Of a stretch of DNA of 64,000 nt, positions 1 through 64,000 are shown one piece after another (the stretch's first letter is position 1; every line of letters starts with the position of its first letter). The notes beneath the pieces are model-generated. The model saw only the letters and a list, made by a program, of their open reading frames with translations. It searched no databases and was not told the DNA's origin. Both the position numbers and the translations under genes were made by a program. This DNA is from Herbidospora daliensis (GTDB taxonomy: Bacteria > Actinomycetota > Actinomycetes > Streptosporangiales > Streptosporangiaceae), in NCBI RefSeq assembly GCF_001570585.1, contig NZ_BBXF01000004.1, positions 372,001 through 436,000 of the forward strand. The letters run 5' to 3'.

Positions 1-258
1 CTCGGCGTACTGCTCGAAGAGGGCGCCCGCGCGCCGGAGCACCGCGGCGCGTTCCTCGAAGTTGGTCGCCGCCCACTCCTTCTGCGCCTGGGCGGCCCGG
101 CGGGTGGCGGCCCGCACGTCCTCGGCGCCGGCGACGCCGATCCGGCCGAGTTCGCCGCCGGTGGCGGGCTCGACCACGGCCGCGTCACCCGCTTGGGAGG
201 CGACCCAGCCGTCGCTGTAGATCCGGCCGGTCCAGAGTTTGGGGTCCAGCAGGGACAT
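1..258 (-). CDS. Aldehyde dehydrogenase, benzaldehyde-dehydrogenase-like (N-terminal part, runs off the window)
   Basis: Only the first 86 codons are inside the window; the gene continues beyond base 1. The ATG at 258 follows an AGGAGG ribosome site. The protein starts MSLLDPKLWTGRIYSDGW and continues with EPATGGELGRIG and a helix rich in Ala/Arg, the usual N-terminus of NAD(P)-dependent aldehyde dehydrogenases. The opening residues resemble bacterial benzaldehyde dehydrogenases (XylC type) that oxidise benzaldehyde to benzoate. The catalytic Cys and Glu are outside the window. It lies 8 bases after the ThDP-enzyme gene on the same strand, so the two are probably co-transcribed. The specific substrate is inference from the N-terminus and the neighbour. 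Confidence 0.75.
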   Translation of the reverse strand, partial: MSLLDPKLWTGRIYSDGWVASQAGDAAVVEPATGGELGRIGVAGAEDVRAATRRAAQAQKEWAATNFEERAAVLRRAGALFEQYAE

Positions 259-266
259 GAGACCTC

Positions 267-1790
267 CTACGGAGTGACTGCTATGTCGAGAAGAAGAGGT
301 TCTGACCGTTCTGTCAGGGTGGGGATGACCGCGTCAAGGGTGTCGACGAGGGTGTTCCGGTCGCTGATCTCGACGGCCGCGCACCCCTGGGCCCGCGCCA
401 GCCCCGCGAGGCTGATCCCGGGGAAGTCCGAGAGCACCACGAACAGCGCCCCGACGCCGTAGTGGGCGGCGCTCCAGAGGGCCTGGACGCCGTACATGGC
501 CGACCCGTCGCCGACGACCGCCACCACCGGACGGGCCGGCAGCGCCATCCGCAACCCGGTCGCCGCCGGGAGCGCGAACCCGGGCCCGCCCGTCGCGGCC
601 GAGACCAGTCCGAGCGGACGCCGGGCGGGCAGCAGCCGGTGCAGGTCGGGCCGCGACGACGGGGTCTCCTCGACCACGACCGTCTCCGGGGGCAGCCGTT
701 CGGCCAGCGCCGCCAGCACGTGGGCGGCCCGGAACCCCTCGCCGGGCTCCGGGACGACCCTGTCGACCGCGCGCGGATCGCGCGGCCGCACCAGCTCCGC
801 CAGCCTCCGGGCGGCCACCCCCGGATCGGCCCGCAACGCGACCTCCGCCGAGCTGCGGTGCAGTTCTGCGGCGTCGTCGGAGATGACCGCGACGGTGGTG
901 CCGGGCGGGGTGGACGACCCCTCCCGGTAGGGGTGCTGGCGGAACGCCGCCGCCCCCACCACCAAAACCACGTCGTGGCCGCCGAGCGCGCGGCCCAGCG
1001 CCGGGCGGTCGGCCGGGAGCACCCCGGCGAACAGCCGGTGGTCCTGCGGGAACCCGGCGCGGGTGCCCGACGGCTCCTGGAACACCGGCGACCCGAGCCG
1101 CTCGGCCAGCGCGACCAGCCCCGCCCAGGCCGCCGGGGAGTCGGCGCCGGTGCCCGCGACCAGCGCCGGCGACCGGGCGTCGTCGAGCAGTTCGGCCACC
1201 GGGGCGAGCTCGCCGTCGCCGACCGTCCGGGTCCTGACCACCTGCCGCGGGGCCGGGATCCCGAGGCCGGAGCCGGGGGCGTCCCAGTCGTCCTCCGGCA
1301 CGACGACCAGCGCGGGGCCGCGCCCGGTCACCGCCTCGTGGCGGGCCCGCGCGACGGCGGCCGGGACGTCCTGCGCCCGCGACGGGGCGCTCACCCACAC
1401 GGCGTGGTCGCCGGTCAGGAACGGCTCGTCGGCCAGGTGGCGGCGGCCCGGCCGGCCGACCAGCACGACCAGGGGCGCGCGGTTGGCCCGCGCGGTGGCC
1501 AGCGCGCCGACCGCGTTGCCGAGCCCGGTCGCGGCGCGCAGCAGCACCAGCGCGGGGGCGTCGCGGGCGACGGCCCAGCCGGTCGCCATGCCGACCACCG
1601 CGCTCTCGTGCAGCGCCAGCACCGGCCGCAGGTCGGGGGGCCAGCCCGACAGCGGCGGGACCCGGGCCGCGCCGTGGCCGGCGAAGACCGTGGTCAGCCC
1701 CGTCTCCCGGAGCAGCGCGACGACCTCCTCACGGACACCGCATGGTGATCTGTCCAGGATCAGGTCCTCCAGTCCGGCTCGGATCCGCAC
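267..1790 (-). CDS. ThDP-dependent benzoylformate-decarboxylase-like protein with altered active site
   Basis: 507 residues in the three-domain layout of ThDP enzymes (acetolactate synthase/benzoylformate decarboxylase group). It aligns without gaps to the known benzoylformate decarboxylase (BFD) N-terminus: the ThDP-activating Glu is present (ALHES, E62) and VPEDDWD matches the end of the PYR domain. However, the residues at the positions of BFD Ser26 and His70 are Ala41 and Arg85; His281 appears retained (FRQH). The cofactor motif begins normally (GDGS at 427) but runs VVLSDFPGISL where relatives have an NN-containing segment about 20 residues longer, so the Asn metal ligand is gone. The start is GTG at 1790 with GGAAAG upstream; no ATG is available nearby. 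It is co-directional with the aldehyde dehydrogenase and divergent from the IclR gene. Family is clear; activity is doubtful. Confidence 0.8.
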   Translation of the reverse strand: MRIRAGLEDLILDRSPCGVREEVVALLRETGLTTVFAGHGAARVPPLSGWPPDLRPVLALHESAVVGMATGWAVARDAPALVLLRAATGLGNAVGALATARANRAPLVVLVGRPGRRHLADEPFLTGDHAVWVSAPSRAQDVPAAVARARHEAVTGRGPALVVVPEDDWDAPGSGLGIPAPRQVVRTRTVGDGELAPVAELLDDARSPALVAGTGADSPAAWAGLVALAERLGSPVFQEPSGTRAGFPQDHRLFAGVLPADRPALGRALGGHDVVLVVGAAAFRQHPYREGSSTPPGTTVAVISDDAAELHRSSAEVALRADPGVAARRLAELVRPRDPRAVDRVVPEPGEGFRAAHVLAALAERLPPETVVVEETPSSRPDLHRLLPARRPLGLVSAATGGPGFALPAATGLRMALPARPVVAVVGDGSAMYGVQALWSAAHYGVGALFVVLSDFPGISLAGLARAQGCAAVEISDRNTLVDTLDAVIPTLTERSEPLLLDIAVTP

Positions 1791-1810
1791 GGCTTTCCAC
1801 AGAGGGCGGA

Positions 1811-1889
1811 GTTCGTCATCCGAACGATGGTTCTCCTGGCGAACGATGGCACATTGTTCGCATAGAGAACAATGGTTCGTTATGGGAAC
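1811..1889. promoter_or_regulatory. Cluster of GAAC/GTTC inverted repeats, probable IclR-family operators
   Basis: The gap between the divergent ThDP-enzyme gene and the IclR gene holds a run of related palindromes: GTTCG-tcatc-CGAAC (1811-1825), GAACgatgGTTC (1822-1833), GCGAACgATG-gca-CATtGTTCGC (1839-1861), GAACaatgGTTC (1867-1878) and GTTC-N7-GAAC (1875-1889). IclR regulators bind such inverted repeats next to their own divergent target genes, so this is the likely autoregulatory and target control site. Confidence 0.6.
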
Positions 1890-1915
1890 GATACGAGGCG
1901 CTAGAGTGCCGGACT

Positions 1916-2680
1916 ATGGCTGAGGAATTCGTGCAGTCGCTGGCGCGCGGCCTGGCGGTCATCCGCGCGTTCGACGGGTCCTCTCCCGAGCTGACCCTGA
2001 GCGAGGTCGCCAAGAAGACCGAGCTCACGCGGGCGGCGGCACGCCGGTTCCTGCTGACGCTGGTCGACCTCGGCTACGTCCGCACCGACGGCCGGCTGTT
2101 CTCGCTGGCGCCCCGGGTGCTCGAACTCGGCTACGCCTACCTGTCGAACCTGTCGCTGCCCGACGTCGCCTTCCCGCACCTCGAACACCTCGTCGGCGAG
2201 GTGCACGAGTCGGCGTCGGTCTCGGTGCTCGACGACACCGACATCATCTACGTCGCCCGGGTGCCCACCACCCGCATCATGCGGGTCACCATCGCGATCG
2301 GCACCCGCTTCCCGGCCCACTGCACGTCGATGGGCCGGGTCCTGCTCGCCGGGTTGCCCCCCTGCGACCTCGACGCCTACTTCGCCAAGGCCGACCTGGT
2401 CCGGATGACCGACCGCACCCTCACCTCGGAGGCGGACCTGCGCGGGGTGCTGGCCGAGGTCCGCGACAGCGGCTACGCGCTGGTCGACCAGGAGCTCGAA
2501 GACGGCCTGCGGTCGATCGCCGTGCCGGTCCGCGACCGGGCCGGCCGGGTGGTCGCGGCCGTCAACCTGTCGTCGCACGCCAGCCGCACGTCGCTGGAGT
2601 CGGCCCGGCGCGACCTGCTGCCCCCGCTGCGCGCCGGAGTGGCGAAGATCGAGACCGACCTCCACGCCACCCAGCGCTGA
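1916..2680 (+). CDS. IclR-family transcriptional regulator (PcaR/PobR-like)
   Basis: 254 residues from the ATG at 1916. The N-terminus EFVQSLARGLAVIRAFD is typical of the PcaR/PcaU/PobR group that controls aromatic catabolism; the winged helix-turn-helix (about residues 8-70, with SEVAKKTELTRAAARRFL) is followed by the IclR effector-binding domain with SVSVLDDTDIIYVARVP and GTRFPAHCTSMGRVLLAG. The reading frame is open further upstream, but that stretch covers the palindrome cluster and lacks the family pattern, so I chose MAEEF as the start even though its ribosome site is weak. It is divergent from the ThDP-enzyme/aldehyde-dehydrogenase pair, which it most likely controls in response to an aromatic acid (inference). 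Confidence 0.85.
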   Translation: MAEEFVQSLARGLAVIRAFDGSSPELTLSEVAKKTELTRAAARRFLLTLVDLGYVRTDGRLFSLAPRVLELGYAYLSNLSLPDVAFPHLEHLVGEVHESASVSVLDDTDIIYVARVPTTRIMRVTIAIGTRFPAHCTSMGRVLLAGLPPCDLDAYFAKADLVRMTDRTLTSEADLRGVLAEVRDSGYALVDQELEDGLRSIAVPVRDRAGRVVAAVNLSSHASRTSLESARRDLLPPLRAGVAKIETDLHATQR

Positions 2681-2681
2681 C

Positions 2682-3887
2682 CTAACCCCGGGGCGGGGTG
2701 AGCGGCCGCCACAACAACGCCCCCGACACCAGCACCAGCCCGCCGCACACGGCGATGGCGTGGTGCACGGCGACCAGTTCGGCCAGGCCCCCGGCCACCA
2801 CTCCGCCGAGCCCCTGGACGGTCATCATCCCCGACCCCTGCAGCCCGAACGCCAGCCCGCGCCGCTCCTCCGGCACCGCGTCGACGAAGGGCCGCTGCAA
2901 CATCAGCTGGTACGCCAGCCCGGTCCCCGCCAGGAACGCCAGGATCCCGGCCCACCACGGCCCCGGCGCGGTCACGAACCCGATGAGCGGCACGCCCATC
3001 AGCGCGACCAGCGGCAGCCCGAGCCGGGCGCGACCGGCCGGCGAGACGAAGCGCCCGACGACGAACTCCCCGAAGCCCATCCCGGCCGCCGTCGCGGCCA
3101 GCACGAACCCGGCCGCCCCGGCCTGCCCCATCTCGGTCAGGTAGGGGATGAAGACGGCCTCGGAGCCGACCATGAACATCAGCGGCAACCATCCGGCCAG
3201 CAGCAGCCCCCGGATGGTCCGGTCGGTCAGCAGCTCCCAGTTGCCGCGCAGCGTGGCGCGCACCGCGCCGGTCCCGTCGGCGACCGCGCGGGCCGGCCGG
3301 TTCGCGACGCCGAACCTGATGAGCGGCACGGCGGCCAGCGAGAGCCCGGCGGTGATCAGCAGCGCCCCCTCGGGCCCGGTCAGCGCGAGCATCGCCCCGC
3401 CGACCGCGAGCCCGGCGATCTGCGCCCCGGCCCCCGTCATGGTGAACAGGGCCCGGCCGAGCACGAACCGGTCGCCGTCGAGGATGTCGGGCAGCACCGC
3501 GTTGCGGGCCGCCATGAACACGGCGGTGGGCACGCCGGTGACCAGCACGACCGCGAACATCGCCCACACCGGCAGCCCGGCGAACGCCAGGACCAGGCAC
3601 ACCACGACCCGGGTGAGCTCCCCGGTGACCATCAGCACCCGGGGCCTGATCCGGTCGGCCATCGACGACAGGAACAGGCCGCCGAGCATCATCGGCAGGA
3701 AGCCGATCATCCACGAGATGGCCGAGAGCCCGGCCGACTCGGTGCGGTCGTAGACGATGACGGAGAAGGCCAGCATCTTGACCGACTCGCTCAGCGTCAG
3801 CAGCAGCTGGCTGCCGAACAGCGCGCGGAACTCACCGATCCGGAACAGTTCACCGAAGGTCGCGCCCCGGCCGTCAACCACACTCAC
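2682..3887 (-). CDS. MFS transporter
   Basis: 401 residues, mostly hydrophobic, with about twelve membrane segments and the arrangement of the major facilitator superfamily. The loop after segment 2 reads SSMADRIRPRVLM, a form of the G-x-x-x-D-R motif A. The N-terminus (GELFRIGEFRALFGSQLLLTLSES) is typical of actinobacterial drug-efflux-like permeases. The GTG at 3887 is chosen as start; a second in-frame GTG lies two codons on. It starts 24 bases after the stop of the solute-binding lipoprotein gene on the same strand, so joint transcription is likely, and converges on the IclR gene with one base between the stops. Substrate unknown. Confidence 0.8.
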   Translation of the reverse strand: MSVVDGRGATFGELFRIGEFRALFGSQLLLTLSESVKMLAFSVIVYDRTESAGLSAISWMIGFLPMMLGGLFLSSMADRIRPRVLMVTGELTRVVVCLVLAFAGLPVWAMFAVVLVTGVPTAVFMAARNAVLPDILDGDRFVLGRALFTMTGAGAQIAGLAVGGAMLALTGPEGALLITAGLSLAAVPLIRFGVANRPARAVADGTGAVRATLRGNWELLTDRTIRGLLLAGWLPLMFMVGSEAVFIPYLTEMGQAGAAGFVLAATAAGMGFGEFVVGRFVSPAGRARLGLPLVALMGVPLIGFVTAPGPWWAGILAFLAGTGLAYQLMLQRPFVDAVPEERRGLAFGLQGSGMMTVQGLGGVVAGGLAELVAVHHAIAVCGGLVLVSGALLWRPLTPPRG

Positions 3888-3911
3888 CGGGCGATGTTAT
3901 GACAAACCGGT

Positions 3912-5183
3912 CTATTGGCCACTGTTTTTCGCCGCCAGCACCAGAGCCCGCTGCAGCTCCGCGACGTCGGGCTTCTCCATGAAGATGCCGACCGCGTCGT
4001 TGATGGCCGCCCGCCAGCCGTCGTTGGCGACGACGCCGTGCTGGATCGACCCGGCCAGTTCGTCGCGCGACCACTCGCTCAGGCTCCACGCCAGGTAGTT
4101 GCGGTAGAGAGAGGTGTCGGCGTCGCGGCGGGCCGGGATCGAGCCCTTGATCGGGTTGAACGTGTCCTGCCCGGCCTTGCTGGCGGCCACCTTGAGCCAG
4201 GCCACCGCGCCCTCGCGGTTGGGGGCGCCGCGCGGCAGCGTGAAGCTGTCGGACAGCCACATGAACGTGCCCTCGGTGCCCGGCGAGGCGACCCAGTCGA
4301 AGTCGGTCTTCGAGGTCTTGCCGAGCCCGGTGTCGGGCTTGTTGTGGAAGTAGGCGTAGGCCCAGTCGCCCATCACGGTGAAGGCGGCCTCGCCGTCGGC
4401 CACCTGCTTGGCGGCCGGCTGCCAGTCGGTCTGCGGCGGCCCGGTCATCGCGAGGATCGCCGCGAAGTCGGTCAGCGCCTTCTTCACCGCCGCGCCGCTC
4501 CAGTCGGCGTCGGCGCTCCACAGCTTGTTGTACGCCCGCGTCCCGAGCGACCCCAGCAGCACCGACTCGAAGAGGTGCACGACCGTCCACTGCGGCCCGA
4601 TGGCCAGCGGGATCCGGCCGGTGTCGCGGACCTTGCCGAGCGCGTCGACGAACTGCGGGATCGTGCGCGGGGCGGCGGTCACCCCCGCGGCCTTGAGCGC
4701 GCCCGGGTTGAACCACAGGACGTTGGAGCGGTGGATGTTCACCGGGACGGAGTAGATCTCCCCGTGGACGGAGATCTGCTCGACGAGCTGGGGCGGGAAG
4801 ACGTCGCGCAGCTTCAGTTCGTCGTACAGGAAATTGAGGGGTTCGAGCTTGCCGGCGGTGATGTAGCCCTGGAGCTCGGCGCCGGCGTGCCCCTGGAAGG
4901 TGTCGGGGGGCTGGTTGGCCTGGAGCTTGCTGGCTAACAGGGCGCGGGCCTGGTCGCCCGAGCCGCCTTCGACGGCGGCGTCGACGAACGTGTAGCCGGG
5001 GTTCTGCTTCTCGAACAGCTTGCGCATCGCCATCAGGCCGGGGCCCTCACCGGGGCCCGTCCACCACGAGAACACCTCGACGCGCTGCTTGCCGGAGGGT
5101 TCGGGGGTCTGCGCCGCCTCGTTCGAGCACGACGTCACCAATACGAGCAGCGCCGCGGCGACCGCGGTCCATCGTCGCCTCAT
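3912..5183 (-). CDS. ABC-type sugar-binding lipoprotein (family 1 extracellular solute-binding), orphan
   Basis: 423 residues from ATG 5183, preceded by GGAGG. The signal peptide MRRRWTAVAAALLVLVTSC ends in a lipobox with the lipidated Cys at residue 19. The mature part has FSWWTGPGEGPGLMAMRKLF and later features of family 1 solute-binding proteins of the glucose/mannose type (GDQARALLASKLQANQPPD, VNIHRSNVLWFNP, PRGAPNREGAVAWLK). Such proteins deliver sugars to an ABC importer, but no permease or ATPase gene lies nearby; the flanking genes are an MFS permease and a degenerate adenylation protein. It therefore either serves a transporter encoded elsewhere or has another role. Confidence 0.85.
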   Translation of the reverse strand: MRRRWTAVAAALLVLVTSCSNEAAQTPEPSGKQRVEVFSWWTGPGEGPGLMAMRKLFEKQNPGYTFVDAAVEGGSGDQARALLASKLQANQPPDTFQGHAGAELQGYITAGKLEPLNFLYDELKLRDVFPPQLVEQISVHGEIYSVPVNIHRSNVLWFNPGALKAAGVTAAPRTIPQFVDALGKVRDTGRIPLAIGPQWTVVHLFESVLLGSLGTRAYNKLWSADADWSGAAVKKALTDFAAILAMTGPPQTDWQPAAKQVADGEAAFTVMGDWAYAYFHNKPDTGLGKTSKTDFDWVASPGTEGTFMWLSDSFTLPRGAPNREGAVAWLKVAASKAGQDTFNPIKGSIPARRDADTSLYRNYLAWSLSEWSRDELAGSIQHGVVANDGWRAAINDAVGIFMEKPDVAELQRALVLAAKNSGQ

Positions 5184-5255
5184 CGCGGCCGACCTCCGGG
5201 TGTGAAATGGCAGCCCATCAACCCACCACCTGAGGTGCCCCGTCAAGCAACGGTT

Positions 5256-5975
5256 CTATATACGGCGAAGCCCGCGTTTGCCGCACTCCACCACGGCCGC
5301 CACCGTCACCCCGAGTTCCCGCCCGCCGCCCGTCACCAGCACCGCCCCCTTGGCGAACGCCAGCCCGCCCAGCACGGCCAGGTCGGCCGAGCCCGACGGC
5401 GGCCAGTCGACCAGCACGACGTCGTGTTCGTCGAGGCTGACGTGCCCGTCGAGCAGCGCCATCGCCTCGGTGAACCCGTCGTGGCTGAGCTCGCCCTCCT
5501 CCGCGACCACCGCCGGGCCGCGCGCGGCGGCGACCGGCAGCGGCAGCGGGTCGAGCCCGAGCAGCACCTCGAACTCGGTCGCGCCGTGCCCGCCGCCGAA
5601 CGAGACGACCTGCCGCACCCGCGACGCCTCCGCCGCCGAGACCGCCTCGGCGGCCAGCCTCCTGCCGGTGAACATCAGCCGCACGTCGTGGGCGAGCAGT
5701 TCGGCCGGGTCGGGCACGCCCAGCGGCAGCGCCACCCCACCGGCAGCGACCACCGAGAAGACGGCCGTCAGATGCCCGCTCACGCCGTCGGTGCAGACGG
5801 CGGCGGTCTGCCCGGGGCGGGTCCCCCTCCTGACCAGCCCCGTGGCAGCCCTCCTGACCGTCGCCGCGAGCGTCTCGTGGCTGACGGCCCGGCCTTCGCC
5901 GAAATCGATCAGCGCCGGCCGGTCGGCCCACAGCGCGGATCGGCCGAACACCGCGCCGGTGACCCCTGACTCCAT
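5256..5975 (-). CDS. Degenerate adenylate-forming (AMP-binding) domain protein, no P-loop
   Basis: 239 residues from ATG 5975. Residues 1-110 follow the N-terminal subdomain of acyl-CoA ligases (ALIDFGEGRAVSHETLAATVRRAATGLVRRG, then AAVCTDGVSGHLTAVFSVVAAGGVALPL). Where the ATP-binding P-loop (TSGTTGxPKG) should stand, at about 153-163, the sequence is GPAVVAEEGELSHDGF: only the trailing LSH is kept. The protein then runs through the segment equivalent to PLFH...GATLVL and stops, lacking the rest of the large domain and the whole C-terminal domain. Adenylation activity is therefore unlikely. It is co-directional with the lipoprotein gene 72 bases downstream. It could be a decayed ligase or a pseudoenzyme that binds an acyl ligand. 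Confidence 0.6.
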   Translation of the reverse strand: MESGVTGAVFGRSALWADRPALIDFGEGRAVSHETLAATVRRAATGLVRRGTRPGQTAAVCTDGVSGHLTAVFSVVAAGGVALPLGVPDPAELLAHDVRLMFTGRRLAAEAVSAAEASRVRQVVSFGGGHGATEFEVLLGLDPLPLPVAAARGPAVVAEEGELSHDGFTEAMALLDGHVSLDEHDVVLVDWPPSGSADLAVLGGLAFAKGAVLVTGGGRELGVTVAAVVECGKRGLRRI

Positions 5976-6055
5976 GTCCGTGACCGTACGGGCCGGGCTC
6001 CCGCGCCGGAATCCGCATAACTGTGTAGCGGGGTGTGTAAAGCGAGCGCGTGGAC

Positions 6056-6083
6056 GGGCCCGGGTCCTGCGCGACCCGGGCCC
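6056..6083. terminator. Perfect 11-bp GC hairpin in the 5976-6327 gap
   Basis: GGGCCCGGGTC, a six-base loop CTGCGC, then GACCCGGGCCC. It lies downstream of the LuxR gene and upstream of the degenerate adenylation gene, both on the minus strand, and probably ends LuxR transcription although no clear T-run follows. The rest of this roughly 350-base gap holds no supported gene. Confidence 0.5.
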
Positions 6084-6300
6084 GCGGGCCACCTGCCCCC
6101 GGTCTCGGTCTCCACCCCTCCGAGGTGACCTCGACCGGCGTGACGGGCATGCGGCCGTTTCCAGATGCCCCCCTGACGTCCGGCTTCAGTAGGCATCCGC
6201 CCTCGCGGGCCTGGTGGCGGCCACGGAGTCGCCGCCCCCGACCACGGATTCACCGTAGATCGGCGCGGGCCGCCCTCACATCGGCGAATGTGCGCACGTG

Positions 6301-6336
6301 GGTGTGTAGAAGGGACGCGGCGGGCGTCTACACACC
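6301..6336. repeat. Inverted repeat across the LuxR stop codon
   Basis: GGTGTGTAGA (6301-6310) and TCTACACACC (6327-6336) form a perfect 10-bp stem with a 16-base loop. The right arm contains the TAG stop of the LuxR gene. It may be a weak terminator or an RNA-stability hairpin; no U-run is seen. Confidence 0.45.
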
Positions 6337-8757
6337 GTGTTCGACGACCCAGGTGGCGACCTGGGTGCGCGAGGAGAAGCCGAGTTTCGCCAGGATGTTG
6401 GCGACGTGGCGGGCCACGGTGGCCTGGCTGATGACGAGCTCGTCGGCGATGGCCCGGTTGCTGAGCCCCCGCGCGACCAGCTCGGCGATCTCGCGCTCGC
6501 GGGCGGTCAGCGTCGACTGCGGGACGACCGCGACCGGCGCGACGACGGGCGGCGGGCTGCCGGCCGACTCCTCCAGGGCGAGGGTGACGGCCGCGTCGAA
6601 CGGCAGGGCGAGCCCTTCGGCCCACAACGCCGCCACCACGGGCTCGCCCAGCGCCTCGCGGGCGGGGGTCAGCACGCTCTCGACGCGGGCCCCCGGACGT
6701 CCGGCGCGCAGCCCGGCGGAGGCGGCGGCCAGCAGCACGGCCCGGCGCGGGTCGCGCTGCTTCACGTAGAGGGCGGCGAAGGTCTCCAGGCGGCGGGCCG
6801 ACTGCATGCGCAGGCCCGCGTCGCGGCCCAGGCGCAGCGCCTCGCCCAGCCGGCGGCGCGCCTCGGGCAGGTCGCCCGCGTCGAGCGCCACCGACCCGAG
6901 CCCGGCCAGGCACGAGATGAGCCACTGCCGGGCGTCGAACGTGCGCACGATGCGCAGCGCCCGGGTGAAGTGGTGGCGGGCGGCCTGCAGGTCGCCGCGG
7001 CGGCGGGCGGTCTGGCCCAGCCCCGACAGGCCGATGACCAGCGCCAGGTGGTTGTCGAGCTCGGTGGCCAGCGCCACCAGGCGCTCGGCCGACCGCTGCG
7101 CCTCGCGCAGCCGCCCCTGCGCCAGCGCGAGGAACGCCCGGGTGCCGTGGCCCTCGGCCTCCAGCACCCGTTCGCCGATCGCGCGGGCGATCGAGATGGA
7201 CTCCTCCAGCCGGTCCTCGGCCGGCTTCGACCCGTCGCTGATGGCGAGCACGAGCAGCGCCTGCCCCTCGCCGAGCCGGTCGCCGGCCCCCCGGCACAGG
7301 TCGAGGGCCTGCCGCGCCCGCTCGCGCGCCCCGGCGAAGTCGGCCGTGTTCGACAGCAGGTTGGCGGTGAACGCCAGCGCCCGCCCGTGGGTGGCCGGGT
7401 CGATCTCGGGCAGCGCGAGCTCCACCAGCCGGTCGGCCCACCGCGTCAGCTCGGCCTGGAACCGGCCGCTGCCGAGCAGCATCCACCGCAGCCCGAGCAG
7501 CGCCCGCAACATGGGAGCCGCGTCTCCGCTGGTCAGCGACCACTCGACCGCCGCCCGCAGGTCGCTCTGCAGCCTTTCCAGCCGTTCGGTACGCCGGTGC
7601 ACCGCCGGCCACGACCCCGCGTCGACCGCGATCTCCCAGTCGCGCGCGAACGTGACGAAGAAGTCGCGGTGCCGCCGCCGGGTCGCCTCCTCGTCGGGGC
7701 CGTCGAGCTGTTCGGCGGCGTACTGGCGGATGGTGTCGAGCAGCCGGTAGCGGGCCTCCCCGGCGAGTTCGCCGTCGACCACGACCAGGGACTTGTCGAC
7801 CAGGGCGGTCAGGTGGCCCAGGACGTCGGGCCCGTCGACCGGGCCGCCCGCGCAGACGAGCTCGGCCATGGGGAGCGTCCAGCCGGAGCGGAACACGGTG
7901 GCCCGGCGCAGCAGCACCCGCTCGGGCTCGGTCAGCAGGTCGTAGCTCCAGTCGACGGTGGCCCGCAGGGTGCGCTGCCGGGGCGGCGCGGTGCGGTCGC
8001 CGGCCGACAACAACCGGAACCGGTCGCCGAGCCGCGCCACGATCTGCGGGATCGAGAGCACCCGGGTCATGCCGGCGGCCAGTTCGAGCGCCAGCGGCAT
8101 GCCGTCGAGCGCGTGGCACAGCCGCGACACGTCGGGCGCGTTGGCGTCGGTCAGCGTGAAGCCGGGCCGGGCCGAGGCCGCGCGGTCCTGGAACAGGCGG
8201 ACCGCCTCGTAGCCGCCGACGACGGCCGCGCCCGCGTTGTGGTCGGGCGGCAGCGCCAGCGGCGGCACCCGCCAGACGGTCTCGCCCGGCACCCGCAGGG
8301 GCTCGCGGCTGGTGGCCAGCACCCGCACCTCCGGGCAGTGCTCGGCCAGCCGCCGGGTGAGCAGCGCGCACTCCTCGACCACGGTCTCGCAGTTGTCGAG
8401 CAGGATGACCGCCTTGCGTCCCGCGAACACCTCGGCGACGGCCAGGTCGAGGTCGCGCCCCGGCTCCCCCTCGACGCCCAGCACCGACGCGATGCGGCGG
8501 ATGGTCTCCTTGGGTCTGGTGCCTTCGGGGAACTCCACCAGCCACGCGCCGTCGGGCAGGTCGCGGGCGAGCTCGGCGGCGACCCGCAGGCCGAGCCGGC
8601 TCTTCCCGATCCCGCCCACGCCGCAGAGGGTGACGACCCGCGTGGCCGTCATCAGTTGCAGGAGTTCCTCGACGTCGGGCTCACGTCCCACGAACGCGTT
8701 GGGTTCCAGGGGGAGGTTGCCCTCGACGGCGATCGAGTGGGAGATCTCAGTGGTCAT
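6328..8757 (-). CDS. LuxR-family regulator with STAND-type ATPase and TPR region
   Basis: 809 residues from ATG 8757 (MTTEISHSIAVEGNLP). Residues 20-55 read PNAFVGREPDVEELLQLM followed by the P-loop GVGGIGKS (46-53). A Walker B-like VILLDNCET, the sensor-type LATSREPLRVPGE and the helical part VDWSYDLLTEPER are as in AfsR/NB-ARC-like predicted ATPases. A long TPR-like helical stretch (about 370-700) follows. The last 62 residues are a LuxR helix-turn-helix (LTAREREIAELVARGLSNRAIADELVI split over the usual four helices). Such proteins are ligand-gated activators of secondary metabolism or stress genes. The closest divergent gene is the ABC transporter at 8909, a plausible target. The frame extends further upstream but without family similarity. 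Confidence 0.85.
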   Translation of the reverse strand: MTTEISHSIAVEGNLPLEPNAFVGREPDVEELLQLMTATRVVTLCGVGGIGKSRLGLRVAAELARDLPDGAWLVEFPEGTRPKETIRRIASVLGVEGEPGRDLDLAVAEVFAGRKAVILLDNCETVVEECALLTRRLAEHCPEVRVLATSREPLRVPGETVWRVPPLALPPDHNAGAAVVGGYEAVRLFQDRAASARPGFTLTDANAPDVSRLCHALDGMPLALELAAGMTRVLSIPQIVARLGDRFRLLSAGDRTAPPRQRTLRATVDWSYDLLTEPERVLLRRATVFRSGWTLPMAELVCAGGPVDGPDVLGHLTALVDKSLVVVDGELAGEARYRLLDTIRQYAAEQLDGPDEEATRRRHRDFFVTFARDWEIAVDAGSWPAVHRRTERLERLQSDLRAAVEWSLTSGDAAPMLRALLGLRWMLLGSGRFQAELTRWADRLVELALPEIDPATHGRALAFTANLLSNTADFAGARERARQALDLCRGAGDRLGEGQALLVLAISDGSKPAEDRLEESISIARAIGERVLEAEGHGTRAFLALAQGRLREAQRSAERLVALATELDNHLALVIGLSGLGQTARRRGDLQAARHHFTRALRIVRTFDARQWLISCLAGLGSVALDAGDLPEARRRLGEALRLGRDAGLRMQSARRLETFAALYVKQRDPRRAVLLAAASAGLRAGRPGARVESVLTPAREALGEPVVAALWAEGLALPFDAAVTLALEESAGSPPPVVAPVAVVPQSTLTAREREIAELVARGLSNRAIADELVISQATVARHVANILAKLGFSSRTQVATWVVEHGV

Positions 8758-8908
8758 CGGCCCTCGGGAGTCGCCTTCGGGTGAGCTTCGGGGGTGGATC
8801 GTCACAGGAAGTGTCGCATCAATTCCGGAACGTGCCCAGATCGTATTCCGGTTTGACCCCTGACATCCCCGGTGCCCTTTGTCGGTGGGCGAGCGCACAC
8901 TGGACGGC

Positions 8909-10810
8909 ATGACCGTCACGCCGATCGACAGGGACGACTCCCCAGAAAGCGATGATCTACCAGATTTCTCCGACCTGACCACGCACAACTGGCACGCCCA
9001 CGACGACCTGATGAGCAGCATCGGGTTCCTGACCGTGGCACGGCGACTGCCCGCCCTCATCGTGCAGTCGTTCCGCATGGCCTGGGAGGCCAGCCCCCGC
9101 GACACCGCCGCCACCATCACGCTCAACGTGCTGGGCGGCGTCTTCACCGCGTTCGGGCTGCTGGCCACCGCGGGTGTGCTGGAGGCGCTGTTCGCGGCCG
9201 GGCCGACCCCCGAGCGGGTGCGCGACGCGCTGCCCGCCCTGCTGCTCGTCGGCGCCGCCGCGGTCACCCGCGCGCTGGTCCAGGCGGGCGCCGGCTGGGC
9301 GCAGTCGCGGCTCCAGCCCCAGGTGCTGCGCATCGCCGAGAAACGGCTCTACGGGCTGACCTCCCGCGTCGACCTGATCAGGTTCGACGACCCGGAGTTC
9401 CACGACACGCTCCAGCGGGCCCGCACCAGCGGCGTGAACTCCTCCGACGAGGTGGTCGGCTCCGCCGTCGACGTGCTGACCGCCGCGATCGGCCTGGTGG
9501 CGGCGGGCGGCGTGCTCGGCGTGCTGCACCCGGTCCTGCTTCCGCTGCTCCTGCTGGCCGTGCTGCCCGACGCGTGGGCCACGGTCCGGTCGGCCCGCAT
9601 GCGCTACACCACGATGTTGTCGCTGCTGCCGGTCTACCGACGCAAGTGGATCGTCAGCGAACTGCTGGCCGACCGCGACACCGCCGCCGAGGTGCGCTCG
9701 TTCACCATGCGCGGCTTCCTGCTGCGCGTCTACGACATGGTGGCCCGCACCCAGCAGGACGTCCTGGTCGACCTGGCCCGCCGCCAGGCCGTGGCCGGCA
9801 TCATCGGCCAGGCGCTCGGCGGCGTCGGCACCGCGATGGTGTTCGTGGCGCTGGGGCTGCTGCTGGCGAGCGGCCAGGTCGAGCTCGCGATCGCGGGCAC
9901 GGCGGTGCTGGCGGTCCGCACGGGCCAGGGCGCGCTGCAGAACCTCCTCTACAGCGTCAACCGGCTCTACGAGAGCGGCCTCTACTTCACCGACTTCCTC
10001 GACTTCTGCACCGCCGGAGAGGCGACGCCGGCCATGGCGGGCACGGGAGCGCCGCCCGGCCGCTTCGGCCGGATCACCGCCGAGAACGTGGTCTTCGGCT
10101 ATCCGGGCAAGGACACCCCGGCGCTCAAGGGGGTGTCGGTCCACCTCGACCACGGCGAGGTGGTCGCCCTGGTCGGCGAGAACGGCTCCGGCAAGACCAC
10201 CCTCGCCAAGATCCTGGCCGGTCTCTACGAACCCCAGTCGGGCCGGGTGTGCTGGGACGACGTCGACCTGGCCACGGTCGACGCCCACGAACTGCGCGGC
10301 CGCATCGCGGTCATCGCCCAAGACCACACGCGCTGGCCGCTGTCGGCCCGCCACAACATCACCATGGGGCTGCACAAGGGCGAGGAGCAGGTGGTCAGGG
10401 CAGCCGGGGTCGCCGGGGCCGACGAGGTCATCGACGAACTCCCCCACGGCTACCGCACCCTCCTCGACCGCCGCTTCAAGGACGGCCAGGAGCTGTCGGG
10501 CGGCCAGTGGCAGCGCATCGCGGTCGCGCGCGGCTTCTACCGCGACGCCCCGCTGCTCATCTGCGACGAACCGACCGCGGCCCTCGACGCGCGGGCCGAG
10601 CACGCCCTGTTCGAACGCATCCGCGCCCACGCCGACGGGCGCACCGTCCTGCTCATCACCCACCGCCTGGCCAGCGTGCGCTACGCCGACCGGGTCTACG
10701 TCCTCGACCACGGCCTGGTCGTCGAGGAGGGCACCCACGACGAGCTGATGGACCGCCAGGGCATCTACGCCGACCTCTACGGGCTCCAGGCCAGCGCCTA
10801 CCAGGCCTAG
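8909..10810 (+). CDS. ABC transporter, fused permease and ATPase
   Basis: 633 residues from ATG 8909, with a TTG farther upstream in frame as a less likely start. The N-terminal half has about six membrane segments (residues 60-340) of a type I exporter; the C-terminal half is the nucleotide-binding domain with Walker A GENGSGKTT (about 423-431), the signature LSGGQ (about 529), Walker B LLICDEPT and the switch His in LITHRLASV. There is no peptidase domain. The long polar N-terminus (DDSPESDDLPDFSDL) resembles exporters found near peptide natural-product genes, but no precursor peptide or modification enzyme is visible here. It is divergent from the ATPase-LuxR regulator and shares a CTAG with the convergent penicillin-binding protein gene. 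Confidence 0.9.
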   Translation: MTVTPIDRDDSPESDDLPDFSDLTTHNWHAHDDLMSSIGFLTVARRLPALIVQSFRMAWEASPRDTAATITLNVLGGVFTAFGLLATAGVLEALFAAGPTPERVRDALPALLLVGAAAVTRALVQAGAGWAQSRLQPQVLRIAEKRLYGLTSRVDLIRFDDPEFHDTLQRARTSGVNSSDEVVGSAVDVLTAAIGLVAAGGVLGVLHPVLLPLLLLAVLPDAWATVRSARMRYTTMLSLLPVYRRKWIVSELLADRDTAAEVRSFTMRGFLLRVYDMVARTQQDVLVDLARRQAVAGIIGQALGGVGTAMVFVALGLLLASGQVELAIAGTAVLAVRTGQGALQNLLYSVNRLYESGLYFTDFLDFCTAGEATPAMAGTGAPPGRFGRITAENVVFGYPGKDTPALKGVSVHLDHGEVVALVGENGSGKTTLAKILAGLYEPQSGRVCWDDVDLATVDAHELRGRIAVIAQDHTRWPLSARHNITMGLHKGEEQVVRAAGVAGADEVIDELPHGYRTLLDRRFKDGQELSGGQWQRIAVARGFYRDAPLLICDEPTAALDARAEHALFERIRAHADGRTVLLITHRLASVRYADRVYVLDHGLVVEEGTHDELMDRQGIYADLYGLQASAYQA

Positions 10811-12252
10811 AGCAGCGCCCGGATGACCGCGCGGGCGATGGGGGCGGCCACCCTGCCGCCGTAGCCGCCGTGTTCGACCAGGACGCCGACGGCCACCACC
10901 GGGTCGTCGGCGGGGGCGAAGGCGGTGAAGATGGCGTGGTCGGAGCCCTCGTTCTCGGCGGTGCCGGTCTTGGCGGCCACTTTCACGCCCGGGATCGCGG
11001 CGGCGGTGCCGGTGCCGCCGGGGCCGGTGACGGCGACCATCATCTCGGTCAGCCGGTCGGCCACGGCGGCCGGCATCGCGTCGCGGTATTCGGCGGGGTC
11101 GGTCGAGCGCACGATCGTGCCGTCGCGCAGGCGCACCTCGTCGACCAGGTAGGGGCGCATCAGGCTGCCGCCGTTCGCCACCGCCGCCGAGATCATCGCG
11201 ATGCTCAGCGGGGTGGCGCGGTCGTCGTACTGGCCGATGGCGCTCATCGCGGTCTGGGCGCGGTCGAGGCCGGTCGGGTAGACGCTCGCGGCGACCGACA
11301 GCGGGACCTTCAGGCCGGCGTCGCCGAAGCCGAAGGCGGCCGCCCAGCGGCTCAGCTCCTCCTCGCCGAGTTCGAGGCCGAGGTCGGCGAAGGCGGTGTT
11401 GCACGACATGACGAAGGCGTCGAGGAGCGCGGGGGTGCCGTCGCCGCACTCCGCGCCGCCGGAGTTGCGCAACCAGGTCTGGGTGCCGGGCAGCTTCAGG
11501 CGGGCGGGGGCGCGCACCTCGGTCTCGGGGTCGTAGTCGCCCGACGCGAGGGCCGCCGCCGCGGTGATCACCTTGAACGTCGAGCCGGGCGGGTAGTTCT
11601 CCCCGATCGCGCGGTTCAGCAGCGGCCGCGCGGGGTCCCGTTGCAGTTCGCGGTCGTACGCCGCCAGGTCCTCCGCCGAGAACGTGGCGAGCCGGTTGGG
11701 GTCGTAGGAGGGCAGCGAGACCATGGCGAGGATCGCGCCCGTGCGGGGGTCGAGGGCGACCACCGCGCCGCGTTCGCCCGTGGCGGCCAGGCCGTCGTGG
11801 GCGGCCTTCTGGGCGCGCGAGTCGAGGGTGAGCGTGACGGTCGCGCCGCGGTCGATGTCCTTGAGCAGCGCGCGCACCCGGACCCGGGGGTCCTCACCGG
11901 TCAGGGAGCCGTCTTCCGCGCCCTCGATGCCGGTCGTCCGGTAGAGGGAGGCGTAGCCGGTGACGGCGGCGTAGAGGGGGCCGTGGGGGTAGACCCGGCG
12001 GTAGCCGAACCGCTGGTCGGTGACGCGTTCGCTGGCCGCGAGCACGGTGCCGTCGCGCAGCCGCACCTCGCCCCGGGGTTCGTCGAACCGCAGGATCATG
12101 GTGCGGTTGTTGCGGGGGTCGGCCGTCAGGGTGTCGTACCGGAACGCCTGAATGAAGGTGACGTTGCCCAGCAGTGCGAACAGCATCGCACCGGACACCG
12201 CCGCGACGCCGCGCAGCGGCACGTTCATGCGCCCCGCGCGCGGACCCGCCAT
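10807..12252 (-). CDS. Penicillin-binding protein 2-type transpeptidase (PbpA-like)
   Basis: 481 residues from ATG 12252, which has AAAGGAGGGGG six bases upstream; this decides against the later ATG at 12238. One N-terminal membrane anchor (GVAAVSGAMLFALLGNVTFIQ) is followed by the PBP dimerisation domain and a transpeptidase domain with all three motifs: STFK (Ser224 nucleophile, Lys227), SCN (283-285) and KTG (428-430). This is the FtsI/PbpA group of class B enzymes that cross-link peptidoglycan outside the membrane. The usual partner genes (rodA, pknAB, fhaA) are not next to it, so it is probably an accessory copy. Its stop overlaps the ABC transporter stop at CTAG. Confidence 0.9.
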   Translation of the reverse strand: MAGPRAGRMNVPLRGVAAVSGAMLFALLGNVTFIQAFRYDTLTADPRNNRTMILRFDEPRGEVRLRDGTVLAASERVTDQRFGYRRVYPHGPLYAAVTGYASLYRTTGIEGAEDGSLTGEDPRVRVRALLKDIDRGATVTLTLDSRAQKAAHDGLAATGERGAVVALDPRTGAILAMVSLPSYDPNRLATFSAEDLAAYDRELQRDPARPLLNRAIGENYPPGSTFKVITAAAALASGDYDPETEVRAPARLKLPGTQTWLRNSGGAECGDGTPALLDAFVMSCNTAFADLGLELGEEELSRWAAAFGFGDAGLKVPLSVAASVYPTGLDRAQTAMSAIGQYDDRATPLSIAMISAAVANGGSLMRPYLVDEVRLRDGTIVRSTDPAEYRDAMPAAVADRLTEMMVAVTGPGGTGTAAAIPGVKVAAKTGTAENEGSDHAIFTAFAPADDPVVAVGVLVEHGGYGGRVAAPIARAVIRALL

Positions 12253-12326
12253 GTAGCCCCCTCCTTTGGAGTCCGGTCTAACAGCCAGACCGGAAAGAGG
12301 GGGCGGGGGGTGGGTAAAGCGGGGAA

Positions 12327-12704
12327 CTAGATCGCTTCGGGGACGATCACGTGGTCCTTGTAGTAGTCGATTTTGCGCTGGATCGCGCCCTGCTTGTGGC
12401 GCAGGTCGGCGACCTGCTCCTCGACCTGGCGGTCGTGCGCCTCCAGCAGGCGGATGCGCTCGGGGATGGTGTGGTCGCCCGCGCGGGTCAGCTCGGCGAA
12501 CCGCAACATCTCGGCGATCGGCATGCCGGTGTCGCGCAGGCAGCGGATCATGCCGAGCCAGCCGACGTCGCCGTCGGTGAAGCGGCGCTGGCCGGCCGAG
12601 TTGCGGCCGACGTTGCCGAGGAGCCCGATCCGTTCGTAGTACCTGAGCGTGTCGAGGCTGAACCCCGTCTCCTCGACGACCTGTCCGGGTGTGTAAACGG
12701 CCAT
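12327..12704 (-). CDS. MerR-family transcriptional regulator
   Basis: 125 residues from ATG 12704. The N-terminus YTPGQVVEETGFSLDTLRYYERIGLL is the MerR winged helix; RRFTDGDVGWLGMIRCLRDTGMPIAEM follows, and then a C-terminal coiled coil (LEAHDRQVEEQVADLRHKQ) for dimerisation. No Cys-rich metal site is present, so it senses something other than a thiol-bound metal; the style is that of small-molecule or redox MerR proteins. The promoter immediately upstream has the 19-bp spacer and central dyad typical of MerR control, indicating autoregulation, and the predicted transcript would begin almost at the ATG. The PBP gene lies 74 bases downstream in the same direction. Confidence 0.88.
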   Translation of the reverse strand: MAVYTPGQVVEETGFSLDTLRYYERIGLLGNVGRNSAGQRRFTDGDVGWLGMIRCLRDTGMPIAEMLRFAELTRAGDHTIPERIRLLEAHDRQVEEQVADLRHKQGAIQRKIDYYKDHVIVPEAI

Positions 12705-12711
12705 GCACGGC

Positions 12712-12742
12712 ATCATCACACCTGGAGTCGGCTCCAGGTCAA
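12712..12742 (-). promoter_or_regulatory. MerR-type promoter with 19-bp spacer and dyad
   Basis: On the minus strand TTGACC (-35, 12742-12737) and GATGAT (-10, 12717-12712) are separated by 19 bases that contain the palindrome ACCTGGAG-N4-CTCCAGGT (12720-12739). Long-spacer promoters with a central dyad are the hallmark of MerR-type activation by DNA twisting. A start about seven bases past the -10 box falls at the ATG 12704, which suggests a leaderless mRNA. Confidence 0.7.
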
Positions 12743-12743
12743 G

Positions 12744-13376
12744 CTAGCCCAGGTGGTCGGACAGGTAGCGGCGGACCAGCCGCTTGCACTCGGCGATCAG
12801 GTCGGGGTCGCCGTCGGGGCAGGCCCGGAAGGCCAGCTTGAGCACGGCGTCGGCGGCCTCGACGGCCACCACGAACGCGCGCGCCTGGACCTCGCCGGCG
12901 GGCACCCCGATCAGGTCGATCAGCAGGCCGCGCAGCCGGTCGGCGACGACGAGGTTGTCCTCCAGCGCCTCGTCGAGCATCCGGGAGGTGCCCGGCTCGG
13001 CCAGCGCGAGGCCGAAGTCGAAGACGCTGAAGCCGGGCGTCGACCGCTTCATCCAGACGAACTCGTCGATGACGAGGTCGGTCGCCTCGGTCCAGTCGTT
13101 GATCGTGGTGTGCGCGAGGGTGGCGGTGATCCGGGCCAGGTAGGCCTCGAGGTTGCGGTAGGCCAGCGCGCGGACCAGCCCCTGCTTGTCGGGGAAGAAC
13201 TGGTAGAAGGTGCCGATGGGGACCTCGGCCCGGCGGGCCACCTCTTTGGTGGTCAGGCCCTCGTAACCCACCTCGTCGAGCAGCAGGGCGCACTCGTCGA
13301 GCATGCGCTCCACCCTCTCGGCGCTTCTGCGCTGGGCGGGTTTGCGGCGCAGGGTGCCGGTGGCGGTGTTTGTCAT
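12744..13376 (-). CDS. TetR-family transcriptional regulator
   Basis: 210 residues from ATG 13376 (MTNTATGTLRRKPAQRR). The helix-turn-helix is clear: ERMLDECALLLDEVGYEGLTTKEVARRAEVPIGTFYQFFPDK, followed by an all-helical ligand domain with VWMKRSTPGFSVFDFGLALAEPG. It is divergent from the beta-glucosidase gene 73 bases away and may control it. Its 3' end abuts the MerR promoter. An upstream in-frame start at 13430 would add 18 residues that overlap the divergent promoter region, so it was not used. Ligand unknown. Confidence 0.85.
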   Translation of the reverse strand: MTNTATGTLRRKPAQRRSAERVERMLDECALLLDEVGYEGLTTKEVARRAEVPIGTFYQFFPDKQGLVRALAYRNLEAYLARITATLAHTTINDWTEATDLVIDEFVWMKRSTPGFSVFDFGLALAEPGTSRMLDEALEDNLVVADRLRGLLIDLIGVPAGEVQARAFVVAVEAADAVLKLAFRACPDGDPDLIAECKRLVRRYLSDHLG

Positions 13377-13449
13377 GACCCCATTTTCTCCCGATTCGAT
13401 TGCGAACGAGTTAACCTGAGTCGCACTCATGTTCTAGGGAGGACCGCTG

Positions 13450-14697
13450 ATGTTCCTGTGGGGCGCGGCCACGGCCGCCTTCCAGATCGAGGGCGCGTTG
13501 TCGGACGACGGCCGCGGCCCGTCGATCTGGGACTCCTTCGGCCCGATCCGCGACGGCCACACGGCCGAGGTCGCCTGCGACAGCTACCGCCGCTGGGCCG
13601 ACGACGTGGCCCTGCTGGCCGGCCTCGGCGTGAACGCCTACCGCTTCTCGGTCTCCTGGCCCCGCGTCCAGCCCGACGGGACCGGCCCGGCGAACCCCAA
13701 GGCCCTCGACCACTACGAACGGCTGGTGGACGCCCTCCTGGCGGCCGGCATCACCCCGGCCCTGACCCTCTTCCACTGGGACCTGCCGGCCGCGCTGCCC
13801 GGCTGGCTCGACCGCGAGACCGCCTACCGGTTCGCCGACTACGCCGCGCTGGTGGCCGGGCGGCTGGCCGACCGGGTCGGCCCGTGGATCACCCTGAACG
13901 AGCCGTTCGTGCACACCGTCTACGGCCACGCCCTCGGCGTGCACGCCCCCGGACAGGCGCTCTTCCTGGACGCCCTGCCCGCCGCCCACCACCAGCTCCT
14001 CGCCCACGGCCTGGCCGTCGACGCCCTGCGCGCGGCCGGGGCCGAGACGGTGCTGATCACCAACAACCTGAGCCCGGTGTGGGCGGCGTCCGACTCCCCC
14101 GAGGACCGGGCGGCCGCCGACGCCTACGACACCCTGCACAACCGCATGTTCAACGACCCGGTGTTCCTCGGCGACTACCCCGACCTGCGCGCCTTCGGCC
14201 TCGACGCGATGCCCGGCCTGCGCGACGGCGACCTCGCGGTCATCAGCCGGCCGATCGACGGCCTGGGCGTCAACTACTACAACCCGACCCGGATCTCCGC
14301 GCCGGAGTCGCCCGAGCTGCCCTTCACCGACGCGGGCGTCGAGGGGTTCCCGACCACCGCCTTCGGCTGGCCCGTCGTCCCCGACGGCCTCCGCGAACTG
14401 CTCGACGGCCTGTACGCGCGCTACCGCGTCCCCCTCTACGTCACCGAGAACGGCTGCTCGTACGAGGGGATCGACGACCACGACCGCATCGCCTACCTCG
14501 ACGGCCACATCGAGGCGGCGCTCCGGGCCGACGCCGACGTGCGGGGCTACTTCGTCTGGTCGCTGCTCGACAACTTCGAGTGGGCCGAGGGCTACCACCA
14601 GCGTTTCGGGCTGGTGCACGTCGACTTCGCGACCGGCGTGCGCACCCCGAAGGCCTCCTACCGCTGGTATCGGGACAGGATCGCCTCAGAGCACTGA
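13450..14697 (+). CDS. GH1 beta-glucosidase
   Basis: 415 residues, with GGGAGG eight bases before the ATG. It begins FLWGAATAAFQIEGA, the GH1 N-terminal signature. The general acid/base is Glu151 in TLNEP and the nucleophile is Glu333 in YVTENG; WSLLDNFEWAEGY near the end forms the aglycone/glucose site. At 415 residues it is a little shorter than most (about 440-480), lacking a few loops but none of the key residues. With no signal peptide it should act in the cytoplasm on imported beta-glucosides such as cellobiose. The divergent TetR gene is a possible regulator; no sugar transporter is adjacent. Confidence 0.93.
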   Translation: MFLWGAATAAFQIEGALSDDGRGPSIWDSFGPIRDGHTAEVACDSYRRWADDVALLAGLGVNAYRFSVSWPRVQPDGTGPANPKALDHYERLVDALLAAGITPALTLFHWDLPAALPGWLDRETAYRFADYAALVAGRLADRVGPWITLNEPFVHTVYGHALGVHAPGQALFLDALPAAHHQLLAHGLAVDALRAAGAETVLITNNLSPVWAASDSPEDRAAADAYDTLHNRMFNDPVFLGDYPDLRAFGLDAMPGLRDGDLAVISRPIDGLGVNYYNPTRISAPESPELPFTDAGVEGFPTTAFGWPVVPDGLRELLDGLYARYRVPLYVTENGCSYEGIDDHDRIAYLDGHIEAALRADADVRGYFVWSLLDNFEWAEGYHQRFGLVHVDFATGVRTPKASYRWYRDRIASEH

Positions 14698-15564
14698 CAC
14701 GTGGACGTGGTCGTAGTGGTTGGCGGTCGCGCCGCCGCGGTTGGCCATCATCTTGCCGGGGGCGCCGGTGCGGATGTCGTAGTACTTCTGCTGCCAGATG
14801 ACGTACATGATGCCCAGGGCGCGGCCGTTGGTGATGCACCACTGCAGCAGGGCGTCGCCGCGGGCCTTGTCGGCCCCGGCGGCCATGCGGCCGCCGCCGG
14901 ACATCATGAAGTCGCAGGCCCGGCCCTTGCCGTGTTCGCCGAAGTCGCCGGGACGCAGGCACCCCACGCCGTAGGGCATCGGGAACTGGGCCTGGATCGC
15001 GTTGCGGATGCTGACCATGCGGGCGGTGAGGCCGGTGCCGGCGTCGGGGGTCTGGAAGCCGAACTTGGCCAGCAGCTTCTCGACGTCGCGCTGCTTGGCC
15101 TTGAGTTCCTTGATGTCCCGTTCGAGCTCGTCGATCTTCTGGTCGGCCTCTTTGGCGGCCTGCTTCTGCCGGTCGACGAGCCGCCGGATGTTGCCGAGCC
15201 GCTCGACCTTCTCGCTCGACAGGTAGGTGAGGGTGGCCGCGTCGCCGGGGTCGGACGACATCGAGAAGATGCCGACCGTGTCGAGGCCGCCGCCCATGTA
15301 GGAGGTCTGGGCGAACTGGATCGCCCGGCGCTCGGCCGCGCCGAGGTCGCGCCGCAGCTTCTTGACCTTGGAGTCGGCCTTCTGCGCGGCCTTCTTGGTG
15401 TCTCCGAGGGTGGCGATCTCGCCCCGGTACGCCTTCTCGAGGTCGGCGGCCTGTTTGGTCAGCTTGTTCAGCCGGGCCTGCCGGTCGGGCTCGGCGGCCG
15501 AGGGGGACCCGCAGAGGGAGAGCAGGAGACCGGAGACGACGAGAGCCGTGAGTGCCCGCCGCAT
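14686..15564 (-). CDS. Secreted coiled-coil protein with C-terminal ARB_07466-like domain
   Basis: 292 residues with a signal peptide (MRRALTALVVSGLLLSLCG...SAAE). Residues 27-175 are a long coiled coil (KLTKQAADLEKAYRGEIATL, KKAAQKADSKVKKLRRDL, KEADQKIDELERDIKELKAK) with a central break. The C-terminal part (TARMVSIRNAIQAQFPMPYGVGCLRPGD, GRACDFMM, NHYDHVHVSVL) matches the domain of unknown function found at the end of many actinobacterial secreted coiled-coil proteins, which resembles small cell-wall hydrolases; the final HYDHVHVS keeps His/Asp that could bind metal. A role at the cell wall is likely but unproven. It overlaps the beta-glucosidase by 12 bases, tail to tail. Confidence 0.8.
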   Translation of the reverse strand: MRRALTALVVSGLLLSLCGSPSAAEPDRQARLNKLTKQAADLEKAYRGEIATLGDTKKAAQKADSKVKKLRRDLGAAERRAIQFAQTSYMGGGLDTVGIFSMSSDPGDAATLTYLSSEKVERLGNIRRLVDRQKQAAKEADQKIDELERDIKELKAKQRDVEKLLAKFGFQTPDAGTGLTARMVSIRNAIQAQFPMPYGVGCLRPGDFGEHGKGRACDFMMSGGGRMAAGADKARGDALLQWCITNGRALGIMYVIWQQKYYDIRTGAPGKMMANRGGATANHYDHVHVSVL

Positions 15565-15768
15565 GTGCCCCTCCCCTCCCAGTCGGACCGAAACTATAGA
15601 AGGCGATCTTGGTGGTCGCCACCCGAACCAGGGAACCCATGCGCCTTTGGCGAAGATTCAGCCATTTTGTATGGGACGGGATGATGCGCGAGGACTGTCC
15701 CATCCTTGCCAAGGGCTCACAGAACATGATTCGGTCGGGTGCGGCAGACCTTACGAGAGGTGCATTCC

Positions 15769-17205
15769 ATGATCCAGCACGAGACGCTCTTCATCGGCGG
15801 CGACTGGGTTTCCCCGGCGGGCACCGGCACGATCGACGTGGTCTCCCCCCACACGGAGGAGATCGTCGGCAGGGTCCCCGAAGGCACCCCGGCCGACCTC
15901 GACCGGGCCGTCGCCGCCGCGCGGCAGGCCTTCGACCACGGCCCCTGGCCCCGCCTGACGATGGCCGAACGCGCCGAGGCGCTGGGCCGCCTGGCCGCGC
16001 TCTACGCCGCCCGCGCCGCCGAGCTCGCCGAACTGATCACCCTGGAGATGGGCTCGCCCATCTCCTTCTCCCACTTCGGCCAGGTCGGCCCGCCGGCCGG
16101 CATCCTCCAGTGGTACGCCGAACTCGGCAAGACCTTCCAGGTCGAGGAGCAGCGGCCGGGCATGTTCGGCCCGGTCACCGTCCGGCGCGAGCCGGTGGGC
16201 GTGGTGGCGGCCGTGGTGCCGTGGAACGTCCCGCAGTTCGTCGTCATGACCAAGCTGGCCCCCGCCCTGCTGGCCGGCTGCACGGTCGTGGTGAAGCCCG
16301 CGCCCGAGACCCCGCTTGACGGCTACATCCTGGCCGAGGTGATCCGCGAGGCACAGATCCCAGCGGGCGTGGTCAACATCGTCGCCGCCGGGCGCGAGGC
16401 CGGCGAGCACCTGGTCTCCCACCCGGGCGTCGACAAGGTCGCCTTCACCGGCTCGACCGCCGCCGGGCGCCGCATCGCCTCGATCTGCGGCGAGCAGCTC
16501 AAGCGGGTCAGCCTGGAGCTCGGCGGCAAGTCGGCCGCGATCTTCCTCGACGACTGCGACCTGCCCTCGGCCATGGGTATGTTCTCGATCGCGGCCCTGC
16601 TCAACAGCGGCCAGGCGTGCGTGGCGCAGACCCGGATCCTGGCCAGCCGCAGCCGCTACGACGAGGTCGTGCAGGCGGTCGCCGAGATGGCCGCCGGGCA
16701 GCAGGTCGGCGACCCCGCCGACCCGGCCACCGGCATCGGCCCGATGGTCGCCAAGCGCCAGCAGGAACGGGTGGAGGGCTACATCCGCGTCGGCCTGGAG
16801 GAGGGCGCCAAGGCCGTCGTCGGCGGCCTCGACCGTCCCCTCGACCGGGGCTGGTACGTCGCCCCCACGGTCTTCGCCAACGCCACCAACGACATGCGGA
16901 TCGCCCGCGAGGAGATCTTCGGCCCGGTCCTGACCGTGATCCCCTACGACGACGAGGCCGACGCGATCAGGATCGCCAACGACAGCGACTACGGCCTGTC
17001 GGGCAGCGTGTGGACCGCCGACACCGACCACGGCATGGACGTCGCCCGTCAGGTCCGCACCGGCACCTACGGCGTCAACATGATGAACCCGCTGGAGAGC
17101 GGCACCCCGTTCGGCGGCTTCAAGGCCAGCGGCATCGGCCGCGAGCTCGGGCCGGAGGGGCTGGCGGGCTACCTGGAGTACAAGAGCATCGCCCGGCTCG
17201 GCTGA
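15769..17205 (+). CDS. NAD(P)-dependent aldehyde dehydrogenase
   Basis: 478 residues from ATG 15769 (MIQHETLFIGGDW), with GAGAGG upstream. All family landmarks are present: PWNVPQF, the Rossmann GSTAAG, the general-base Glu250 in LELGGKSA, the nucleophile Cys284 in NSGQACVAQ, and EEIFGPVL and PFGGFKASGIGRE at the end. The 200 bases upstream hold no other gene. Specificity cannot be told; this subgroup in actinobacteria often uses aliphatic or aromatic aldehydes and is often annotated as a betaine-aldehyde or generic enzyme. It is a complete paralogue of the fragment at the start of the window. Confidence 0.9.
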   Translation: MIQHETLFIGGDWVSPAGTGTIDVVSPHTEEIVGRVPEGTPADLDRAVAAARQAFDHGPWPRLTMAERAEALGRLAALYAARAAELAELITLEMGSPISFSHFGQVGPPAGILQWYAELGKTFQVEEQRPGMFGPVTVRREPVGVVAAVVPWNVPQFVVMTKLAPALLAGCTVVVKPAPETPLDGYILAEVIREAQIPAGVVNIVAAGREAGEHLVSHPGVDKVAFTGSTAAGRRIASICGEQLKRVSLELGGKSAAIFLDDCDLPSAMGMFSIAALLNSGQACVAQTRILASRSRYDEVVQAVAEMAAGQQVGDPADPATGIGPMVAKRQQERVEGYIRVGLEEGAKAVVGGLDRPLDRGWYVAPTVFANATNDMRIAREEIFGPVLTVIPYDDEADAIRIANDSDYGLSGSVWTADTDHGMDVARQVRTGTYGVNMMNPLESGTPFGGFKASGIGRELGPEGLAGYLEYKSIARLG

Positions 17206-17218
17206 GCCTTCCGGGCGA

Positions 17219-17263
17219 CCGGGAGGGTGCCCAACGCGCCCCCGCGACGCTGGGCCCCTCCCG
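17219..17263. terminator. Long GC hairpin between convergent genes
   Basis: CGGGAGGG...CCCTCCCG with further inner pairing (GCCCA/TGGGC) directly after the aldehyde dehydrogenase stop and before the convergent hydrolase stop. It can serve both strands. Confidence 0.55.
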
Positions 17264-17268
17264 CACCT

Positions 17269-18024
17269 TCATGTAGACGACGCCTGAGCCGATTTGGTTC
17301 GCGCGAAAATCCATTCTTCGATGCGCCGGATCAGCTGGGCGCTCGCGGCGTTCTCCGCGTGCCCGAATCCGGGCTCCACCCAGAGCTCCTTCGGCTCGTT
17401 GGCGCAGGCGTGGAGCTGCTCGGCGTGCTCCAGCGGGAAGAACGCGTCGGCGTCGCCGTGGACGACCAGCAGCGGCGTCGGCGAGATCAGCGGCACGGCC
17501 TCGAACGGCGCGAGCGGGATGGGGTCCCACGTGCCGACCTTGATCCGGGTGCGCTTGGCCAGCCGGGCGGCCAGCCGCCCCGACCTGCGCTCGATCGCCC
17601 AGTGGACGGTCCGCATCGGCCGGGTGCCCCGGTAGTACCACCGCGCCGGGCCGCTCACCGACACGACCGCGTCGACCCCCCGGTTCAGCGCGGCGTGCCT
17701 GACCGCCACGGCCGCCCCCATCGAGAAGCCGACGGTCACCACCTTGGCGTAGTGGGCGCGCGCGTGGCGTACCGCCGAATCGAGGTCGAGGACCTCCAGG
17801 TCGCCGACGGTGCTCAGCCCCGACGAGCGGCCGTGCCCCCGGAAGTCGAACGCGATCACCCCGGCGCGCCGGTTGAGCGCGGCGGCGATGCGCCGCGTGG
17901 CCGGGGAACGCCAGGTCCCGGTGAATCCGTGGGCCAGCACGATCCCGAGTTCCCCGTCGCCGGGCAGGTGCGCCGCGTCGATCCGGACACCGTCAGGAGT
18001 GCGCAACATGGCCCCATAGATCAT
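17269..18024 (-). CDS. Alpha/beta hydrolase
   Basis: 251 residues. The order of elements is that of serine alpha/beta hydrolases: [12 protein letters not shown] (oxyanion region), [11 protein letters not shown], the nucleophile elbow GFSMG, then the acid in [10 protein letters not shown] and the catalytic His in GFGHAENA. The family covers lysophospholipases and acyl esterases; the substrate is not evident. No signal peptide is present. Two starts are possible, ATG 18024 and ATG 18009 (MLRTPDG). It is divergent from typA, with its 3' end facing the aldehyde dehydrogenase. Confidence 0.85.
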
Positions 18025-18193
18025 GGGGGCAACATTACGACGCTGTGAATTGTCGCCCTCTTGCGGGCGGCAGGCTCGGAGCGGTAATGGCGATCAACTA
18101 AAATGGGAAGGTCGCGCCATTGCGCGGCCGAACGCGTCTCCCGATCGGGAGCGAGACGCGGCACCGCCCCGACGACCAGAGCGAGACTCAACT

Positions 18194-20047
<1,854 letters not shown>

Positions 20048-20054
20048 CTAAGAG

Positions 20055-20075
20055 AGGCCGCTTCGGCCTTTCTCC
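20055..20075 (+). terminator. Intrinsic terminator after typA
   Basis: AGGCCG-CTT-CGGCCT stem-loop followed by TTCTCC, eight bases past the typA stop. Confidence 0.75.
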
Positions 20076-20140
20076 GTGCGAGCCTCCACCCTCTGTGCTT
20101 GCCTAGTCACGCAGAGTTGTGATCTGAGGGGGAGGCTCGC

Positions 20141-20767
20141 ATGCCGGGCAAGGTTCATCTCGCGCTCGCCGGAGCGCTGCTCACGGGGGTCGGCGTCATC
20201 GCGTCCACGACGGTCGCCGAGGCCGGGCCCTGGAGCCGGGGCCGCTCGATCGCGCTCCACGACGCCGCCGGCACCCGCGTGGGCACCGTCGTGGTGCAGC
20301 GCAGAGGCGTCACCAAGGTCCGGGTGGGGGTCCAGGTCAGGGGGCTGGCGCCGGGCTTCCACGGGTTCCACGTGCACACCACGGGCGTCTGCGACCCCAA
20401 GGCGGTCGACGGGGCGACCGGCCAGGTGAGCCCGTTCTTCTCGGCCGGCGGGCATCTCGACATCGCCCGGAACGCCGCCGAGCCCGACACGACCGTGCTG
20501 CCGCTGCCGGTCGCGCCGCACAACCACGGCGACCACGCGGGCGACCTGCCGCCGCTGCTGGCCGGCGAAGACGGCGTGGCCGCCGCGTCGTTCATCACCG
20601 ACCGGTTCCGGATCGGCAGGCTGACCGACGCCGACGGGGCGGCGTTCGTCGTCCACGCGCTGCCCGACAACCTGGCCCACATCCCCGAGCGTTACGGCGC
20701 GGCCGACTCGGCCACCCTGCGCACCGGCGACGCGGGCGGACGGGTGGCCTGCGGCGTGCTGCGGTGA
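20141..20767 (+). CDS. sodC: Secreted Cu/Zn superoxide dismutase
   Basis: 208 residues with GGGGGAGG upstream of ATG 20141 and a signal peptide (HLALAGALLTGVGVIASTTVAEAG). Copper ligands are visible in FHGFHVHTTG and later VVHALPDN; zinc/bridging ligands in SAGGHLD and the PHNHGDHAGDLPPL stretch; ATLRTGDAGGRVACGVL holds the active-site Arg and disulphide Cys. It removes superoxide outside the membrane. No lipobox is seen, so it is probably released or wall-associated. The context (typA upstream, stress genes downstream) is unlinked functionally. Confidence 0.93.
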   Translation: MPGKVHLALAGALLTGVGVIASTTVAEAGPWSRGRSIALHDAAGTRVGTVVVQRRGVTKVRVGVQVRGLAPGFHGFHVHTTGVCDPKAVDGATGQVSPFFSAGGHLDIARNAAEPDTTVLPLPVAPHNHGDHAGDLPPLLAGEDGVAAASFITDRFRIGRLTDADGAAFVVHALPDNLAHIPERYGAADSATLRTGDAGGRVACGVLR

Positions 20768-20825
20768 TCGCTTTCACTGATTGAACTGCAAGTCAGTCAC
20801 AAGCCCCCGGCACGATCCTCGGAGC

Positions 20826-20909
20826 ATGAGAATCGTCAGCGGGGCAACCTACATGGCGCTCGTGGGCGCCTGGGCGTTGATCGCCCTCCTCGTCATCGTG
20901 ATCGGCTAG
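20826..20909 (+). CDS. Possible 27-residue single-span membrane peptide
   Basis: ATG 20826 to TAG 20909 encodes MRIVSGATYMALVGAWALIA followed by LLVIVIG, a polar start and one hydrophobic helix. GGAG lies just before the ATG, closer than ideal. The stop overlaps the convergent DUF2461 stop in a CTAG, as two certain gene pairs in this window also do, which favours a real gene. No family is recognised. It could equally be a chance frame. Confidence 0.35.
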   Translation: MRIVSGATYMALVGAWALIALLVIVIG

Positions 20910-21529
20910 CTCAGCCGTACGCGCAACCAGTCGACCAGCGGGGTGAGCTCGCGCCACGCGGCGCGCACCCGCTGGGTCACCTCGGCGGTGTGGAACCAGG
21001 GGTCGGGCTCGAAGCGGTGACCCGCGTAGAGAGTCCGGTGCTTCATCAGGTCGATCCGGGGGTGGTCGAGGGAGACGCCACGGGGGCGCGTCTTCACTCG
21101 GTCACCCTCGATCGCGTAACGGCCGGGCAGCTCGGCCACGATCTTCTCCAGCTCGCCGCCGTGGCCGTCGTCGTCGACCGCCGCGCGGAAGCGGTGCGTC
21201 ATCTCCCCCGACGCCCACCAGCCGCCGGCCACGTAGAGGCCGTCGGCGTCGACCTGGACGTAGTAGCCGACGCCGTCGAGCTTGGCGACATAGGCGCCCT
21301 GGTGATCCTTGTAGGGCGTCTTGTCCTTGGAGAACCGCACGTCGCGGTAGGGACGGAACACGTGGGGGTCGCCGAACTCGTCCGCCAGTTCGGCCATCAG
21401 CTCCTGCATGGGGGCTTTGACGGCGCTGTCGTAGAGGTGCTTGTTGGCGGTCCAGTAGGCCTTGCTGTTGTCGGCGATCAGCCCTTCGTAGAACAGCAGC
21501 GCCTCGTCGGGGAACCCGGTGAATGCCAT
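20906..21529 (-). CDS. DUF2461 (TIGR02453) family protein
   Basis: 207 residues, starting MAFTGFPDEALLFYEGLIADNSKAYW, the family signature (FxGFP...FLxxLxxNNxKxWF). Further conserved pieces are VFRPYRDVRFSKDKTPYKDHQGAYV and YVQVDADGLYVAGGWW. Function is unknown; the family is widespread and cytoplasmic. It begins 9 bases after the stop of the polysaccharide deacetylase gene on the same strand, so the two are likely co-transcribed. Confidence 0.85.
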   Translation of the reverse strand: MAFTGFPDEALLFYEGLIADNSKAYWTANKHLYDSAVKAPMQELMAELADEFGDPHVFRPYRDVRFSKDKTPYKDHQGAYVAKLDGVGYYVQVDADGLYVAGGWWASGEMTHRFRAAVDDDGHGGELEKIVAELPGRYAIEGDRVKTRPRGVSLDHPRIDLMKHRTLYAGHRFEPDPWFHTAEVTQRVRAAWRELTPLVDWLRVRLS

Positions 21530-21538
21530 TGCCCCACT

Positions 21539-22306
21539 TTATTGAGGCCGGTTGTCGAAGTACTTCCGGCCCGGGGTCATCTCACCGAAGAGTTCGCTGA
21601 TGGTGACGTACACGAACCCCTTCTTGTCGAGCGCGTCGAGCAGGCGCGGCACCGACCGGACGGTCGACTCGTGGATGTCGTGCAGCAGGATCACCTCGCC
21701 GGGCTTGGCCGAGGACGACCGCCGGACGATGCGGTCGGGCTTGCGGACCAGCCAGTCCTGCGTGTCGACGCTCCAGATGATCTGGGCCAGCCCGTGGACC
21801 TTGCTGACCTCGGCGACCATCTTGCTGGTCGCGCCGTAGGGCGGGCGCATGGTCCGCATGCGGACGCCGGCCATCTTCCGTACGACCTGCTGGGTGCGGG
21901 CCAGCTGCCGGTCGACGCCCTGGCGGGACAGGCCCGAGAGCATGGCGTGGTCCCAGGAGTGGTTGCCCAGCTCGTGGCCCTCGGCGACCATGCGCTTCAG
22001 CAGCGGCGCCGACTCGGGCGTGACCAGTCTGCCGAGCACGTAGAAGGTCGCCCTGGCCTGGTGGCGGGCCAGGTGGTTGAGCACCTTGCCGGTCTCGGCC
22101 CCGGGCCCGTCGTCGAACGTCAGCGCGACGCACTTGGCCTTGGCGCAGTCGACCCGCCTGATGGGCGGGAAGTGGGTGCGCGGGAAGTCGGGCTGCGCGA
22201 GCGTGAGCTTGCGGTTCAGCAGGTCGGGGTCGGGGTTCGCGTGTACCGGCGGCGTGTTCACCATGACACAGACCGTGACCGCCAGCAGCCGCAGAAATCC
22301 CCGCAT
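21539..22306 (-). CDS. Secreted polysaccharide deacetylase (NodB domain)
   Basis: 255 residues with a signal peptide ending at PPVHA. The NodB motifs occur in order: TFDDGPG (catalytic Asp and metal Asp), HSWDH within NHSWDH (metal His pair), RPPYGA, WSVDTQDW and ILLHDIH. Enzymes of this type remove acetyl groups from peptidoglycan GlcNAc/MurNAc or from chitin-like polymers, here outside the cell. It stands in a minus-strand run with a small unknown gene upstream (28-base gap) and DUF2461 downstream. Confidence 0.9.
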   Translation of the reverse strand: MRGFLRLLAVTVCVMVNTPPVHANPDPDLLNRKLTLAQPDFPRTHFPPIRRVDCAKAKCVALTFDDGPGAETGKVLNHLARHQARATFYVLGRLVTPESAPLLKRMVAEGHELGNHSWDHAMLSGLSRQGVDRQLARTQQVVRKMAGVRMRTMRPPYGATSKMVAEVSKVHGLAQIIWSVDTQDWLVRKPDRIVRRSSSAKPGEVILLHDIHESTVRSVPRLLDALDKKGFVYVTISELFGEMTPGRKYFDNRPQ

Positions 22307-22334
22307 ATATTCGTCCCCCCAGACGTCGTGGGGG

Positions 22335-22640
22335 TTATGGATGGTCGTCCACGGCTTCCCCCCGGAGGACCTCGTTCTGGTCCTCCCACCAGGGCGGCAC
22401 TTCCTTGATCAACCCGGCGTGCCGCCGGGCCACCCGGACGGCGCACCCGCGCGGATCATCTCCTGGGTGCCGACATCGGGAGGCACCTTCCCACCAGCGG
22501 AAACAGCCATCGCGATAGACGACCACCAGGCCGATCCACACACAGAGCGTAGCGTCGTCACCCAGCTCGTAGGCGCCGTTCACGCCGAGTTCGATCAAGT
22601 CCGAATGCAGTTTTTGTATAGCTGCGCGGGACTCACTCAC
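22335..22640 (-). CDS. Small conserved-looking protein of unknown function
   Basis: 101 residues from GTG 22640, which has GGAGG seven bases upstream. The sequence has LHSDLIELGVNGAYELGDDA followed by a beta-rich WIGLVVVYRDGCFRWWEG and a WW pair near the end. No signal peptide or membrane span. The early part of the gene is less GC-rich at third positions than its neighbours. I do not recognise a family. It sits upstream of, and co-directional with, the deacetylase. Confidence 0.6.
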   Translation of the reverse strand: MSESRAAIQKLHSDLIELGVNGAYELGDDATLCVWIGLVVVYRDGCFRWWEGASRCRHPGDDPRGCAVRVARRHAGLIKEVPPWWEDQNEVLRGEAVDDHP

Positions 22641-22682
22641 CGGGGCAACCTCCAGGACGAGACGCGCACATTGGTGGATGTA

Positions 22683-22694
22683 CCCAAATTTGGG
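22683..22694. promoter_or_regulatory. 12-bp palindrome in a divergent promoter region
   Basis: CCCAAATTTGGG is a perfect palindrome in the AT-richer stretch between the 101-residue gene (minus) and the MEDS/ATPase gene (plus). Possible operator; nothing identifies the binding protein. The remaining bases to 22888 show no supported gene. Confidence 0.3.
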
Positions 22695-22888
22695 ACACCG
22701 CGTTGCAACGTCATGGAGTAATCATGGGACTCCATCCCGTCATCACGCAGGCATATTCCCCCCAAGGTTGCGCGTCCCGGGAAGTTCCTGCTGTATTCGG
22801 TTTATTGTCGCTTCCTGACGCATTGTCACGACGCAAGACGCTTGTTACGTTCATCCCCGTGCAGGCCGAACGGGGAAGTCGCGGTGCG

Positions 22889-23776
22889 GTGGCCTTCACG
22901 CACCTTGCTGTGCCATATGGGACGAGTGAGGAATACCTCCGGCTGGTGCTGCCGGCCTTGATCGACGGGTTGCGGCGGGGCGACCGCATCCTGTTCGTGG
23001 CTCCGGAGGAGAACCTCGATCTGGTCCGCGCTCATCTGGGCGCCGACACGTCCCGCATCCGCTCCATCAGAAGCCAGGACTGGTACGGCCATCCGGCCCG
23101 CGTCCTGGCCGAATACTTCGACTACGCCCGCCGGGGCGGCCCGTCGTTGTTCGTCGGGGAGCCCACGTGGCGCTCGCCCCGCGACGCGGCCGAATGGGCC
23201 AGGGTGGAGGCGATCGTCAACATCGTCTGCGCCTCCCTGAAGGGCGCGGCGTTGTGCGTCTACCGGCGTCCCGCCGAGGAGGCCCTGCGCACCCACCCGC
23301 GCTACCTCGACACGGCCGGGGAACACCGCAGCATCGTGTACGTCCCGCCGCAGCGCATGAACTGGGATCCGCCGCCCTTTCCGGCCCCGCCCAACAGCGC
23401 GCGGGTGATGGAGTTCGACCTGCCGACCGTACGGGCCATGCGGTCGTTCGTGCGCAGCACCGCCACCGAGGCGGGCCTGAGCGACGACGCGGCCGGCTCG
23501 CTCGTCCTGGCGGCGGCCGAGATCGCCGCCAACGCGGTCGAACACGGCGCCGGCCACGGCAGGGTGACCATCTGGACGGCCGGCACCGACCTGGTCTGCG
23601 AGATCACCAACCCCGACGGGGGCGGCATCGAGGTCGAGTTCCCCGGCTACATCCCGCCGGAGCAGGAGTCGCTGCGGGGCTACGGCCTGTGGATCAGCCG
23701 CCAGCTGTGCGACCTGATGGAGGTCCAGACGACCGGACGGGAGTCGCGGATCCGCCTGCACATGGCGATGGCCTGA
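22889..23776 (+). CDS. MEDS-domain anti-sigma-type histidine-kinase-like ATPase
   Basis: 295 residues from GTG 22889 (preceded by GGGGAAG). The N-terminal half (FTHLAVPYGTSEEYLRLVLPALIDGLRRGDRIL) is a MEDS domain, thought to sense methanogen/one-carbon-like signals. The C-terminal half is an RsbW/SpoIIAB-type ATPase domain with N-box AAEIAANAVEHG and G-box GYGLWISRQLCD. This pairing is common in actinobacteria and fits an anti-sigma or switch kinase, but no anti-anti-sigma gene is adjacent. The frame is open back to ATG 22724 with GGAG before it; that extra segment has poor codon bias and no family match, so I prefer the later start, moderately. Confidence 0.8.
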   Translation: MAFTHLAVPYGTSEEYLRLVLPALIDGLRRGDRILFVAPEENLDLVRAHLGADTSRIRSIRSQDWYGHPARVLAEYFDYARRGGPSLFVGEPTWRSPRDAAEWARVEAIVNIVCASLKGAALCVYRRPAEEALRTHPRYLDTAGEHRSIVYVPPQRMNWDPPPFPAPPNSARVMEFDLPTVRAMRSFVRSTATEAGLSDDAAGSLVLAAAEIAANAVEHGAGHGRVTIWTAGTDLVCEITNPDGGGIEVEFPGYIPPEQESLRGYGLWISRQLCDLMEVQTTGRESRIRLHMAMA

Positions 23777-23782
23777 CGGGAC

Positions 23783-24208
23783 CTAGTAGCCGGGCCCGTA
23801 GAGGAGTCCGCTGTCGTTCCACGTGAAGTTCCCCTCCGGTTCGGGGCCGCACCCGGGGTGTTCGCACTCGTATCCGGGCACGGCCGGGAACCGGGGGCCG
23901 TCGAAGACGGCGTACACGAGCAGTTGCCCGAGGCCGGACACGACGGCGAGCACCATCAGCGCGACGGCCCAGCGCGGCAGGGGCCGCCGGGGTTTCGGCG
24001 GCACGTATTCGCCGCGCATCCGCGCGAAGTCCTCTTCCGTCGGCCGTCCCAGAACGGGTTCCGGCGGCCAGGGCGCGGGGGTGTCGTCCACCACCGGCTC
24101 CGGCATATCCGCGGGTCGTGGACGCCGCCATACGAACAGCAAAGCCACGGTCGCCGCGACCGTGGCGGAAAGGAGGATCAACGCCCGGGGCGTGAGTAAT
24201 CGCCGCAC
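23783..24208 (-). CDS. Small two-span membrane protein, unknown
   Basis: About 141 residues if the GTG at 24208 is the start. One hydrophobic segment follows the start (ALILLSATVAATVALLFVW), a Pro-rich polar stretch comes next, then a second segment (WAVALMVLAVVSGLGQLLVYAV) and an exposed tail with two Cys (YECEHPGCGPEPEG). The frame is open to an ATG at 24262, which would overlap the start of the divergent YCII gene. No ribosome site decides between them. It converges on the MEDS gene with six bases between stops. Family not recognised. Confidence 0.55.
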   Translation of the reverse strand: MRRLLTPRALILLSATVAATVALLFVWRRPRPADMPEPVVDDTPAPWPPEPVLGRPTEEDFARMRGEYVPPKPRRPLPRWAVALMVLAVVSGLGQLLVYAVFDGPRFPAVPGYECEHPGCGPEPEGNFTWNDSGLLYGPGY

Positions 24209-24260
24209 GCCCGGCAGGCTATACCCGGGAAATGTCGGTGGCGCACGAGACGATCGGGGC

Positions 24261-24590
24261 ATGACGCATTTCCTGATCTCGTTCCCCAGCGCCGCCATGG
24301 TCCTCACCGAGGAGGAGTTCCCCGACGTGGTGCGCGACTCCCACGCCGTGATCCAGGAGGCGAAGGACGCCGGGGTCTACGTCTTCGGCGGCGGGATCGA
24401 CGAGGCCGTCGACCCGGTTCTCGTGGCAGCCGACGGCACGGTCACCGGCGGCACCACGCGGCTCGACGGCGGTTTCACCGTCCTCGACCTGCCCTCACGC
24501 GAAGCCGCGATCGAGTGGGCGAGGAAGATCGCGGCCTCCTGCCGCTGCCCCCAGGAGCTCCGCGCGTTCCAGTACGACCCGCAGTCGTGA
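24261..24590 (+). CDS. YCII-related (DGPF-type) protein
   Basis: 109 residues starting MTHFLISFPSAAMVLTEEEF. The fold signature is the ferredoxin-like YCII pattern with HAVIQEAKDAGVYVFGGGID, FTVLDLPSREAAIEWARKIAAS and the final RAFQYDP. These small proteins are often next to ECF sigma factors in actinobacteria and may bind a small ligand; here it converges on sigR with a 4-base gap, so it is not co-transcribed with it. Function unknown. Confidence 0.8.
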   Translation: MTHFLISFPSAAMVLTEEEFPDVVRDSHAVIQEAKDAGVYVFGGGIDEAVDPVLVAADGTVTGGTTRLDGGFTVLDLPSREAAIEWARKIAASCRCPQELRAFQYDPQS

Positions 24591-24594
24591 CGAG

Positions 24595-25182
24595 CTAGGC
24601 GGCTATCGCCTCTCTGACCACGCCCTCCTCGCGGGCGTAGCCCTCCAGCATGCCGCGCAGCTGACGCCGGCCGCGGTGCAGCCGCGACATGACGGTCCCG
24701 ATGGGGGTGCCCATCCGGTCGGCGATCTCCTTGTAGGCGAAGCCCTCGACGTCGGCGAGGTAGACGGCCACCCGGAACTCCTCGGGCAGCGAACGCAGGG
24801 CGTTCATCACGACGTTGTCGGGCAGCGAGTCGAGCGCCTCGTTCTCGGCCGAGCGCAGCCCCGTCGAGGTGTGCGACTCGGCGGCGGCGAGCTGCCAGTC
24901 TTCGATCTCCTCGGCGGCCGACAGCTTCGGCGAGCGCTGCTTCTTGCGGTAGTCGTTGATGAAGTTGTTGGTGAGGATGCGGTGCAGCCACGCCTTGAGG
25001 TTGGTGCCCTCGCGGAACTGGTGGTAGGACGTGAACGCCTTGGTCACGGTCTCCTGCACGAGGTCTTCGGCGTCGGCCGGGTTGCGGGTGAGTCGCATGG
25101 CTGACGCGTAGAGCTGGCTGGTCACCGGCACGACGTCGCGCTCGAACCAGGCCTGACGCTGCTCGTCGGTCATCGAGATCAT
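24595..25182 (-). CDS. sigR: ECF sigma factor SigR/SigH type (thiol-oxidative stress)
   Basis: 195 residues from ATG 25182, with GGGGGATG just upstream. Region 2 reads [25 protein letters not shown] and [19 protein letters not shown]; the linker [23 protein letters not shown] and region 4 ([38 protein letters not shown]) are nearly as in Streptomyces SigR. SigR controls thioredoxin, mycothiol and protein-quality genes and is held by the zinc anti-sigma RsrA, whose gene normally follows. Here the next base range belongs to the convergent YCII gene, so rsrA is not adjacent. I found no clear GGGAAT-N18-GTT autoregulatory promoter upstream. Confidence 0.9.
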
Positions 25183-25372
25183 GTCATCCCCCCTGCTGAA
25201 CTCTCCCCCGTTACCCGTCCGAATGTGATCCATGCGGGTTGGGCGGATCCCGTCGTCATCGTTTCAACCGGCCCGTAAGTCGGGCGTTAGGCGGCGCATC
25301 GGCGGGCGTGGCATCGGTCACACGCAAGCCGGACAGGTCTCATTAGCGTAACACCTAACCCCCTAACCGGCG

Positions 25373-25378
25373 TAAAAT
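25373..25378 (+). promoter_or_regulatory. Probable -10 box for cds1
   Basis: TAAAAT in an AT-rich stretch 32 bases before the ATG at 25410. No good -35 box lies 16-18 bases upstream. On the other strand the same stretch carries TTGACA (25385-25380), possibly part of the sigR promoter. Confidence 0.35.
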
Positions 25379-25409
25379 ATGTCAAACCACACTCACTACA
25401 GTGGGCCAC

Positions 25410-26480
25410 ATGAAACACGTGGACCGGCACGACCCCGCCACGCGGACCTGGGTCAACGACGCCATCCGCGCCGTCGAGGCCGACGCCAACCGCAGCTGCG
25501 ACACCCATCTCCACGTCTTTCCTCTCCCGCCCTCGTGGGGCGTGGACCTCTACCTGAAAGACGAGTCGGTCCACCCGACCGGTTCACTCAAACACCGGCT
25601 GGCCCGCTCCCTCTTCCTCTACGGCCTGTCCAACGGCTGGATCGGCCCCAGCACCACGATCATCGAGGCGTCCTCCGGCTCGACCGCGGTCAGCGAGGCA
25701 TACTTCGCCAGGCTCCTGGGTCTGCCCTTCATCGCGGTGATCCCAGCCACCACTTCTCCCGAGAAACGGGAGATCATCGAGTTCTACGGCGGCAAGTGCC
25801 ACCTGGTCGACGACCCAGGGAAGATCTACGAAGAGTCGGCCCGCCTGGCCCAGGAGACCGGCGGCCACTACATGGACCAGTTCACCTACGCCGAACGCGC
25901 CACCGACTGGCGCGGCAACAACAACATCGCCGAGAGCATCTACGAGCAGATGGCGATGGAACGTTTCCCCGTCCCGGCGTGGATCGTCGTCGGCGCCGGC
26001 ACCGGCGGCACCTCCGCCACGATCGGCCGCTACATCCGCTACCGCCGCCACTCGACCCGCCTGTGCGTGGCCGACCCCGAGGGCTCGTCGTTCTACCCGT
26101 CGTGGGTGACCGGCACCGCCCACCCCGGCAAACCCTCCCGCATCGAGGGCATCGGCCGCCCCCGCGTGGAACCCTCGTTCCAGCCGATGGTCATCGACCG
26201 CATGACCTCCGTCCCCGACGCGACCTCGATCGCCGCGATGCGCTGGGTCAACGAGGTCACCCACCACCAGGTCGGCGCGTCAACGGGCACCAGCGTCGCG
26301 GCCGCCATGGAGATCATCCGCGAGATGCGCGGCCACGGCATCAGAGGCAGCGTCGTGACGCTGATCTGCGACAGCTCCAGCCGCTACAAGGGGACGTACG
26401 AACAGGACTCCTGGCTGGAGAAGAACGGCATCGACATCACCCCCGATCTGGCCGACTTCCGCGCCCTCTTCCGCCGCTGA
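25410..26480 (+). CDS. cds1: PLP-dependent L-cysteine desulfhydrase (Cds1 type)
   Basis: 356 residues from ATG 25410; a GTG three codons earlier is an alternative. The cysteine-synthase fold is clear: the PLP Lys61 in [10 protein letters not shown], the substrate loop SSGSTA, and the phosphate loop GAGTGGTSA. It differs from CysK/CysM by the N-terminal [21 protein letters not shown] and by FYPSWV...GRPRVEPSF, features of the mycobacterial Rv3684/Cds1 group, which splits cysteine to pyruvate, ammonia and H2S and protects against oxidative stress. It is divergent from sigR, which controls thiol stress, so joint regulation is plausible. Confidence 0.85.
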
Positions 26481-26499
26481 CGTCTGCCATGATCGCCGG

Positions 26500-27000
26500 A
26501 TGAGGAAGGCGACCGCCCGCACCTACACGTGGCTCTCCCGCGACTCGACCGACGACGCGGGCGAGACGTGGCTGGAGGTGGCCTTCGTGCGAGGCATAAC
26601 CCCTGACGAGGCGTTGGCCCGCCTGACCCCGGAGAAGGAGCTCTACGCGAGCCCGGCCGAAGGGGGGACGGTGGTGTTCTTCGGCGGCCTCAGCGACCTG
26701 CACCCCCGCGAGATGACGGCGCGCCTGTCGGCGGGGACGGCGGCGGCGCTGGTCGAGGTGACCATGGGCGACGACCGCTTCACCTACTGCGAGAACGGCC
26801 GGCTGGTGACGACGTTCAGCCTCTTCTCCTATGAGCTGCGCGAGGGCCCGGACCCCGACCGGCTGGCGGCCGAGGTCGAAGACCTGCGCTTACACCTGAC
26901 GGGCGAGTCGATCGATTTCCCGGCTGACCACGCGGCCCGGGCGCTGGCGCTGGCGGATCGGGCGACGGGGGTCCGGTTACCCCGCGAACGAACCGAGTGA
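26500..27000 (+). CDS. DUF6461-like protein
   Basis: 166 residues, 19 bases after cds1. It has the pattern TYTWLSRDS, then TWLEVAFVRGITPDEALARL, an acidic middle and a C-terminal helical region, like the DUF6461 proteins common in actinobacteria. No catalytic motif or membrane segment can be seen. It may share the cds1 transcript. Function unknown. Confidence 0.7.
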   Translation: MRKATARTYTWLSRDSTDDAGETWLEVAFVRGITPDEALARLTPEKELYASPAEGGTVVFFGGLSDLHPREMTARLSAGTAAALVEVTMGDDRFTYCENGRLVTTFSLFSYELREGPDPDRLAAEVEDLRLHLTGESIDFPADHAARALALADRATGVRLPRERTE

Positions 27001-27009
27001 CCATTGCCA

Positions 27010-27664
27010 AGAACGCGACCTAGCGGCCCTCGCCTTGAACCGAGCCTCTTGCCAGCACCGTAGATCCGGCCACGCGCTCCTCGCCCGGGTCCGAGCACCC
27101 AAGCCGCCGCCACGGACGCCGCCATCCACCCCCACCTTTGGCTGAACCTCTAGCAGTCGCCCCGAAACCGGTCCCGCATTCCTCGCCTCGGGGCGAGCAC
27201 CTAAGCCGCCGCCGTGGATACGGCCATCCAGCCCTCGCTGAGCCAAGCCTTCGGCTGTCGCCGAGAAACCGGCCATGCATCACTCGCCCCGGGCCGAGCA
27301 CCCAAGCCGCCTTCGTGGACGCGGCCATCCAGCCCTCGCTGAGCCAAGCCTTCGGCTGTCGCCGAGAAACCGGCCATGCATCACTCGCCCCGGGCCGAGC
27401 ACCCAAGCCGCCTTCGTGGACGCGGCCATCCAGCCCTCGTCTTGAACCCGACCTTTAGCCGTCGCCATAGATGCGGCCACGCGTTGATCGCCTCAGGCCG
27501 TCGCCGTGGATGCAGCCTTACAGCCCTCTCTTTTGACCCGGCTGAGCGTGTAGCCGTCACCGTGGATGCGGCCATCCAGCTTCCGCTTCGAACCTCTAGC
27601 TGTCGCCGTGGGTCCAGCCGTGCATTCCTCGCTTTTGGTCGATCGGAGGGTCTAGCCGTTGCCG
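27010..27664. repeat. Degenerate tandem array, about 50-bp unit with perfect 101-bp copies
   Basis: The 650 bases between the DUF6461 gene and the crystallin-like gene are filled by about thirteen imperfect units of 39-56 bases. Two successive 101-bp blocks (27224-27324 and 27325-27425) are identical, and a diverged third lies before them. Read on the minus strand each unit holds a version of CGGCGACGGCTAGA...GGATGGCCGCATCCA. The first unit overlaps the last codons and TAG of the crystallin-like gene (27652-27666). Because 101 is not a multiple of three, frames shift from copy to copy, so this is not protein coding. Confidence 0.85.
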
Positions 27665-28047
27665 AAGAACGGCGGGAACTTTCCGCAGCTCGCGGACTCC
27701 AGCGGCAGCGCTGAGGTGATCTTGTCGTTGAACTTCCAGCGGTCGTCGCCCAGGTTGAGCACCGACTCCCCCGGCCGGATGCAGTAGCGGCGGTCGCCGT
27801 AGGAATCGTCGTCGTACAACACCCAGGCGACCCCGTCGTTGTTGATGATCGAGGTGGCCTCGTCGCTGTCGCCGCCGAGGTGCGAGGTGGGCTGGGTGAG
27901 GACGATGCTCCGGCCCTGGAACCACTGGTGGTGGAAGAGGATCAGGTAGGGGATCTCGATCGGCTCGGCGTGGGCCGGGGCGGCCGTCGATCCAAGGACG
28001 GCCGTCCCTAAGGCCAAGGCCAGTGTGGTGCGGATGAGTCTTCGCAT
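27652..28047 (-). CDS. Secreted beta/gamma-crystallin-like protein
   Basis: 131 residues with a signal peptide ending PAHAEP. The mature part carries FHHQWFQGRSIVLTQPTSHL, DGVAWVLYDDDSYGDRRYCI and GDDRWKFNDKITSALPL, the layout of a single Greek-key beta/gamma-crystallin-like domain, and two Cys that could pair. Such secreted proteins often bind calcium or act as inhibitors or toxins; which applies here is unknown. Its ribosome site is inside a hairpin (see 28052-28084) and a tandem array begins at its stop codon. It lies downstream of ftsY. Confidence 0.7.
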   Translation of the reverse strand: MRRLIRTTLALALGTAVLGSTAAPAHAEPIEIPYLILFHHQWFQGRSIVLTQPTSHLGGDSDEATSIINNDGVAWVLYDDDSYGDRRYCIRPGESVLNLGDDRWKFNDKITSALPLESASCGKFPPFFGNG

Positions 28048-28051
28048 GAAA

Positions 28052-28084
28052 ATGCCTCCCGTGTCGTTGCGACTCAGGAGGCAT
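28052..28084 (-). terminator. Hairpin combining ftsY terminator and crystallin-gene ribosome site
   Basis: On the minus strand ATGCCTCC pairs with GGAGGCAT (8 bp, with an inner GTCG/CGAC), followed by TTTTC and the ATG at 28047. It is placed and shaped like an intrinsic terminator for ftsY, yet the right arm GGAGG is also the only ribosome site for the crystallin-like gene. Confidence 0.6.
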
Positions 28085-28123
28085 CTTCCGAAAACGACCT
28101 TGTGTCCGGCTTGGAGAAGACCG

Positions 28124-29275
28124 TCAATCCCCGAGGAGGGCGTCCACGAAGACCTCCGGGTCGAACGGCGCGAGGTCGTCGGGGCCCTCGCCCAGGCCGA
28201 CCAGCTTCACCGGTACGCCCAGCTCCCGCTGCACCGAGATCACGATGCCGCCCTTGGCGGTGCCGTCGAGCTTGGTCAGCGCGATGCCCGTGATGTTCAC
28301 GACCTCGCCGAACACCTGCGCCTGCCGCATGCCGTTCTGCCCGGTCGTCGCATCGAGGACCAGCAGCACCTCGTCGACCTGGGCCTTCTTCTCGATGACG
28401 CGCTTGACCTTGCCGAGCTCGTCCATGAGCCCGGTCTTGGTGTGGAGCCGCCCGGCCGTGTCGACGATCACCACGTCGGCCTTGTCGGCGATGCCCCGCG
28501 CCACGGCGTCGAAGGCGACCGACGCCGGGTCGCCGGCCTCGGGGCCGCGCACCACGGGGGCCCCCACGCGATCGCCCCACGTCTGGAGCTGGTCGGCAGC
28601 CGCCGCGCGGAAGGTGTCGGCCGCGCCCAGGACGACCGACTTGCCGTCGCCGATCAGGGAACGGGCCAGCTTGCCGGTGGTGGTGGTCTTGCCGGTACCG
28701 TTCACGCCGACGACCAGCAGGACCGCCGGGCGCTCGCCGGGGGCGGAGGTGTGGAGGGTCCGGTCGAGGCCGGGGTCGATCTGGGTGAGCAGCTCGGCGC
28801 GGAGCAGGGCGCGGACCTCACTCGGTGTACGGCTGCCGAGAACCTTCACCTTCGTCTTCAGGTCTTCGACCATGGCCCGGGTCGGGGCGACCCCGACGTC
28901 GGCCGTGATCAGGGTCTCCTCGATCTCGTCCCACACGTCGTCGTCGAGCCGGTCACGCGACAGCAGTTCGAGCAGCCCCCGGCCGAGCGTGCTCTGCGAG
29001 CGCGCCAGCCGGGCCCGCAGCCGGACCATGCGCCCGGCCGACGGCGGCGGGACCTCGACCTCCGGCGGCTTGACCAGCTCCTCAACGGGAGCGGCCGGAG
29101 GCGCCACCGTCTCGACGACCTCCTCCTCGACCGGCGGCGCGGGGGCCTGCGGGGTCGGGGCAGGGGGCGGCGGCAGGGTCGTCTTCGACCTCGGCCGTAC
29201 GAGCAGGGCGGTGGTGCCTATGCCCAGGAGTATGACGACGATGATGATCGCGATGATGCCGATGTACCCATCCAC
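28124..29275 (-). CDS. ftsY: Signal recognition particle receptor FtsY
   Basis: 383 residues from GTG 29275. An N-terminal membrane helix (GIIAIIIVVILLGIGTTALLV) is followed by a Pro/Glu-rich linker and the NG GTPase domain: G1 GVNGTGKTTTTGK, the ALQAAD-like VLGAADTFRAAAADQL, G3 DTAGRLHT, G4 TKLDGTAKGG and the final LGEGPDDLAPFD. It receives ribosome-SRP complexes at the membrane. In many actinobacteria it follows smc directly; here about 1.4 kb with a YCII gene and two repeat arrays separates them. Confidence 0.95.
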   Translation of the reverse strand: MDGYIGIIAIIIVVILLGIGTTALLVRPRSKTTLPPPPAPTPQAPAPPVEEEVVETVAPPAAPVEELVKPPEVEVPPPSAGRMVRLRARLARSQSTLGRGLLELLSRDRLDDDVWDEIEETLITADVGVAPTRAMVEDLKTKVKVLGSRTPSEVRALLRAELLTQIDPGLDRTLHTSAPGERPAVLLVVGVNGTGKTTTTGKLARSLIGDGKSVVLGAADTFRAAAADQLQTWGDRVGAPVVRGPEAGDPASVAFDAVARGIADKADVVIVDTAGRLHTKTGLMDELGKVKRVIEKKAQVDEVLLVLDATTGQNGMRQAQVFGEVVNITGIALTKLDGTAKGGIVISVQRELGVPVKLVGLGEGPDDLAPFDPEVFVDALLGD

Positions 29276-29521
29276 AAAACGTCAGTCTCCCAGATTCGAG
29301 CGCCGTGCCTCCGCGCGCCGGGCGTGCCGCTAGGTCCCGGTGTCGCTCCGCTCTCTCCTGCCCTGCGAAAGCCGGAGGACCCCGATGATCGTCTAGCTGT
29401 TCCACCCTCACCCGAGGCGACCGGAGCTTCAGCGGCGAGGCCGCAACAAACGAGCGCCCCATATCACTTGCCGACTAGCCCAGTTCGGCTGAAAGACCAC
29501 CCATCCAAGCCGCATTCCTGA

Positions 29522-29630
29522 CACGCCGACGCAGTGGCGGAATGCTGGCACGCCAACGCAGTGGCGAAAGGCTGGCACGCCGACGCTTTGGCCGACGGCT
29601 GGCACGCCGACGCACTGGCGGAAGGGTCGG
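29522..29630. repeat. 27-bp tandem repeat, four copies, in the ftsY/YCII divergent gap
   Basis: Four copies start at 29522, 29549, 29576 and 29603; the consensus is near CACGCCGACGCAGTGGCGGA plus AGGCTGG. The 432-base gap (29276-29707) is otherwise empty of supported genes. The period equals nine codons and a frame on either strand stays open (minus: GVPAFRHCV repeated), but there is no convincing start, so I treat it as non-coding. Confidence 0.8.
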
Positions 29631-29707
29631 GTCAAGATCCGCTGGAGGATGACGGAGAACGTCCACCGGGTTGGCGGCGCGCGTGCCCCGTGTAAGGCTT
29701 GTCGGCC

Positions 29708-30073
29708 ATGAAATACATGATCCTCATGTACGCCGACCCGGCTGCCACCGAAGCGATGACCGCCTCAGAGCGAGCAGATGTGGCCCGCCGGCACGAAGCC
29801 CTCCACCGAGACCTGGCCGGCACGAGCGAGATGCTGAACGGAGCCGGGCTGGCGTACCCGAAGAACACCACGACCCTCCGGTGGCGGGCAGACGGATCGA
29901 CCACAGCAGAGGGTCCGTTGACCGGAACGACGGAGCAGCTGACCGCCTACCACGTGGTCGACTGCGCGACCCCGGAGCGGGCGCAGGAGATCGCCAGCCG
30001 TGTCCTCGATTTCCATGTCGTAGCTGTCGAGGTACGCCCGATCCACGACTCGTTCGGTATGAGTGACGCCTGA
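29708..30073 (+). CDS. YCII-related (DGPF-type) protein, second copy
   Basis: 121 residues from ATG 29708 (MKYMILMYADPAATEAMTAS). The body has HEALHRDLAGTSEMLNGAGLAYP, TLRWRADGSTTAEGPLTGTTEQLTAYHVVDC and RPIHDSFG, the DGPF/YCII family found beside ECF sigma factors, although none is next to it here. It interrupts the usual smc-ftsY neighbourhood. Its codon use is slightly less GC-biased than that of smc, which would fit later arrival. Confidence 0.8.
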   Translation: MKYMILMYADPAATEAMTASERADVARRHEALHRDLAGTSEMLNGAGLAYPKNTTTLRWRADGSTTAEGPLTGTTEQLTAYHVVDCATPERAQEIASRVLDFHVVAVEVRPIHDSFGMSDA

Positions 30074-30095
30074 TCCGCCCATGGACAAGGCGCTC

Positions 30096-30356
30096 CTATC
30101 GGTAGCCGAGCAAGGCCGCCAGCCGATCGACGTCGTCATCGCTGAGAAGCCCCGCCGCAGCCACGATCGACCGAGTGTAGGCAGCGATCACGTCATCCTC
30201 CACAGCCCTCTCACCGACATCCGCGCCTTGCCGCGCAGCCGCCGACACGGCGTCGGCGGCGGGCCCATCCCGGCAGTCGGCAAGATCATCTAAGCCGTCA
30301 GGCCGGGGAGCCTCAGCCTCCGAAGCCAGATCATTTGGCAGTAGCAGTCCACCCAA
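30096..30356 (-). CDS. Possible small protein of unknown function
   Basis: From a TTG at 30356 the frame encodes about 86 residues, LASEAEAPRPDGLDDLADC, a helical middle and AGLLSDDDVDRLAALLGYR at the end. The composition and the ordered C-terminal helix look protein-like, but no ATG or GTG exists in frame and the ribosome site is uncertain (GAGGAG 12 bases before). It lies between the smc-linked array and the YCII gene, on the smc strand. It may be a remnant of a longer gene whose 5' part was replaced by the array. Confidence 0.35.
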   Translation of the reverse strand: MGGLLLPNDLASEAEAPRPDGLDDLADCRDGPAADAVSAAARQGADVGERAVEDDVIAAYTRSIVAAAGLLSDDDVDRLAALLGYR

Positions 30357-30378
30357 CAGGCCGTCACACTCCTCTGGT

Positions 30379-30732
30379 TTCGCGCAGGCAGTGGGAAAAG
30401 CACGTTGGGCCAGGCGGGTTCGCGCGGGCGGTGCAGAAGACAGGCCGGGCCAGGCTGATTCGCACACGCGGTGGAGAAGCCAGCTCGGTCAGGCTGGTTC
30501 GCAACATGCGGCGCAGCAGCACGCCGGTCAGACGTGTTCACACAGGCGGTGGAAAAACAGGCCGGACCAGGCTGGTTCGCACCACGCGGTGGAGAAGCAC
30601 GCCCGGTCAGACGTGTTCGCCTAGGCGGTGGAGAAACAGGCGCGTTCGCGCAGGCGGGGAAAGCAGGCCGGCTCACGCGAGTTCGCACAGGCGGTGCAGG
30701 AGCAGGCCGGGTCAGGCGGGTTCGCGCAGGCG
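30379..30732. repeat. 39-bp tandem array seeded by the 3' end of smc
   Basis: Units start at 30379, 30419, 30459, 30498, 30537, 30576, 30616, 30645, 30682 and 30721, mostly 39-40 bases apart. The last lies inside smc. Minus-strand reading: smc ends CGCGAACCCGCCTGA (R-E-P-A-stop) and each unit repeats a variant such as GAACTCGCGTGA, GAACACGTCTGA or GAACCCGCCTGG, followed by a CCGGCCTGCTTCTCCAC-like filler. Several copies keep the TGA. Confidence 0.85.
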
Positions 30733-33700
30733 CTGGCTGACTACCTGGGTCACGCCGTCGCCGCGCATCGACACCCCGTACAGCGCGTCGGCGATCTCCA
30801 TCGTGCGCTTCTGGTGGGTGATGACGATCAGCTGGGAGTTCTGCCGCAGTTCCTCGAACAGGGTCAGCAGACGCTGGGTGTTGGTGTCGTCGAGGGCGGC
30901 CTCGACCTCATCCATCACGTAAAAGGGCGACGGCCGCGCTTTGAAGATGGCGACCAGGAACGCCACCGCCGTCAGCGACCGCTCGCCGCCCGACAACAAC
31001 GACAAGCGCTTGACCTTCTTCCCCGGCGGGCGGGCCTCGACCTCGACGCCGGTGGTCAGCATGTCGGTCGGGTCGGTCAGCAGCAGGCGGCCCTCCCCTC
31101 CGGGGAAGACCCGGTCGAAGATGGTCGCGAACTCCCTCTGGACGTCTTCGTACGCCGCCGAGAACACCTGCTCGACCCGGTCGTCGACCTCCTTGACGAC
31201 GAGGAGCAGGTCGCGGCGGGTCTTCTTCAGGTCTTCCAGCTGGGAGGTGAGGAACGTGTGGCGTTCCTCCAGGGCGGCGAACTCCTCCAGGGCCAGCGGG
31301 TTGACCTTGCCGAGCTGCTGCATCTGCTTGTCGGCGATCTTGGCCCGCTTCTCCTGTTCCTCGCGCACGTAGGGCACCGGAGGGTCTCCGGGCACGAGCG
31401 CCTTGGGGCCGTATTCGGCGATCAGGGCCTCCGACTCGACGCCGTACTCCTCGACGGCGCGCTCCTCCAGCTGTTCGAGGCGCATGCGCTGTTCGGTGCG
31501 GGCCATCTCGCTGCCGTGGGCGCGGTTGACCAGTTTGTCGAGCTCGGAGCCGAGTTCGCGGACCCTGATCCGGACCGTCTTGAGCTCGGCGTCGACGGCC
31601 TCTCTGGCCACGGCGAGCTCGTCGCGTTCGGCGGCGGCCCGCATGATCGACGCCTCCAGGGAATGGAGGGCGACCCGGGCGGCTCTCGACACGCTCGCGG
31701 CGACGGTGGCCTGGCGGCGGCGGCGGGCCCGCTGGGCGGCGGCCTTGGCGCGGTCGTCGCGTTCGCGCTGGGCGGCGCGCATCAGGCCGTCGGCGCGGCC
31801 GGCGATGCCGCGGACCCGTTCCTCGGCGGTGCGGACCGTCAGGCGGGCCTCCATCTCGGCCTGGCGGGTGACGCCGACCGTGGCGGCCAGGCGGTCGCGG
31901 TCTTCGGTGGTGGGCTCGGACTCCAGTTCGGCGGCGAACTCGGCCTCGGCGAGTTGCTCCTCCAGCGTGAGGGACTCCTCGCGGGCCAGTTCGCGGCCCT
32001 CTTCGGCGAAGGTCACCGAGCCCTGGAGGCGTTCGGCCTCGTCCAATGCCGCCTTGACGTTGGCTTCGAGGCGGGCGAGCTGCTTGGCGGCGTCGGCGAG
32101 GCGCTGGTCGGCGGCGCGTTGCCGGCCCCGGGCCCGGTCGAGCACCGACTGCGCCTGGTCGAGGTGGGAGCGGGCGGCGTTGACGCCGTTCTGGGCGGCC
32201 GACTGCTGGGCCTGCGCCTCGGCGACCGCCGCCTGGGCTGCTTCGAGGGCCTCCTGGGCGGCGGCCTCGGCCTCGTGGGCCTCCTCCAGGGCGAACGCGG
32301 TCTCCTCGCCGGCCGCGCGGGCCCGGTCGAGGTCGGCCCCGGCCTGGTCGAGCGCGGCCCGGACCTGGAGGACCGAGCCGCCGCCGGAGCCGCCCTGGGC
32401 GGTGTGGGCGCCGAGGAGGTCGCCGTCGCGGGTGACCGCCCGCAGGTCGGGGCGCGCGGCGACGATCGTGCGGGCGGCGTCGAGGTCGGGGGCGACGACG
32501 ACGCCGTACAGGAGATGGTCGAGGGCGGGGCGCAGCTCGGCGGGGACCTCGACCAGGTCGGCGGCCCATTCGAAGGAGCCGGCGGGCCGGGTGACCGCGG
32601 GGGCCGCGCCGATGACCAGGGAGGTCCGGCCGGTCTCCTTGGCGCGGAGCAGGTCGAGGGAGTCGAGCGCGACGTCGATCGAGCCCACCGTCACGGCCTC
32701 GGCCAACGGACCGAGCACGGCCGCGATGGCGGTCTCTGCGCCCGCCCTGACGCTCATGACCGCGGCCAGCGGCGCGTGGCCGCCGTCGGCCAGCAGGGCG
32801 GTGCCGTCGGCTCCGCCCGAGAGGCTCAGCCCGAGCGCCTCCCGGCGGGCCTCCAGCGCGGTGACGGCCTTCTGGGCGTCCTGGTCCGCCGTACGGGCGG
32901 CCGAAACCCCCGAAGACGCGGCCGACAGGGCCGCGCGGGGGCCCGCCAGCGCGGCGCGGGCCTCGTCGACGGCGGCCTTGGCCTCGTCGGCGGCCTCGCG
33001 GGCCACCTCGACCTCGGCGCGGGCGAGCTCGACGCCCTCTTCGGCGACGGCCAGCTCGGCGGCGACCTCGGGGTCGGTGGCGGGTTCGGCGACCGCCTGG
33101 GCCTCCAGGTCGCCCTGCGCCTGGGCGGCGCGTTCCCTGGCCTGCGCGACGGCGGCCTCCAGCCGGCCGATCTCGTCGTCGGCGGCCCGCACCCGGCCCC
33201 GGGCCGACTCGGCCTGCCCGCGCAGCCGCGCGAGGGCCTCGCGGCGGTCGGCGGCGGCGCGGGCGGCGATCGACAACCGCCGCTCTTCACCGGCGAGTGA
33301 TTCTTCGGCCTCGGTACGGGCGTCGACGGCCGCTTCGAGCCGCATCTGGGCCTCGTCGAGAGCTTCCTGGAGCACCCGTTCCTGTTCGCGGATCTGGGCG
33401 GCCTCGCGCTCGAACTCCTCGGGGTCGCGCCCGCGCCGCTCGATCGACGCCGCGTCGGTCGCGTGGCGCTCCCGCTCGGCCGCCAGGTTCTCGACCGAAC
33501 GCAGCCGCTCCCGCAGGGCGGACAGGGCGTAATAGGTCTCCTGGGCGACGGTCAGCCGGGGCTGGGCCTCGGCCGCGGCGGCCTCCAGCGCGGCCTCACG
33601 CGCCTGGTTCTCGTTGAGCCCCTGCTCGACCTGCGAGCGCCGGTTCTGTACGGCCGCCTCATCGGCCGCCTCCCGCTCCAGCGTGTCACGCAGGGAGACC

Positions 33701-34401
33701 ACGTCGTCGGCCAGCAGCCGCAGCCGGGCGTCGCGCAGGTCGGCCTGGATGACGGCGGCCTTGCGGGCGATCTCGGCCTGGCGGCCCAGCGGCTTGAGCT
33801 GGCGCCGCAGTTCGGTGGCGAGGTCCTGGACGCGGGTGAGGTTGGCCTGCATCGCGTCGAGCTTGCGGAGCGCCTTCTCCTTGCGCTTGCGGTGCTTCAG
33901 GACGCCCGCGGCCTCTTCGATGAACGCCCGGCGCTCCTCGGGACCGGCGTGCAGCACCTGGTCGAGCTGGCCCTGGCCGACGATGACGTGCATCTCCCGG
34001 CCGATGCCGGAGTCGGACAGCAGTTCCTGGATGTCGAGCAGGCGGCAGGTGTCGCCGTTGATGGCGTATTCGCTCTGGCCCGACCGGAACATGAGGCGGC
34101 TGATCGTCACCTCGGAGTATTCGATCGGCAACGCGCCGTCGGTGTTGTCGATCGTGAGGGTGACCTCGGCGCGGCCGAGCGGCGGGCGTGAGGAGGTGCC
34201 CGCGAAGATGACGTCCTCCATCTTGCCGCCGCGCAGCGACTTGGCGCTGTGCTCGCCCATCACCCACGCGAGGGCGTCGACGACGTTGGACTTGCCCGAC
34301 CCGTTGGGCCCGACGACACAGGTGATCCCAGGCTCGAACTGGAGCTTCGTCGCGGACGCGAACGACTTGAAGCCGCGCAGGGTGAGGGTCTTCAGGTACA
34401 C
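30712..34401 (-). CDS. smc: Chromosome segregation ATPase SMC
   Basis: 1229 residues from GTG 34401, with GGAGG upstream. Walker A GPNGSGKSN spans residues 31-39; two long coiled coils flank a hinge (about 510-660, with VTVGSIDVALDSLDLLRAKE); the C-terminal head has the signature LSGGERSLTAVAF and Walker B FYVMDEVEAALDD. SMC with ScpAB loops and compacts the chromosome. The coiled coils are very Ala/Glu/Arg-rich, which produces long open frames on the opposite strand; those are not genes. The gene ends in the 39-bp repeat array. It continues the minus-strand rnc-mutM-acyP run. Confidence 0.97.
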   Translation of the reverse strand: MYLKTLTLRGFKSFASATKLQFEPGITCVVGPNGSGKSNVVDALAWVMGEHSAKSLRGGKMEDVIFAGTSSRPPLGRAEVTLTIDNTDGALPIEYSEVTISRLMFRSGQSEYAINGDTCRLLDIQELLSDSGIGREMHVIVGQGQLDQVLHAGPEERRAFIEEAAGVLKHRKRKEKALRKLDAMQANLTRVQDLATELRRQLKPLGRQAEIARKAAVIQADLRDARLRLLADDVVSLRDTLEREAADEAAVQNRRSQVEQGLNENQAREAALEAAAAEAQPRLTVAQETYYALSALRERLRSVENLAAERERHATDAASIERRGRDPEEFEREAAQIREQERVLQEALDEAQMRLEAAVDARTEAEESLAGEERRLSIAARAAADRREALARLRGQAESARGRVRAADDEIGRLEAAVAQARERAAQAQGDLEAQAVAEPATDPEVAAELAVAEEGVELARAEVEVAREAADEAKAAVDEARAALAGPRAALSAASSGVSAARTADQDAQKAVTALEARREALGLSLSGGADGTALLADGGHAPLAAVMSVRAGAETAIAAVLGPLAEAVTVGSIDVALDSLDLLRAKETGRTSLVIGAAPAVTRPAGSFEWAADLVEVPAELRPALDHLLYGVVVAPDLDAARTIVAARPDLRAVTRDGDLLGAHTAQGGSGGGSVLQVRAALDQAGADLDRARAAGEETAFALEEAHEAEAAAQEALEAAQAAVAEAQAQQSAAQNGVNAARSHLDQAQSVLDRARGRQRAADQRLADAAKQLARLEANVKAALDEAERLQGSVTFAEEGRELAREESLTLEEQLAEAEFAAELESEPTTEDRDRLAATVGVTRQAEMEARLTVRTAEERVRGIAGRADGLMRAAQRERDDRAKAAAQRARRRRQATVAASVSRAARVALHSLEASIMRAAAERDELAVAREAVDAELKTVRIRVRELGSELDKLVNRAHGSEMARTEQRMRLEQLEERAVEEYGVESEALIAEYGPKALVPGDPPVPYVREEQEKRAKIADKQMQQLGKVNPLALEEFAALEERHTFLTSQLEDLKKTRRDLLLVVKEVDDRVEQVFSAAYEDVQREFATIFDRVFPGGEGRLLLTDPTDMLTTGVEVEARPPGKKVKRLSLLSGGERSLTAVAFLVAIFKARPSPFYVMDEVEAALDDTNTQRLLTLFEELRQNSQLIVITHQKRTMEIADALYGVSMRGDGVTQVVSQRLREPA

Positions 34402-34486
34402 CTCAGGAGTCCCTCCCTGCGCCGACAGTACCGGGGAAGACTATCGCCTGCTTCCCAGATCGGCGGTCAGGGAACTCAAATGACGA

Positions 34487-34509
34487 GGGACGCCCCTACG
34501 AGGCGCCCC
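34487..34509 (-). terminator. Possible terminator after the small coiled-coil gene
   Basis: GGGACGCC, a seven-base loop, GGCGCCCC, with one wobble pair, lying about 30 bases past the stop at 34542 and before smc. The T-run is weak. Confidence 0.4.
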
Positions 34510-34541
34510 TTGCAATTTGATTCTCGTGAAAACCCGGTCTC

Positions 34542-34736
34542 TCAGGTGAGAGCCGGCTCGCGATCCTGCAGCCTGACCAGGTCTTCGTCACGAGTTTGCG
34601 CCGCAAGGGCCTCGTTCTGTTCCTGGAGTCGGGTGAGTTCTGCCTCCAGATCACGGATGCGCTGCTGGAGGCGACGCATTTCCGAGACCATTCGAGGATC
34701 AGGACCGCCGACGTGGCCGAGTAGAGCCTTAGCCAT
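34542..34736 (-). CDS. Conserved small coiled-coil protein
   Basis: 64 residues: MAKALLGHVGGPDPRMVSEM, then a heptad pattern (RRLQQRIRDLEAELTRLQEQ) and an acidic tail. A nearly identical start (MAKALLGYVGG) and layout occur in a small protein widely conserved near smc and mutM in actinobacteria. No function is assigned; a DNA-metabolism or adaptor role is only suggested by position. The start is ATG 34736. It sits 140 bases upstream of smc on the same strand. Confidence 0.8.
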   Translation of the reverse strand: MAKALLGHVGGPDPRMVSEMRRLQQRIRDLEAELTRLQEQNEALAAQTRDEDLVRLQDREPALT

Positions 34737-34925
34737 GGTTAAGGGTCCTCCACGCTGAGTGACCAGACTGGTTCGCGCACTTCAAGCCGCGGGAGGGGTG
34801 CGCGTGGTTCTTGTCCAAGAGTCGCACCGGCTGCGAAGTCGGTCAAGTTGAACGCCTCGTAAGGATCAGCCGTTGGACACTGTCGACATGTAAATATACC
34901 TCATTTGGGCGGTTTAAGGGAAGAG

Positions 34926-35195
34926 CTATCGCTCCACGAACCCCACCAAACCGCCCTTGACGTCCGACCAGCGCTCAGACACTCCTAAGACATGCCCGGG
35001 CGTGTCAGAGCCTCTCAGACGCTCCAGGAGGCGCTCACAGGCGTCTCTGGGGCCCTCGGCCACCACCTCGACCCGCCCGTCGCCCAGGTTGAGCGCCCAG
35101 CCCGTCAGCCCGAGTTCCAGCGCCCGCGCCCGCGTCCACCAGCGGAAACCCACGCCCTGCACCCGCCCGCGCACCCACGCGGTGAGCCTCACCAT
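34926..35195 (-). CDS. acyP: Acylphosphatase
   Basis: 89 residues from ATG 35195. [23 protein letters not shown] gives the phosphate-binding loop with its Arg, and [13 protein letters not shown] carries the catalytic Asn. It hydrolyses acyl phosphates such as 1,3-bisphosphoglycerate or carbamoyl phosphate. The ATG overlaps the end of mutM (ATGGTGA), so translation is coupled. The frame is open upstream through mutM but the family starts here. Confidence 0.93.
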
Positions 35196-36046
35196 CGCCC
35201 GTTCCTCGGACGCGGCTGGCAGGTGGGGCACGAATAGCTGCTGCGGTTCATGAATGGGTCTCTCCGGATCGGCGTGCCACATCTCGGGCAGGGTTCGTCG
35301 CGGCGGCCGTACACGTTGAGTGACCGGTCGAAGTAGCCCGATTCGCCGTTCACGTTCACATACAGGCTGTCGAACGATGTACCCCCCTGGCCGAGCGCTT
35401 CGGTCATGACCGCACGGGCGGCGGCAAGGAGTTCGGAGATCTTCGGCCTGGTCAGGGTCTCGGTGGCCCGCGCCCAGTGCAGTTTCGCCCGCCAGAGGGC
35501 CTCGTCGGCGTAGATGTTTCCCACGCCGCTGATCAGGCTCTGGTCAAGAAGCGCCCGCTTTATTCCGGTTTTTCGCTTTTTCAGAGCTGCCGTAAAGACG
35601 TCCTCGTCGAAGGCGTCCTCCAGCGGGTCGGGGGCGATGTGCGCGATCGGCATCGGGACCGTCCGCCCGGACGCCGCCGTCAGCTGGGTGATCATGAGGT
35701 GGCCGAACGTGCGCTGGTCGACGAAGCGCATCTCGGGGCCGTCGTCGGTGAAGGTCACCCTGACCCGCAGGTGCTTCTCGTCGGGCGAGCCCTTGGGGAG
35801 CATCAAGACCTGGCCGCTCATGCCCAGGTGGGCCATCAGCGCGGCGCCGTCGTCGAGCGGCAGCCACAGGTACTTGCCGCGCCGGTCGGCCGACTCGACG
35901 CGGCGGCCCTTGAGCTGGTCGGACAGCACGCCCTCGTGCCGGCGGACGGCCCGCGTGTGGAGCACCTCGGCCGACTCGATCGTGCGGCCCGACACCCAGA
36001 CGTCGAGGCCGCGCCGGACGACCTCGACCTCCGGAAGTTCGGGCAT
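35189..36046 (-). CDS. mutM: Formamidopyrimidine-DNA glycosylase
   Basis: 285 residues. It begins [14 protein letters not shown], so after Met removal Pro2 is the catalytic amine and Glu3 the helper. The helix-two-turn-helix ([15 protein letters not shown]) and the zinc finger CPRCGT...CPTC at the end are complete. It removes 8-oxoguanine and other oxidised purines. It overlaps rnc by one base (TGATG) and acyP by seven, as in the conserved rnc-mutM cluster. Confidence 0.96.
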
Positions 36047-36795
36047 CAGACGGCCTGGCCCGCCGAGGCGGCGGCGGCCTCACGGGCGTCGCGCATCGCG
36101 CGGATGGCCGTCCAGGCGGCCTCGGCGGCCTGCTGCTCGGCCTCCTTCTTCGACCGGCCGGCGCCCTTGCCGTAGTCCTGTCCGCCAACCCGGACCGTCG
36201 CCACGAACGACTTGGCGTGGTCGGGACCCGACTCCTCGACGTGGTATTCGGGCACGCCGAGCACCTCGGAGGCGGTCAGCTCCTGCAGCGAGGTCTTCCA
36301 GTCGAGCCCGGCGCCCAGCGACGCCGACCGCTTGATCAGCGGGTCGAACAGCGTGTGCACGACCCGGAACGCCTCGTCGAGGCCCTTGTCGACGTACACG
36401 GTGCCGATCAGGGCCTCCAGCGTGTCGGCCAGGATCGACGACTTGTCACGGCCGCCGGTGCCCTCCTCGCCCCGGCCCAGCCGCAGGTAGCGGCCCATGC
36501 CGAGCGAACGGGCGACGTCGGCCAGGGCGCGCATGTTGACCACGGCGGCCCGCAGCTTGGCCAGCTGGCCCTCGGGCAGGTCGGGGTGGTCGCGGTAGAG
36601 CGTGTCGGTGACCACGAGCCCCAGCACCGAGTCGCCCAGGAACTCCAAGCGCTCGTTGGTGGGCAGCCCGCCGTTCTCGTAGGCGTAGGAGCGGTGGGTC
36701 AGGGCGCGTTCCAGGATCGCGATGTCGAGCCGGACCTGGAGGACGACCTCCAGTTCGTCGCGGACGACCTCGACGGCGACGGGCTTACCGATCAT
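36046..36795 (-). CDS. rnc: Ribonuclease III
   Basis: 249 residues from ATG 36795, which has AGGAGG eight bases before it. The signature [16 protein letters not shown] contains the Mg ligands Glu and Asp; [13 protein letters not shown] carries the second acidic pair. A double-stranded RNA-binding domain follows ([33 protein letters not shown]). It processes rRNA and structured mRNAs. A perfect 17-bp hairpin lies 71 bases upstream in its leader (36867-36901). Confidence 0.96.
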
Positions 36796-36866
36796 GAAGT
36801 TCCTCCTGTGCATGGCGAATCGCCCGCACGGTGGCAGGAGTGAACTTCTGGCGAAGCCCCGAAGGC

Positions 36867-36901
36867 GTGGTGGACGCCGGGTTGAACCCGGCGTCCACCA
36901 C
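36867..36901 (-). promoter_or_regulatory. Perfect 17-bp hairpin in the rnc leader
   Basis: GTGGTGGACGCCGGGTT, one base, AACCCGGCGTCCACCAC. It lies between rpmF and rnc after a separate U-tailed terminator, and no T-run follows it. It could be a second terminator or a double-stranded target through which RNase III limits its own mRNA, as in E. coli rnc. Confidence 0.55.
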
Positions 36902-36970
36902 GACCGCGGGCACGACCGCCACCGCGCTGTGGAGACGCGCCCGAATTGACGCGTCTGTGGAGCAAAATAA

Positions 36971-37005
36971 CGCCGACCGGGGTCGTTTGACGATCCCGGC
37001 CGGCG
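36971..37005 (-). terminator. Intrinsic terminator after rpmF
   Basis: A 16-bp stem with two imperfect pairs, CGCCGGCCGGGATCGT / ACGACCCCGGTCGGCG on the minus strand, followed by TTATTTTG. It starts 17 bases after the rpmF stop. Confidence 0.75.
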
Positions 37006-37022
37006 AACGAGTCACGCCGGAT

Positions 37023-37202
37023 TTAGGCGTTGGGCTCGATGACCTGGCGGCGGTTATAGGTCCCGCACTCGCCACAGGCCATGTGGGGGCGCTTGGGGGA
37101 ACGGCACTGCGGGCAGCTCACGAGAGCGACCGCGCTGGTCTTCCACTGAGACCTGCGGGCGCGCGTGTTGGCCCGCGACATCTTCCTCTTGGGAACGGCC
37201 AC
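37023..37202 (-). CDS. rpmF: 50S ribosomal protein L32
   Basis: 59 residues from GTG 37202: [20 protein letters not shown] and the zinc ribbon CPQC...CGEC, ending [10 protein letters not shown]. The start is separated by a single base from the YceD stop at 37204, so translation is coupled. This is the Cys-containing (zinc) form. A terminator follows. Confidence 0.96.
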
Positions 37203-37203
37203 G

Positions 37204-37761
37204 TCAGGCCTCCTGATCGTCTTCGTCGTTGTTGGAAACCAGGCCCCGCAGTGAAGCCCAGCGGGGATCGAGCGTCTCGTGGCGGTGGTCGGGACCGGCC
37301 TCGGCCAGTTTGACCCCGCACTCCGTGCAGAGACCGGCGCAGTCGTCGCTGCACACCGGGCTCAGCGGCAGCGCGAGCACCACCGCGTCACGGAACGTCG
37401 GCTCAAGATCCAGCAGCTCGCCGTCGAGGATCTGGTCGTCCTCTCCGGCGTCTTCCGCCGTGTAGAAGAAGAGCTCCTGGAAGTCGACCTCGATGTCCGA
37501 GGTCAGGGGTTCCAGGCAGCGCGAGCACTCTCCCGTGAGAGGGGCCAGCGCCGTGCCCGTGACGAGCACGCCTTCCATCACTGCTTCGAGCCGGAGATCC
37601 AGCTCGACGTCGGCGTCTTTGGGGACGCCGATCAAGCCGACCGCGACGTCCGCCGGAGCCGGGAGAACGGGTTTCATCGTGCGCATCGACCCCGGGCGGC
37701 GCCCGAGGTCATGGGTCGAGACAACCCATGGAGCGCGAGGGTCGAGGGTGTGCACTTTCAT
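37204..37761 (-). CDS. yceD: YceD/DUF177 family protein
   Basis: 185 residues. Typical features are LGRRPGSMR near the start, [10 protein letters not shown], an acidic [12 protein letters not shown] region and [13 protein letters not shown] before the C-terminus, where the Cys cluster may bind zinc. YceD proteins are genetically tied to 23S rRNA accumulation and are almost always encoded with rpmF, as here. The start is ATG 37761. Upstream lies coaD, 75 bases away. Confidence 0.9.
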
Positions 37762-37836
37762 CCTGGTCTCTTAGGCATGGCGAATCACCGCCGTCGTGCA
37801 AGGCCGAAACGCAAGAATACCAGCCCGCCGGGGAGC

Positions 37837-38313
37837 TCAGCCGCGCACGCGTTCCACCAGCAGCTCCAGCACGAGATCGGGCACCAGGCCCGACACGTCG
37901 CCGCCGTAGCGGGCGATCTCCTTCAGCCGGCTGGAGGACAGGAAGGAGTATTCGGGGTTGGTCGACATGAACAGCGTCTCGACCCCCGACATGCGGTAGT
38001 TGAGCTGGGCCATCTGGAGCTCGTAGTCGAAGTCGCTGACCGCGCGCAGGCCCTTGACGATCGTCGGGATGCCCTGCTGCCGGGCGAAGTCGACCAGCAG
38101 GCCGTGGAACTTCTCCACGCGGACGTTGCCGTATTCCTTGGTCACCGCCTGGAGCATGTCGATGCGCTCCTCGACGGTGAACAGGCTCGTCTTCTCGATG
38201 TTGATCAACACCGCGACGACGACCTCGTCGTACAGACGCGACGTTCGGCCAATGATGTCGAGATGGCCGTTCGTCACGGGATCGAACGATCCGGGGCAGA
38301 CGACTCTGCGCAC
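37837..38313 (-). CDS. coaD: Phosphopantetheine adenylyltransferase
   Basis: 158 residues from GTG 38313, with AGGGGG upstream. The nucleotidyltransferase motif CPGSFDPVTNGHLDII, then VKGLRAVSDFDYELQMAQLN and SFLSSSRLKEIARYGG are diagnostic. It makes dephospho-CoA from 4'-phosphopantetheine and ATP. It is 9 bases from rsmD in the same direction, the usual rsmD-coaD pair. Confidence 0.96.
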   Translation of the reverse strand: MRRVVCPGSFDPVTNGHLDIIGRTSRLYDEVVVAVLINIEKTSLFTVEERIDMLQAVTKEYGNVRVEKFHGLLVDFARQQGIPTIVKGLRAVSDFDYELQMAQLNYRMSGVETLFMSTNPEYSFLSSSRLKEIARYGGDVSGLVPDLVLELLVERVRG

Positions 38314-38322
38314 AACAACCCC

Positions 38323-38889
38323 CTACTCGGCCCGGTTGGCGTGACCGTACCAAACGGTCGCTTCACCGTAACGACGCGCCCTGGCCTCCTCATAGCCGGG
38401 GGGCCACTGCAGATCATTCCCTCTGGTCTCGCGTTCGACCGCCACCAGGGCCCCCTCGGCGAGCCAGCCGTTCTCCAGCAGCTGGACCAGCACCCTGCCG
38501 ACCACCTCGTCGGACACGGCGTAGGGCGGGTCGGCGAACACGAAGTCGTAGGGCTCGCCCTCGCAGGGGCGCGCGACCAGCCGCTCGACCTTCTCGGGCC
38601 GCACCACGGCCCCCGGGAGGCCCAGCGCGGCGACGTTGGCCCTGATCGTGCGCAGCGCCTTGGCGTCGGACTCGACCAGCAGCGCGTGGCCGGAGCCCCG
38701 GCTGAGCGACTCCAGCCCGATGGCCCCCGACCCGGCGTAGAGGTCGGCCACCCGTTCCGGCACGCCGGCGAGCGACCCGACGGTCGAGAAGATGCCCTCA
38801 CGGGCGCGGTCGCTGGTGGGCCGGGTTCCCCTGCCGGGCGGGACCTCGATCCGCCTGCCACCGGCGGTTCCGGCGATGAGACGCGTCAC
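38323..38889 (-). CDS. rsmD: 16S rRNA m2G966 methyltransferase
   Basis: 188 residues from GTG 38889. It has TRPTSDRAREGIFS, the SAM-binding VADLYAGSGAIGLES and the catalytic FADPPY, all typical of RsmD. The protein modifies guanine 966 of 16S rRNA. A 418-base, hairpin-rich leader separates it from recG upstream. Confidence 0.93.
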   Translation of the reverse strand: MTRLIAGTAGGRRIEVPPGRGTRPTSDRAREGIFSTVGSLAGVPERVADLYAGSGAIGLESLSRGSGHALLVESDAKALRTIRANVAALGLPGAVVRPEKVERLVARPCEGEPYDFVFADPPYAVSDEVVGRVLVQLLENGWLAEGALVAVERETRGNDLQWPPGYEEARARRYGEATVWYGHANRAE

Positions 38890-39024
38890 CAGCCCATTGT
38901 CGCGGAGAGCCGGAATGGAAAAGCTCGGTAATGCCTGGCGAAGGAACGGCCAGGGTCGTTCCGTTCGGGGCGGTGGCCCTGCACTATGAACGTGCGGCCT
39001 TCAAGGTGACCCAGGGGAAGGCCG

Positions 39025-39159
39025 GCCGGCGTGATCGTGAGCCCTTCCGCACGCCGGCGCCCTCGGCACCTGACCCGAGGGTGGGCCCAGCCGGGGACGG
39101 CATTCGGGGGGAGGCCGTCCCATGGCTGGGCCCTGGGTCATTTCTATGACCCAGGGCCC
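39025..39159. repeat. Cluster of four hairpins in the recG-rsmD gap
   Basis: The gap 38890-39307 holds no supported gene but several strong stems: GCCGGCGTG/CACGCCGGC (39025-39058), CCCTCGG/CCGAGGG (39060-39081), GGGCCCAGCC/GGCTGGGCCC with inner GGACGG/CCGTCC (39083-39133), and GGGCCCTGGGTCAT/ATGACCCAGGGCCC with loop TTCT (39128-39159). The last two share GGGCCC at 39128-39133 and cannot form together. The region is the recG 3' end and rsmD leader. Confidence 0.65.
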
Positions 39160-39307
39160 TCCGCCCGGCAGCCCTCCGCCCCGATCGCTCCCGTTTCGAA
39201 ACTCTTTCTTCCGTTACGGCTCCCGCCTGGCCGGCCCCGCCCGCCGCCTCCGCGCCCCGCCGCGACCGGCGCCGACCCCCGCTCCCGCCCCGCACCGCCA
39301 CGCCGGA

Positions 39308-41470
39308 TCAGGTCTTCTCCAGGTACTCCGCGCGTTCTCCCGCCGCCAGCGCGTCGAGTTCGGCCTTGAGCGCCGGGTGGTCGATCAGCTCGGGATCGCG
39401 GGCCAGCAGGTTCTGCGCCTCTTCCCTGGCCTCGGCGATCACGTCTTCGTCACGCAGCAGCTGGAGCATGCGCAGCGACGACTTGCGCCCCGACTGGGCC
39501 GCGCCGAGCACGTCGCCCTCGCGGCGTTGTTCCAGGTCGACGCGCGAGAGCTCGAAACCGTCGAGGGTGTTGGCCACCGCGTCGAGGCGGTCGCGGGCGG
39601 GGGTGCCGGGCATGGTCTCGCTGACCAGCAGGCACAGGCCCGGCAGGCCGCCTCGGCCGACCCGGCCGCGCAGCTGGTGGAGCTGGGACACGCCGAAACG
39701 GTCGGCGTCCATGATGATCATGACCGAGGAGTTCGGCACGTCGACGCCGACCTCGATGACCGTGGTCGCGACCAGCACGTCGATCTCGCCCCGGGTGAAG
39801 GAGCGCATGATCGCGTCTTTCTCCTCGGGCGGCAGCTTGCCGTGGAGCACCTCGACGCGCAGGCCCGCCAGCGGGCCCGAGGCCAGCATCTCGGCGACGT
39901 CGAGGACCGCCAGCGGCGGGCGGCGCTCGTCTGCGTCCTTGGTCAGGTCGCCCTCGTCGCCCTCCAGGTCGCCGATGCGCGGGCAGACGATGTAGGCCTG
40001 GCGGCCGAGCCCGACCTCCTCACGCACCCGCTCCCAGGTGCGTTCGAGGTAGTGGGGCTTCTCGGCGGCGGGCACCACGTGGGTGGTGATCGGCGCGCGG
40101 CCCGACGGGAGCTGCGAGAGCGTGGAGACCTCCAGGTCGCCGAACACGGTCATCGCGACCGTGCGCGGGATCGGGGTGGCCGTCATGACCAGCACGTGGG
40201 GCCGCCCGGACGCCGACTTCTCGCGCAGCGCGTCGCGCTGTTCGACGCCGAACCGGTGCTGCTCGTCGACCACGACCAGCCCCAGGTCGGCGAACTGGAC
40301 CTTGTCCTGCAGCAGGGCGTGCGTGCCGACGACGATGCCGGCCGCGCCGGAGGCGGCGTCGAGAAGGTTCTGCCGCCGGGCGGCGGCGCCCATCGAGCCG
40401 GTCAGCAGGGCCACCGACGTGCCGCCGAACATGCCGCCGCCCGCGAGGTCGCCGAGCATGGCGGTGATCGAGCGGTGGTGCTGCTGGGCCAGGACCTCGG
40501 TCGGGGCCAGCAGGGCGGCCTGCCCGCCCGAGTCGGCGACCTGCAACATCGCGCGCAGGGCCACCACGGTCTTGCCCGCGCCCACCTCGCCCTGGAGCAG
40601 GCGGTGCATCGGGTGGTCGCGCCCGAGGTCGGCGGCGATCTCGTCGCCGACCGTGCGCTGGCCCTCGGTGAGCTGGAACGGCAACCGCCCGTCGAACCCG
40701 GCCAGCAGGCCGTCGGCGCTGCCGGGACGGGGCTGGGCGGGCAGGGCGTCGGCGGCCATGCGGCGGCGTACGAGAACGGCCTGGAGGTTGAACGCCTCGT
40801 CGAACTTGAGCCGCTTCTTCGCGCGGGCGATGTCGCCCTGGTCGCGCGGGCGGTGGATGAGGGTCAGCGCCTCGGCCAGGCCGATCAGGCCGTGGCGCTC
40901 GCGCATCGGGGCCGGGAGCGGGTCGTCGAGGGAGAGGGTGTCGAGGATCAGCCGCACCGCGCGGCCGATCTTCCAGCTCGCCAGGCTCTGCGCCGACGGG
41001 TAGATCGGCACCGGCGCGGTGGCGAACTCCTCGCTGGTCTCCTCGTCGTCGGTGACGTAGTCGGGGTGGGTGAGCGAGCGGCGTTTGGCGCCCTTCGGCG
41101 AGACGAACACGTTGACCTTGCCGGAGAAGGTCGCCTCGGTGCCCGGCAGCAGCCGCTGCTCGGCCACGAACGCGCCCTTGCCGAAGAAGGCCAGGTGGAT
41201 GCGGTCTTTGCCGTCGGTGACCTCGACGTCGAGCCAGGTGCCCTGGCGGTTCTTCATCGGCCGCCGCTGCACCGCCGACACCCGCCCCCGCACGGTGGCG
41301 ATCTCGTCGTGCTCCAGCGAGGCGATCGAGGTCAGCTCACCGCGCTCGGCGTAGCGGCGCGGGTAGTGGCGCAGCAGCTCACCGACGGTGGCGACGCCGA
41401 GGGCGCTTTCGAGCGGCGCGGCGGTCTTCGCGCCGACCACCCGCTTCAACGGCTCGTCGAACCTGGTCAC
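39308..41470 (-). CDS. recG: ATP-dependent DNA helicase RecG
   Basis: 720 residues from GTG 41470. An N-terminal OB-like wedge domain (IATVRGRVSAVQRRPMKNRQG) precedes the helicase core: motif I GEVGAGKTVVA, motif II DEQH, motif III MTATPIPRT, motif VI QLRGRVGRG, then the RecG-specific LLVSE and LELSRVDLEQRREGDVLG-like end. It remodels stalled replication forks and Holliday junctions. It starts 33 bases after the FakA-like gene. Confidence 0.96.
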   Translation of the reverse strand: MTRFDEPLKRVVGAKTAAPLESALGVATVGELLRHYPRRYAERGELTSIASLEHDEIATVRGRVSAVQRRPMKNRQGTWLDVEVTDGKDRIHLAFFGKGAFVAEQRLLPGTEATFSGKVNVFVSPKGAKRRSLTHPDYVTDDEETSEEFATAPVPIYPSAQSLASWKIGRAVRLILDTLSLDDPLPAPMRERHGLIGLAEALTLIHRPRDQGDIARAKKRLKFDEAFNLQAVLVRRRMAADALPAQPRPGSADGLLAGFDGRLPFQLTEGQRTVGDEIAADLGRDHPMHRLLQGEVGAGKTVVALRAMLQVADSGGQAALLAPTEVLAQQHHRSITAMLGDLAGGGMFGGTSVALLTGSMGAAARRQNLLDAASGAAGIVVGTHALLQDKVQFADLGLVVVDEQHRFGVEQRDALREKSASGRPHVLVMTATPIPRTVAMTVFGDLEVSTLSQLPSGRAPITTHVVPAAEKPHYLERTWERVREEVGLGRQAYIVCPRIGDLEGDEGDLTKDADERRPPLAVLDVAEMLASGPLAGLRVEVLHGKLPPEEKDAIMRSFTRGEIDVLVATTVIEVGVDVPNSSVMIIMDADRFGVSQLHQLRGRVGRGGLPGLCLLVSETMPGTPARDRLDAVANTLDGFELSRVDLEQRREGDVLGAAQSGRKSSLRMLQLLRDEDVIAEAREEAQNLLARDPELIDHPALKAELDALAAGERAEYLEKT

Positions 41471-41503
41471 GACACCCAGTTCTACCGCGACCGGCCGACA
41501 GAA

Positions 41504-43054
41504 TCACTCCACGCCGATCAGCAGCGGGTAACCGCCCTGCCCGCCGGCGTAGGCGGCCACCTCGACGTCAGGCCGCTCGACCGCCAGCAGATCCTGTACG
41601 GCCTTCGCCAGCCCCTCCCCCGTCTCGCCCCCGGTCACCAGCGTCACCAGCTCGCTCGACGACGACACCAGACGCCGCACGACGTCCTCGGTCACCTCGC
41701 GCAGCTCGGTCCCGATCAGCGCGACGTCGCCGTCGACCACGCCCAGCACGTCGCCCGGCCGACAGACCCCCGCCGAGGTCATCGCCTCCCGGTTGGCCAC
41801 CCAGACGTGCCCGTGCCGGGTGTGGGCGGCGGCCTCGGCCATGGCCAGCACGTCGTCGTCGAACCGCCGGGCGGGGTCGTGCACCGCGAGCGCGGCCAGG
41901 CCCTGCACCGAGGCGAGGGTCGGCAGCACGGCGACGACCGTGCCCTCCTCGCGGGCGATCTCCGCCGCCGCGGCGGCGACCGAGCGCACCGCGGCGTCGT
42001 TGGGCAGCACGGCGACCTCCGACCCGGCCTCCCTGATCGCCGCGAGCACCGCCGCCAGCGGCGGCGACGAGCCCGGTTCGCGGGTGACCACCACGGCGCC
42101 GGAGTCGCGGAACAGGGCCGCGAGCGCGTCTCCGGCGGCGACCGCGACGACCCCGCGCCCGCCGGTGACGTGGGCCCGGCCGCCCAGGTAGGTGATCCTG
42201 ATCCGGTGCGGCCGCCCGGCCGCGAGCCCGGCCTCGATCGCGGCCCCGGCGTCGGCCACGTGGACGTGCACGTTCCAGAGCCCGTCGCCGCCGACGATCA
42301 CCAGCGAGTCGCCGAGGGCGTCGAGCTCCTCGCGCAGGCGGTCGACCGAGGGGGCGTCCAGGAGGTACATGACCTCGTAGCCGTGGACGTCGTCGTCCTC
42401 CGTGCGGATCACCGGCCGCGCCGGGGCGGGCACCTCGTGGCGGCCGTGCACGCCCGTGACGACGTCCACGAGCGTTTCGAGGATGATCACCAGCCCGGCC
42501 GCGCCCGCGTCGACGACCCCGTTCCTGGCCAGCACGTCGAGCTGGCCGGTCGTGCGGGCCAGCGCCCCGCGGGCCTCCTCGGCGGCCTTCGCCGCGATCA
42601 TCGCGAGGTCGCCGGGCAGGTCGCGCACCGCGGAGGCGGCCGTGGTCAGCACGCTCAGCACGGTCCCCTCGACCGGGCGCGACACCGCCGCCCTGGCGAG
42701 TTCGGCCGCCCTGGCCAGGCCGGTCCGCAGGTCGTCGGCGCGGCCCTCGGCCGTGCGGAGCACCTCGGCCAGCCCGCGCAGCGCCTGGCTGACGATCACC
42801 CCCGAGTTGCCCCGGGCGCCGAGGAGCGCGCCGTGGGCGAGGGTGCGCCAGGTCGCGTCGTGGTCGGCCGTGTCAGGCAGCGCGTCGAGGGCGTCGGCCG
42901 CCGCGAGCAGCGTCAGATGGAGGTTGGTGCCGGTGTCGCCGTCGGGGATCGGGTAGACGTTCAGCGCGTCGATCTGGGCGCGGGCCACGCCGAGCGCCTG
43001 CGCCGACCGCCGGGCCCACTCGCGTACCGCGGGGGGATCGAGGACGTCCAGCAT
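41504..43054 (-). CDS. DAK2/DhaL-domain kinase, FakA/YloV-like
   Basis: 516 residues. The DhaL-type ATP-binding start is clear: LNVYPIPDGDTGTNLHLT (metal-binding Asp triad) and HGALLGARGNSGVIVSQALRG. The middle and C-terminal parts (VMYLLDAPS..., the DegV-associated domain) complete the FakA architecture. In Firmicutes FakA phosphorylates fatty acids bound by FakB. No fakB gene is nearby. In actinobacteria the gene lies between rpmB and recG, as here, so position supports orthology; the fatty-acid role is inference. Confidence 0.85.
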   Translation of the reverse strand: MLDVLDPPAVREWARRSAQALGVARAQIDALNVYPIPDGDTGTNLHLTLLAAADALDALPDTADHDATWRTLAHGALLGARGNSGVIVSQALRGLAEVLRTAEGRADDLRTGLARAAELARAAVSRPVEGTVLSVLTTAASAVRDLPGDLAMIAAKAAEEARGALARTTGQLDVLARNGVVDAGAAGLVIILETLVDVVTGVHGRHEVPAPARPVIRTEDDDVHGYEVMYLLDAPSVDRLREELDALGDSLVIVGGDGLWNVHVHVADAGAAIEAGLAAGRPHRIRITYLGGRAHVTGGRGVVAVAAGDALAALFRDSGAVVVTREPGSSPPLAAVLAAIREAGSEVAVLPNDAAVRSVAAAAAEIAREEGTVVAVLPTLASVQGLAALAVHDPARRFDDDVLAMAEAAAHTRHGHVWVANREAMTSAGVCRPGDVLGVVDGDVALIGTELREVTEDVVRRLVSSSSELVTLVTGGETGEGLAKAVQDLLAVERPDVEVAAYAGGQGGYPLLIGVE

Positions 43055-43105
43055 GGGTGATCCCTTCGTTTAACATGCATTGGCCGACATCGGCTATCCT
43101 CATAT

Positions 43106-43130
43106 GGCCAGCCGTTCGGCCTGGCCTTTC
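43106..43130 (+). promoter_or_regulatory. Hairpin with U-tail in the rpmB leader
   Basis: GGCCAG-CCGTTCGGC-CTGGCC followed by TTTCTG. A possible -10 box TATCCT lies at 43095-43100, so the hairpin would begin the mRNA. It may be an attenuator for rpmB or a 5' stabilising stem. Confidence 0.5.
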
Positions 43131-43179
43131 TGCCCGTTTCGAGCGACCGGGCCTCTGATTCTCCGAAGGAGCGATGACC

Positions 43180-43365
43180 GTGGCTTCCGTCTGCGACGTC
43201 TGCGCTAAGAAGCCGATTTTCGGCAACAACGTCTCCCACTCGCACCGCCGAACCCGCCGCAACTGGAAGCCCAACATCCAGACCGTGCGCGCGACGGTCA
43301 ACGGGACGCCGAAGCGGCTTAACGTGTGCACCTCCTGCATCAAGGCCGGGAAGGTCACCCGCTAG
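43180..43365 (+). CDS. rpmB: 50S ribosomal protein L28, zinc-binding form
   Basis: 61 residues from GTG 43180, eight bases after GAAGGAG; the ATG at 43174 is too close to that site. [31 protein letters not shown] and [11 protein letters not shown] give the complete protein with both CxxC pairs, the zinc form that is not normally under Zur control. It is divergent from the FakA-like gene and ends at a bidirectional terminator. Confidence 0.96.
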
Positions 43366-43380
43366 AGCTTGTTCCGAAAA

Positions 43381-43402
43381 GGCCCGCCTCACGAGGCGGG
43401 CC
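43381..43402. terminator. Bidirectional terminator between rpmB and thiD
   Basis: GGCCCGCCTC-AC-GAGGCGGGCC flanked by AAAA on the left and TTTT on the right, so it works for both convergent genes. Confidence 0.85.
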
Positions 43403-43415
43403 TTTTCGTGTCCGC

Positions 43416-44219
43416 TCACTGCACGACGTCGAGGGGCCGCCACTGCCAGGCGTGGTCGACCGGGCCGATGCCCGCCCCCAGGGCGAACCCGTGGGCGATG
43501 GCGCCGGTCACGTAGTCTTTCGCGATCCTGACCGCGTCGGGCACGTCTTCGCCGTGGGCCAGGTGCGAGGCGATGGCCGAGGCCAGCGTGCAGCCGGTGC
43601 CGTGGGTGTGGTCGTTGTCGTGGCGTTCGGCGCTGTAGCGGTATTCGGTCTGGCCGTCGGTCAGCAGGTCGACCGGCTCGCCCGGCAGGTGGCCGCCCTT
43701 GATCAGCGCCCACTTCGGCCCGAGCGCGAGCACCGCCTCGGCGGCCTCCATCATCTGCTCCTCGGCCTCGACCTTCACGCCGGTGAGCTGCTCGACCTCG
43801 TACAGGTTGGGGGTCACGACCGTGGCGAGCGGCAGCAGCCGGGCCCTCACCACGTCGACCGCCGCCGGTTCGAGCAGCGGATCGCCGTGCTTCGACACCC
43901 CGACCGGGTCGATCACGATCGGCGCGGCGACGCCCGCGAGCACCTCGGCGACGGTCTCGACCAGGACCGGCGAGGCCAGCATGCCGGTCTTGACCGCGTC
44001 GACGCCGATGTCGCCCAGCACCGAGTCGAGCTGGGCCCTGACCGCCTCGGGCGGCAACTCCCAGTAGCCCTGCACGCCAAGGGAGTTCTGCGCGGTCACC
44101 GCGGCTATCACGCTCATGCCGTGGACACCGTTGGCCAGCATCGTCTTCAGGTCGGCCTGGATCCCGGCGCCACCGCCGGAATCCGAGCCCGCGATCGTCA
44201 GCACGCGCGGTGGGGTCAT
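43416..44219 (-). CDS. thiD: Hydroxymethylpyrimidine/phosphomethylpyrimidine kinase
   Basis: 267 residues from ATG 44219 ([19 protein letters not shown]). Substrate and nucleotide motifs are intact: [44 protein letters not shown] and the ribokinase-type [14 protein letters not shown]. It phosphorylates HMP twice for thiamin synthesis. A TTG four codons upstream is a weaker start. No TPP riboswitch is apparent. thiL lies 1.6 kb upstream on the same strand. Confidence 0.94.
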
Positions 44220-44247
44220 GCTGACATCCAATCAGTAGCCTCGCCGG

Positions 44248-45780
44248 CTAGAACCCGAACCCCGGCTGGTTCTGCGTCGGCCCGGTGTCGAGGTCGACCT
44301 CGACGGGCGGCGGCTCCGGCGTGGGCGTGGTCGGCTTGGGCTTCGGACTGGGCTTCGGCTTGGTGACCACCGGCTGCGGATGCGGCCGCGAGGTCGCCTG
44401 CGCCGTCTCCGACGCCTTGGGCGTCGGGCTCGGCGAGGCCTTCCGCGGCGTGGGCGACGGCGAGGGCGGCGCGGTCTCACTGGGCGTGGGCACCACCACC
44501 AGCTCGGTCCCGCCGGACGCCAGCCTGATCCCCAGCAGGGTCAGGCACACCGCCGCGACGACGGCCACCCCGGAGATCACCGCCATCCGCCGCGACCGCG
44601 TGATCGGTGCGGCGCCCTGGCTCCGCCGCCGACGCCCCGGCTTCGGCCCGGGAGGCAATGGCGCCTCAGTGGTCGTCTCGGGCATCTCGCCCGTGGTGGC
44701 CTCGTCGTCATCGGGCCACCGATAGGTCAGCTGCGCCGTCCCCTGCTGCCCGGCCGCGCCGTCGGCAAGAGCCGCCCGCACGGGGGCGGTGATCGGCCCG
44801 GTGGCCGGATCATCGGCTCCCTGGAGCAGAGCCCCAAGAGGATCGTGATCGACGGGCCCGGTGAAGGGACCCGTCGCAGGATCGCCAGGAGGCGGCCCGA
44901 CCGGGCCCGTGAACGGCCCTGTCGCAGGACCACCCGAAGGCGGACCGAGCGGACCCATAAAGGGACCCGTCGCAGGTCCACCCGGTGGCGGGCCGGCGAG
45001 ACCCGTGAAAGGACCCGTCAAAGGATCAGCCGGATGCGGACCGGCGGGACCTGCTGGGGGTGCCCCGATGGGACTCGTGAAGGGTCCTGCCGAGGGGCCA
45101 CCCGGAGGTGGCACGACCGGTCCGGTGAAGGGGCCCGTCGAAGGTTCGGCGGGATGCGGCGCGAGAGGACCTGCCGGGGGTGCCCCAATGGGACCTGTGA
45201 AGGGTCCTGCCGAGGGGCCACCCGGAGGTGGCACGACCGGCCCGGTGAAAGGACCCGTCGAAGGACCACCCGAAGGCGGCCCGACCGGGCCCGTGAAAGG
45301 GCCCGTTGAAGGATCGCCCGGAGGTGGCGCGCTCTGCCCGATAAAAGGCCCCGCCGCAGGACCGCCTGCAAGCCCGTTGAAGGGACCTGCTGGAGGACCT
45401 CCCGGAGGCGGACCCGGGAACGGACCGGCCTGAGGAGTGCCGATCGGGCCCGTGAACGGGTCGGCCGCAGGGCCGCCCTGGGCGGCGAAGGCGCCTGTCG
45501 ACGGCAGAGTGCCGAAAGGCGGGGTCGCGTCGGGTCCCGGGCGGGCCTGGATCGGGGCTTGGACGGGTGCGGCGAAGGCGCCCGTCGACGGCGGGCCGGT
45601 GGTGGGGTCGGCCGGGGCCTGGACCGGGGCGGCGAGGGGGCCGGTGGGCTGGGGGTCTCCCGGGTTCGGGATCGGTGCAGGTGGGACCGGGCCCGTTATG
45701 GGATCGCCGGTCGCTTCGACCTTCGGCTTGTTCTTCTTGGCCGGGGTCGTGGCCGTCCGTCCGGCCCGGTGGCGCCCCAT
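44248..45780 (-). CDS. Pro/Gly-rich repeat protein with one membrane segment
   Basis: 510 residues from ATG 45780 (MGRHRAGRTATTPAKKNKPK), with AAGGA upstream. Residues 20-330 are a low-complexity array of about a dozen units close to GPFTGPVGPPPGGPSA (16 residues, 48 bases). A polar segment, a basic patch (GRRRRS...TRSRR), one membrane helix (MAVISGVAVVAAVCLTLLGI) and a Ser/Pro/Thr/Lys-rich C-terminus follow. The orientation (positive residues before the helix) puts the repeats in the cytoplasm and the Pro/Thr tail outside. No domain is recognised. It lies between thiD and thiL on their strand. Confidence 0.75.
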   Translation of the reverse strand: MGRHRAGRTATTPAKKNKPKVEATGDPITGPVPPAPIPNPGDPQPTGPLAAPVQAPADPTTGPPSTGAFAAPVQAPIQARPGPDATPPFGTLPSTGAFAAQGGPAADPFTGPIGTPQAGPFPGPPPGGPPAGPFNGLAGGPAAGPFIGQSAPPPGDPSTGPFTGPVGPPSGGPSTGPFTGPVVPPPGGPSAGPFTGPIGAPPAGPLAPHPAEPSTGPFTGPVVPPPGGPSAGPFTSPIGAPPAGPAGPHPADPLTGPFTGLAGPPPGGPATGPFMGPLGPPSGGPATGPFTGPVGPPPGDPATGPFTGPVDHDPLGALLQGADDPATGPITAPVRAALADGAAGQQGTAQLTYRWPDDDEATTGEMPETTTEAPLPPGPKPGRRRRSQGAAPITRSRRMAVISGVAVVAAVCLTLLGIRLASGGTELVVVPTPSETAPPSPSPTPRKASPSPTPKASETAQATSRPHPQPVVTKPKPSPKPKPTTPTPEPPPVEVDLDTGPTQNQPGFGF

Positions 45781-45851
45781 TGCTGGTCCTTCCTGATCTG
45801 CACCCGCCAACCTTCTTAACAGGTCACGCTGCCGCTGTCACAAAGTTCCCG

Positions 45852-46784
45852 TCATCCTCGGAAGTGATCCCAACCCCCCGGGACATTCTCGCGCCCTCCG
45901 GCCTGTACTCCATCCCCTTCGGCCACATTTCCTACAATCCGCCACTCGGAAGGCAGGAGAACCCCCGATGGGAAGGTCGCCGCGAGCGCGTGGTCCTCGC
46001 CTCCGGTGAGGATCCAGTCGACGGGGTCGGCCCCGAGGGCCTTGGCCGCCGCCGCGAGGTCGTCGGGCACCTCGACGGGGTCGAGCACGATCGCCACCCC
46101 GCTGGCCGCGCAGATGTGGCCGAGGTCCTGCATGAGGCCGTCGCTGACGTCGAGCATCGCGGTGGCGCCCAGCGCGGCTGCCCGGGGGCCCTCGCGGTAG
46201 GGCGGCCGGGGTTGCCGGTGCGCCTCCACCAGATCGTCAAAACCTGACAATCCCGCCAGAAGCAGTCGCAAACCGGCCTCAGAACGCCCCAGAGGGCCCG
46301 TCACGGCCACGACGTCGCCCGGCCGGGCCCCCGACCGCAACACGGCCGAGCGGCCCTGGAGATCTCCCAGGGCGGTCACGCCCAGCACCACGGAGGAGGA
46401 GCGGGTCACGTCTCCCCCGGCCAGGCTCGCCCCGACGAGGGCGCACTCGTCCCGGAGTCCGTCGATCAGCGCGTCGAGCCAGTCGACCGGCAGGTCGGCG
46501 GGTATGCCGAGGCCCACGAAAAGCCCCGTCCCCACCGCCCCCATGGCCGAGATGTCGGAAAGATTCTGAGCTGCGGCTTTTCGGCCTATTTCGTACGGGC
46601 TGGACCAATCGCGGCGAAAGTGTCTACCCTCAAGGAGCATGTCCGTCGTGACGACGACCCTGCCGTCAGGAGCGCGCAGGATCGCCGCGTCGTCGCCTGG
46701 GCCGAGGAGGACTGTCGCGCCTTGGGGCAGACGCCCCGATATCCGGCTAACAACACCGAATTCGCCGAGTTCTCCGACTGTGAT
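45852..46784 (-). CDS. thiL: Thiamine-monophosphate kinase with probable ATC start codon
   Basis: 310 residues if translation begins at ATC 46784. The frame (I)TVGELGEFGVVSRISGRL, LLGPGDDAA and TTDMLLEGRHFRRDWSSP is the complete ThiL N-terminus, and TVGELGEFG is where ThiL proteins begin. AGGAGG lies six bases before the ATC. No ATG, GTG or TTG exists in frame between a stop upstream and ATG 46640; starting there would remove 48 residues including the metal-binding GPGDD. Later motifs (NLSDISAMGAVGTGLFVGLG, GGDVTRSSS, LDVSDGLMQDLGH, LTGGEDHALAATFP) are intact. It makes thiamine diphosphate from the monophosphate. A one-base error or mutation (ATG to ATC) is the alternative. Confidence 0.88.
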   Translation of the reverse strand: MTVGELGEFGVVSRISGRLPQGATVLLGPGDDAAILRAPDGRVVVTTDMLLEGRHFRRDWSSPYEIGRKAAAQNLSDISAMGAVGTGLFVGLGIPADLPVDWLDALIDGLRDECALVGASLAGGDVTRSSSVVLGVTALGDLQGRSAVLRSGARPGDVVAVTGPLGRSEAGLRLLLAGLSGFDDLVEAHRQPRPPYREGPRAAALGATAMLDVSDGLMQDLGHICAASGVAIVLDPVEVPDDLAAAAKALGADPVDWILTGGEDHALAATFPSGVLLPSEWRIVGNVAEGDGVQAGGRENVPGGWDHFRG

Positions 46785-46848
46785 GTCACACCTCCTGGTG
46801 TTCGGGGTACCTTGACCTTTCGGTGGTGATCAATCCCGGGAGGACCTG

Positions 46849-47082
46849 ATGGTGCAGGCCTACATCCTTATCCAGACCGAGGTCGGCAAGGCCGCAGCGG
46901 TGGCCGAGACCATCGCGAAGATCCCAGGGGTCACCCAAGCCGAAGACGTGACCGGCCCCTACGACGTGATCGTCCGGGCCGAGGCCAACAACGTCGACGA
47001 GCTCGGCAAGCTGGTGGTCGCCCAGATCCAGTCCGTCAAAGGCATCACGCGCACGCTGACCTGCCCTATCGTCCACATATGA
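46849..47082 (+). CDS. Stand-alone Lrp/AsnC ligand-binding (RAM) domain protein
   Basis: 77 residues with GGGAGG upstream: MVQAYILIQTEVGKAAAVAE, then GVTQAEDVTGPYDVIVRAEA and the end LTCPIVHI. It is the effector-binding half of Lrp/AsnC regulators without the DNA-binding half, a form widespread in actinobacteria beside thiL. It may modulate full-length Lrp proteins or bind amino acids. It overlaps the next gene by four bases (ATGA). Confidence 0.88.
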   Translation: MVQAYILIQTEVGKAAAVAETIAKIPGVTQAEDVTGPYDVIVRAEANNVDELGKLVVAQIQSVKGITRTLTCPIVHI

Positions 47083-47498
47083 AGCGTGGCTGGTTGATCG
47101 TGGCGGTCCTGGCGGCCGGGTGTGCCCAGGCCGTGAGCCTCGACCCGCCGGCTCCCGGAGGGGCCGCCGCGACCGCCTGCCAGGCCCTGGCCAAGAGACT
47201 GCCGGCCACCATCGAGGGGCTGGCCCGGACCGAGACCGATCCGGTGTCCCCCTACACCGCCGTGTGGGGGCCCGGGGAGATCGCGCTCCGCTGCGGCGTC
47301 GACCGCCCGGCCTCGATGGAGGCCACCGCCGAGGTGAGCGACGTCAACGGGGTCGGCTGGTTCGCCGACCCCGCCCGGCCGACCCTGTTCACCTCGGTCA
47401 ACCGCGAGGCGTACGTCGAGGTCACGATCTCGGCGAACCATCAGCCGGGCAGCGTCCTGGTCGACCTGGCCGACCCGATCAAGGCCACGATCCCCTAG
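47079..47498 (+). CDS. DUF3515 lipoprotein
   Basis: 139 residues. The signal peptide MKRGWLIVAVLAAGC ends in a lipobox. The rest (ACQALAKRLPATIEGLARTE, WGPGEIALRCGV, VGWFADPARPTLFTSVNREAYVEVTI) matches DUF3515, an actinobacterial family usually encoded between ddl and thiL. Function unknown. It is translationally coupled to the RAM-domain gene and shares a CTAG with the convergent ddl. Confidence 0.87.
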   Translation: MKRGWLIVAVLAAGCAQAVSLDPPAPGGAAATACQALAKRLPATIEGLARTETDPVSPYTAVWGPGEIALRCGVDRPASMEATAEVSDVNGVGWFADPARPTLFTSVNREAYVEVTISANHQPGSVLVDLADPIKATIP

Positions 47499-48589
47499 CG
47501 CAGGCCTAGCGGGCGCTGGAGGGCGAGCTGGATCAGCCGGTCGACGAGCTCCGGATAGGTCAGCCCGGTCGCCGCCCACAACTGGGGCGCCACCGAGAGC
47601 GACGTGAAGCCGGGCATCGTGTTGATCTCGTTGAGGACCAGCCGGCCGTCGGGCGTGTAGAAGAAGTCCACCCGTGACAGCCCCTCGCAGCCGAGGGCCT
47701 CGTAGGCGCGTACCGCCATGGCCCTGATCTCCTCGGCCACCTCCTCGGGGAGGTCGGCGGGCACCCGCAGGGCCATCTGGTCGGGGTAGTACTTGGCCTC
47801 GAAGTCGAAGAACTCCTGCCCGCCGGTGACCAGCACCTCGCCGGGCACGCTGGCGGCCGGCGGCTCGTCGCCGAGGCCCTGCAGCACGGCACACTCGATC
47901 TCGCGGCCCGGGATCGCCGCCTCGACCAGGACCTTCGGGTCGTGCTCGCGGGCGAACTCGATCGCCGTCTCCAGCTCCTCGGGCGTCGACGCCTTCGAGA
48001 TGCCCTGCGACGACCCGGCCCGCGCCGGCTTCACGAAGACCGGCCAGCCGAGCTCCTCGATCTCCTTGAGCACCCGGTGGCGGTCGGTGCGCCAGGTCCG
48101 GTCGGCGATCACGACATACGGCCCGACCGGCAGCCCCGCCGAGTTCAGGACCGCCTTCATGTACGCCTTGTCCATGCCGACGGCGCTAGCGAGCACCCCG
48201 GAGCCGACGTAGCGCACCCCGGCCATCTCGAGCAGGCCCTGGATGGTGCCGTCCTCCGCGAAGGGGCCGTGCATGACCGGGAAGACGACGTCGACCGTGC
48301 CGATCGAGCGCGGGATGTCGCCCGGGTCGAGGGCGACCAGGGAGCCGTCGCCGGGCGGGATGGCCAGCGGCGATCCGCTGGTGTCGACGACCGGCAGGGC
48401 GCCGTCCTCGATCGCGTAGCTCTGGGTGTCGGCCGCGATGACCCAGCGGCCGTCCGGTGCGATGCCGATCGGCACGACCTCATATCGCGCACGGTCGATC
48501 ACCGACAGGACGCTCCCGGCACCCATCAGCGACACCGCGTGCTCGGAGTTGCGCCCGCCGAAGACGACGGCGACTCGAATCCGGTTCAT
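47495..48589 (-). CDS. ddl: D-alanine-D-alanine ligase
   Basis: 364 residues. VVFGGRNSEHAVSL at the start, VMHGPFAEDGTIQGLLE, VKPARAGSSQGISK (ATP grasp) and LVLNEINTMPGFTSLS with the Mg-binding Glu/Asn are diagnostic. The omega loop EAKYYPDQ keeps the Tyr of D-Ala-D-Ala ligases rather than the His of VanA-type D-Ala-D-Lac enzymes, so no glycopeptide resistance is implied. It makes the peptidoglycan dipeptide in the cytoplasm. Confidence 0.95.
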   Translation of the reverse strand: MNRIRVAVVFGGRNSEHAVSLMGAGSVLSVIDRARYEVVPIGIAPDGRWVIAADTQSYAIEDGALPVVDTSGSPLAIPPGDGSLVALDPGDIPRSIGTVDVVFPVMHGPFAEDGTIQGLLEMAGVRYVGSGVLASAVGMDKAYMKAVLNSAGLPVGPYVVIADRTWRTDRHRVLKEIEELGWPVFVKPARAGSSQGISKASTPEELETAIEFAREHDPKVLVEAAIPGREIECAVLQGLGDEPPAASVPGEVLVTGGQEFFDFEAKYYPDQMALRVPADLPEEVAEEIRAMAVRAYEALGCEGLSRVDFFYTPDGRLVLNEINTMPGFTSLSVAPQLWAATGLTYPELVDRLIQLALQRPLGLR

Positions 48590-48629
48590 GAGGTCCGAAT
48601 CTATCCTGTCGAGGTGGAAAAACGCCTCG

Positions 48630-49916
48630 TCAGGTCCGAGCTCGGGGCAAAGAGCCCAATACGTCGAGTGCCCGGGTGACGTCGGCGATCAGGTCCTCGG
48701 CGTCTTCGAGCCCGATGGCGAACCGCACGGCCCCGGCGTCGACCCCCGACAGGGCCTCGTCGGAGCGCGCCACCGAGGCCAGGTGGACGGCCTTCGTGCA
48801 GGTGCCGCCCATCGACAGCGCGATGGCGGCAGTGCGCAGCCGGTCGGTCAGCGCCACCCCGGCCTCGAACCCGCCGTGGGGGGTGAGGGTGACGACCGCG
48901 CCGAACCGGGTGCCCTCGGGGCCGGAGTCGAACAGGTGCCGGGCGGTCCGGTGCCCGGGGTGGGTGGGCAGGCCCGGGTAGTCGACCCGCCGGACCTGCG
49001 GGTGCTTCGCCAGGGCGGCGGCGAAGACCATCGCGGTCGAGCACATGCGGCGCACCCGCAGCGGCAGGGTCTCCAGGCCGCGGCGCAGCAGGAAGGCGTC
49101 GTCGGGCGAGAGCGCCGAGCCGGTGTCGATGCGGGTCTGGCGCACCCTGGCGACCAGGTCGGGACGGCCGACCACGACGCCACCGACGCAGTCGTCGTGG
49201 CCGCCCATGTATTTGGTCGCCGAGTGGATGACCAGGTCGGCGCCGTGTTCGAGCGGGCGGCAGACGACCGGGGTGGCGAAGGTCGAGTCGACCACCAGCA
49301 GCGCGCCCGCCTCGCGGGCGACCTGGTAGAGGCCCCGGAGGTCGGCCACCGCCAGGGTGGGGTTGGCGAGCGTCTCGGCGTACACGATCTTGGTGGTGGG
49401 GCGGATCGCGGCGCGCACCCTGCGCAGGTCGGAGTGGTCGACGAAGTCGGCCGAGACCCCGAAGCGGGACAACACGTTGGCGAGCAGCTGGTAGGTGGCG
49501 CCGTTCACCGGGGCCGGGGCGACGATGTGGGAGCCGTTGCCGAGGAAGGTGAGCAGGGTGCCGGTGATCGCCGCCATCCCGGAGGAGAAGGCCTGACCGG
49601 CGACGTCCTCCGGCGCGGCGGCCCCTTCGAGGGCGGCCACCGCCGCGGCGAACGCGTCGACGGTCGGGTTGTCGATGCGGCTGTACGCGTACCCCGGCCG
49701 GTGCTCGGCGATCACGTCGGCGTGGTCGCCCGAGGAGTCGAAGGCCCACGAGGCCGACCGCCAGACGGGCAGCCCGATGGGCTCCTGCCGGGGCGTCGGC
49801 GGGGTGGGCAGGTGGACCGCCCGGGTGTTCTCGCCGAGGGCCGGGCCCGACCGGCGGGAGCCCGGTTGCGGCTCGCGCCGGGAATCGGCCGGGGTCTCGG
49901 GCCGGGCTCGTCTCAC
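48630..49916 (-). CDS. Cystathionine gamma-synthase/lyase family PLP enzyme
   Basis: 428 residues from GTG 49916. The family pattern is complete: YAYSRIDNPT, FSSGMAAITGTL, YAETLANPTL, VVDSTFATPV, the PLP Lys235 in HSATKYMGGH, and the closing VRFAIGLEDAEDLIADV. It acts on sulfur amino acids (gamma-synthase, gamma-lyase or methionine gamma-lyase cannot be told apart). The first 25 residues are unrelated and Arg/Pro-rich, so the true start may be later. It lies between gpsA and ddl, 16 bases after gpsA, in the place where many actinobacteria have this gene. Confidence 0.88.
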   Translation of the reverse strand: MRRARPETPADSRREPQPGSRRSGPALGENTRAVHLPTPPTPRQEPIGLPVWRSASWAFDSSGDHADVIAEHRPGYAYSRIDNPTVDAFAAAVAALEGAAAPEDVAGQAFSSGMAAITGTLLTFLGNGSHIVAPAPVNGATYQLLANVLSRFGVSADFVDHSDLRRVRAAIRPTTKIVYAETLANPTLAVADLRGLYQVAREAGALLVVDSTFATPVVCRPLEHGADLVIHSATKYMGGHDDCVGGVVVGRPDLVARVRQTRIDTGSALSPDDAFLLRRGLETLPLRVRRMCSTAMVFAAALAKHPQVRRVDYPGLPTHPGHRTARHLFDSGPEGTRFGAVVTLTPHGGFEAGVALTDRLRTAAIALSMGGTCTKAVHLASVARSDEALSGVDAGAVRFAIGLEDAEDLIADVTRALDVLGSLPRART

Positions 49917-49932
49917 CGGGCGTCACCAGCTC

Positions 49933-50937
49933 TCAGACGTAGCGCTCTGGTTTCGGGGTGCGGGACATCAGCAGCATCGCGGCCTCGCCGGGGGTCATCC
50001 CGTCGTGCACCACCCCGACGACCACCTCGGTGATGGGCATCTCGACGTCGTGCTTCCTGGCGAGCTCCAGCACCGACTCGCACGACTTGACCCCCTCGGC
50101 GGTCTGCTTGGTCACGGAGACGACCTCCTCGAAGGTCATGCCGCGCCCAAGATTCTCACCGAAAGTACGGTTACGGGACAATGGAGAGGTACATGTCGCT
50201 ATGAGATCGCCCATCCCGGCGAGTCCGGCGAAGGTGTGCTGGTCGGCGCCCAGCACCACGCCCAGCCGGGAGATCTCGGCCAGGCCCCGGGTCATCAGCG
50301 TCGCCGCCAGGTTGTCGCCCATGCCCATGCCGGCCGACACCCCGACCGCGAGCGCGATCACGTTCTTGACCGCGCCGCCGACCTCGACCCCGACGACGTC
50401 GGTGTTGGTGTAGGTGCGAAACCACGGCAGGTGGATGGCCTCCTGCAACCGGGACGCCACCGCCTCGTCGGAGCACGCCACCACCGTCGAGCCCGGCTGC
50501 CGCTGGGCCAGTTCGCCCACCAGGTTGGGGCCGGACACGACCGCGATCCGCTCCCTGGGCACCCCGCCGACCTCTTCGATGACCTCGCTCATCCGCTTGG
50601 TCGTCGACAACTCGATGCCCTTCATCAGGCTGACCAGCACCGCCCGGGGCGGCAACCAGGGGCGCCACGCCTCCAGGTTGGCCCGCAACGTCTGCGAGGG
50701 CACGGCCAGCACGACGTAGTCGGCGCCGTCCATCGCCTCGGCGGGGTCGGTGGTCGCGCGCACCGTGTCGGGCAGCCGCAGTCCGGGCAGGTAGTCGGGG
50801 TTCTCGTGGCGCTGGTCGATCGCCTCGATGAGATCGGGCCGGCGGCCCCACAGCGTGGTCTTCGTGCCCGCCTCGGCGAGAATGAGGGCGAACATGGTGC
50901 CCCACGAACCGGACCCGAAAACGGCAGCCTTGGTCAT
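49933..50937 (-). CDS. gpsA: NAD(P)-dependent glycerol-3-phosphate dehydrogenase
   Basis: 334 residues from ATG 50937. The nucleotide-binding GSGSWGTMFA, the substrate loop SGPNLVGELA and the catalytic GGAVKNVIALAVG are present, with GLAGMGDLIATCTSPLSRNR near the C-terminus. It reduces dihydroxyacetone phosphate to glycerol 3-phosphate for phospholipids. A GTG three codons upstream is possible. It follows plsC, the next enzyme's gene type, by 21 bases. Confidence 0.95.
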   Translation of the reverse strand: MTKAAVFGSGSWGTMFALILAEAGTKTTLWGRRPDLIEAIDQRHENPDYLPGLRLPDTVRATTDPAEAMDGADYVVLAVPSQTLRANLEAWRPWLPPRAVLVSLMKGIELSTTKRMSEVIEEVGGVPRERIAVVSGPNLVGELAQRQPGSTVVACSDEAVASRLQEAIHLPWFRTYTNTDVVGVEVGGAVKNVIALAVGVSAGMGMGDNLAATLMTRGLAEISRLGVVLGADQHTFAGLAGMGDLIATCTSPLSRNRTFGENLGRGMTFEEVVSVTKQTAEGVKSCESVLELARKHDVEMPITEVVVGVVHDGMTPGEAAMLLMSRTPKPERYV

Positions 50938-50958
50938 GGTGCTCACCGTACGCGGTGA

Positions 50959-51633
50959 TTAGGCGTCAGGTGCCTTCTCACCCCGTAGCTCCGCTACGAG
51001 CAGGGTAATGGCGCGCATGATCTCCGCGGTCGCCTCGGCCGGGCGGTCGGCGAACCCCGACAGGTCGACCGGTTCGCCGACGACCGCCTTGAAGGTCTTG
51101 CGGGGGAAGATCCGGGGTTTCCTCTCGCCGTACGGCAGCAGTTCCTGCGCCCCCCAGTGGGCGATCGGGATCACCGGGGCGCCGGTCGCCAGCGCCAGGC
51201 GGGCCGCGCCGGTCTTGCCGGCCATCGGCCACAGGGCGGGGTCGCGGGTGATGGTGCCCTCGGGGTAGAAGAGGATGGCGCCGCCCTCGGCCAGGCGCTC
51301 CTCGGCGTCGCGCAGGGAGCGGTTGGCGTCGGAGCTGCCCCGGTAGACCGGGATCGCGCGCAGCGCGGCGATCACCCTGCCCAGGACCGGCACCCCGAAG
51401 ACGCCCGACTTGGCCAGCACGACCGGCCAGCGGCCGGAGGCGTAGAGCAGGTGGCCGAGCAGCACCGGATCGGTCCACGACAGGTGGTTGGCGACGACGA
51501 TGACGCCGCCGGTGCGGGGGATGCGGTCGAGCCGGCGCCAGTCGTGCTTCACGAGCAGCAGGGAAAGCGGCTTGATGATCACGACGGCGACCGTCTCCCA
51601 GAAACGGGACGGACGCCCGGGGCGGCGGCTCAT
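50959..51633 (-). CDS. plsC: 1-acyl-sn-glycerol-3-phosphate acyltransferase
   Basis: 224 residues from ATG 51633. The catalytic motif is NHLSWTDP (NHx4D), the second block reads IPVYRGSS, and FYPEGTITRD is the phosphate-binding site. A hydrophobic N-terminus (VAVVIIKPLSLLLV) anchors it to the membrane. It makes phosphatidic acid. Together with gpsA it forms a short phospholipid-precursor operon. Confidence 0.92.
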   Translation of the reverse strand: MSRRPGRPSRFWETVAVVIIKPLSLLLVKHDWRRLDRIPRTGGVIVVANHLSWTDPVLLGHLLYASGRWPVVLAKSGVFGVPVLGRVIAALRAIPVYRGSSDANRSLRDAEERLAEGGAILFYPEGTITRDPALWPMAGKTGAARLALATGAPVIPIAHWGAQELLPYGERKPRIFPRKTFKAVVGEPVDLSGFADRPAEATAEIMRAITLLVAELRGEKAPDA

Positions 51634-51687
51634 CGCCCCAGTGTCCCGGTTGGCCGGAGCGGATGTCGAGGCGCGATGCTTGGTGTC

Positions 51688-52302
51688 ATGCAACGGCTCG
51701 ACTGGACGATCGTCATCCCCGTCAAGACCCTGATCAGGGCCAAGACCAGGCTGGCCGCCGCAGCGGGGCCCCATCGGGAGGACCTCGCGGTGGCGGTGGC
51801 CGCCGACACGGTGACGGCGGCGCTGGCGGCCGAGGGGGTCGCGCGGGTGATCGTGGTGACGGCCGACCCGAGGCCGGCGGCCGTGCTGGCGGGGCTGGGG
51901 GCGGAGGTCGTACACGACCCGGATGTGGGGTTGAACGCGGCCCTGCGGGCTGGGGCGGCGAGCGCCGCCGGCGCGGTGGCGGCGCTCCAGGCCGACCTGC
52001 CCGCGCTGCGCCCCGGCGAGCTGGCCCGGGTGCTGGCGGCGGCGGCCGAGTTCGACCAGGCGTTCCTGCCCGACGCCGCCGACGTGGGCACCGTCCTGTA
52101 CGCCGTGCGTCCCGGCGTGCCCTTCCGGCCCAGGTTCGGCGGGGAGTCGCGGGCCCGGCACCTGTCGGGCGGCGCGAAGGAGTTGTGCCTGCCCGACGTC
52201 GACTCGGTCCGCCGCGACGTCGACACGGTCGAGGACCTGGCCGAGGCGGCGGCGCTGGGCCTGGGGCCCCACACCGCCGCCGTGGCGCGGCTAGTGCTGT
52301 AG
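51688..52302 (+). CDS. cofC: CofC/FbiD guanylyltransferase (coenzyme F420)
   Basis: 204 residues from ATG 51688; ATG 51676 with GAGG before it is an alternative. IPVKTLIRAKTRLA near the start is the nucleotide-binding segment, ALQADLPALRPGELARVLAAA the central motif and GTVLYAVRPGVPFRPRFGGESRARH the substrate part. The enzyme activates 2-phospholactate or phosphoenolpyruvate with GTP in F420 synthesis. It is divergent from plsC and overlaps the convergent MFS gene by 12 bases. Confidence 0.9.
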   Translation: MQRLDWTIVIPVKTLIRAKTRLAAAAGPHREDLAVAVAADTVTAALAAEGVARVIVVTADPRPAAVLAGLGAEVVHDPDVGLNAALRAGAASAAGAVAALQADLPALRPGELARVLAAAAEFDQAFLPDAADVGTVLYAVRPGVPFRPRFGGESRARHLSGGAKELCLPDVDSVRRDVDTVEDLAEAAALGLGPHTAAVARLVL

Positions 52303-53733
52303 GTCCTCTTCCCTGACGTGCTTGGGCAGCAGGAACGACACCACGAAGGTGAGCAGCAGCATGCCGGCGACCACCCAGAGCGTGGTCTCCATGGCGGTCT
52401 CGAACGTGGCCGCGCTGGGCACGTCGCCGAGCAGGTCGAAGAAGACCGTGCCGAGCAGCGCCACCCCGAACGCGCCGCCGAGCTGCTGGACGGCGGTGAG
52501 GGTGCCCGAGGCCGAGCCGGTCTCGTGGGGCTCCACCCCGGCGAGCACCAGGTTGAAGAAGGGCGCCATCAGGAAGCCCATGCCGATGCCGGTGAGGACC
52601 AGCGCGGGGGTGAGCTGCCAGGGGGTGACGTCGAGCCCGGCGATCTGGAGGGTCACCCAGACGAGCACGACGCCGAGGGTCATCGCCAGCGTGCCGCCCT
52701 GGAGGCAGGCCCGGCCGTGCTTCATCAGCGGCTGGACCAGCCCGAAGCCGATGATCATGCCGACCGACCACGGGACGCCGGCCAGGCCCGCCTTCAGCGG
52801 CGAGTAGTGCAGGCCGAGCTGGGTGTAGAGGTTGAAGACGAGCATGAAGCCCGACATGCCGGAGAAGAAGACGAGCCCGGTGACCAGGCCGCCGTTGAAG
52901 GCGCGCTTGCGGAACAGGCTGCCCTCGATGAGCGGGTCGCACCCCGCGCGGGTGCGCCGGCCCTGGTACCACCCGAACAGCCCGAACACCGCGAGCGAGG
53001 CGGCCAGCATCACGAAGGCCCACGCGGGCCAGTCGTGCTCACGGCCCTGGACCAGCGGGAACACGACGAGCAGCCCGGCGACCGAGGCCAGCACGACGCC
53101 CAGCAGGTCGAGTGAGGGCGGGTTCGGCGACTTCGACTCGGGCAGGTAGCGCAGGCCGCCCGCGATGGCGAGCAGGCCGACGGGCAGGTTGATCAGGAAG
53201 ATCATGCGCCAGCCGGTGCCGAAGAAGTCGGCGTCGATGAGGAACCCGGCCAGGATCGGCCCCCCGACCGACGCCAGGCCCATGACCGGCCCGAACATGC
53301 CGAACGCCTTGCCCATCTCCGCCATGGTGAACATCTCGCGCAGCATGCCGAGCCCCTGCGGCAGCATGACGGCGGCGAACAGGCCTTGGAGGGCGCGCGA
53401 GCCGACGAGCATCTCGGGCGACATGGCCAGGCCGCAGAGCAGCGAGCTGACGGTGAAGCCGATCGCGCCGACGATGAACATGCGGCGGCGGCCGAAGACG
53501 TCGCCGAGCCGGCCGCCGGTGAGCAGGCCGGTGGCCATGGCCAGGGTGTAGGCGGCGCCGAGCCACTGGAGCAGGCTCTCGGATCCGCCCAGCTCGGCCT
53601 GGATGTGCGGGCCGGCGATGTTGGTGACCATGGCGTCGATCAGGTCCATGATCTCGGCGCCGAGGATGACGAAGAGGGCCTGCCAGCGCCAGCGGTAGCC
53701 CTCCGTCACCCCCGTGACCGCAGTCTGGGTCAT
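52291..53733 (-). CDS. MFS drug exporter, DHA2 (EmrB/QacA) family
   Basis: 480 residues from ATG 53733; an ATG at 53766 lies inside the operator array. About fourteen membrane segments, with motif A GGRLGDVFGRRRMF, the D1-like MDLIDAMVTNIAGPHI (LDxTVVNVALP type, degenerate) and GMGFLMAPFFNLVLAGV. DHA2 proteins export drugs and dyes with protons. The divergent TetR gene and four operator boxes indicate drug-inducible control. The pair interrupts the cofC-hup region. Confidence 0.9.
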   Translation of the reverse strand: MTQTAVTGVTEGYRWRWQALFVILGAEIMDLIDAMVTNIAGPHIQAELGGSESLLQWLGAAYTLAMATGLLTGGRLGDVFGRRRMFIVGAIGFTVSSLLCGLAMSPEMLVGSRALQGLFAAVMLPQGLGMLREMFTMAEMGKAFGMFGPVMGLASVGGPILAGFLIDADFFGTGWRMIFLINLPVGLLAIAGGLRYLPESKSPNPPSLDLLGVVLASVAGLLVVFPLVQGREHDWPAWAFVMLAASLAVFGLFGWYQGRRTRAGCDPLIEGSLFRKRAFNGGLVTGLVFFSGMSGFMLVFNLYTQLGLHYSPLKAGLAGVPWSVGMIIGFGLVQPLMKHGRACLQGGTLAMTLGVVLVWVTLQIAGLDVTPWQLTPALVLTGIGMGFLMAPFFNLVLAGVEPHETGSASGTLTAVQQLGGAFGVALLGTVFFDLLGDVPSAATFETAMETTLWVVAGMLLLTFVVSFLLPKHVREEDLQH

Positions 53734-53753
53734 TTCGATTACCCCCGGGAGGA

Positions 53754-53822
53754 GAACAGTGTTCATAATGAAGTGAACACTGTTCTAGCATGAACGGTGT
53801 TCAGTAAGCAAGAACAGTGTTC
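53754..53822. promoter_or_regulatory. Four GAACNSTGTTC operator boxes
   Basis: GAACAGTGTTC (53754-53764), GAACACTGTTC (53775-53785), GAACGGTGTTC (53792-53802) and GAACAGTGTTC (53812-53822) fill the gap between the MFS and TetR genes. Start-to-start distances are 21, 17 and 20 bases, two turns apart on one face. They are the likely sites for the TetR protein encoded at 53842. Confidence 0.85.
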
Positions 53823-53841
53823 ATCTGGAAGGCTTGGCATT

Positions 53842-54759
53842 ATGACCGTGCCGACGCCCCCGTGGGAGAAGAACGACCAGGAACCCAGGCGTCCGGCGAA
53901 GGTCCCGCTCACCCGTGACCGCATCGTCGACGCCGCCTACGTCGTGCTCGACCGCGAGGGTTACCACCGCATGAGCATGCGCCAGGTCGCCGCCGAACTC
54001 GGCGTCGCCGTCTCGGCGCTCTACGCCCACGTGCGGCACAAGGAAGAGCTCTTCAAGCTGATGTACGAGCGCCTGTTCGTCGGCGGCGGGCTGCCCGAGC
54101 CCGATCCGGCGAACTGGATGGAGCAGATCAAGGACTTCGCGCGGGCCGGCCGCGAGAGGCTGCGCGCCCACCGCGACATGGCCTGGATCTCGATGCAGTT
54201 CGTGCCGTTCACGCCCGAGCTGATGCCCAACGTCGAGCAGCTGATGGCGATCCTGCGCTCCGGCGGCCTGCCCGACCGGGTCGCCGCCATCGCGGGCGAC
54301 CTGCTGTCGACCTTCCTTGAGGGCTTCACCCTGGAGGAGAGCACCTGGGAGCAGCGTTTCAAGGTGTCCACCCCGGAGGAGTGGGCCGAGGTCCTCGACC
54401 AGATCGAGGGCTACTTCCGCGACCTGCCGCCCGACAGGTTCCCGAACCTGACGGCGATGGCGCCCTACATGACCGGCGAGACCAACGACTACCGGTTCGA
54501 GCTCGGGCTCGACATCATCCTCAGGGGCCTGGCGTCCTACATCGACTACCCTGACGGCGTGCAGGCGACGGTGAAGACCTTCGACGACGAGACCCGTTCA
54601 GGGTCGGTCTACCTCGACGACGGCACCGAGGTGCCGTTCCCGGCCGCGGCCTTCGACGCGGGCCCGCTGCGGCTGCTCCGGCCGGGCCAGCGGGTCAGCA
54701 TCGTGCTGACCGACGGCGCGATCTCGTTCATTACGCTCAGCACATTTCCGGTGCCGTAA
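53842..54759 (+). CDS. TetR-family repressor with extra C-terminal small beta domain
   Basis: 305 residues from ATG 53842, with GGAAGG upstream. Residues 24-70 are the helix-turn-helix (IVDAAYVVLDREGYHRMSMRQVAAELGVAVSALYAHVRHKEEL over four helices), then a TetR_C ligand domain to about 235. Residues 239-305 are foreign to TetR: VQATVKTFDDETRSGSVYLD, DGTEVPFPAAAFDAGPLRLL and RPGQRVSIVL, a cold-shock/OB-like pattern otherwise seen as free small proteins in actinobacteria. It probably represses the divergent MFS gene through the four boxes. A terminator follows. Confidence 0.85.
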   Translation: MTVPTPPWEKNDQEPRRPAKVPLTRDRIVDAAYVVLDREGYHRMSMRQVAAELGVAVSALYAHVRHKEELFKLMYERLFVGGGLPEPDPANWMEQIKDFARAGRERLRAHRDMAWISMQFVPFTPELMPNVEQLMAILRSGGLPDRVAAIAGDLLSTFLEGFTLEESTWEQRFKVSTPEEWAEVLDQIEGYFRDLPPDRFPNLTAMAPYMTGETNDYRFELGLDIILRGLASYIDYPDGVQATVKTFDDETRSGSVYLDDGTEVPFPAAAFDAGPLRLLRPGQRVSIVLTDGAISFITLSTFPVP

Positions 54760-54765
54760 ACAGGA

Positions 54766-54805
54766 ACGGCGCCCCCGAAACCGAATGGATCGGGTGCGCC
54801 GTTTT
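54766..54805. terminator. Terminator between the TetR gene and hup
   Basis: ACGGCGCCCCCGA, an 11-base loop, TCGGGTGCGCCGT (one mismatch), then TTTT. It ends the TetR transcript and could also serve hup on the other strand. Confidence 0.8.
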
Positions 54806-54829
54806 CCGCGTGCTTTGAGGCAGAGAGCG

Positions 54830-55129
54830 CTACTTCTTCTTGTGCGCCTTCTTTCCGCCCGCGTTGACCAGTTCCTTGAAATCGGCCCCCGGACGGAACT
54901 TCGGCGCCCAGCTCTCGGCGACCTTGATCGGCTCCCCCGTGGAAGGGTTGCGCGCGGTGCGGGCCGGCTTGTGCGCCATTTCGAAAGCGCCGAAACCGGT
55001 GATCGAGACCTTGTCGCCGCTGGCGACGGCCTGCTGAATGGCGTCGATGACGGCGTTGATCGCTTCGGTCGCCGTCTTCTTGTCGCCGACTCGGTCGGCG
55101 ATCGCGTCGACGAGTTCCTTCTTGTTCAT
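54830..55129 (-). CDS. hup: HU-family DNA-binding protein
   Basis: 99 residues with GGAGGAACC before the ATG. MNKKELVDAIADRVGDKKTA, then the beta-arm region GFGAFEMAHKPARTARNPST GEP and a short Lys-rich tail (KKAHKKK). It bends and compacts DNA. The tail is short, unlike the long Lys/Ala-rich HupS tails. It follows leuD and the small gene at 55190, the common actinobacterial order. Confidence 0.95.
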   Translation of the reverse strand: MNKKELVDAIADRVGDKKTATEAINAVIDAIQQAVASGDKVSITGFGAFEMAHKPARTARNPSTGEPIKVAESWAPKFRPGADFKELVNAGGKKAHKKK

Positions 55130-55189
55130 GTGGTTCCTCCCCCTTACGCGCTTTGAAAGTAGGGGAGGAACGCGCGTGACTCAATCACC

Positions 55190-55432
55190 TTACGTGAATT
55201 CACCGCCACTCGGCGTGTCGAATTCGCCGTCCAGGAAGGCGATGAAGCCCTCCAGCCGGGTGGTTGCATGGGGAATGTCGCGCTTTGCCGCATCACAGAT
55301 CGCGAGCAGCCTCCGAGCGACACGTTCCCGCTCCTCCCCTGTCAAGGGTAGGTCCCTGACGCGGCGCTGCGCGTCGCGCAGCCGCCGCGCCAGTTCCTCT
55401 TCTGGGGAGGTCAGGCCGTCTTCGGCAGCCAC
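55190..55432 (-). CDS. Small protein of unknown function between leuD and hup
   Basis: 80 residues if GTG 55432 is the start; it overlaps the leuD end by 22 bases. The sequence is helical and charged: [40 protein letters not shown] and [17 protein letters not shown]. No family name comes to mind. The overlap with leuD suggests translational coupling; the frame is open further upstream inside leuD without protein-like sequence. Confidence 0.6.
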
Positions 55433-55998
55433 GGCTGCCGCTCGCTCTCGTACTCCGCGATGGCGTCGGCGTGCCGGAGGGTCAGGCCGATGTCGTCGAG
55501 GCCCTCCATCAGCCGCCAGCGGGTGTAGTCGTCGATCTCGAACGACCACGTCTCGCCGGTCGCCCGCACCTCGCGCGCGCCCAGGTCGACGGTGATCTCG
55601 GTCGCCGGGTCGGCCTCGACGGCCTTCTGCAGCGTCTCGACCGCCTCGGGCGACAGGATGACCGGGAGCAGGCCCATCTTGGTGGAGTTGTTGCGGAAGA
55701 TGTCGCCGAAGCGGGCGGCGACGACCACGCGGAAGCCGTACTGCTGCAGGGCCCAGACGGCGTGCTCGCGGGAGGAGCCGGTGCCGAAGTCGGGACCGGA
55801 GACCAGGATCGAGGCGCCGGTGTAGGCCGGGTCGTTCAGCACGAACGAGGGGTCTTCGCGCCAGGCGGCGAACAGGCCCTTCTCGAAGCCGGTGCGGCTG
55901 ACCTGCTTGAGCCAGACGGCCGGGATGATCTGGTCGGTGTCGACGTTGCTGCGCCGCAGCGGGACGGCGGTGCCCGTGTGGGTGGTGAAGGCGTCCAT
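55411..55998 (-). CDS. leuD: 3-isopropylmalate dehydratase small subunit
   Basis: 195 residues. [20 protein letters not shown] at the start, [18 protein letters not shown] in the middle and [15 protein letters not shown] are the swivelling-domain signatures. It pairs with LeuC to isomerise isopropylmalate in leucine synthesis. It starts 14 bases after leuC on the same strand. Confidence 0.96.
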
Positions 55999-56012
55999 CA
56001 GAGGTCTCCGGG

Positions 56013-57401
56013 TCAGACGAGGTCGGCGGGGGCGGTCAGCTTGCCGGTGACGGCGGTCGCGGCGGCGACCTGCGGCGACACCAGGTGGGTGCGGCCACCC
56101 TTACCCTGCCGGCCCTCGAAGTTGCGGTTGGACGTGGAGGCGCTGCGCTCCCCCGGCGCCAGGGTGTCGGGGTTCATGCCCAGGCACATCGAGCACCCGG
56201 CCTCCCGCCACTCGGCCCCGGCGGCCTTGAACACCTCGTGGAGCCCTTCGGCCTCGGCCTGGAGCTTGACCATCATCGAGCCCGGCACGATCAGCGTGCG
56301 GGTGCGCACCTGGCGGCCCTGGAGGATCTCGGCGGCGGCCCGCAGGTCTTCGAGCCGGCCGTTGGTGCACGAGCCGACGAACACCGTGTCGACCTCGACG
56401 TCGGTGAGCCGGGTGCCGGCGGTCAGCCCCATGTACTCCAGCGCCCGCTCGGCGGCCGACCGCTCGATCGGGTCGCCGAACTGCTCCGGCGCCGGGACGA
56501 CCGAGCTCAGCGGCGCGCCCTGCCCGGGGTTGGTCCCCCACGTGACGAACGGGGTGAGGGTCGCGGCGTCGATCTCCACGACCTTGTCGAAGACGGCGTC
56601 GTCGTCGGTGCGCAGCGTCTTCCAGTAGTCGACCGCGGCGTCCCACGCCTCGCCCTCGGGGGCGTGCGGGCGGCCCTTGAGGTAGTTGAAGGTGGTCTCG
56701 TCGGGGGCGATCAGGCCCGCGCGGGCGCCGGCCTCGATGGACATGTTGCAGACCGTCATCCGGCCCTCCATCGAGAGGTTCCGGATCGCCTCGCCCCGGT
56801 ACTCCACGATGTAGCCCTGGCCGCCGCCGGTGCCGATCTCGGCGATGATCGCCAGGATCAGGTCCTTGGCCGTGACGCCGAAGGGCAGCGCGCCCTTGAC
56901 CTCGATCGCCATCGTCTTGGGCCGGTAGGCCGGCAGCGTCTGGGTGGCCAGCACGTGCTCCACCTCGGAGGTGCCGATGCCGAACGCGATGCCGCCGAAG
57001 GCGCCGTGGGTCGAGGTGTGGCTGTCGCCGCAGACGATCGTCATGCCCGGCTGGGTGAGCCCGAACTGCGGGCCGATGATGTGCACCACGCCCTGGCCGG
57101 CGTCGCCCATGGGGTGGAGCCGGATGCCGAACTCGGCGGCGTTCTTGCGCAGCGTCTCGACCTGGGTGCGGGACACCGGGTCGGCGATCGGGCCGCGGAC
57201 CGTCGGCACGTTGTGGTCTTCGGTGGCGATGGTCAGGTCGGGCCGGCGGACCGGCCGCCCGGCCATGCGGAGCCCGTCGAACGCCTGCGGGCTGGTCACC
57301 TCGTGGATGAGGTGGAGGTCGATGAAGAGCAGGTCGGGCTCACCGTCGGCGCGCCTGACGACGTGCTGCTCCCAGACTTTCTCGGCCAGTGTGCGTCCCA
57401 T
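56013..57401 (-). CDS. leuC: 3-isopropylmalate dehydratase large subunit
   Basis: 462 residues from ATG 57401; a TTG three codons earlier has a better-placed GGAGG and cannot be excluded. The iron-sulfur ligands are in [10 protein letters not shown] and [22 protein letters not shown] is the substrate site. It binds a [4Fe-4S] cluster. It is divergent from the IclR-type ndgR gene, with paired direct repeats between them. Confidence 0.96.
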
Positions 57402-57432
57402 GGTCTCCAACGCCTCCTCGCGTTATCGTCCC

Positions 57433-57540
57433 GTCTCTTATGATGAGACTGAAATATCGGGATATGGACACTGTATCTTCTAACCGCCACTGCTTCGGTT
57501 GCATCTCGGATAGCGAGACGGCAGTATCGGGGTATGGACA
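57433..57540. promoter_or_regulatory. Two 26-bp direct repeats with dyads, probable NdgR sites
   Basis: 57445-57470 and 57515-57540 match at 22 of 26 bases (GAGAC...TATCGGG.TATGGACA) exactly 70 bp apart. Each is joined to an inverted repeat: GTCTC-ttatgat-GAGAC (57433-57449) and TCTCG-gatag-CGAGA (57504-57518). The second repeat runs into the ndgR ATG at 57534. NdgR/LtbR binds between its gene and leuC in relatives. Confidence 0.7.
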
Positions 57541-58262
57541 ACTCTAGCGGAGTCGGCGTACTCGACAAGGCCGTCCTCGTGCTCAACGCCCTGGAGGCCG
57601 GACCGGCGTCGCTCGCGCAGTTGGTCCAGGCCACCGGGCTGGCCCGACCCACTGCTCACCGTCTCGCGGTGGCCCTGGAGCATCACCGGATCGTCTCCCG
57701 CGACACACAGGGCCGATTCATATTGGGCCCCCGTTTGTCTGAGTTGTCCACTGCGGCCGGCGAAGACCGCCTGCTCGCGGTCGCGGGTCCCGTCCTGACC
57801 CAGCTGCGCGACCTCACCGGCGAGAGCGCCCAGCTCTACCGCCGCCAGGGCGACGAGCGGGTGTGCGTCGCGGCGGCGGAACGCGCCAGCGGCCTGCGCG
57901 ACACCGTTCCCGTCGGGTCGGCGCTGCCGATGAGCGCCGGTTCGGCCGCCCAGATCCTGCTGGCCTGGGAGGAGCCCGACCGGCTGCACCGGGGCCTGCG
58001 CGGCGCCAAGTTCACCGCCGCGACCCTGGCCAGCGTCCGGCGGCGCGGCTGGGCCCACAGCGTCGGCGAGCGCGAGCAGGGGGTCGCCTCGGTGTCGGCG
58101 CCCATCCGCGGCGTCGGCGGCAAGGTGATCGCCGCCGTTTCGGTCTCTGGCCCCATAGAGCGTCTCACCCGCACCCCCGGCCGCCTCCACGCCGCCCCCG
58201 TCGTGAGCGCCGCCGACCGCATCACCGAGGCGATGCGCAGGGCCGGTGCGAACGGCTCCTGA
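57534..58262 (+). CDS. ndgR: IclR-type regulator of amino-acid synthesis (NdgR/LtbR)
   Basis: 242 residues. GVGVLDKAVLVLNALEAGPA and LVQATGLARPTAHRLAVALE form the winged helix; the effector domain has RASGLRDTVPVGSALPMSAGSAAQ. Divergence from leuCD and the sequence match NdgR of Streptomyces and LtbR of Corynebacterium, which control leucine and other amino-acid genes. The ATG lies inside the second operator repeat, so the protein probably represses itself strongly. Confidence 0.9.
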   Translation: MDNSSGVGVLDKAVLVLNALEAGPASLAQLVQATGLARPTAHRLAVALEHHRIVSRDTQGRFILGPRLSELSTAAGEDRLLAVAGPVLTQLRDLTGESAQLYRRQGDERVCVAAAERASGLRDTVPVGSALPMSAGSAAQILLAWEEPDRLHRGLRGAKFTAATLASVRRRGWAHSVGEREQGVASVSAPIRGVGGKVIAAVSVSGPIERLTRTPGRLHAAPVVSAADRITEAMRRAGANGS

Positions 58263-58325
58263 ACGGTCTGGCGAAGGAGGGCCAACCGGTTAGATGGCCT
58301 CGCCCGTTGGCCCTAGGCTGGCGGG

Positions 58326-60017
58326 GTGACAGATCGCATTGAGGCAGCCGCGGCTGAACTGCGTCCCCTGCTCCAGGAATTCCTTCTCTGGGTGCCCCAG
58401 AACGCACCCGAAAGCGACCCCGACCTGGTCGGCTCGGCCGCCCTGTGGCACCGCCTGAGCCAGCGTTCCGACGTGGGCCACTGGCGCCGCGACGATCTGC
58501 GCCCCCTCATGCTCGAGCGCCTGCCACAGGTGGTCGAAGACCCCGACGCCGCCGCCGACGCGATGGTGCCCTCGTTGCGGTCCTACCTGACCTTCCTCCA
58601 CGAGACCGGCCGTCTCACGCCCGCCTCCGACCGCCTCGAACTCCTGCTCAACGAGCTCGACGCGCTCGAAGACGACTTCGTCGACCGCATGGAGGACGCC
58701 ATCGGCGAGACCGAGTGGGACGACGAGGAGGACGGCGACGAAGAGGAGGGCCTCGGCGACTTCGAGCCCTTCGCCGACGAGCTGGCCGAGCTGCCGACCC
58801 TGCGGCTGCGTCCCGACGCCGAGCTGGCCGCCGAGGCCCGCCGGGTGCCGCTGATCACCGCGGCCCGCGACCTGTCGGTCTGGATCGGCACCGACCGCAA
58901 GGTCGGCCAGGCGACGCTGCTGACCGAGGCCGAGGTCGAGGAGGCCGTGACGGCCCTGGCCCTCCCCGGTCCGCAGCAGTTGTGGAACCTGTGGAACCTG
59001 GCGATCGACCTCGAGTTCGTCACCCCCTCGGGCGACGACACCGTGAGCATCGACTCCGACACCGCCGCCTGGCCGTTCGACGACGACGAAGACGTCCTCG
59101 ACGCCTGGATGCTCGGCCTCGGCTCGATCGACTACGGCGACCCCGAACTCGACGACGACGACCTGACCCTGGCCCTGTCGGGCCTGACCCGCGAGACCCT
59201 GATCCGGGTGCTGCTGAGCGGCGGCCAGAAGGCCCTCGACGACCTGCGCGAGGAGCTGGCCGAGGCGGTCCGCGACTACGACGACCTGGGCGACGCCGCG
59301 TGGGAGGCGGCCGGCGACCCGCTGGTCCCGGTCCTCGACTGGCTGACCGGCTACGGCATGGCTGAGCTCGACGGCGAGACGGTCCGGCTGACCTCCCTGG
59401 GCACCGAGGGCGTCGTCCACCTGGTCGACGAGGCCGACCTCGACATCGACGCCCGCCCGGCGATCGACGCGATGACCGCCCACGACCTGCTGTCGCTCAG
59501 CGCCGACATGTCCGAGGAGGAGGCCGACGCCGAGTTCGCCGCCTGGATGCGCCTGCGCGAGCCCGCCCAGGCCGCCGAGGAGCTGCTCGGCGCGGCCGTC
59601 GAAGACGAGTCCGACGCGCTGGTCCGCGTCCAGGCCGCCTCCCTGGTCGGCCAGCTCGGCGAGGTGGCGATCCCGGCCTGGAAGAAGGCCCTGGCCGAGG
59701 AGTCGCTGCGCTCCTACGCCGCCACCCACCTGACCCAGCTCGAGGTCGACGACGCGCCCGAGCCGACCCAGGCCGACACCCACTGGCTGATCCTCGACAT
59801 GTGGACCATCTCGGCGGGCCTGGGCCGCGCCGAGTTCGTCAGCAGCCTGGAGGACATCGGCCCGGCGACCGACCTGATCAGCCTCCTTGAGGTGATCTGG
59901 AAGGTGCGCCACCCCCACCTCGACGAACTGCTCGAGGCCATCGCCGAGGCCCACCCCGACCGCAACGTCGGCAAGGCCGCCAAGCGGGCCCTGTTCAAGG
60001 CCCGGTCGGGCGACTAA
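58326..60017 (+). CDS. Large acidic protein of unknown function
   Basis: 563 residues from GTG 58326. Very acidic, especially WDDEEDGDEEEGLGDFEPF (about 132-150) and FDDDEDVLDAW. It has no signal peptide, membrane helix or recognised catalytic motif. The N-terminal third is helical (LRPLLQEFLLWVPQNAPESD); the C-terminal part has HEAT-like pieces (VRVQAASLVGQLGEVAIPAW, LRSYAATHLTQLEV, AEAHPDRNVGKAAKRALFKA). Codon bias is strong and housekeeping-like. It is convergent with the thioesterase gene, stops overlapping in CTAA. Confidence 0.8.
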   Translation: MTDRIEAAAAELRPLLQEFLLWVPQNAPESDPDLVGSAALWHRLSQRSDVGHWRRDDLRPLMLERLPQVVEDPDAAADAMVPSLRSYLTFLHETGRLTPASDRLELLLNELDALEDDFVDRMEDAIGETEWDDEEDGDEEEGLGDFEPFADELAELPTLRLRPDAELAAEARRVPLITAARDLSVWIGTDRKVGQATLLTEAEVEEAVTALALPGPQQLWNLWNLAIDLEFVTPSGDDTVSIDSDTAAWPFDDDEDVLDAWMLGLGSIDYGDPELDDDDLTLALSGLTRETLIRVLLSGGQKALDDLREELAEAVRDYDDLGDAAWEAAGDPLVPVLDWLTGYGMAELDGETVRLTSLGTEGVVHLVDEADLDIDARPAIDAMTAHDLLSLSADMSEEEADAEFAAWMRLREPAQAAEELLGAAVEDESDALVRVQAASLVGQLGEVAIPAWKKALAEESLRSYAATHLTQLEVDDAPEPTQADTHWLILDMWTISAGLGRAEFVSSLEDIGPATDLISLLEVIWKVRHPHLDELLEAIAEAHPDRNVGKAAKRALFKARSGD

Positions 60018-60511
60018 GCGAGAGGGAAGATCGCGCAGGTCGTGGTGCCGTGGGCGTAGAGCTTGCCGTCGTCCACGCCCACGAGCGACCCTTCTGCGGT
60101 CGCGGTGGTCCGGCCGACGTGCAGGGTCTTCGCCTCGCAGCGCAGCCGGCCGGTGTGCGCGAACGCGGGCCTGACCATGTTCACGTTGAGCTGCACGGTC
60201 GTGTACGCCCGCCCGGCCGGCAGGGCGGTCATGATCGCGCACCCGAGGGCCGAGTCGAGCAGGGTGGCGAAGTAGCCGCCGTGCACCGTGCCCATCGGGT
60301 TGTACTGGTGCTCGCCCGTCTCGCCCTCGAACAGGGCCAGCCCCTTCTCGACCCTGAGCATGGTGAAGCCCAGGGTGCCGGCGATCGGCGGGGCCGGGAT
60401 CTTCCCCTCGAGCATGGCCTGGAGGAATTCCAGCCCGGACATCTCCGCGGCGTCGGCGGGGATCGTCGGGGGCGCCCAGGAGTGGGTCCGGCTCTGGATC
60501 GTGGTCGTCAT
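60014..60511 (-). CDS. PaaI-type hotdog thioesterase
   Basis: 165 residues from ATG 60511. The hotdog core is GTLGFTMLRVEKGLALFEGE, NPMGTVHGGYFATLLDSALG (HGG motif with catalytic Asp) and TVQLNVNMVRPAFAHTGRL. PaaI-type enzymes hydrolyse aryl- or acyl-CoA. The N-terminus has an extra 45 residues (HSWAPPTIPADAAEMSG) common to one actinobacterial subgroup. No ribosome site is apparent before the ATG. Upstream lies the thioredoxin-fold gene, 41 bases away. Confidence 0.88.
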   Translation of the reverse strand: MTTTIQSRTHSWAPPTIPADAAEMSGLEFLQAMLEGKIPAPPIAGTLGFTMLRVEKGLALFEGETGEHQYNPMGTVHGGYFATLLDSALGCAIMTALPAGRAYTTVQLNVNMVRPAFAHTGRLRCEAKTLHVGRTTATAEGSLVGVDDGKLYAHGTTTCAIFPLA

Positions 60512-60552
60512 GAGTCTAATTTTGGAACCCAGGGGTGGCCGAAGGCAAATCG

Positions 60553-61488
60553 TCACGCCCAATCGGGCAGCGGACGGTAGATCGCGATCCCCGCGTCCTC
60601 CAGTTCGCCCCTGAGGGCGAAGTAGGCGTCACCGAACGGGTCGATCCCGTCGAGCGGCATCAGCCCGCGCCTGATCGCGACGTCGTGGGGGGCCAGTCCG
60701 GCCGCGACCGCCAGGTGGTGGCGGGCCTGGCCGGGACGGCCCGCGCGGAAGGCCCAGGCGGCGATGCGGGCGTGCAGGCGGGCGGCCCGCTCCTCCTCGG
60801 TGGCCTGTCGCAGGCTCCGGCCCGAGGCGCCCGACTCGCCGGTCAGCGCCCAGTGGCGCAGCGCCGCGACGGCCGCCTCCGACGAGAGGCCGTTCATGGA
60901 GCGGAAGGCGTCGGTCGCGGTCATGGTGTCCTGCGGGCGGGCGACCCGGCCCTCCTCGTCGATCCAGACCACGGTCGGCACGTTGACGACGTTGTAGAGC
61001 TCGGCCACCACGCCCTCGGCGTCGACCGGCCCGTCGTGCCACTCGGCGGCGTCGGCGCGGGACCGGTCGAGGGAGATCGGCACGATCTCCACGGGCAGCT
61101 CCTCCCCCAGGGCCAGCCAGGCCGGCAGGTCGTAGCGGCAGCCGCACCACGACGCCCAGAAGACCAGCACCACCTTCCGGCCCCGCAGCGACGACAAGGT
61201 GAACCCGTCGAGGGTGAAGCCGGGCGCGACGCCCAGATCGGCGGCGACGGGTTCGCCGACCGCGACGACCCCCTCGCCGGTCACCACGGGACGCCCGAGG
61301 AGTTCGGCGAACTTCACCACGTCGACGCCCTCGGCCGATTCGGCGGCGGCGGCCCGGAAAGCGGGGATGCAGGCGTCTCCCCGGCACCACCCGTGCGGCT
61401 TGCGCTCCCAGCCCATCAGCGGGACGCCGTGGGGCACCACGGTCCCGGGGATGACCTCTTCGTGCCCGTCCATCAGTAGATAGCTCAT
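60553..61488 (-). CDS. Cytoplasmic thioredoxin-fold (TlpA-like) protein with C-terminal helical region
   Basis: 311 residues. Residues 85-215 are a TlpA/ResA-type fold: FTLSSLRGRKVVLVFWASWCGC (split over the strand and active site Cys115-Gly-Cys117), then NVVNVPTVVWIDEEGRV with the cis-Pro. The pair is C-G-C, with one residue between the Cys instead of two. The N-terminal part has its own Cys (HGWCRGDACIPAF). The C-terminus is helical and TPR-like (RPGQARHHLAVAAGLAPHDV). No signal peptide or anchor, so it acts inside the cell. The -10 box TACTAT lies within a palindrome directly before the ATG. Confidence 0.75.
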   Translation of the reverse strand: MSYLLMDGHEEVIPGTVVPHGVPLMGWERKPHGWCRGDACIPAFRAAAAESAEGVDVVKFAELLGRPVVTGEGVVAVGEPVAADLGVAPGFTLDGFTLSSLRGRKVVLVFWASWCGCRYDLPAWLALGEELPVEIVPISLDRSRADAAEWHDGPVDAEGVVAELYNVVNVPTVVWIDEEGRVARPQDTMTATDAFRSMNGLSSEAAVAALRHWALTGESGASGRSLRQATEEERAARLHARIAAWAFRAGRPGQARHHLAVAAGLAPHDVAIRRGLMPLDGIDPFGDAYFALRGELEDAGIAIYRPLPDWA

Positions 61489-61493
61489 GTATC

Positions 61494-61508
61494 GATAGTA
61501 GCACTATC
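61494..61508 (-). promoter_or_regulatory. Palindrome over the promoter of the thioredoxin-fold gene
   Basis: GATAGT-AGC-ACTATC overlaps a likely -10 box (TACTAT on the minus strand, 61500-61495). TTGCCC 16-17 bases upstream could be the -35 box. Transcription would begin at or beside the ATG 61488, so the mRNA may be leaderless and a repressor may bind here. Confidence 0.5.
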
Positions 61509-61561
61509 CAATCAGAGGGCAACAAAAAACGGACTTCCGGGAGGAAGTCCGTTTTCGAAGG

Positions 61562-61634
61562 TAGCCCCGAGCGGATTCGAACCGCCGCTACCGCCTTGAG
61601 AGGGCGGCGTCCTAGGCCGCTAGACGACGGAGCC
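61562..61634 (-). tRNA. tRNA-Glu (CUC)
   Basis: 73 bases. Acceptor GGCTCCG/CGGGGCT with two G-U pairs, D-arm GTCTAGCGGCCTAGGAC, anticodon stem CCGCC/GGCGG around loop CTCTCAA (anticodon CUC), T-loop GGTTCGAATCC. CCA is not encoded. Confidence 0.95.
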
Positions 61635-61663
61635 CTAGAACTGCTGGTGAGAGGGAAATCTCG

Positions 61664-61736
61664 TACTCCCGAGCGGATTCGAACCGCCGTTACCGCCTTG
61701 AGAGGGCGGCGTCCTAGGCCACTAGACGACGGGAGC
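61664..61736 (-). tRNA. tRNA-Glu (CUC), second copy
   Basis: 73 bases. The D-, anticodon and T-arms are nearly identical to the copy at 61562; the acceptor is GCTCCCG/CGGGAGT, so the stem differs at paired positions. Anticodon CUC. CCA is not encoded. Confidence 0.95.
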
Positions 61737-61754
61737 AAGGCTGCACTACGTGCG

Positions 61755-61826
61755 CTGGGGTACCAGGACTCGAACCTAGAATAACTGAACCAGAATCAGT
61801 CGTGTTGCCAATTACACCATACCCCA
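61755..61826 (-). tRNA. tRNA-Gln (CUG)
   Basis: 72 bases. Acceptor TGGGGTA/TACCCCA, anticodon stem ACTGA/TCAGT with loop TTCTGGT (anticodon CUG), T-loop GGTTCGAGTCC. It is the first of three tRNA genes in one direction. Confidence 0.95.
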
Positions 61827-61974
61827 TCAGCGAACTTGTTCCCCGGGGGGCTTATCGCTCGCGACTCCGAAAGAATAGCCCAGCTCCGGGCCCACTGCCA
61901 AAACGAAAGCCGATCGCCCCGCCGACGAGCGGTGTGACAAGCTGAAAGTCCCGTTTCGCGAAGGAGCCCGGCCG

Positions 61975-63945
61975 ATGACCAACCCGTTCTTCACGCCCAG
62001 CACCCTCCCCTACCGGCTCCCGCCGTTCGCGGAGATCAGGGAGGAACACTACGTTCCGGCGTTCGAACGGGCCATGGCCGACCACCTCGCCGAGGTCGAG
62101 GCCATCGCGACGCAGACCGACCCCGCGACCTTCGCCAACACCCTCGAAGCGCTCGAACGGGCCGGCGACATGCTCCAGCGGGTCTCCATCGCCTTCTTCA
62201 ACCAGGCGGGCAGCGACACCACCCCCCGCATCCAGGAGATCCAGCAGGAGATCACCCCGAAGCTGGCGGCCCACCAGGACTCCGTCGCCCTCAATCCGGC
62301 GCTCTACGCCCGGATCAAGGCCGTGGAGACCGACGTGCCGGAGGAGCAGTGGCTGCTCCAGCGTTACCTGACCGACTTCGTACGGGCGGGCGCCGAGCTC
62401 GACGACGACCAGCAGGCCCGGCTGCGCGCGATCAACGAGGAGCTGTCGGGCCTCGCCGCGACCTTCCAGTTCAACCTGCTCAACGACACCAACGCGCGCG
62501 CCGTCGCGGTCGACGACGCCGCGGCCCTCGACGGCCTGTCGGCCGACGAGATCGCCGGCCTGCGCGAGACCGCGACCGAGCGGGGCCTCGACGGGAAACA
62601 CCTGATCACCCTGGTCCTGCCGACCGGGCAGCCCGCGCTGACGTCGCTGACCGACCGGTCGCTGCGCGAGCGCGTCTTCCGCGCCTCCACCGGCCGGGGG
62701 GCGGCCAACGCCGGGCTCATCACCCGCATCGCCGCGCTCCGCCGCGAGCGGGCCAACCTGCTCGGCTACCGCGACCACGCCGAATACGCCCTGGCCGACC
62801 AGACCGCCGGCACCACCGGCGCGGTCACCGAGATGCTCGACAAGCTCGTCACCCCCGCCGTCGCCAACGCCCGCCGCGAGCAGGCGGCCCTCGAAGAGCA
62901 GGCCGGCTTCCCGATCGAGGCCTGGGACTGGGCGTTCTACGCCGAGAAGGTGCGCCAGGCCCGCTACGACATCGACAGCGCCGCCATGCGCCCCTACTTC
63001 GAGCTCAACCGGGTGCTGGTCGACGGCGTCTTCCACGCCGCCCACCGCCTCTACGGGCTCTCGTTCACCGAACGCGCCGACCTCGTCGGCTACCACCCCG
63101 ACGTGCGGATCTGGGAGGTCGCCGACGAAGACGGCTCCCCCCTCGGGCTGTTCCTGGGCGACTTCCACGCGCGGGCGTCCAAGCGCGGCGGGGCGTGGAT
63201 GAACAGCCTCGTCCACCAGTCGGGGCTGACGGGGTACCGGCCGGTGGTGGTCAACAACCTCAACATCGTCAAGGGCGAGCCGACCCTGATGACCTTCGAC
63301 GAGGTCAACACGATGTTCCACGAGTTCGGCCACGCCCTGCACGGCCTGTTCTCCGACGTGCGCTTCCCGCGCTTCTCCGGCACGGCGGTGCCGCGCGACT
63401 TCGTCGAGTACCCCTCCCAGGTCAACGAGATGTGGGCGACCCACCCCGAGATCCTGGCCAACTACGCCCGGCACCACGAGACCGGCGAGCCGATGCCGCG
63501 CGACCTCGTCGACCGCATGCTGGAGGCGCAGAAGTTCAACCAGGGCTACGCGACCGTCGAATACCTGGCCGCGACCCTGCTCGACTGGGCCTGGCACACC
63601 GACTACGAGGGCGGCGACGCCGAGACCTTCGAGGTCGCGGCCCTGCGCGCCGCCGGGCTCGACCTGCCGGCCGTGCCGCCGCGCTACCGGAGCACCTACT
63701 TCGCGCACATCTGGGCGAGCGGCTACGCGGCGGGCTACTACTCCTACATCTGGAGCGAGGTGCTCGACGCCGACACGGTCGACTGGTTCACCGAGAACGG
63801 CGGGCTGACCAGGGAGAACGGCGACGTCTTCCGGTCGCGGCTGCTGTCGAAGGGCGGCAGCGCCGACCCGATGGCCGCCTTCCGCGCCTTCCGCGGCCGC
63901 GACCCGCGCATCGAACCGCTCCTGGAGCGGCGCGGTCTCCTCTAG
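61975..63945 (+). CDS. dcp: M3-family oligopeptidase (Dcp/oligopeptidase A type)
   Basis: 656 residues with AAGGAG before ATG 61975. The zinc site is HEFGH (449-453) with the third ligand Glu478 in FVEYPSQ, the standard distance. The N-terminal helical half opens TLPYRLPPFAEIREEHYVPAFE, typical of peptidyl-dipeptidase Dcp and oligopeptidase A. No signal peptide, so it degrades peptides in the cytoplasm. It is divergent from the tRNA cluster. Confidence 0.93.
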   Translation: MTNPFFTPSTLPYRLPPFAEIREEHYVPAFERAMADHLAEVEAIATQTDPATFANTLEALERAGDMLQRVSIAFFNQAGSDTTPRIQEIQQEITPKLAAHQDSVALNPALYARIKAVETDVPEEQWLLQRYLTDFVRAGAELDDDQQARLRAINEELSGLAATFQFNLLNDTNARAVAVDDAAALDGLSADEIAGLRETATERGLDGKHLITLVLPTGQPALTSLTDRSLRERVFRASTGRGAANAGLITRIAALRRERANLLGYRDHAEYALADQTAGTTGAVTEMLDKLVTPAVANARREQAALEEQAGFPIEAWDWAFYAEKVRQARYDIDSAAMRPYFELNRVLVDGVFHAAHRLYGLSFTERADLVGYHPDVRIWEVADEDGSPLGLFLGDFHARASKRGGAWMNSLVHQSGLTGYRPVVVNNLNIVKGEPTLMTFDEVNTMFHEFGHALHGLFSDVRFPRFSGTAVPRDFVEYPSQVNEMWATHPEILANYARHHETGEPMPRDLVDRMLEAQKFNQGYATVEYLAATLLDWAWHTDYEGGDAETFEVAALRAAGLDLPAVPPRYRSTYFAHIWASGYAAGYYSYIWSEVLDADTVDWFTENGGLTRENGDVFRSRLLSKGGSADPMAAFRAFRGRDPRIEPLLERRGLL

Positions 63946-63948
63946 CGA

Positions 63949-64000
63949 TCAGTAGGTGCACTGGACGGTGACGTCGTCGAGTTCGATCTCGGCGGCGTAG
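63949..64000 (-). CDS. 3' end of an unidentified gene
   Basis: Only the last 16 residues lie in the window: YAAEIELDDVTVQCTY followed by TGA. Too short to identify. It converges on the M3 peptidase gene with three bases between the stops. Confidence 0.5.
   Translation of the reverse strand, partial: YAAEIELDDVTVQCTY

Follow-up and report, generated by a model that had tools for sequence, protein, structure and literature searches.

The thiL gene of Herbidospora daliensis, encoding thiamine-monophosphate kinase, an enzyme in the formation of active vitamin B1, raises two questions: which codon starts its translation, and why that codon has been kept. The gene lies on the minus strand at positions 45852 to 46784 of the window, by which we mean the whole stretch of 64,000 nucleotides that was analysed, and consists of 310 codons and a stop (at 45852), the first codon being ATC. 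The 310-residue product exceeds the cut-offs of two curated ThiL profiles along its whole length, TIGR01379 (280.6 bits, cut-off 184.15) and NF004351 (428.7 bits, cut-off 324), and aligns over residues 4-308 with the solved ThiL structures 1vqv and 3c9r. Residue 4 of the query pairs with residue 4 of 1vqv, so that residue 1 sits where the N-terminus is expected. The thiL model found five matches in this genome, and the gene at 45852-46784 was the sole one above the cut-off; a second thiL copy was rejected, the other four matches being weak and below it.

On the minus strand the context of the start is ...CACCAGGAGGTGTGAC ATC ACAGTCGGAGAACTCGGCGAATTC, with the ATC at 46782-46784 (first base 46784). 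An extended Shine-Dalgarno sequence, AGGAGGTG (46789-46796), ends 4 bases before this codon, its AGGAGG core ends 6 bases before it, and the region as a whole reads AGGAGGTG TGAC ATC ACA GTC GGA. The residues TVGELGEFG follow the ATC directly. Upstream, an in-frame TGA stop is found at 46830-46832, and the 15 codons between it and the ATC include no ATG, GTG or TTG. Downstream, the first canonical codon in frame is the ATG at codon 49, beyond the GDDAA motif (GDDA begins at residue 30). There is accordingly no usable ATG, GTG or TTG in frame, and a different codon stands behind the Shine-Dalgarno sequence. The first-pass annotation had proposed from these features that thiL starts with ATC, and the present analysis bears this out: judged by sequence comparison, AUC is almost certainly the start codon. 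Two of the codons after it, ACA and GGA, are rare, making up 0.023 and 0.034 of their families in the long frames of the window.

Standard gene callers allow only ATG, GTG and TTG, and are therefore likely to misplace or truncate thiL. As the first canonical codon in frame, the ATG at codon 49 is the one they would presumably pick. Translation from this ATG, with the first 48 codons serving as an untranslated leader, is nevertheless hardly credible: codons 1-48 correspond to the conserved N-terminal part of ThiL, including the GDDAA motif, the curated models and the solved relatives cover this part, and just 9 of the first 49 codons vary among seven genomes of the genus. A start from the GTG at 46789, in another frame and followed by a frameshift, was also rejected, since this GTG is missing at that place in Nonomuraea (L024) and Actinoallomurus (L040). 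Rfam yielded no matches in 46500-47100, around the start, and RNA structure at the start was unremarkable (z −0.65 and 0.33). The genome has two copies of the motif AGGAGGTGNNNNATC, one at thiL and the other ahead of a frame of 12 codons, compared with four of a reversed control, so the motif by itself is uninformative.

The ATC start of thiL was present in all seven Herbidospora genomes examined. The first-pass annotation had offered a recent mutation as one explanation of the unusual codon; this is contradicted by the genus and by the many other genera with ATC or ATT at the same site. The chance that the codon stems from faulty sequencing or assembly, or arose recently in a single strain, is practically negligible, as the same comparisons refute it and nothing was found in its favour. 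Variation within the genus affects 5 of the first 30 codons of thiL versus 150 of the other 281. The 105 bases upstream and the gene through codon 12 (46749-46889, minus strand) are invariant among the seven genomes, which may reflect a shared promoter region or another constraint there. A second invariant block in the genus lies near the 3′ end of thiL (45900-45944; +840 to +884, counting the A of ATC as 0). The gene for initiation factor IF3, infC (L221-L227; G000:C1:26815-27318 in this genome), likewise has ATC after GGAGG in all seven genomes, with no canonical codon between its upstream TGA and the ATC, an indication that ATC does serve as a start codon in these cells.

Relatives were compared at this codon in several samples. 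In a set of 80 loci named by organism, ATC was found at the thiL start in 13 (four Herbidospora, two Nonomuraea, three Acrocarpospora, two Microbispora, one Sphaerimonospora and one Actinoallomurus MAG); the four Herbidospora loci match four of the seven Herbidospora genomes without a difference over 3.6 kb and are not independent cases, and some other loci of the 80 may likewise repeat genomes counted elsewhere. The remaining 67, nearly all from Streptomycetaceae, have no usual start codon at the site, and carry ATG (56) or GTG (10) two codons upstream, with L098 as the exception. Among 297 genomes of the family, 294 have a thiL match. A narrow start pattern matched 28 of the 297, with ATC or ATT throughout among the matches listed, and a wider start-region pattern matched 155 places in 153 genomes, where the codons were ATC (140), ATT (10), ATA (1), GTT (1), ATG (2) and TTG (1); both patterns accept a codon only if its second base is T and its first is A, G or T, a restriction that makes conservation look higher than it is. 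For five of the 155 places (G018, G034, G062, G098, G102) the codon comes from retrieved DNA. Neither the TTG (G249) nor the ATG of G216 shares a contig with the best thiL match of its genome, leaving 153 places that were taken as thiL without checking each singly, two of them from G184. The other ATG, in G052, belongs to a thiL with an ordinary start, and G102 is ambiguous, since a GTG in frame precedes its ATC by three codons. G129 (L252) has GTT at the site and no visible Shine-Dalgarno sequence, and G097 (L251) has ATA. The matches span 37 of 68 genus groups, or 34 when groups represented solely by G249, G052 or G102 are left aside, so that 34 of the 68 sampled genus groups of one family have AUC or AUU, rarely AUA or GUU, where thiL starts, usually behind a long Shine-Dalgarno sequence whose spacing hardly varies. 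The 144 family genomes unmatched by the wider pattern include many that start thiL elsewhere.

A sample drawn blind to the codon gives a fairer estimate than the patterns, although it favours better matches and close relatives and is not random. It consisted of 90 loci (L129-L218) found by protein similarity and aligned to the ThiL of the window, 60 of them picked for spread among the family thiL matches listed and 30 from a further set. Here the codon was ATC in 54 and ATT in one (55 together), ATG in one, GTG or TTG in none, and in 34 some codon that does not usually start translation; two of these 34 (L212, L217) have ATC after GGAGGTG further upstream. The noncanonical start codon is thus conserved in relatives, and it recurs through genus and family, more widely than the first-pass annotation had claimed. 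That annotation had also named what would count against it, namely relatives with ATG at the site together with a second thiL in this genome. This combination was not found: ATG at precisely this site occurs in a single genome, G052, the start lies elsewhere in other relatives, and the Herbidospora daliensis genome holds no second thiL above the cut-off.

Across a class-wide sample of 394 genomes, 23 carried the pattern, here too restricted in the codons that it accepts; 17 of them belong to the family and 6 lie outside it. Two of the six are thiL with ATC, both from family group f31 (L228, L229), and the other four, when read, did not look like thiL. In L228 the spacing is longer, and canonical codons occur farther upstream. 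In relatives lacking the ATC, thiL has an ATG at the preceding codon or else a GTG that closely follows TACCCT. The latter arrangement, with the GTG about 7 bases after TACCCT, was seen in L169-L171, L175, L176, L178, L190, L193, L196, L197, L199, L200, L203, L207 and L209, and from its sequence resembles the beginning of a leaderless transcript.

The anatomy of the start region was compared across 161 loci, of which 123 matched the start-region patterns and gave 100 distinct sequences of 150 bases. The codon is ATC in 87, ATT in 10, and ATA, GTT and ATG in one each, leaving 99 noncanonical sequences. The spacing between the AGGAGG core and the codon is 6 bases in 75 of the 99 and 5 bases in 15, and 61 share GGAGGTG or more of the complement of the anti-Shine-Dalgarno sequence. 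Weaker Shine-Dalgarno sequences were also seen, with GGTG only in 17, GGAG only in one, and nothing in one (the GTT of L252). In 42 of the 99 no canonical codon occurs back to the in-frame stop, and in L108 (TAG GTC ATC), L166 (TAA GAC ATC), L229 (TGA GAG ATC) and L255 there is just one codon between the stop and the start. A canonical codon stands in frame within 12 codons upstream in 41, and in the remaining 16 it is farther off or the fetched stretch ends first.

These 41 sequences, for instance Microbispora with ATG CAC AAG GGG TGT GCC ATC, are compatible with an upstream thiL start in the species concerned. They are also what would speak for a true start at a canonical GTG or ATG 6-8 codons upstream in relatives, the ATC being internal. 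As an account of the site this is very improbable. For the window it is refuted, as the canonical codon is missing there and in the 42 sequences noted above. Among relatives, the same ATG is followed by TAG in L136, L137, L140, L152 and L211, and has become ATA in L143. Moreover, the upstream codons mostly lie on or just after a −10-like TACNNN and before the Shine-Dalgarno sequence, and are thus probably outside the mRNA. In the window the −10-like hexamer, read by eye, is TACCCC (46804-46809, minus strand), and many relatives have TACCCT, TACCTC or TACCGT at about the same place. Of the 99 sequences, 66 contain CCGTA within 45 bases upstream of the codon, and in 63 of the 66 the TA of this motif lies 25-28 bases ahead of the codon; the motif is missing in the other 33, including the window, which reads GGTACCCC at a similar place. 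The placement of the hexamer suggests a very short leader of about 12-20 bases. Further upstream in the window lies a divergent gene (46849-47082, plus strand) whose product of 77 amino acids has an Lrp/AsnC ligand-binding domain. Of 38 long loci, 37 have the same divergent neighbour and the last one is truncated; thiL therefore has no upstream gene on the same strand there to couple to, which makes translational coupling unlikely.

A different reason for the constancy of the letters would be an overlapping DNA element. The inverted repeat TGTGACATCACA (46779-46790) spans the thiL start codon in Herbidospora and Acrocarpospora, and together with the invariant bases upstream and through codon 12 in the genus it could be taken to mean that the ATC is kept by such an element and not by its role as a start. 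The repeat is not conserved in the loci of Nonomuraea, Microbispora, Sphaerimonospora or Actinoallomurus, and its flanking letters vary across the family, while the A of the codon is retained in 98 of the 99 sequences and the T in all 99 (column counts, partly forced by the search pattern). We regard this explanation as quite improbable, and retain the reading of the ATC as the start.

Granting that AUC is the start, its weakness might be neutral: a strong Shine-Dalgarno sequence would compensate for it, little ThiL would be needed, and the codon would persist by drift, without any control by IF3. The long Shine-Dalgarno sequences of the 61 distinct sequences are in keeping with this, and ThiL is a low-demand enzyme. 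Against it, a single base change would convert ATC to ATG, yet ATG was found in G052 alone among the 153 thiL places. The history of the start points the same way, since parsimony requires only four changes between noncanonical and canonical thiL starts over 62 labelled rows, or three without seven doubtful rows, the labels being our own reading of the start regions. These rows come from a quick tree of 63 ThiL proteins, in which 18 of the 56 inner branches were starred and 20 open, and one short row was dropped. Neutral weakness is therefore rather unlikely, though it deserves more weight than the other alternatives. The long conservation indicates that the weak start is probably under selection; having been kept for so long, the ATC probably benefits the cell, and its likeliest use is as a brake under the control of a translation factor.

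The codons AUC, AUU and AUA differ from AUG at the third base, and IF3 discriminates against such starts. In the mechanism that we propose, the extended Shine-Dalgarno sequence AGGAGGTG, at a short and nearly fixed spacing, would place the 30S subunit on the thiL AUC, initiator fMet-tRNA would read this codon with a mismatch at the third position, and IF3 would discriminate against the resulting complex. The outcome would be a weak, IF3-sensitive start, with ThiL kept low and its synthesis rising and falling with IF3 activity. For the mismatch, the low yield and the sensitivity to IF3, we infer from infC, sigR, and ccpN and cvfC1 of Staphylococcus aureus. Taken jointly, an AUC start and weak, IF3-sensitive initiation are likely. 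The first-pass annotation had suggested weak initiation that limits ThiL, perhaps tied to the level of an initiation factor; of the readings considered this is the best supported, the tie to IF3 being drawn by analogy. Whether cells go on to tune ThiL with IF3 activity is more tentative, and we put it at somewhat less than an even chance. A similar degree of caution applies to the broader idea that an actinomycete lineage has, by way of a near-cognate start codon, kept its vitamin B1 kinase in an IF3 regulon for the age of the family, with IF3 setting the supply of thiamine pyrophosphate.

Among known systems, the Streptomyces sigR gene is described in passages of PMC5472188 as having the ribosome binding site AGGAGGTG and a GTC start that is repressed by IF3, the start being GTC in 32 of 34 cases and GTT in 2. 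Like thiL, sigR is an actinomycete gene with the extended AGGAGGTG, a GTG inside the Shine-Dalgarno sequence as a decoy, and a noncanonical start conserved across species. Unlike thiL, with its ATC or ATT, it encodes a regulatory sigma factor and starts with GTC, and IF3 repression has been demonstrated for it, whereas for thiL we infer it. The same passages give the start of infC as ATT in E. coli and ATC in Streptomyces (PMC5472188). In Herbidospora, infC resembles thiL in having the same codon in the same genome, led by a Shine-Dalgarno sequence, with no canonical codon in frame; the difference is that infC autoregulates, whereas thiL could only follow IF3. The E. coli pcnB gene, with its ATT start, is another enzyme gene with an AUU-type start, but from another lineage. 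For S. aureus, passages of PMC13009471 describe conserved AUU and AUA starts with extended Shine-Dalgarno sequences and a reduced yield. There ccpN (AUA) and cvfC1 (AUU) share with thiL the conserved weak start and the extended Shine-Dalgarno sequence, but they come from a Firmicute, encode a repressor and a small protein, and have been studied by ribosome profiling and reporters (PMC13009471). Few noncanonical-start genes have been characterised, as stated in PMC5472188, and passages of PMC11497404 concern CUG and add little here. No report of a noncanonical thiL start was found among the top matches in the open-access literature.

The other noncanonical-start genes named here are mostly regulators, whereas thiL encodes a metabolic enzyme. 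Its homologues are a natural series in which to compare how weak initiation depends on IF3 and on the strength of the Shine-Dalgarno sequence. If the link to IF3 is true, it would join the level of a translation factor to a central cofactor, and place a housekeeping metabolic gene from outside the translation apparatus in the IF3 regulon.

A census of the window for Shine-Dalgarno sequences followed by a noncanonical codon without an alternative returned many chance frames. One candidate, at 22375 on the minus strand, was rejected because it lies inside a polysaccharide deacetylase gene (Pfam PF01522) that has an ordinary ATG further in. The window also holds a gene for a sigma factor of the SigR/SigH type (24613-25176), above the TIGR02947 cut-off and one of two such genes in the genome; it is the other of the two that has in-frame ATG codons.
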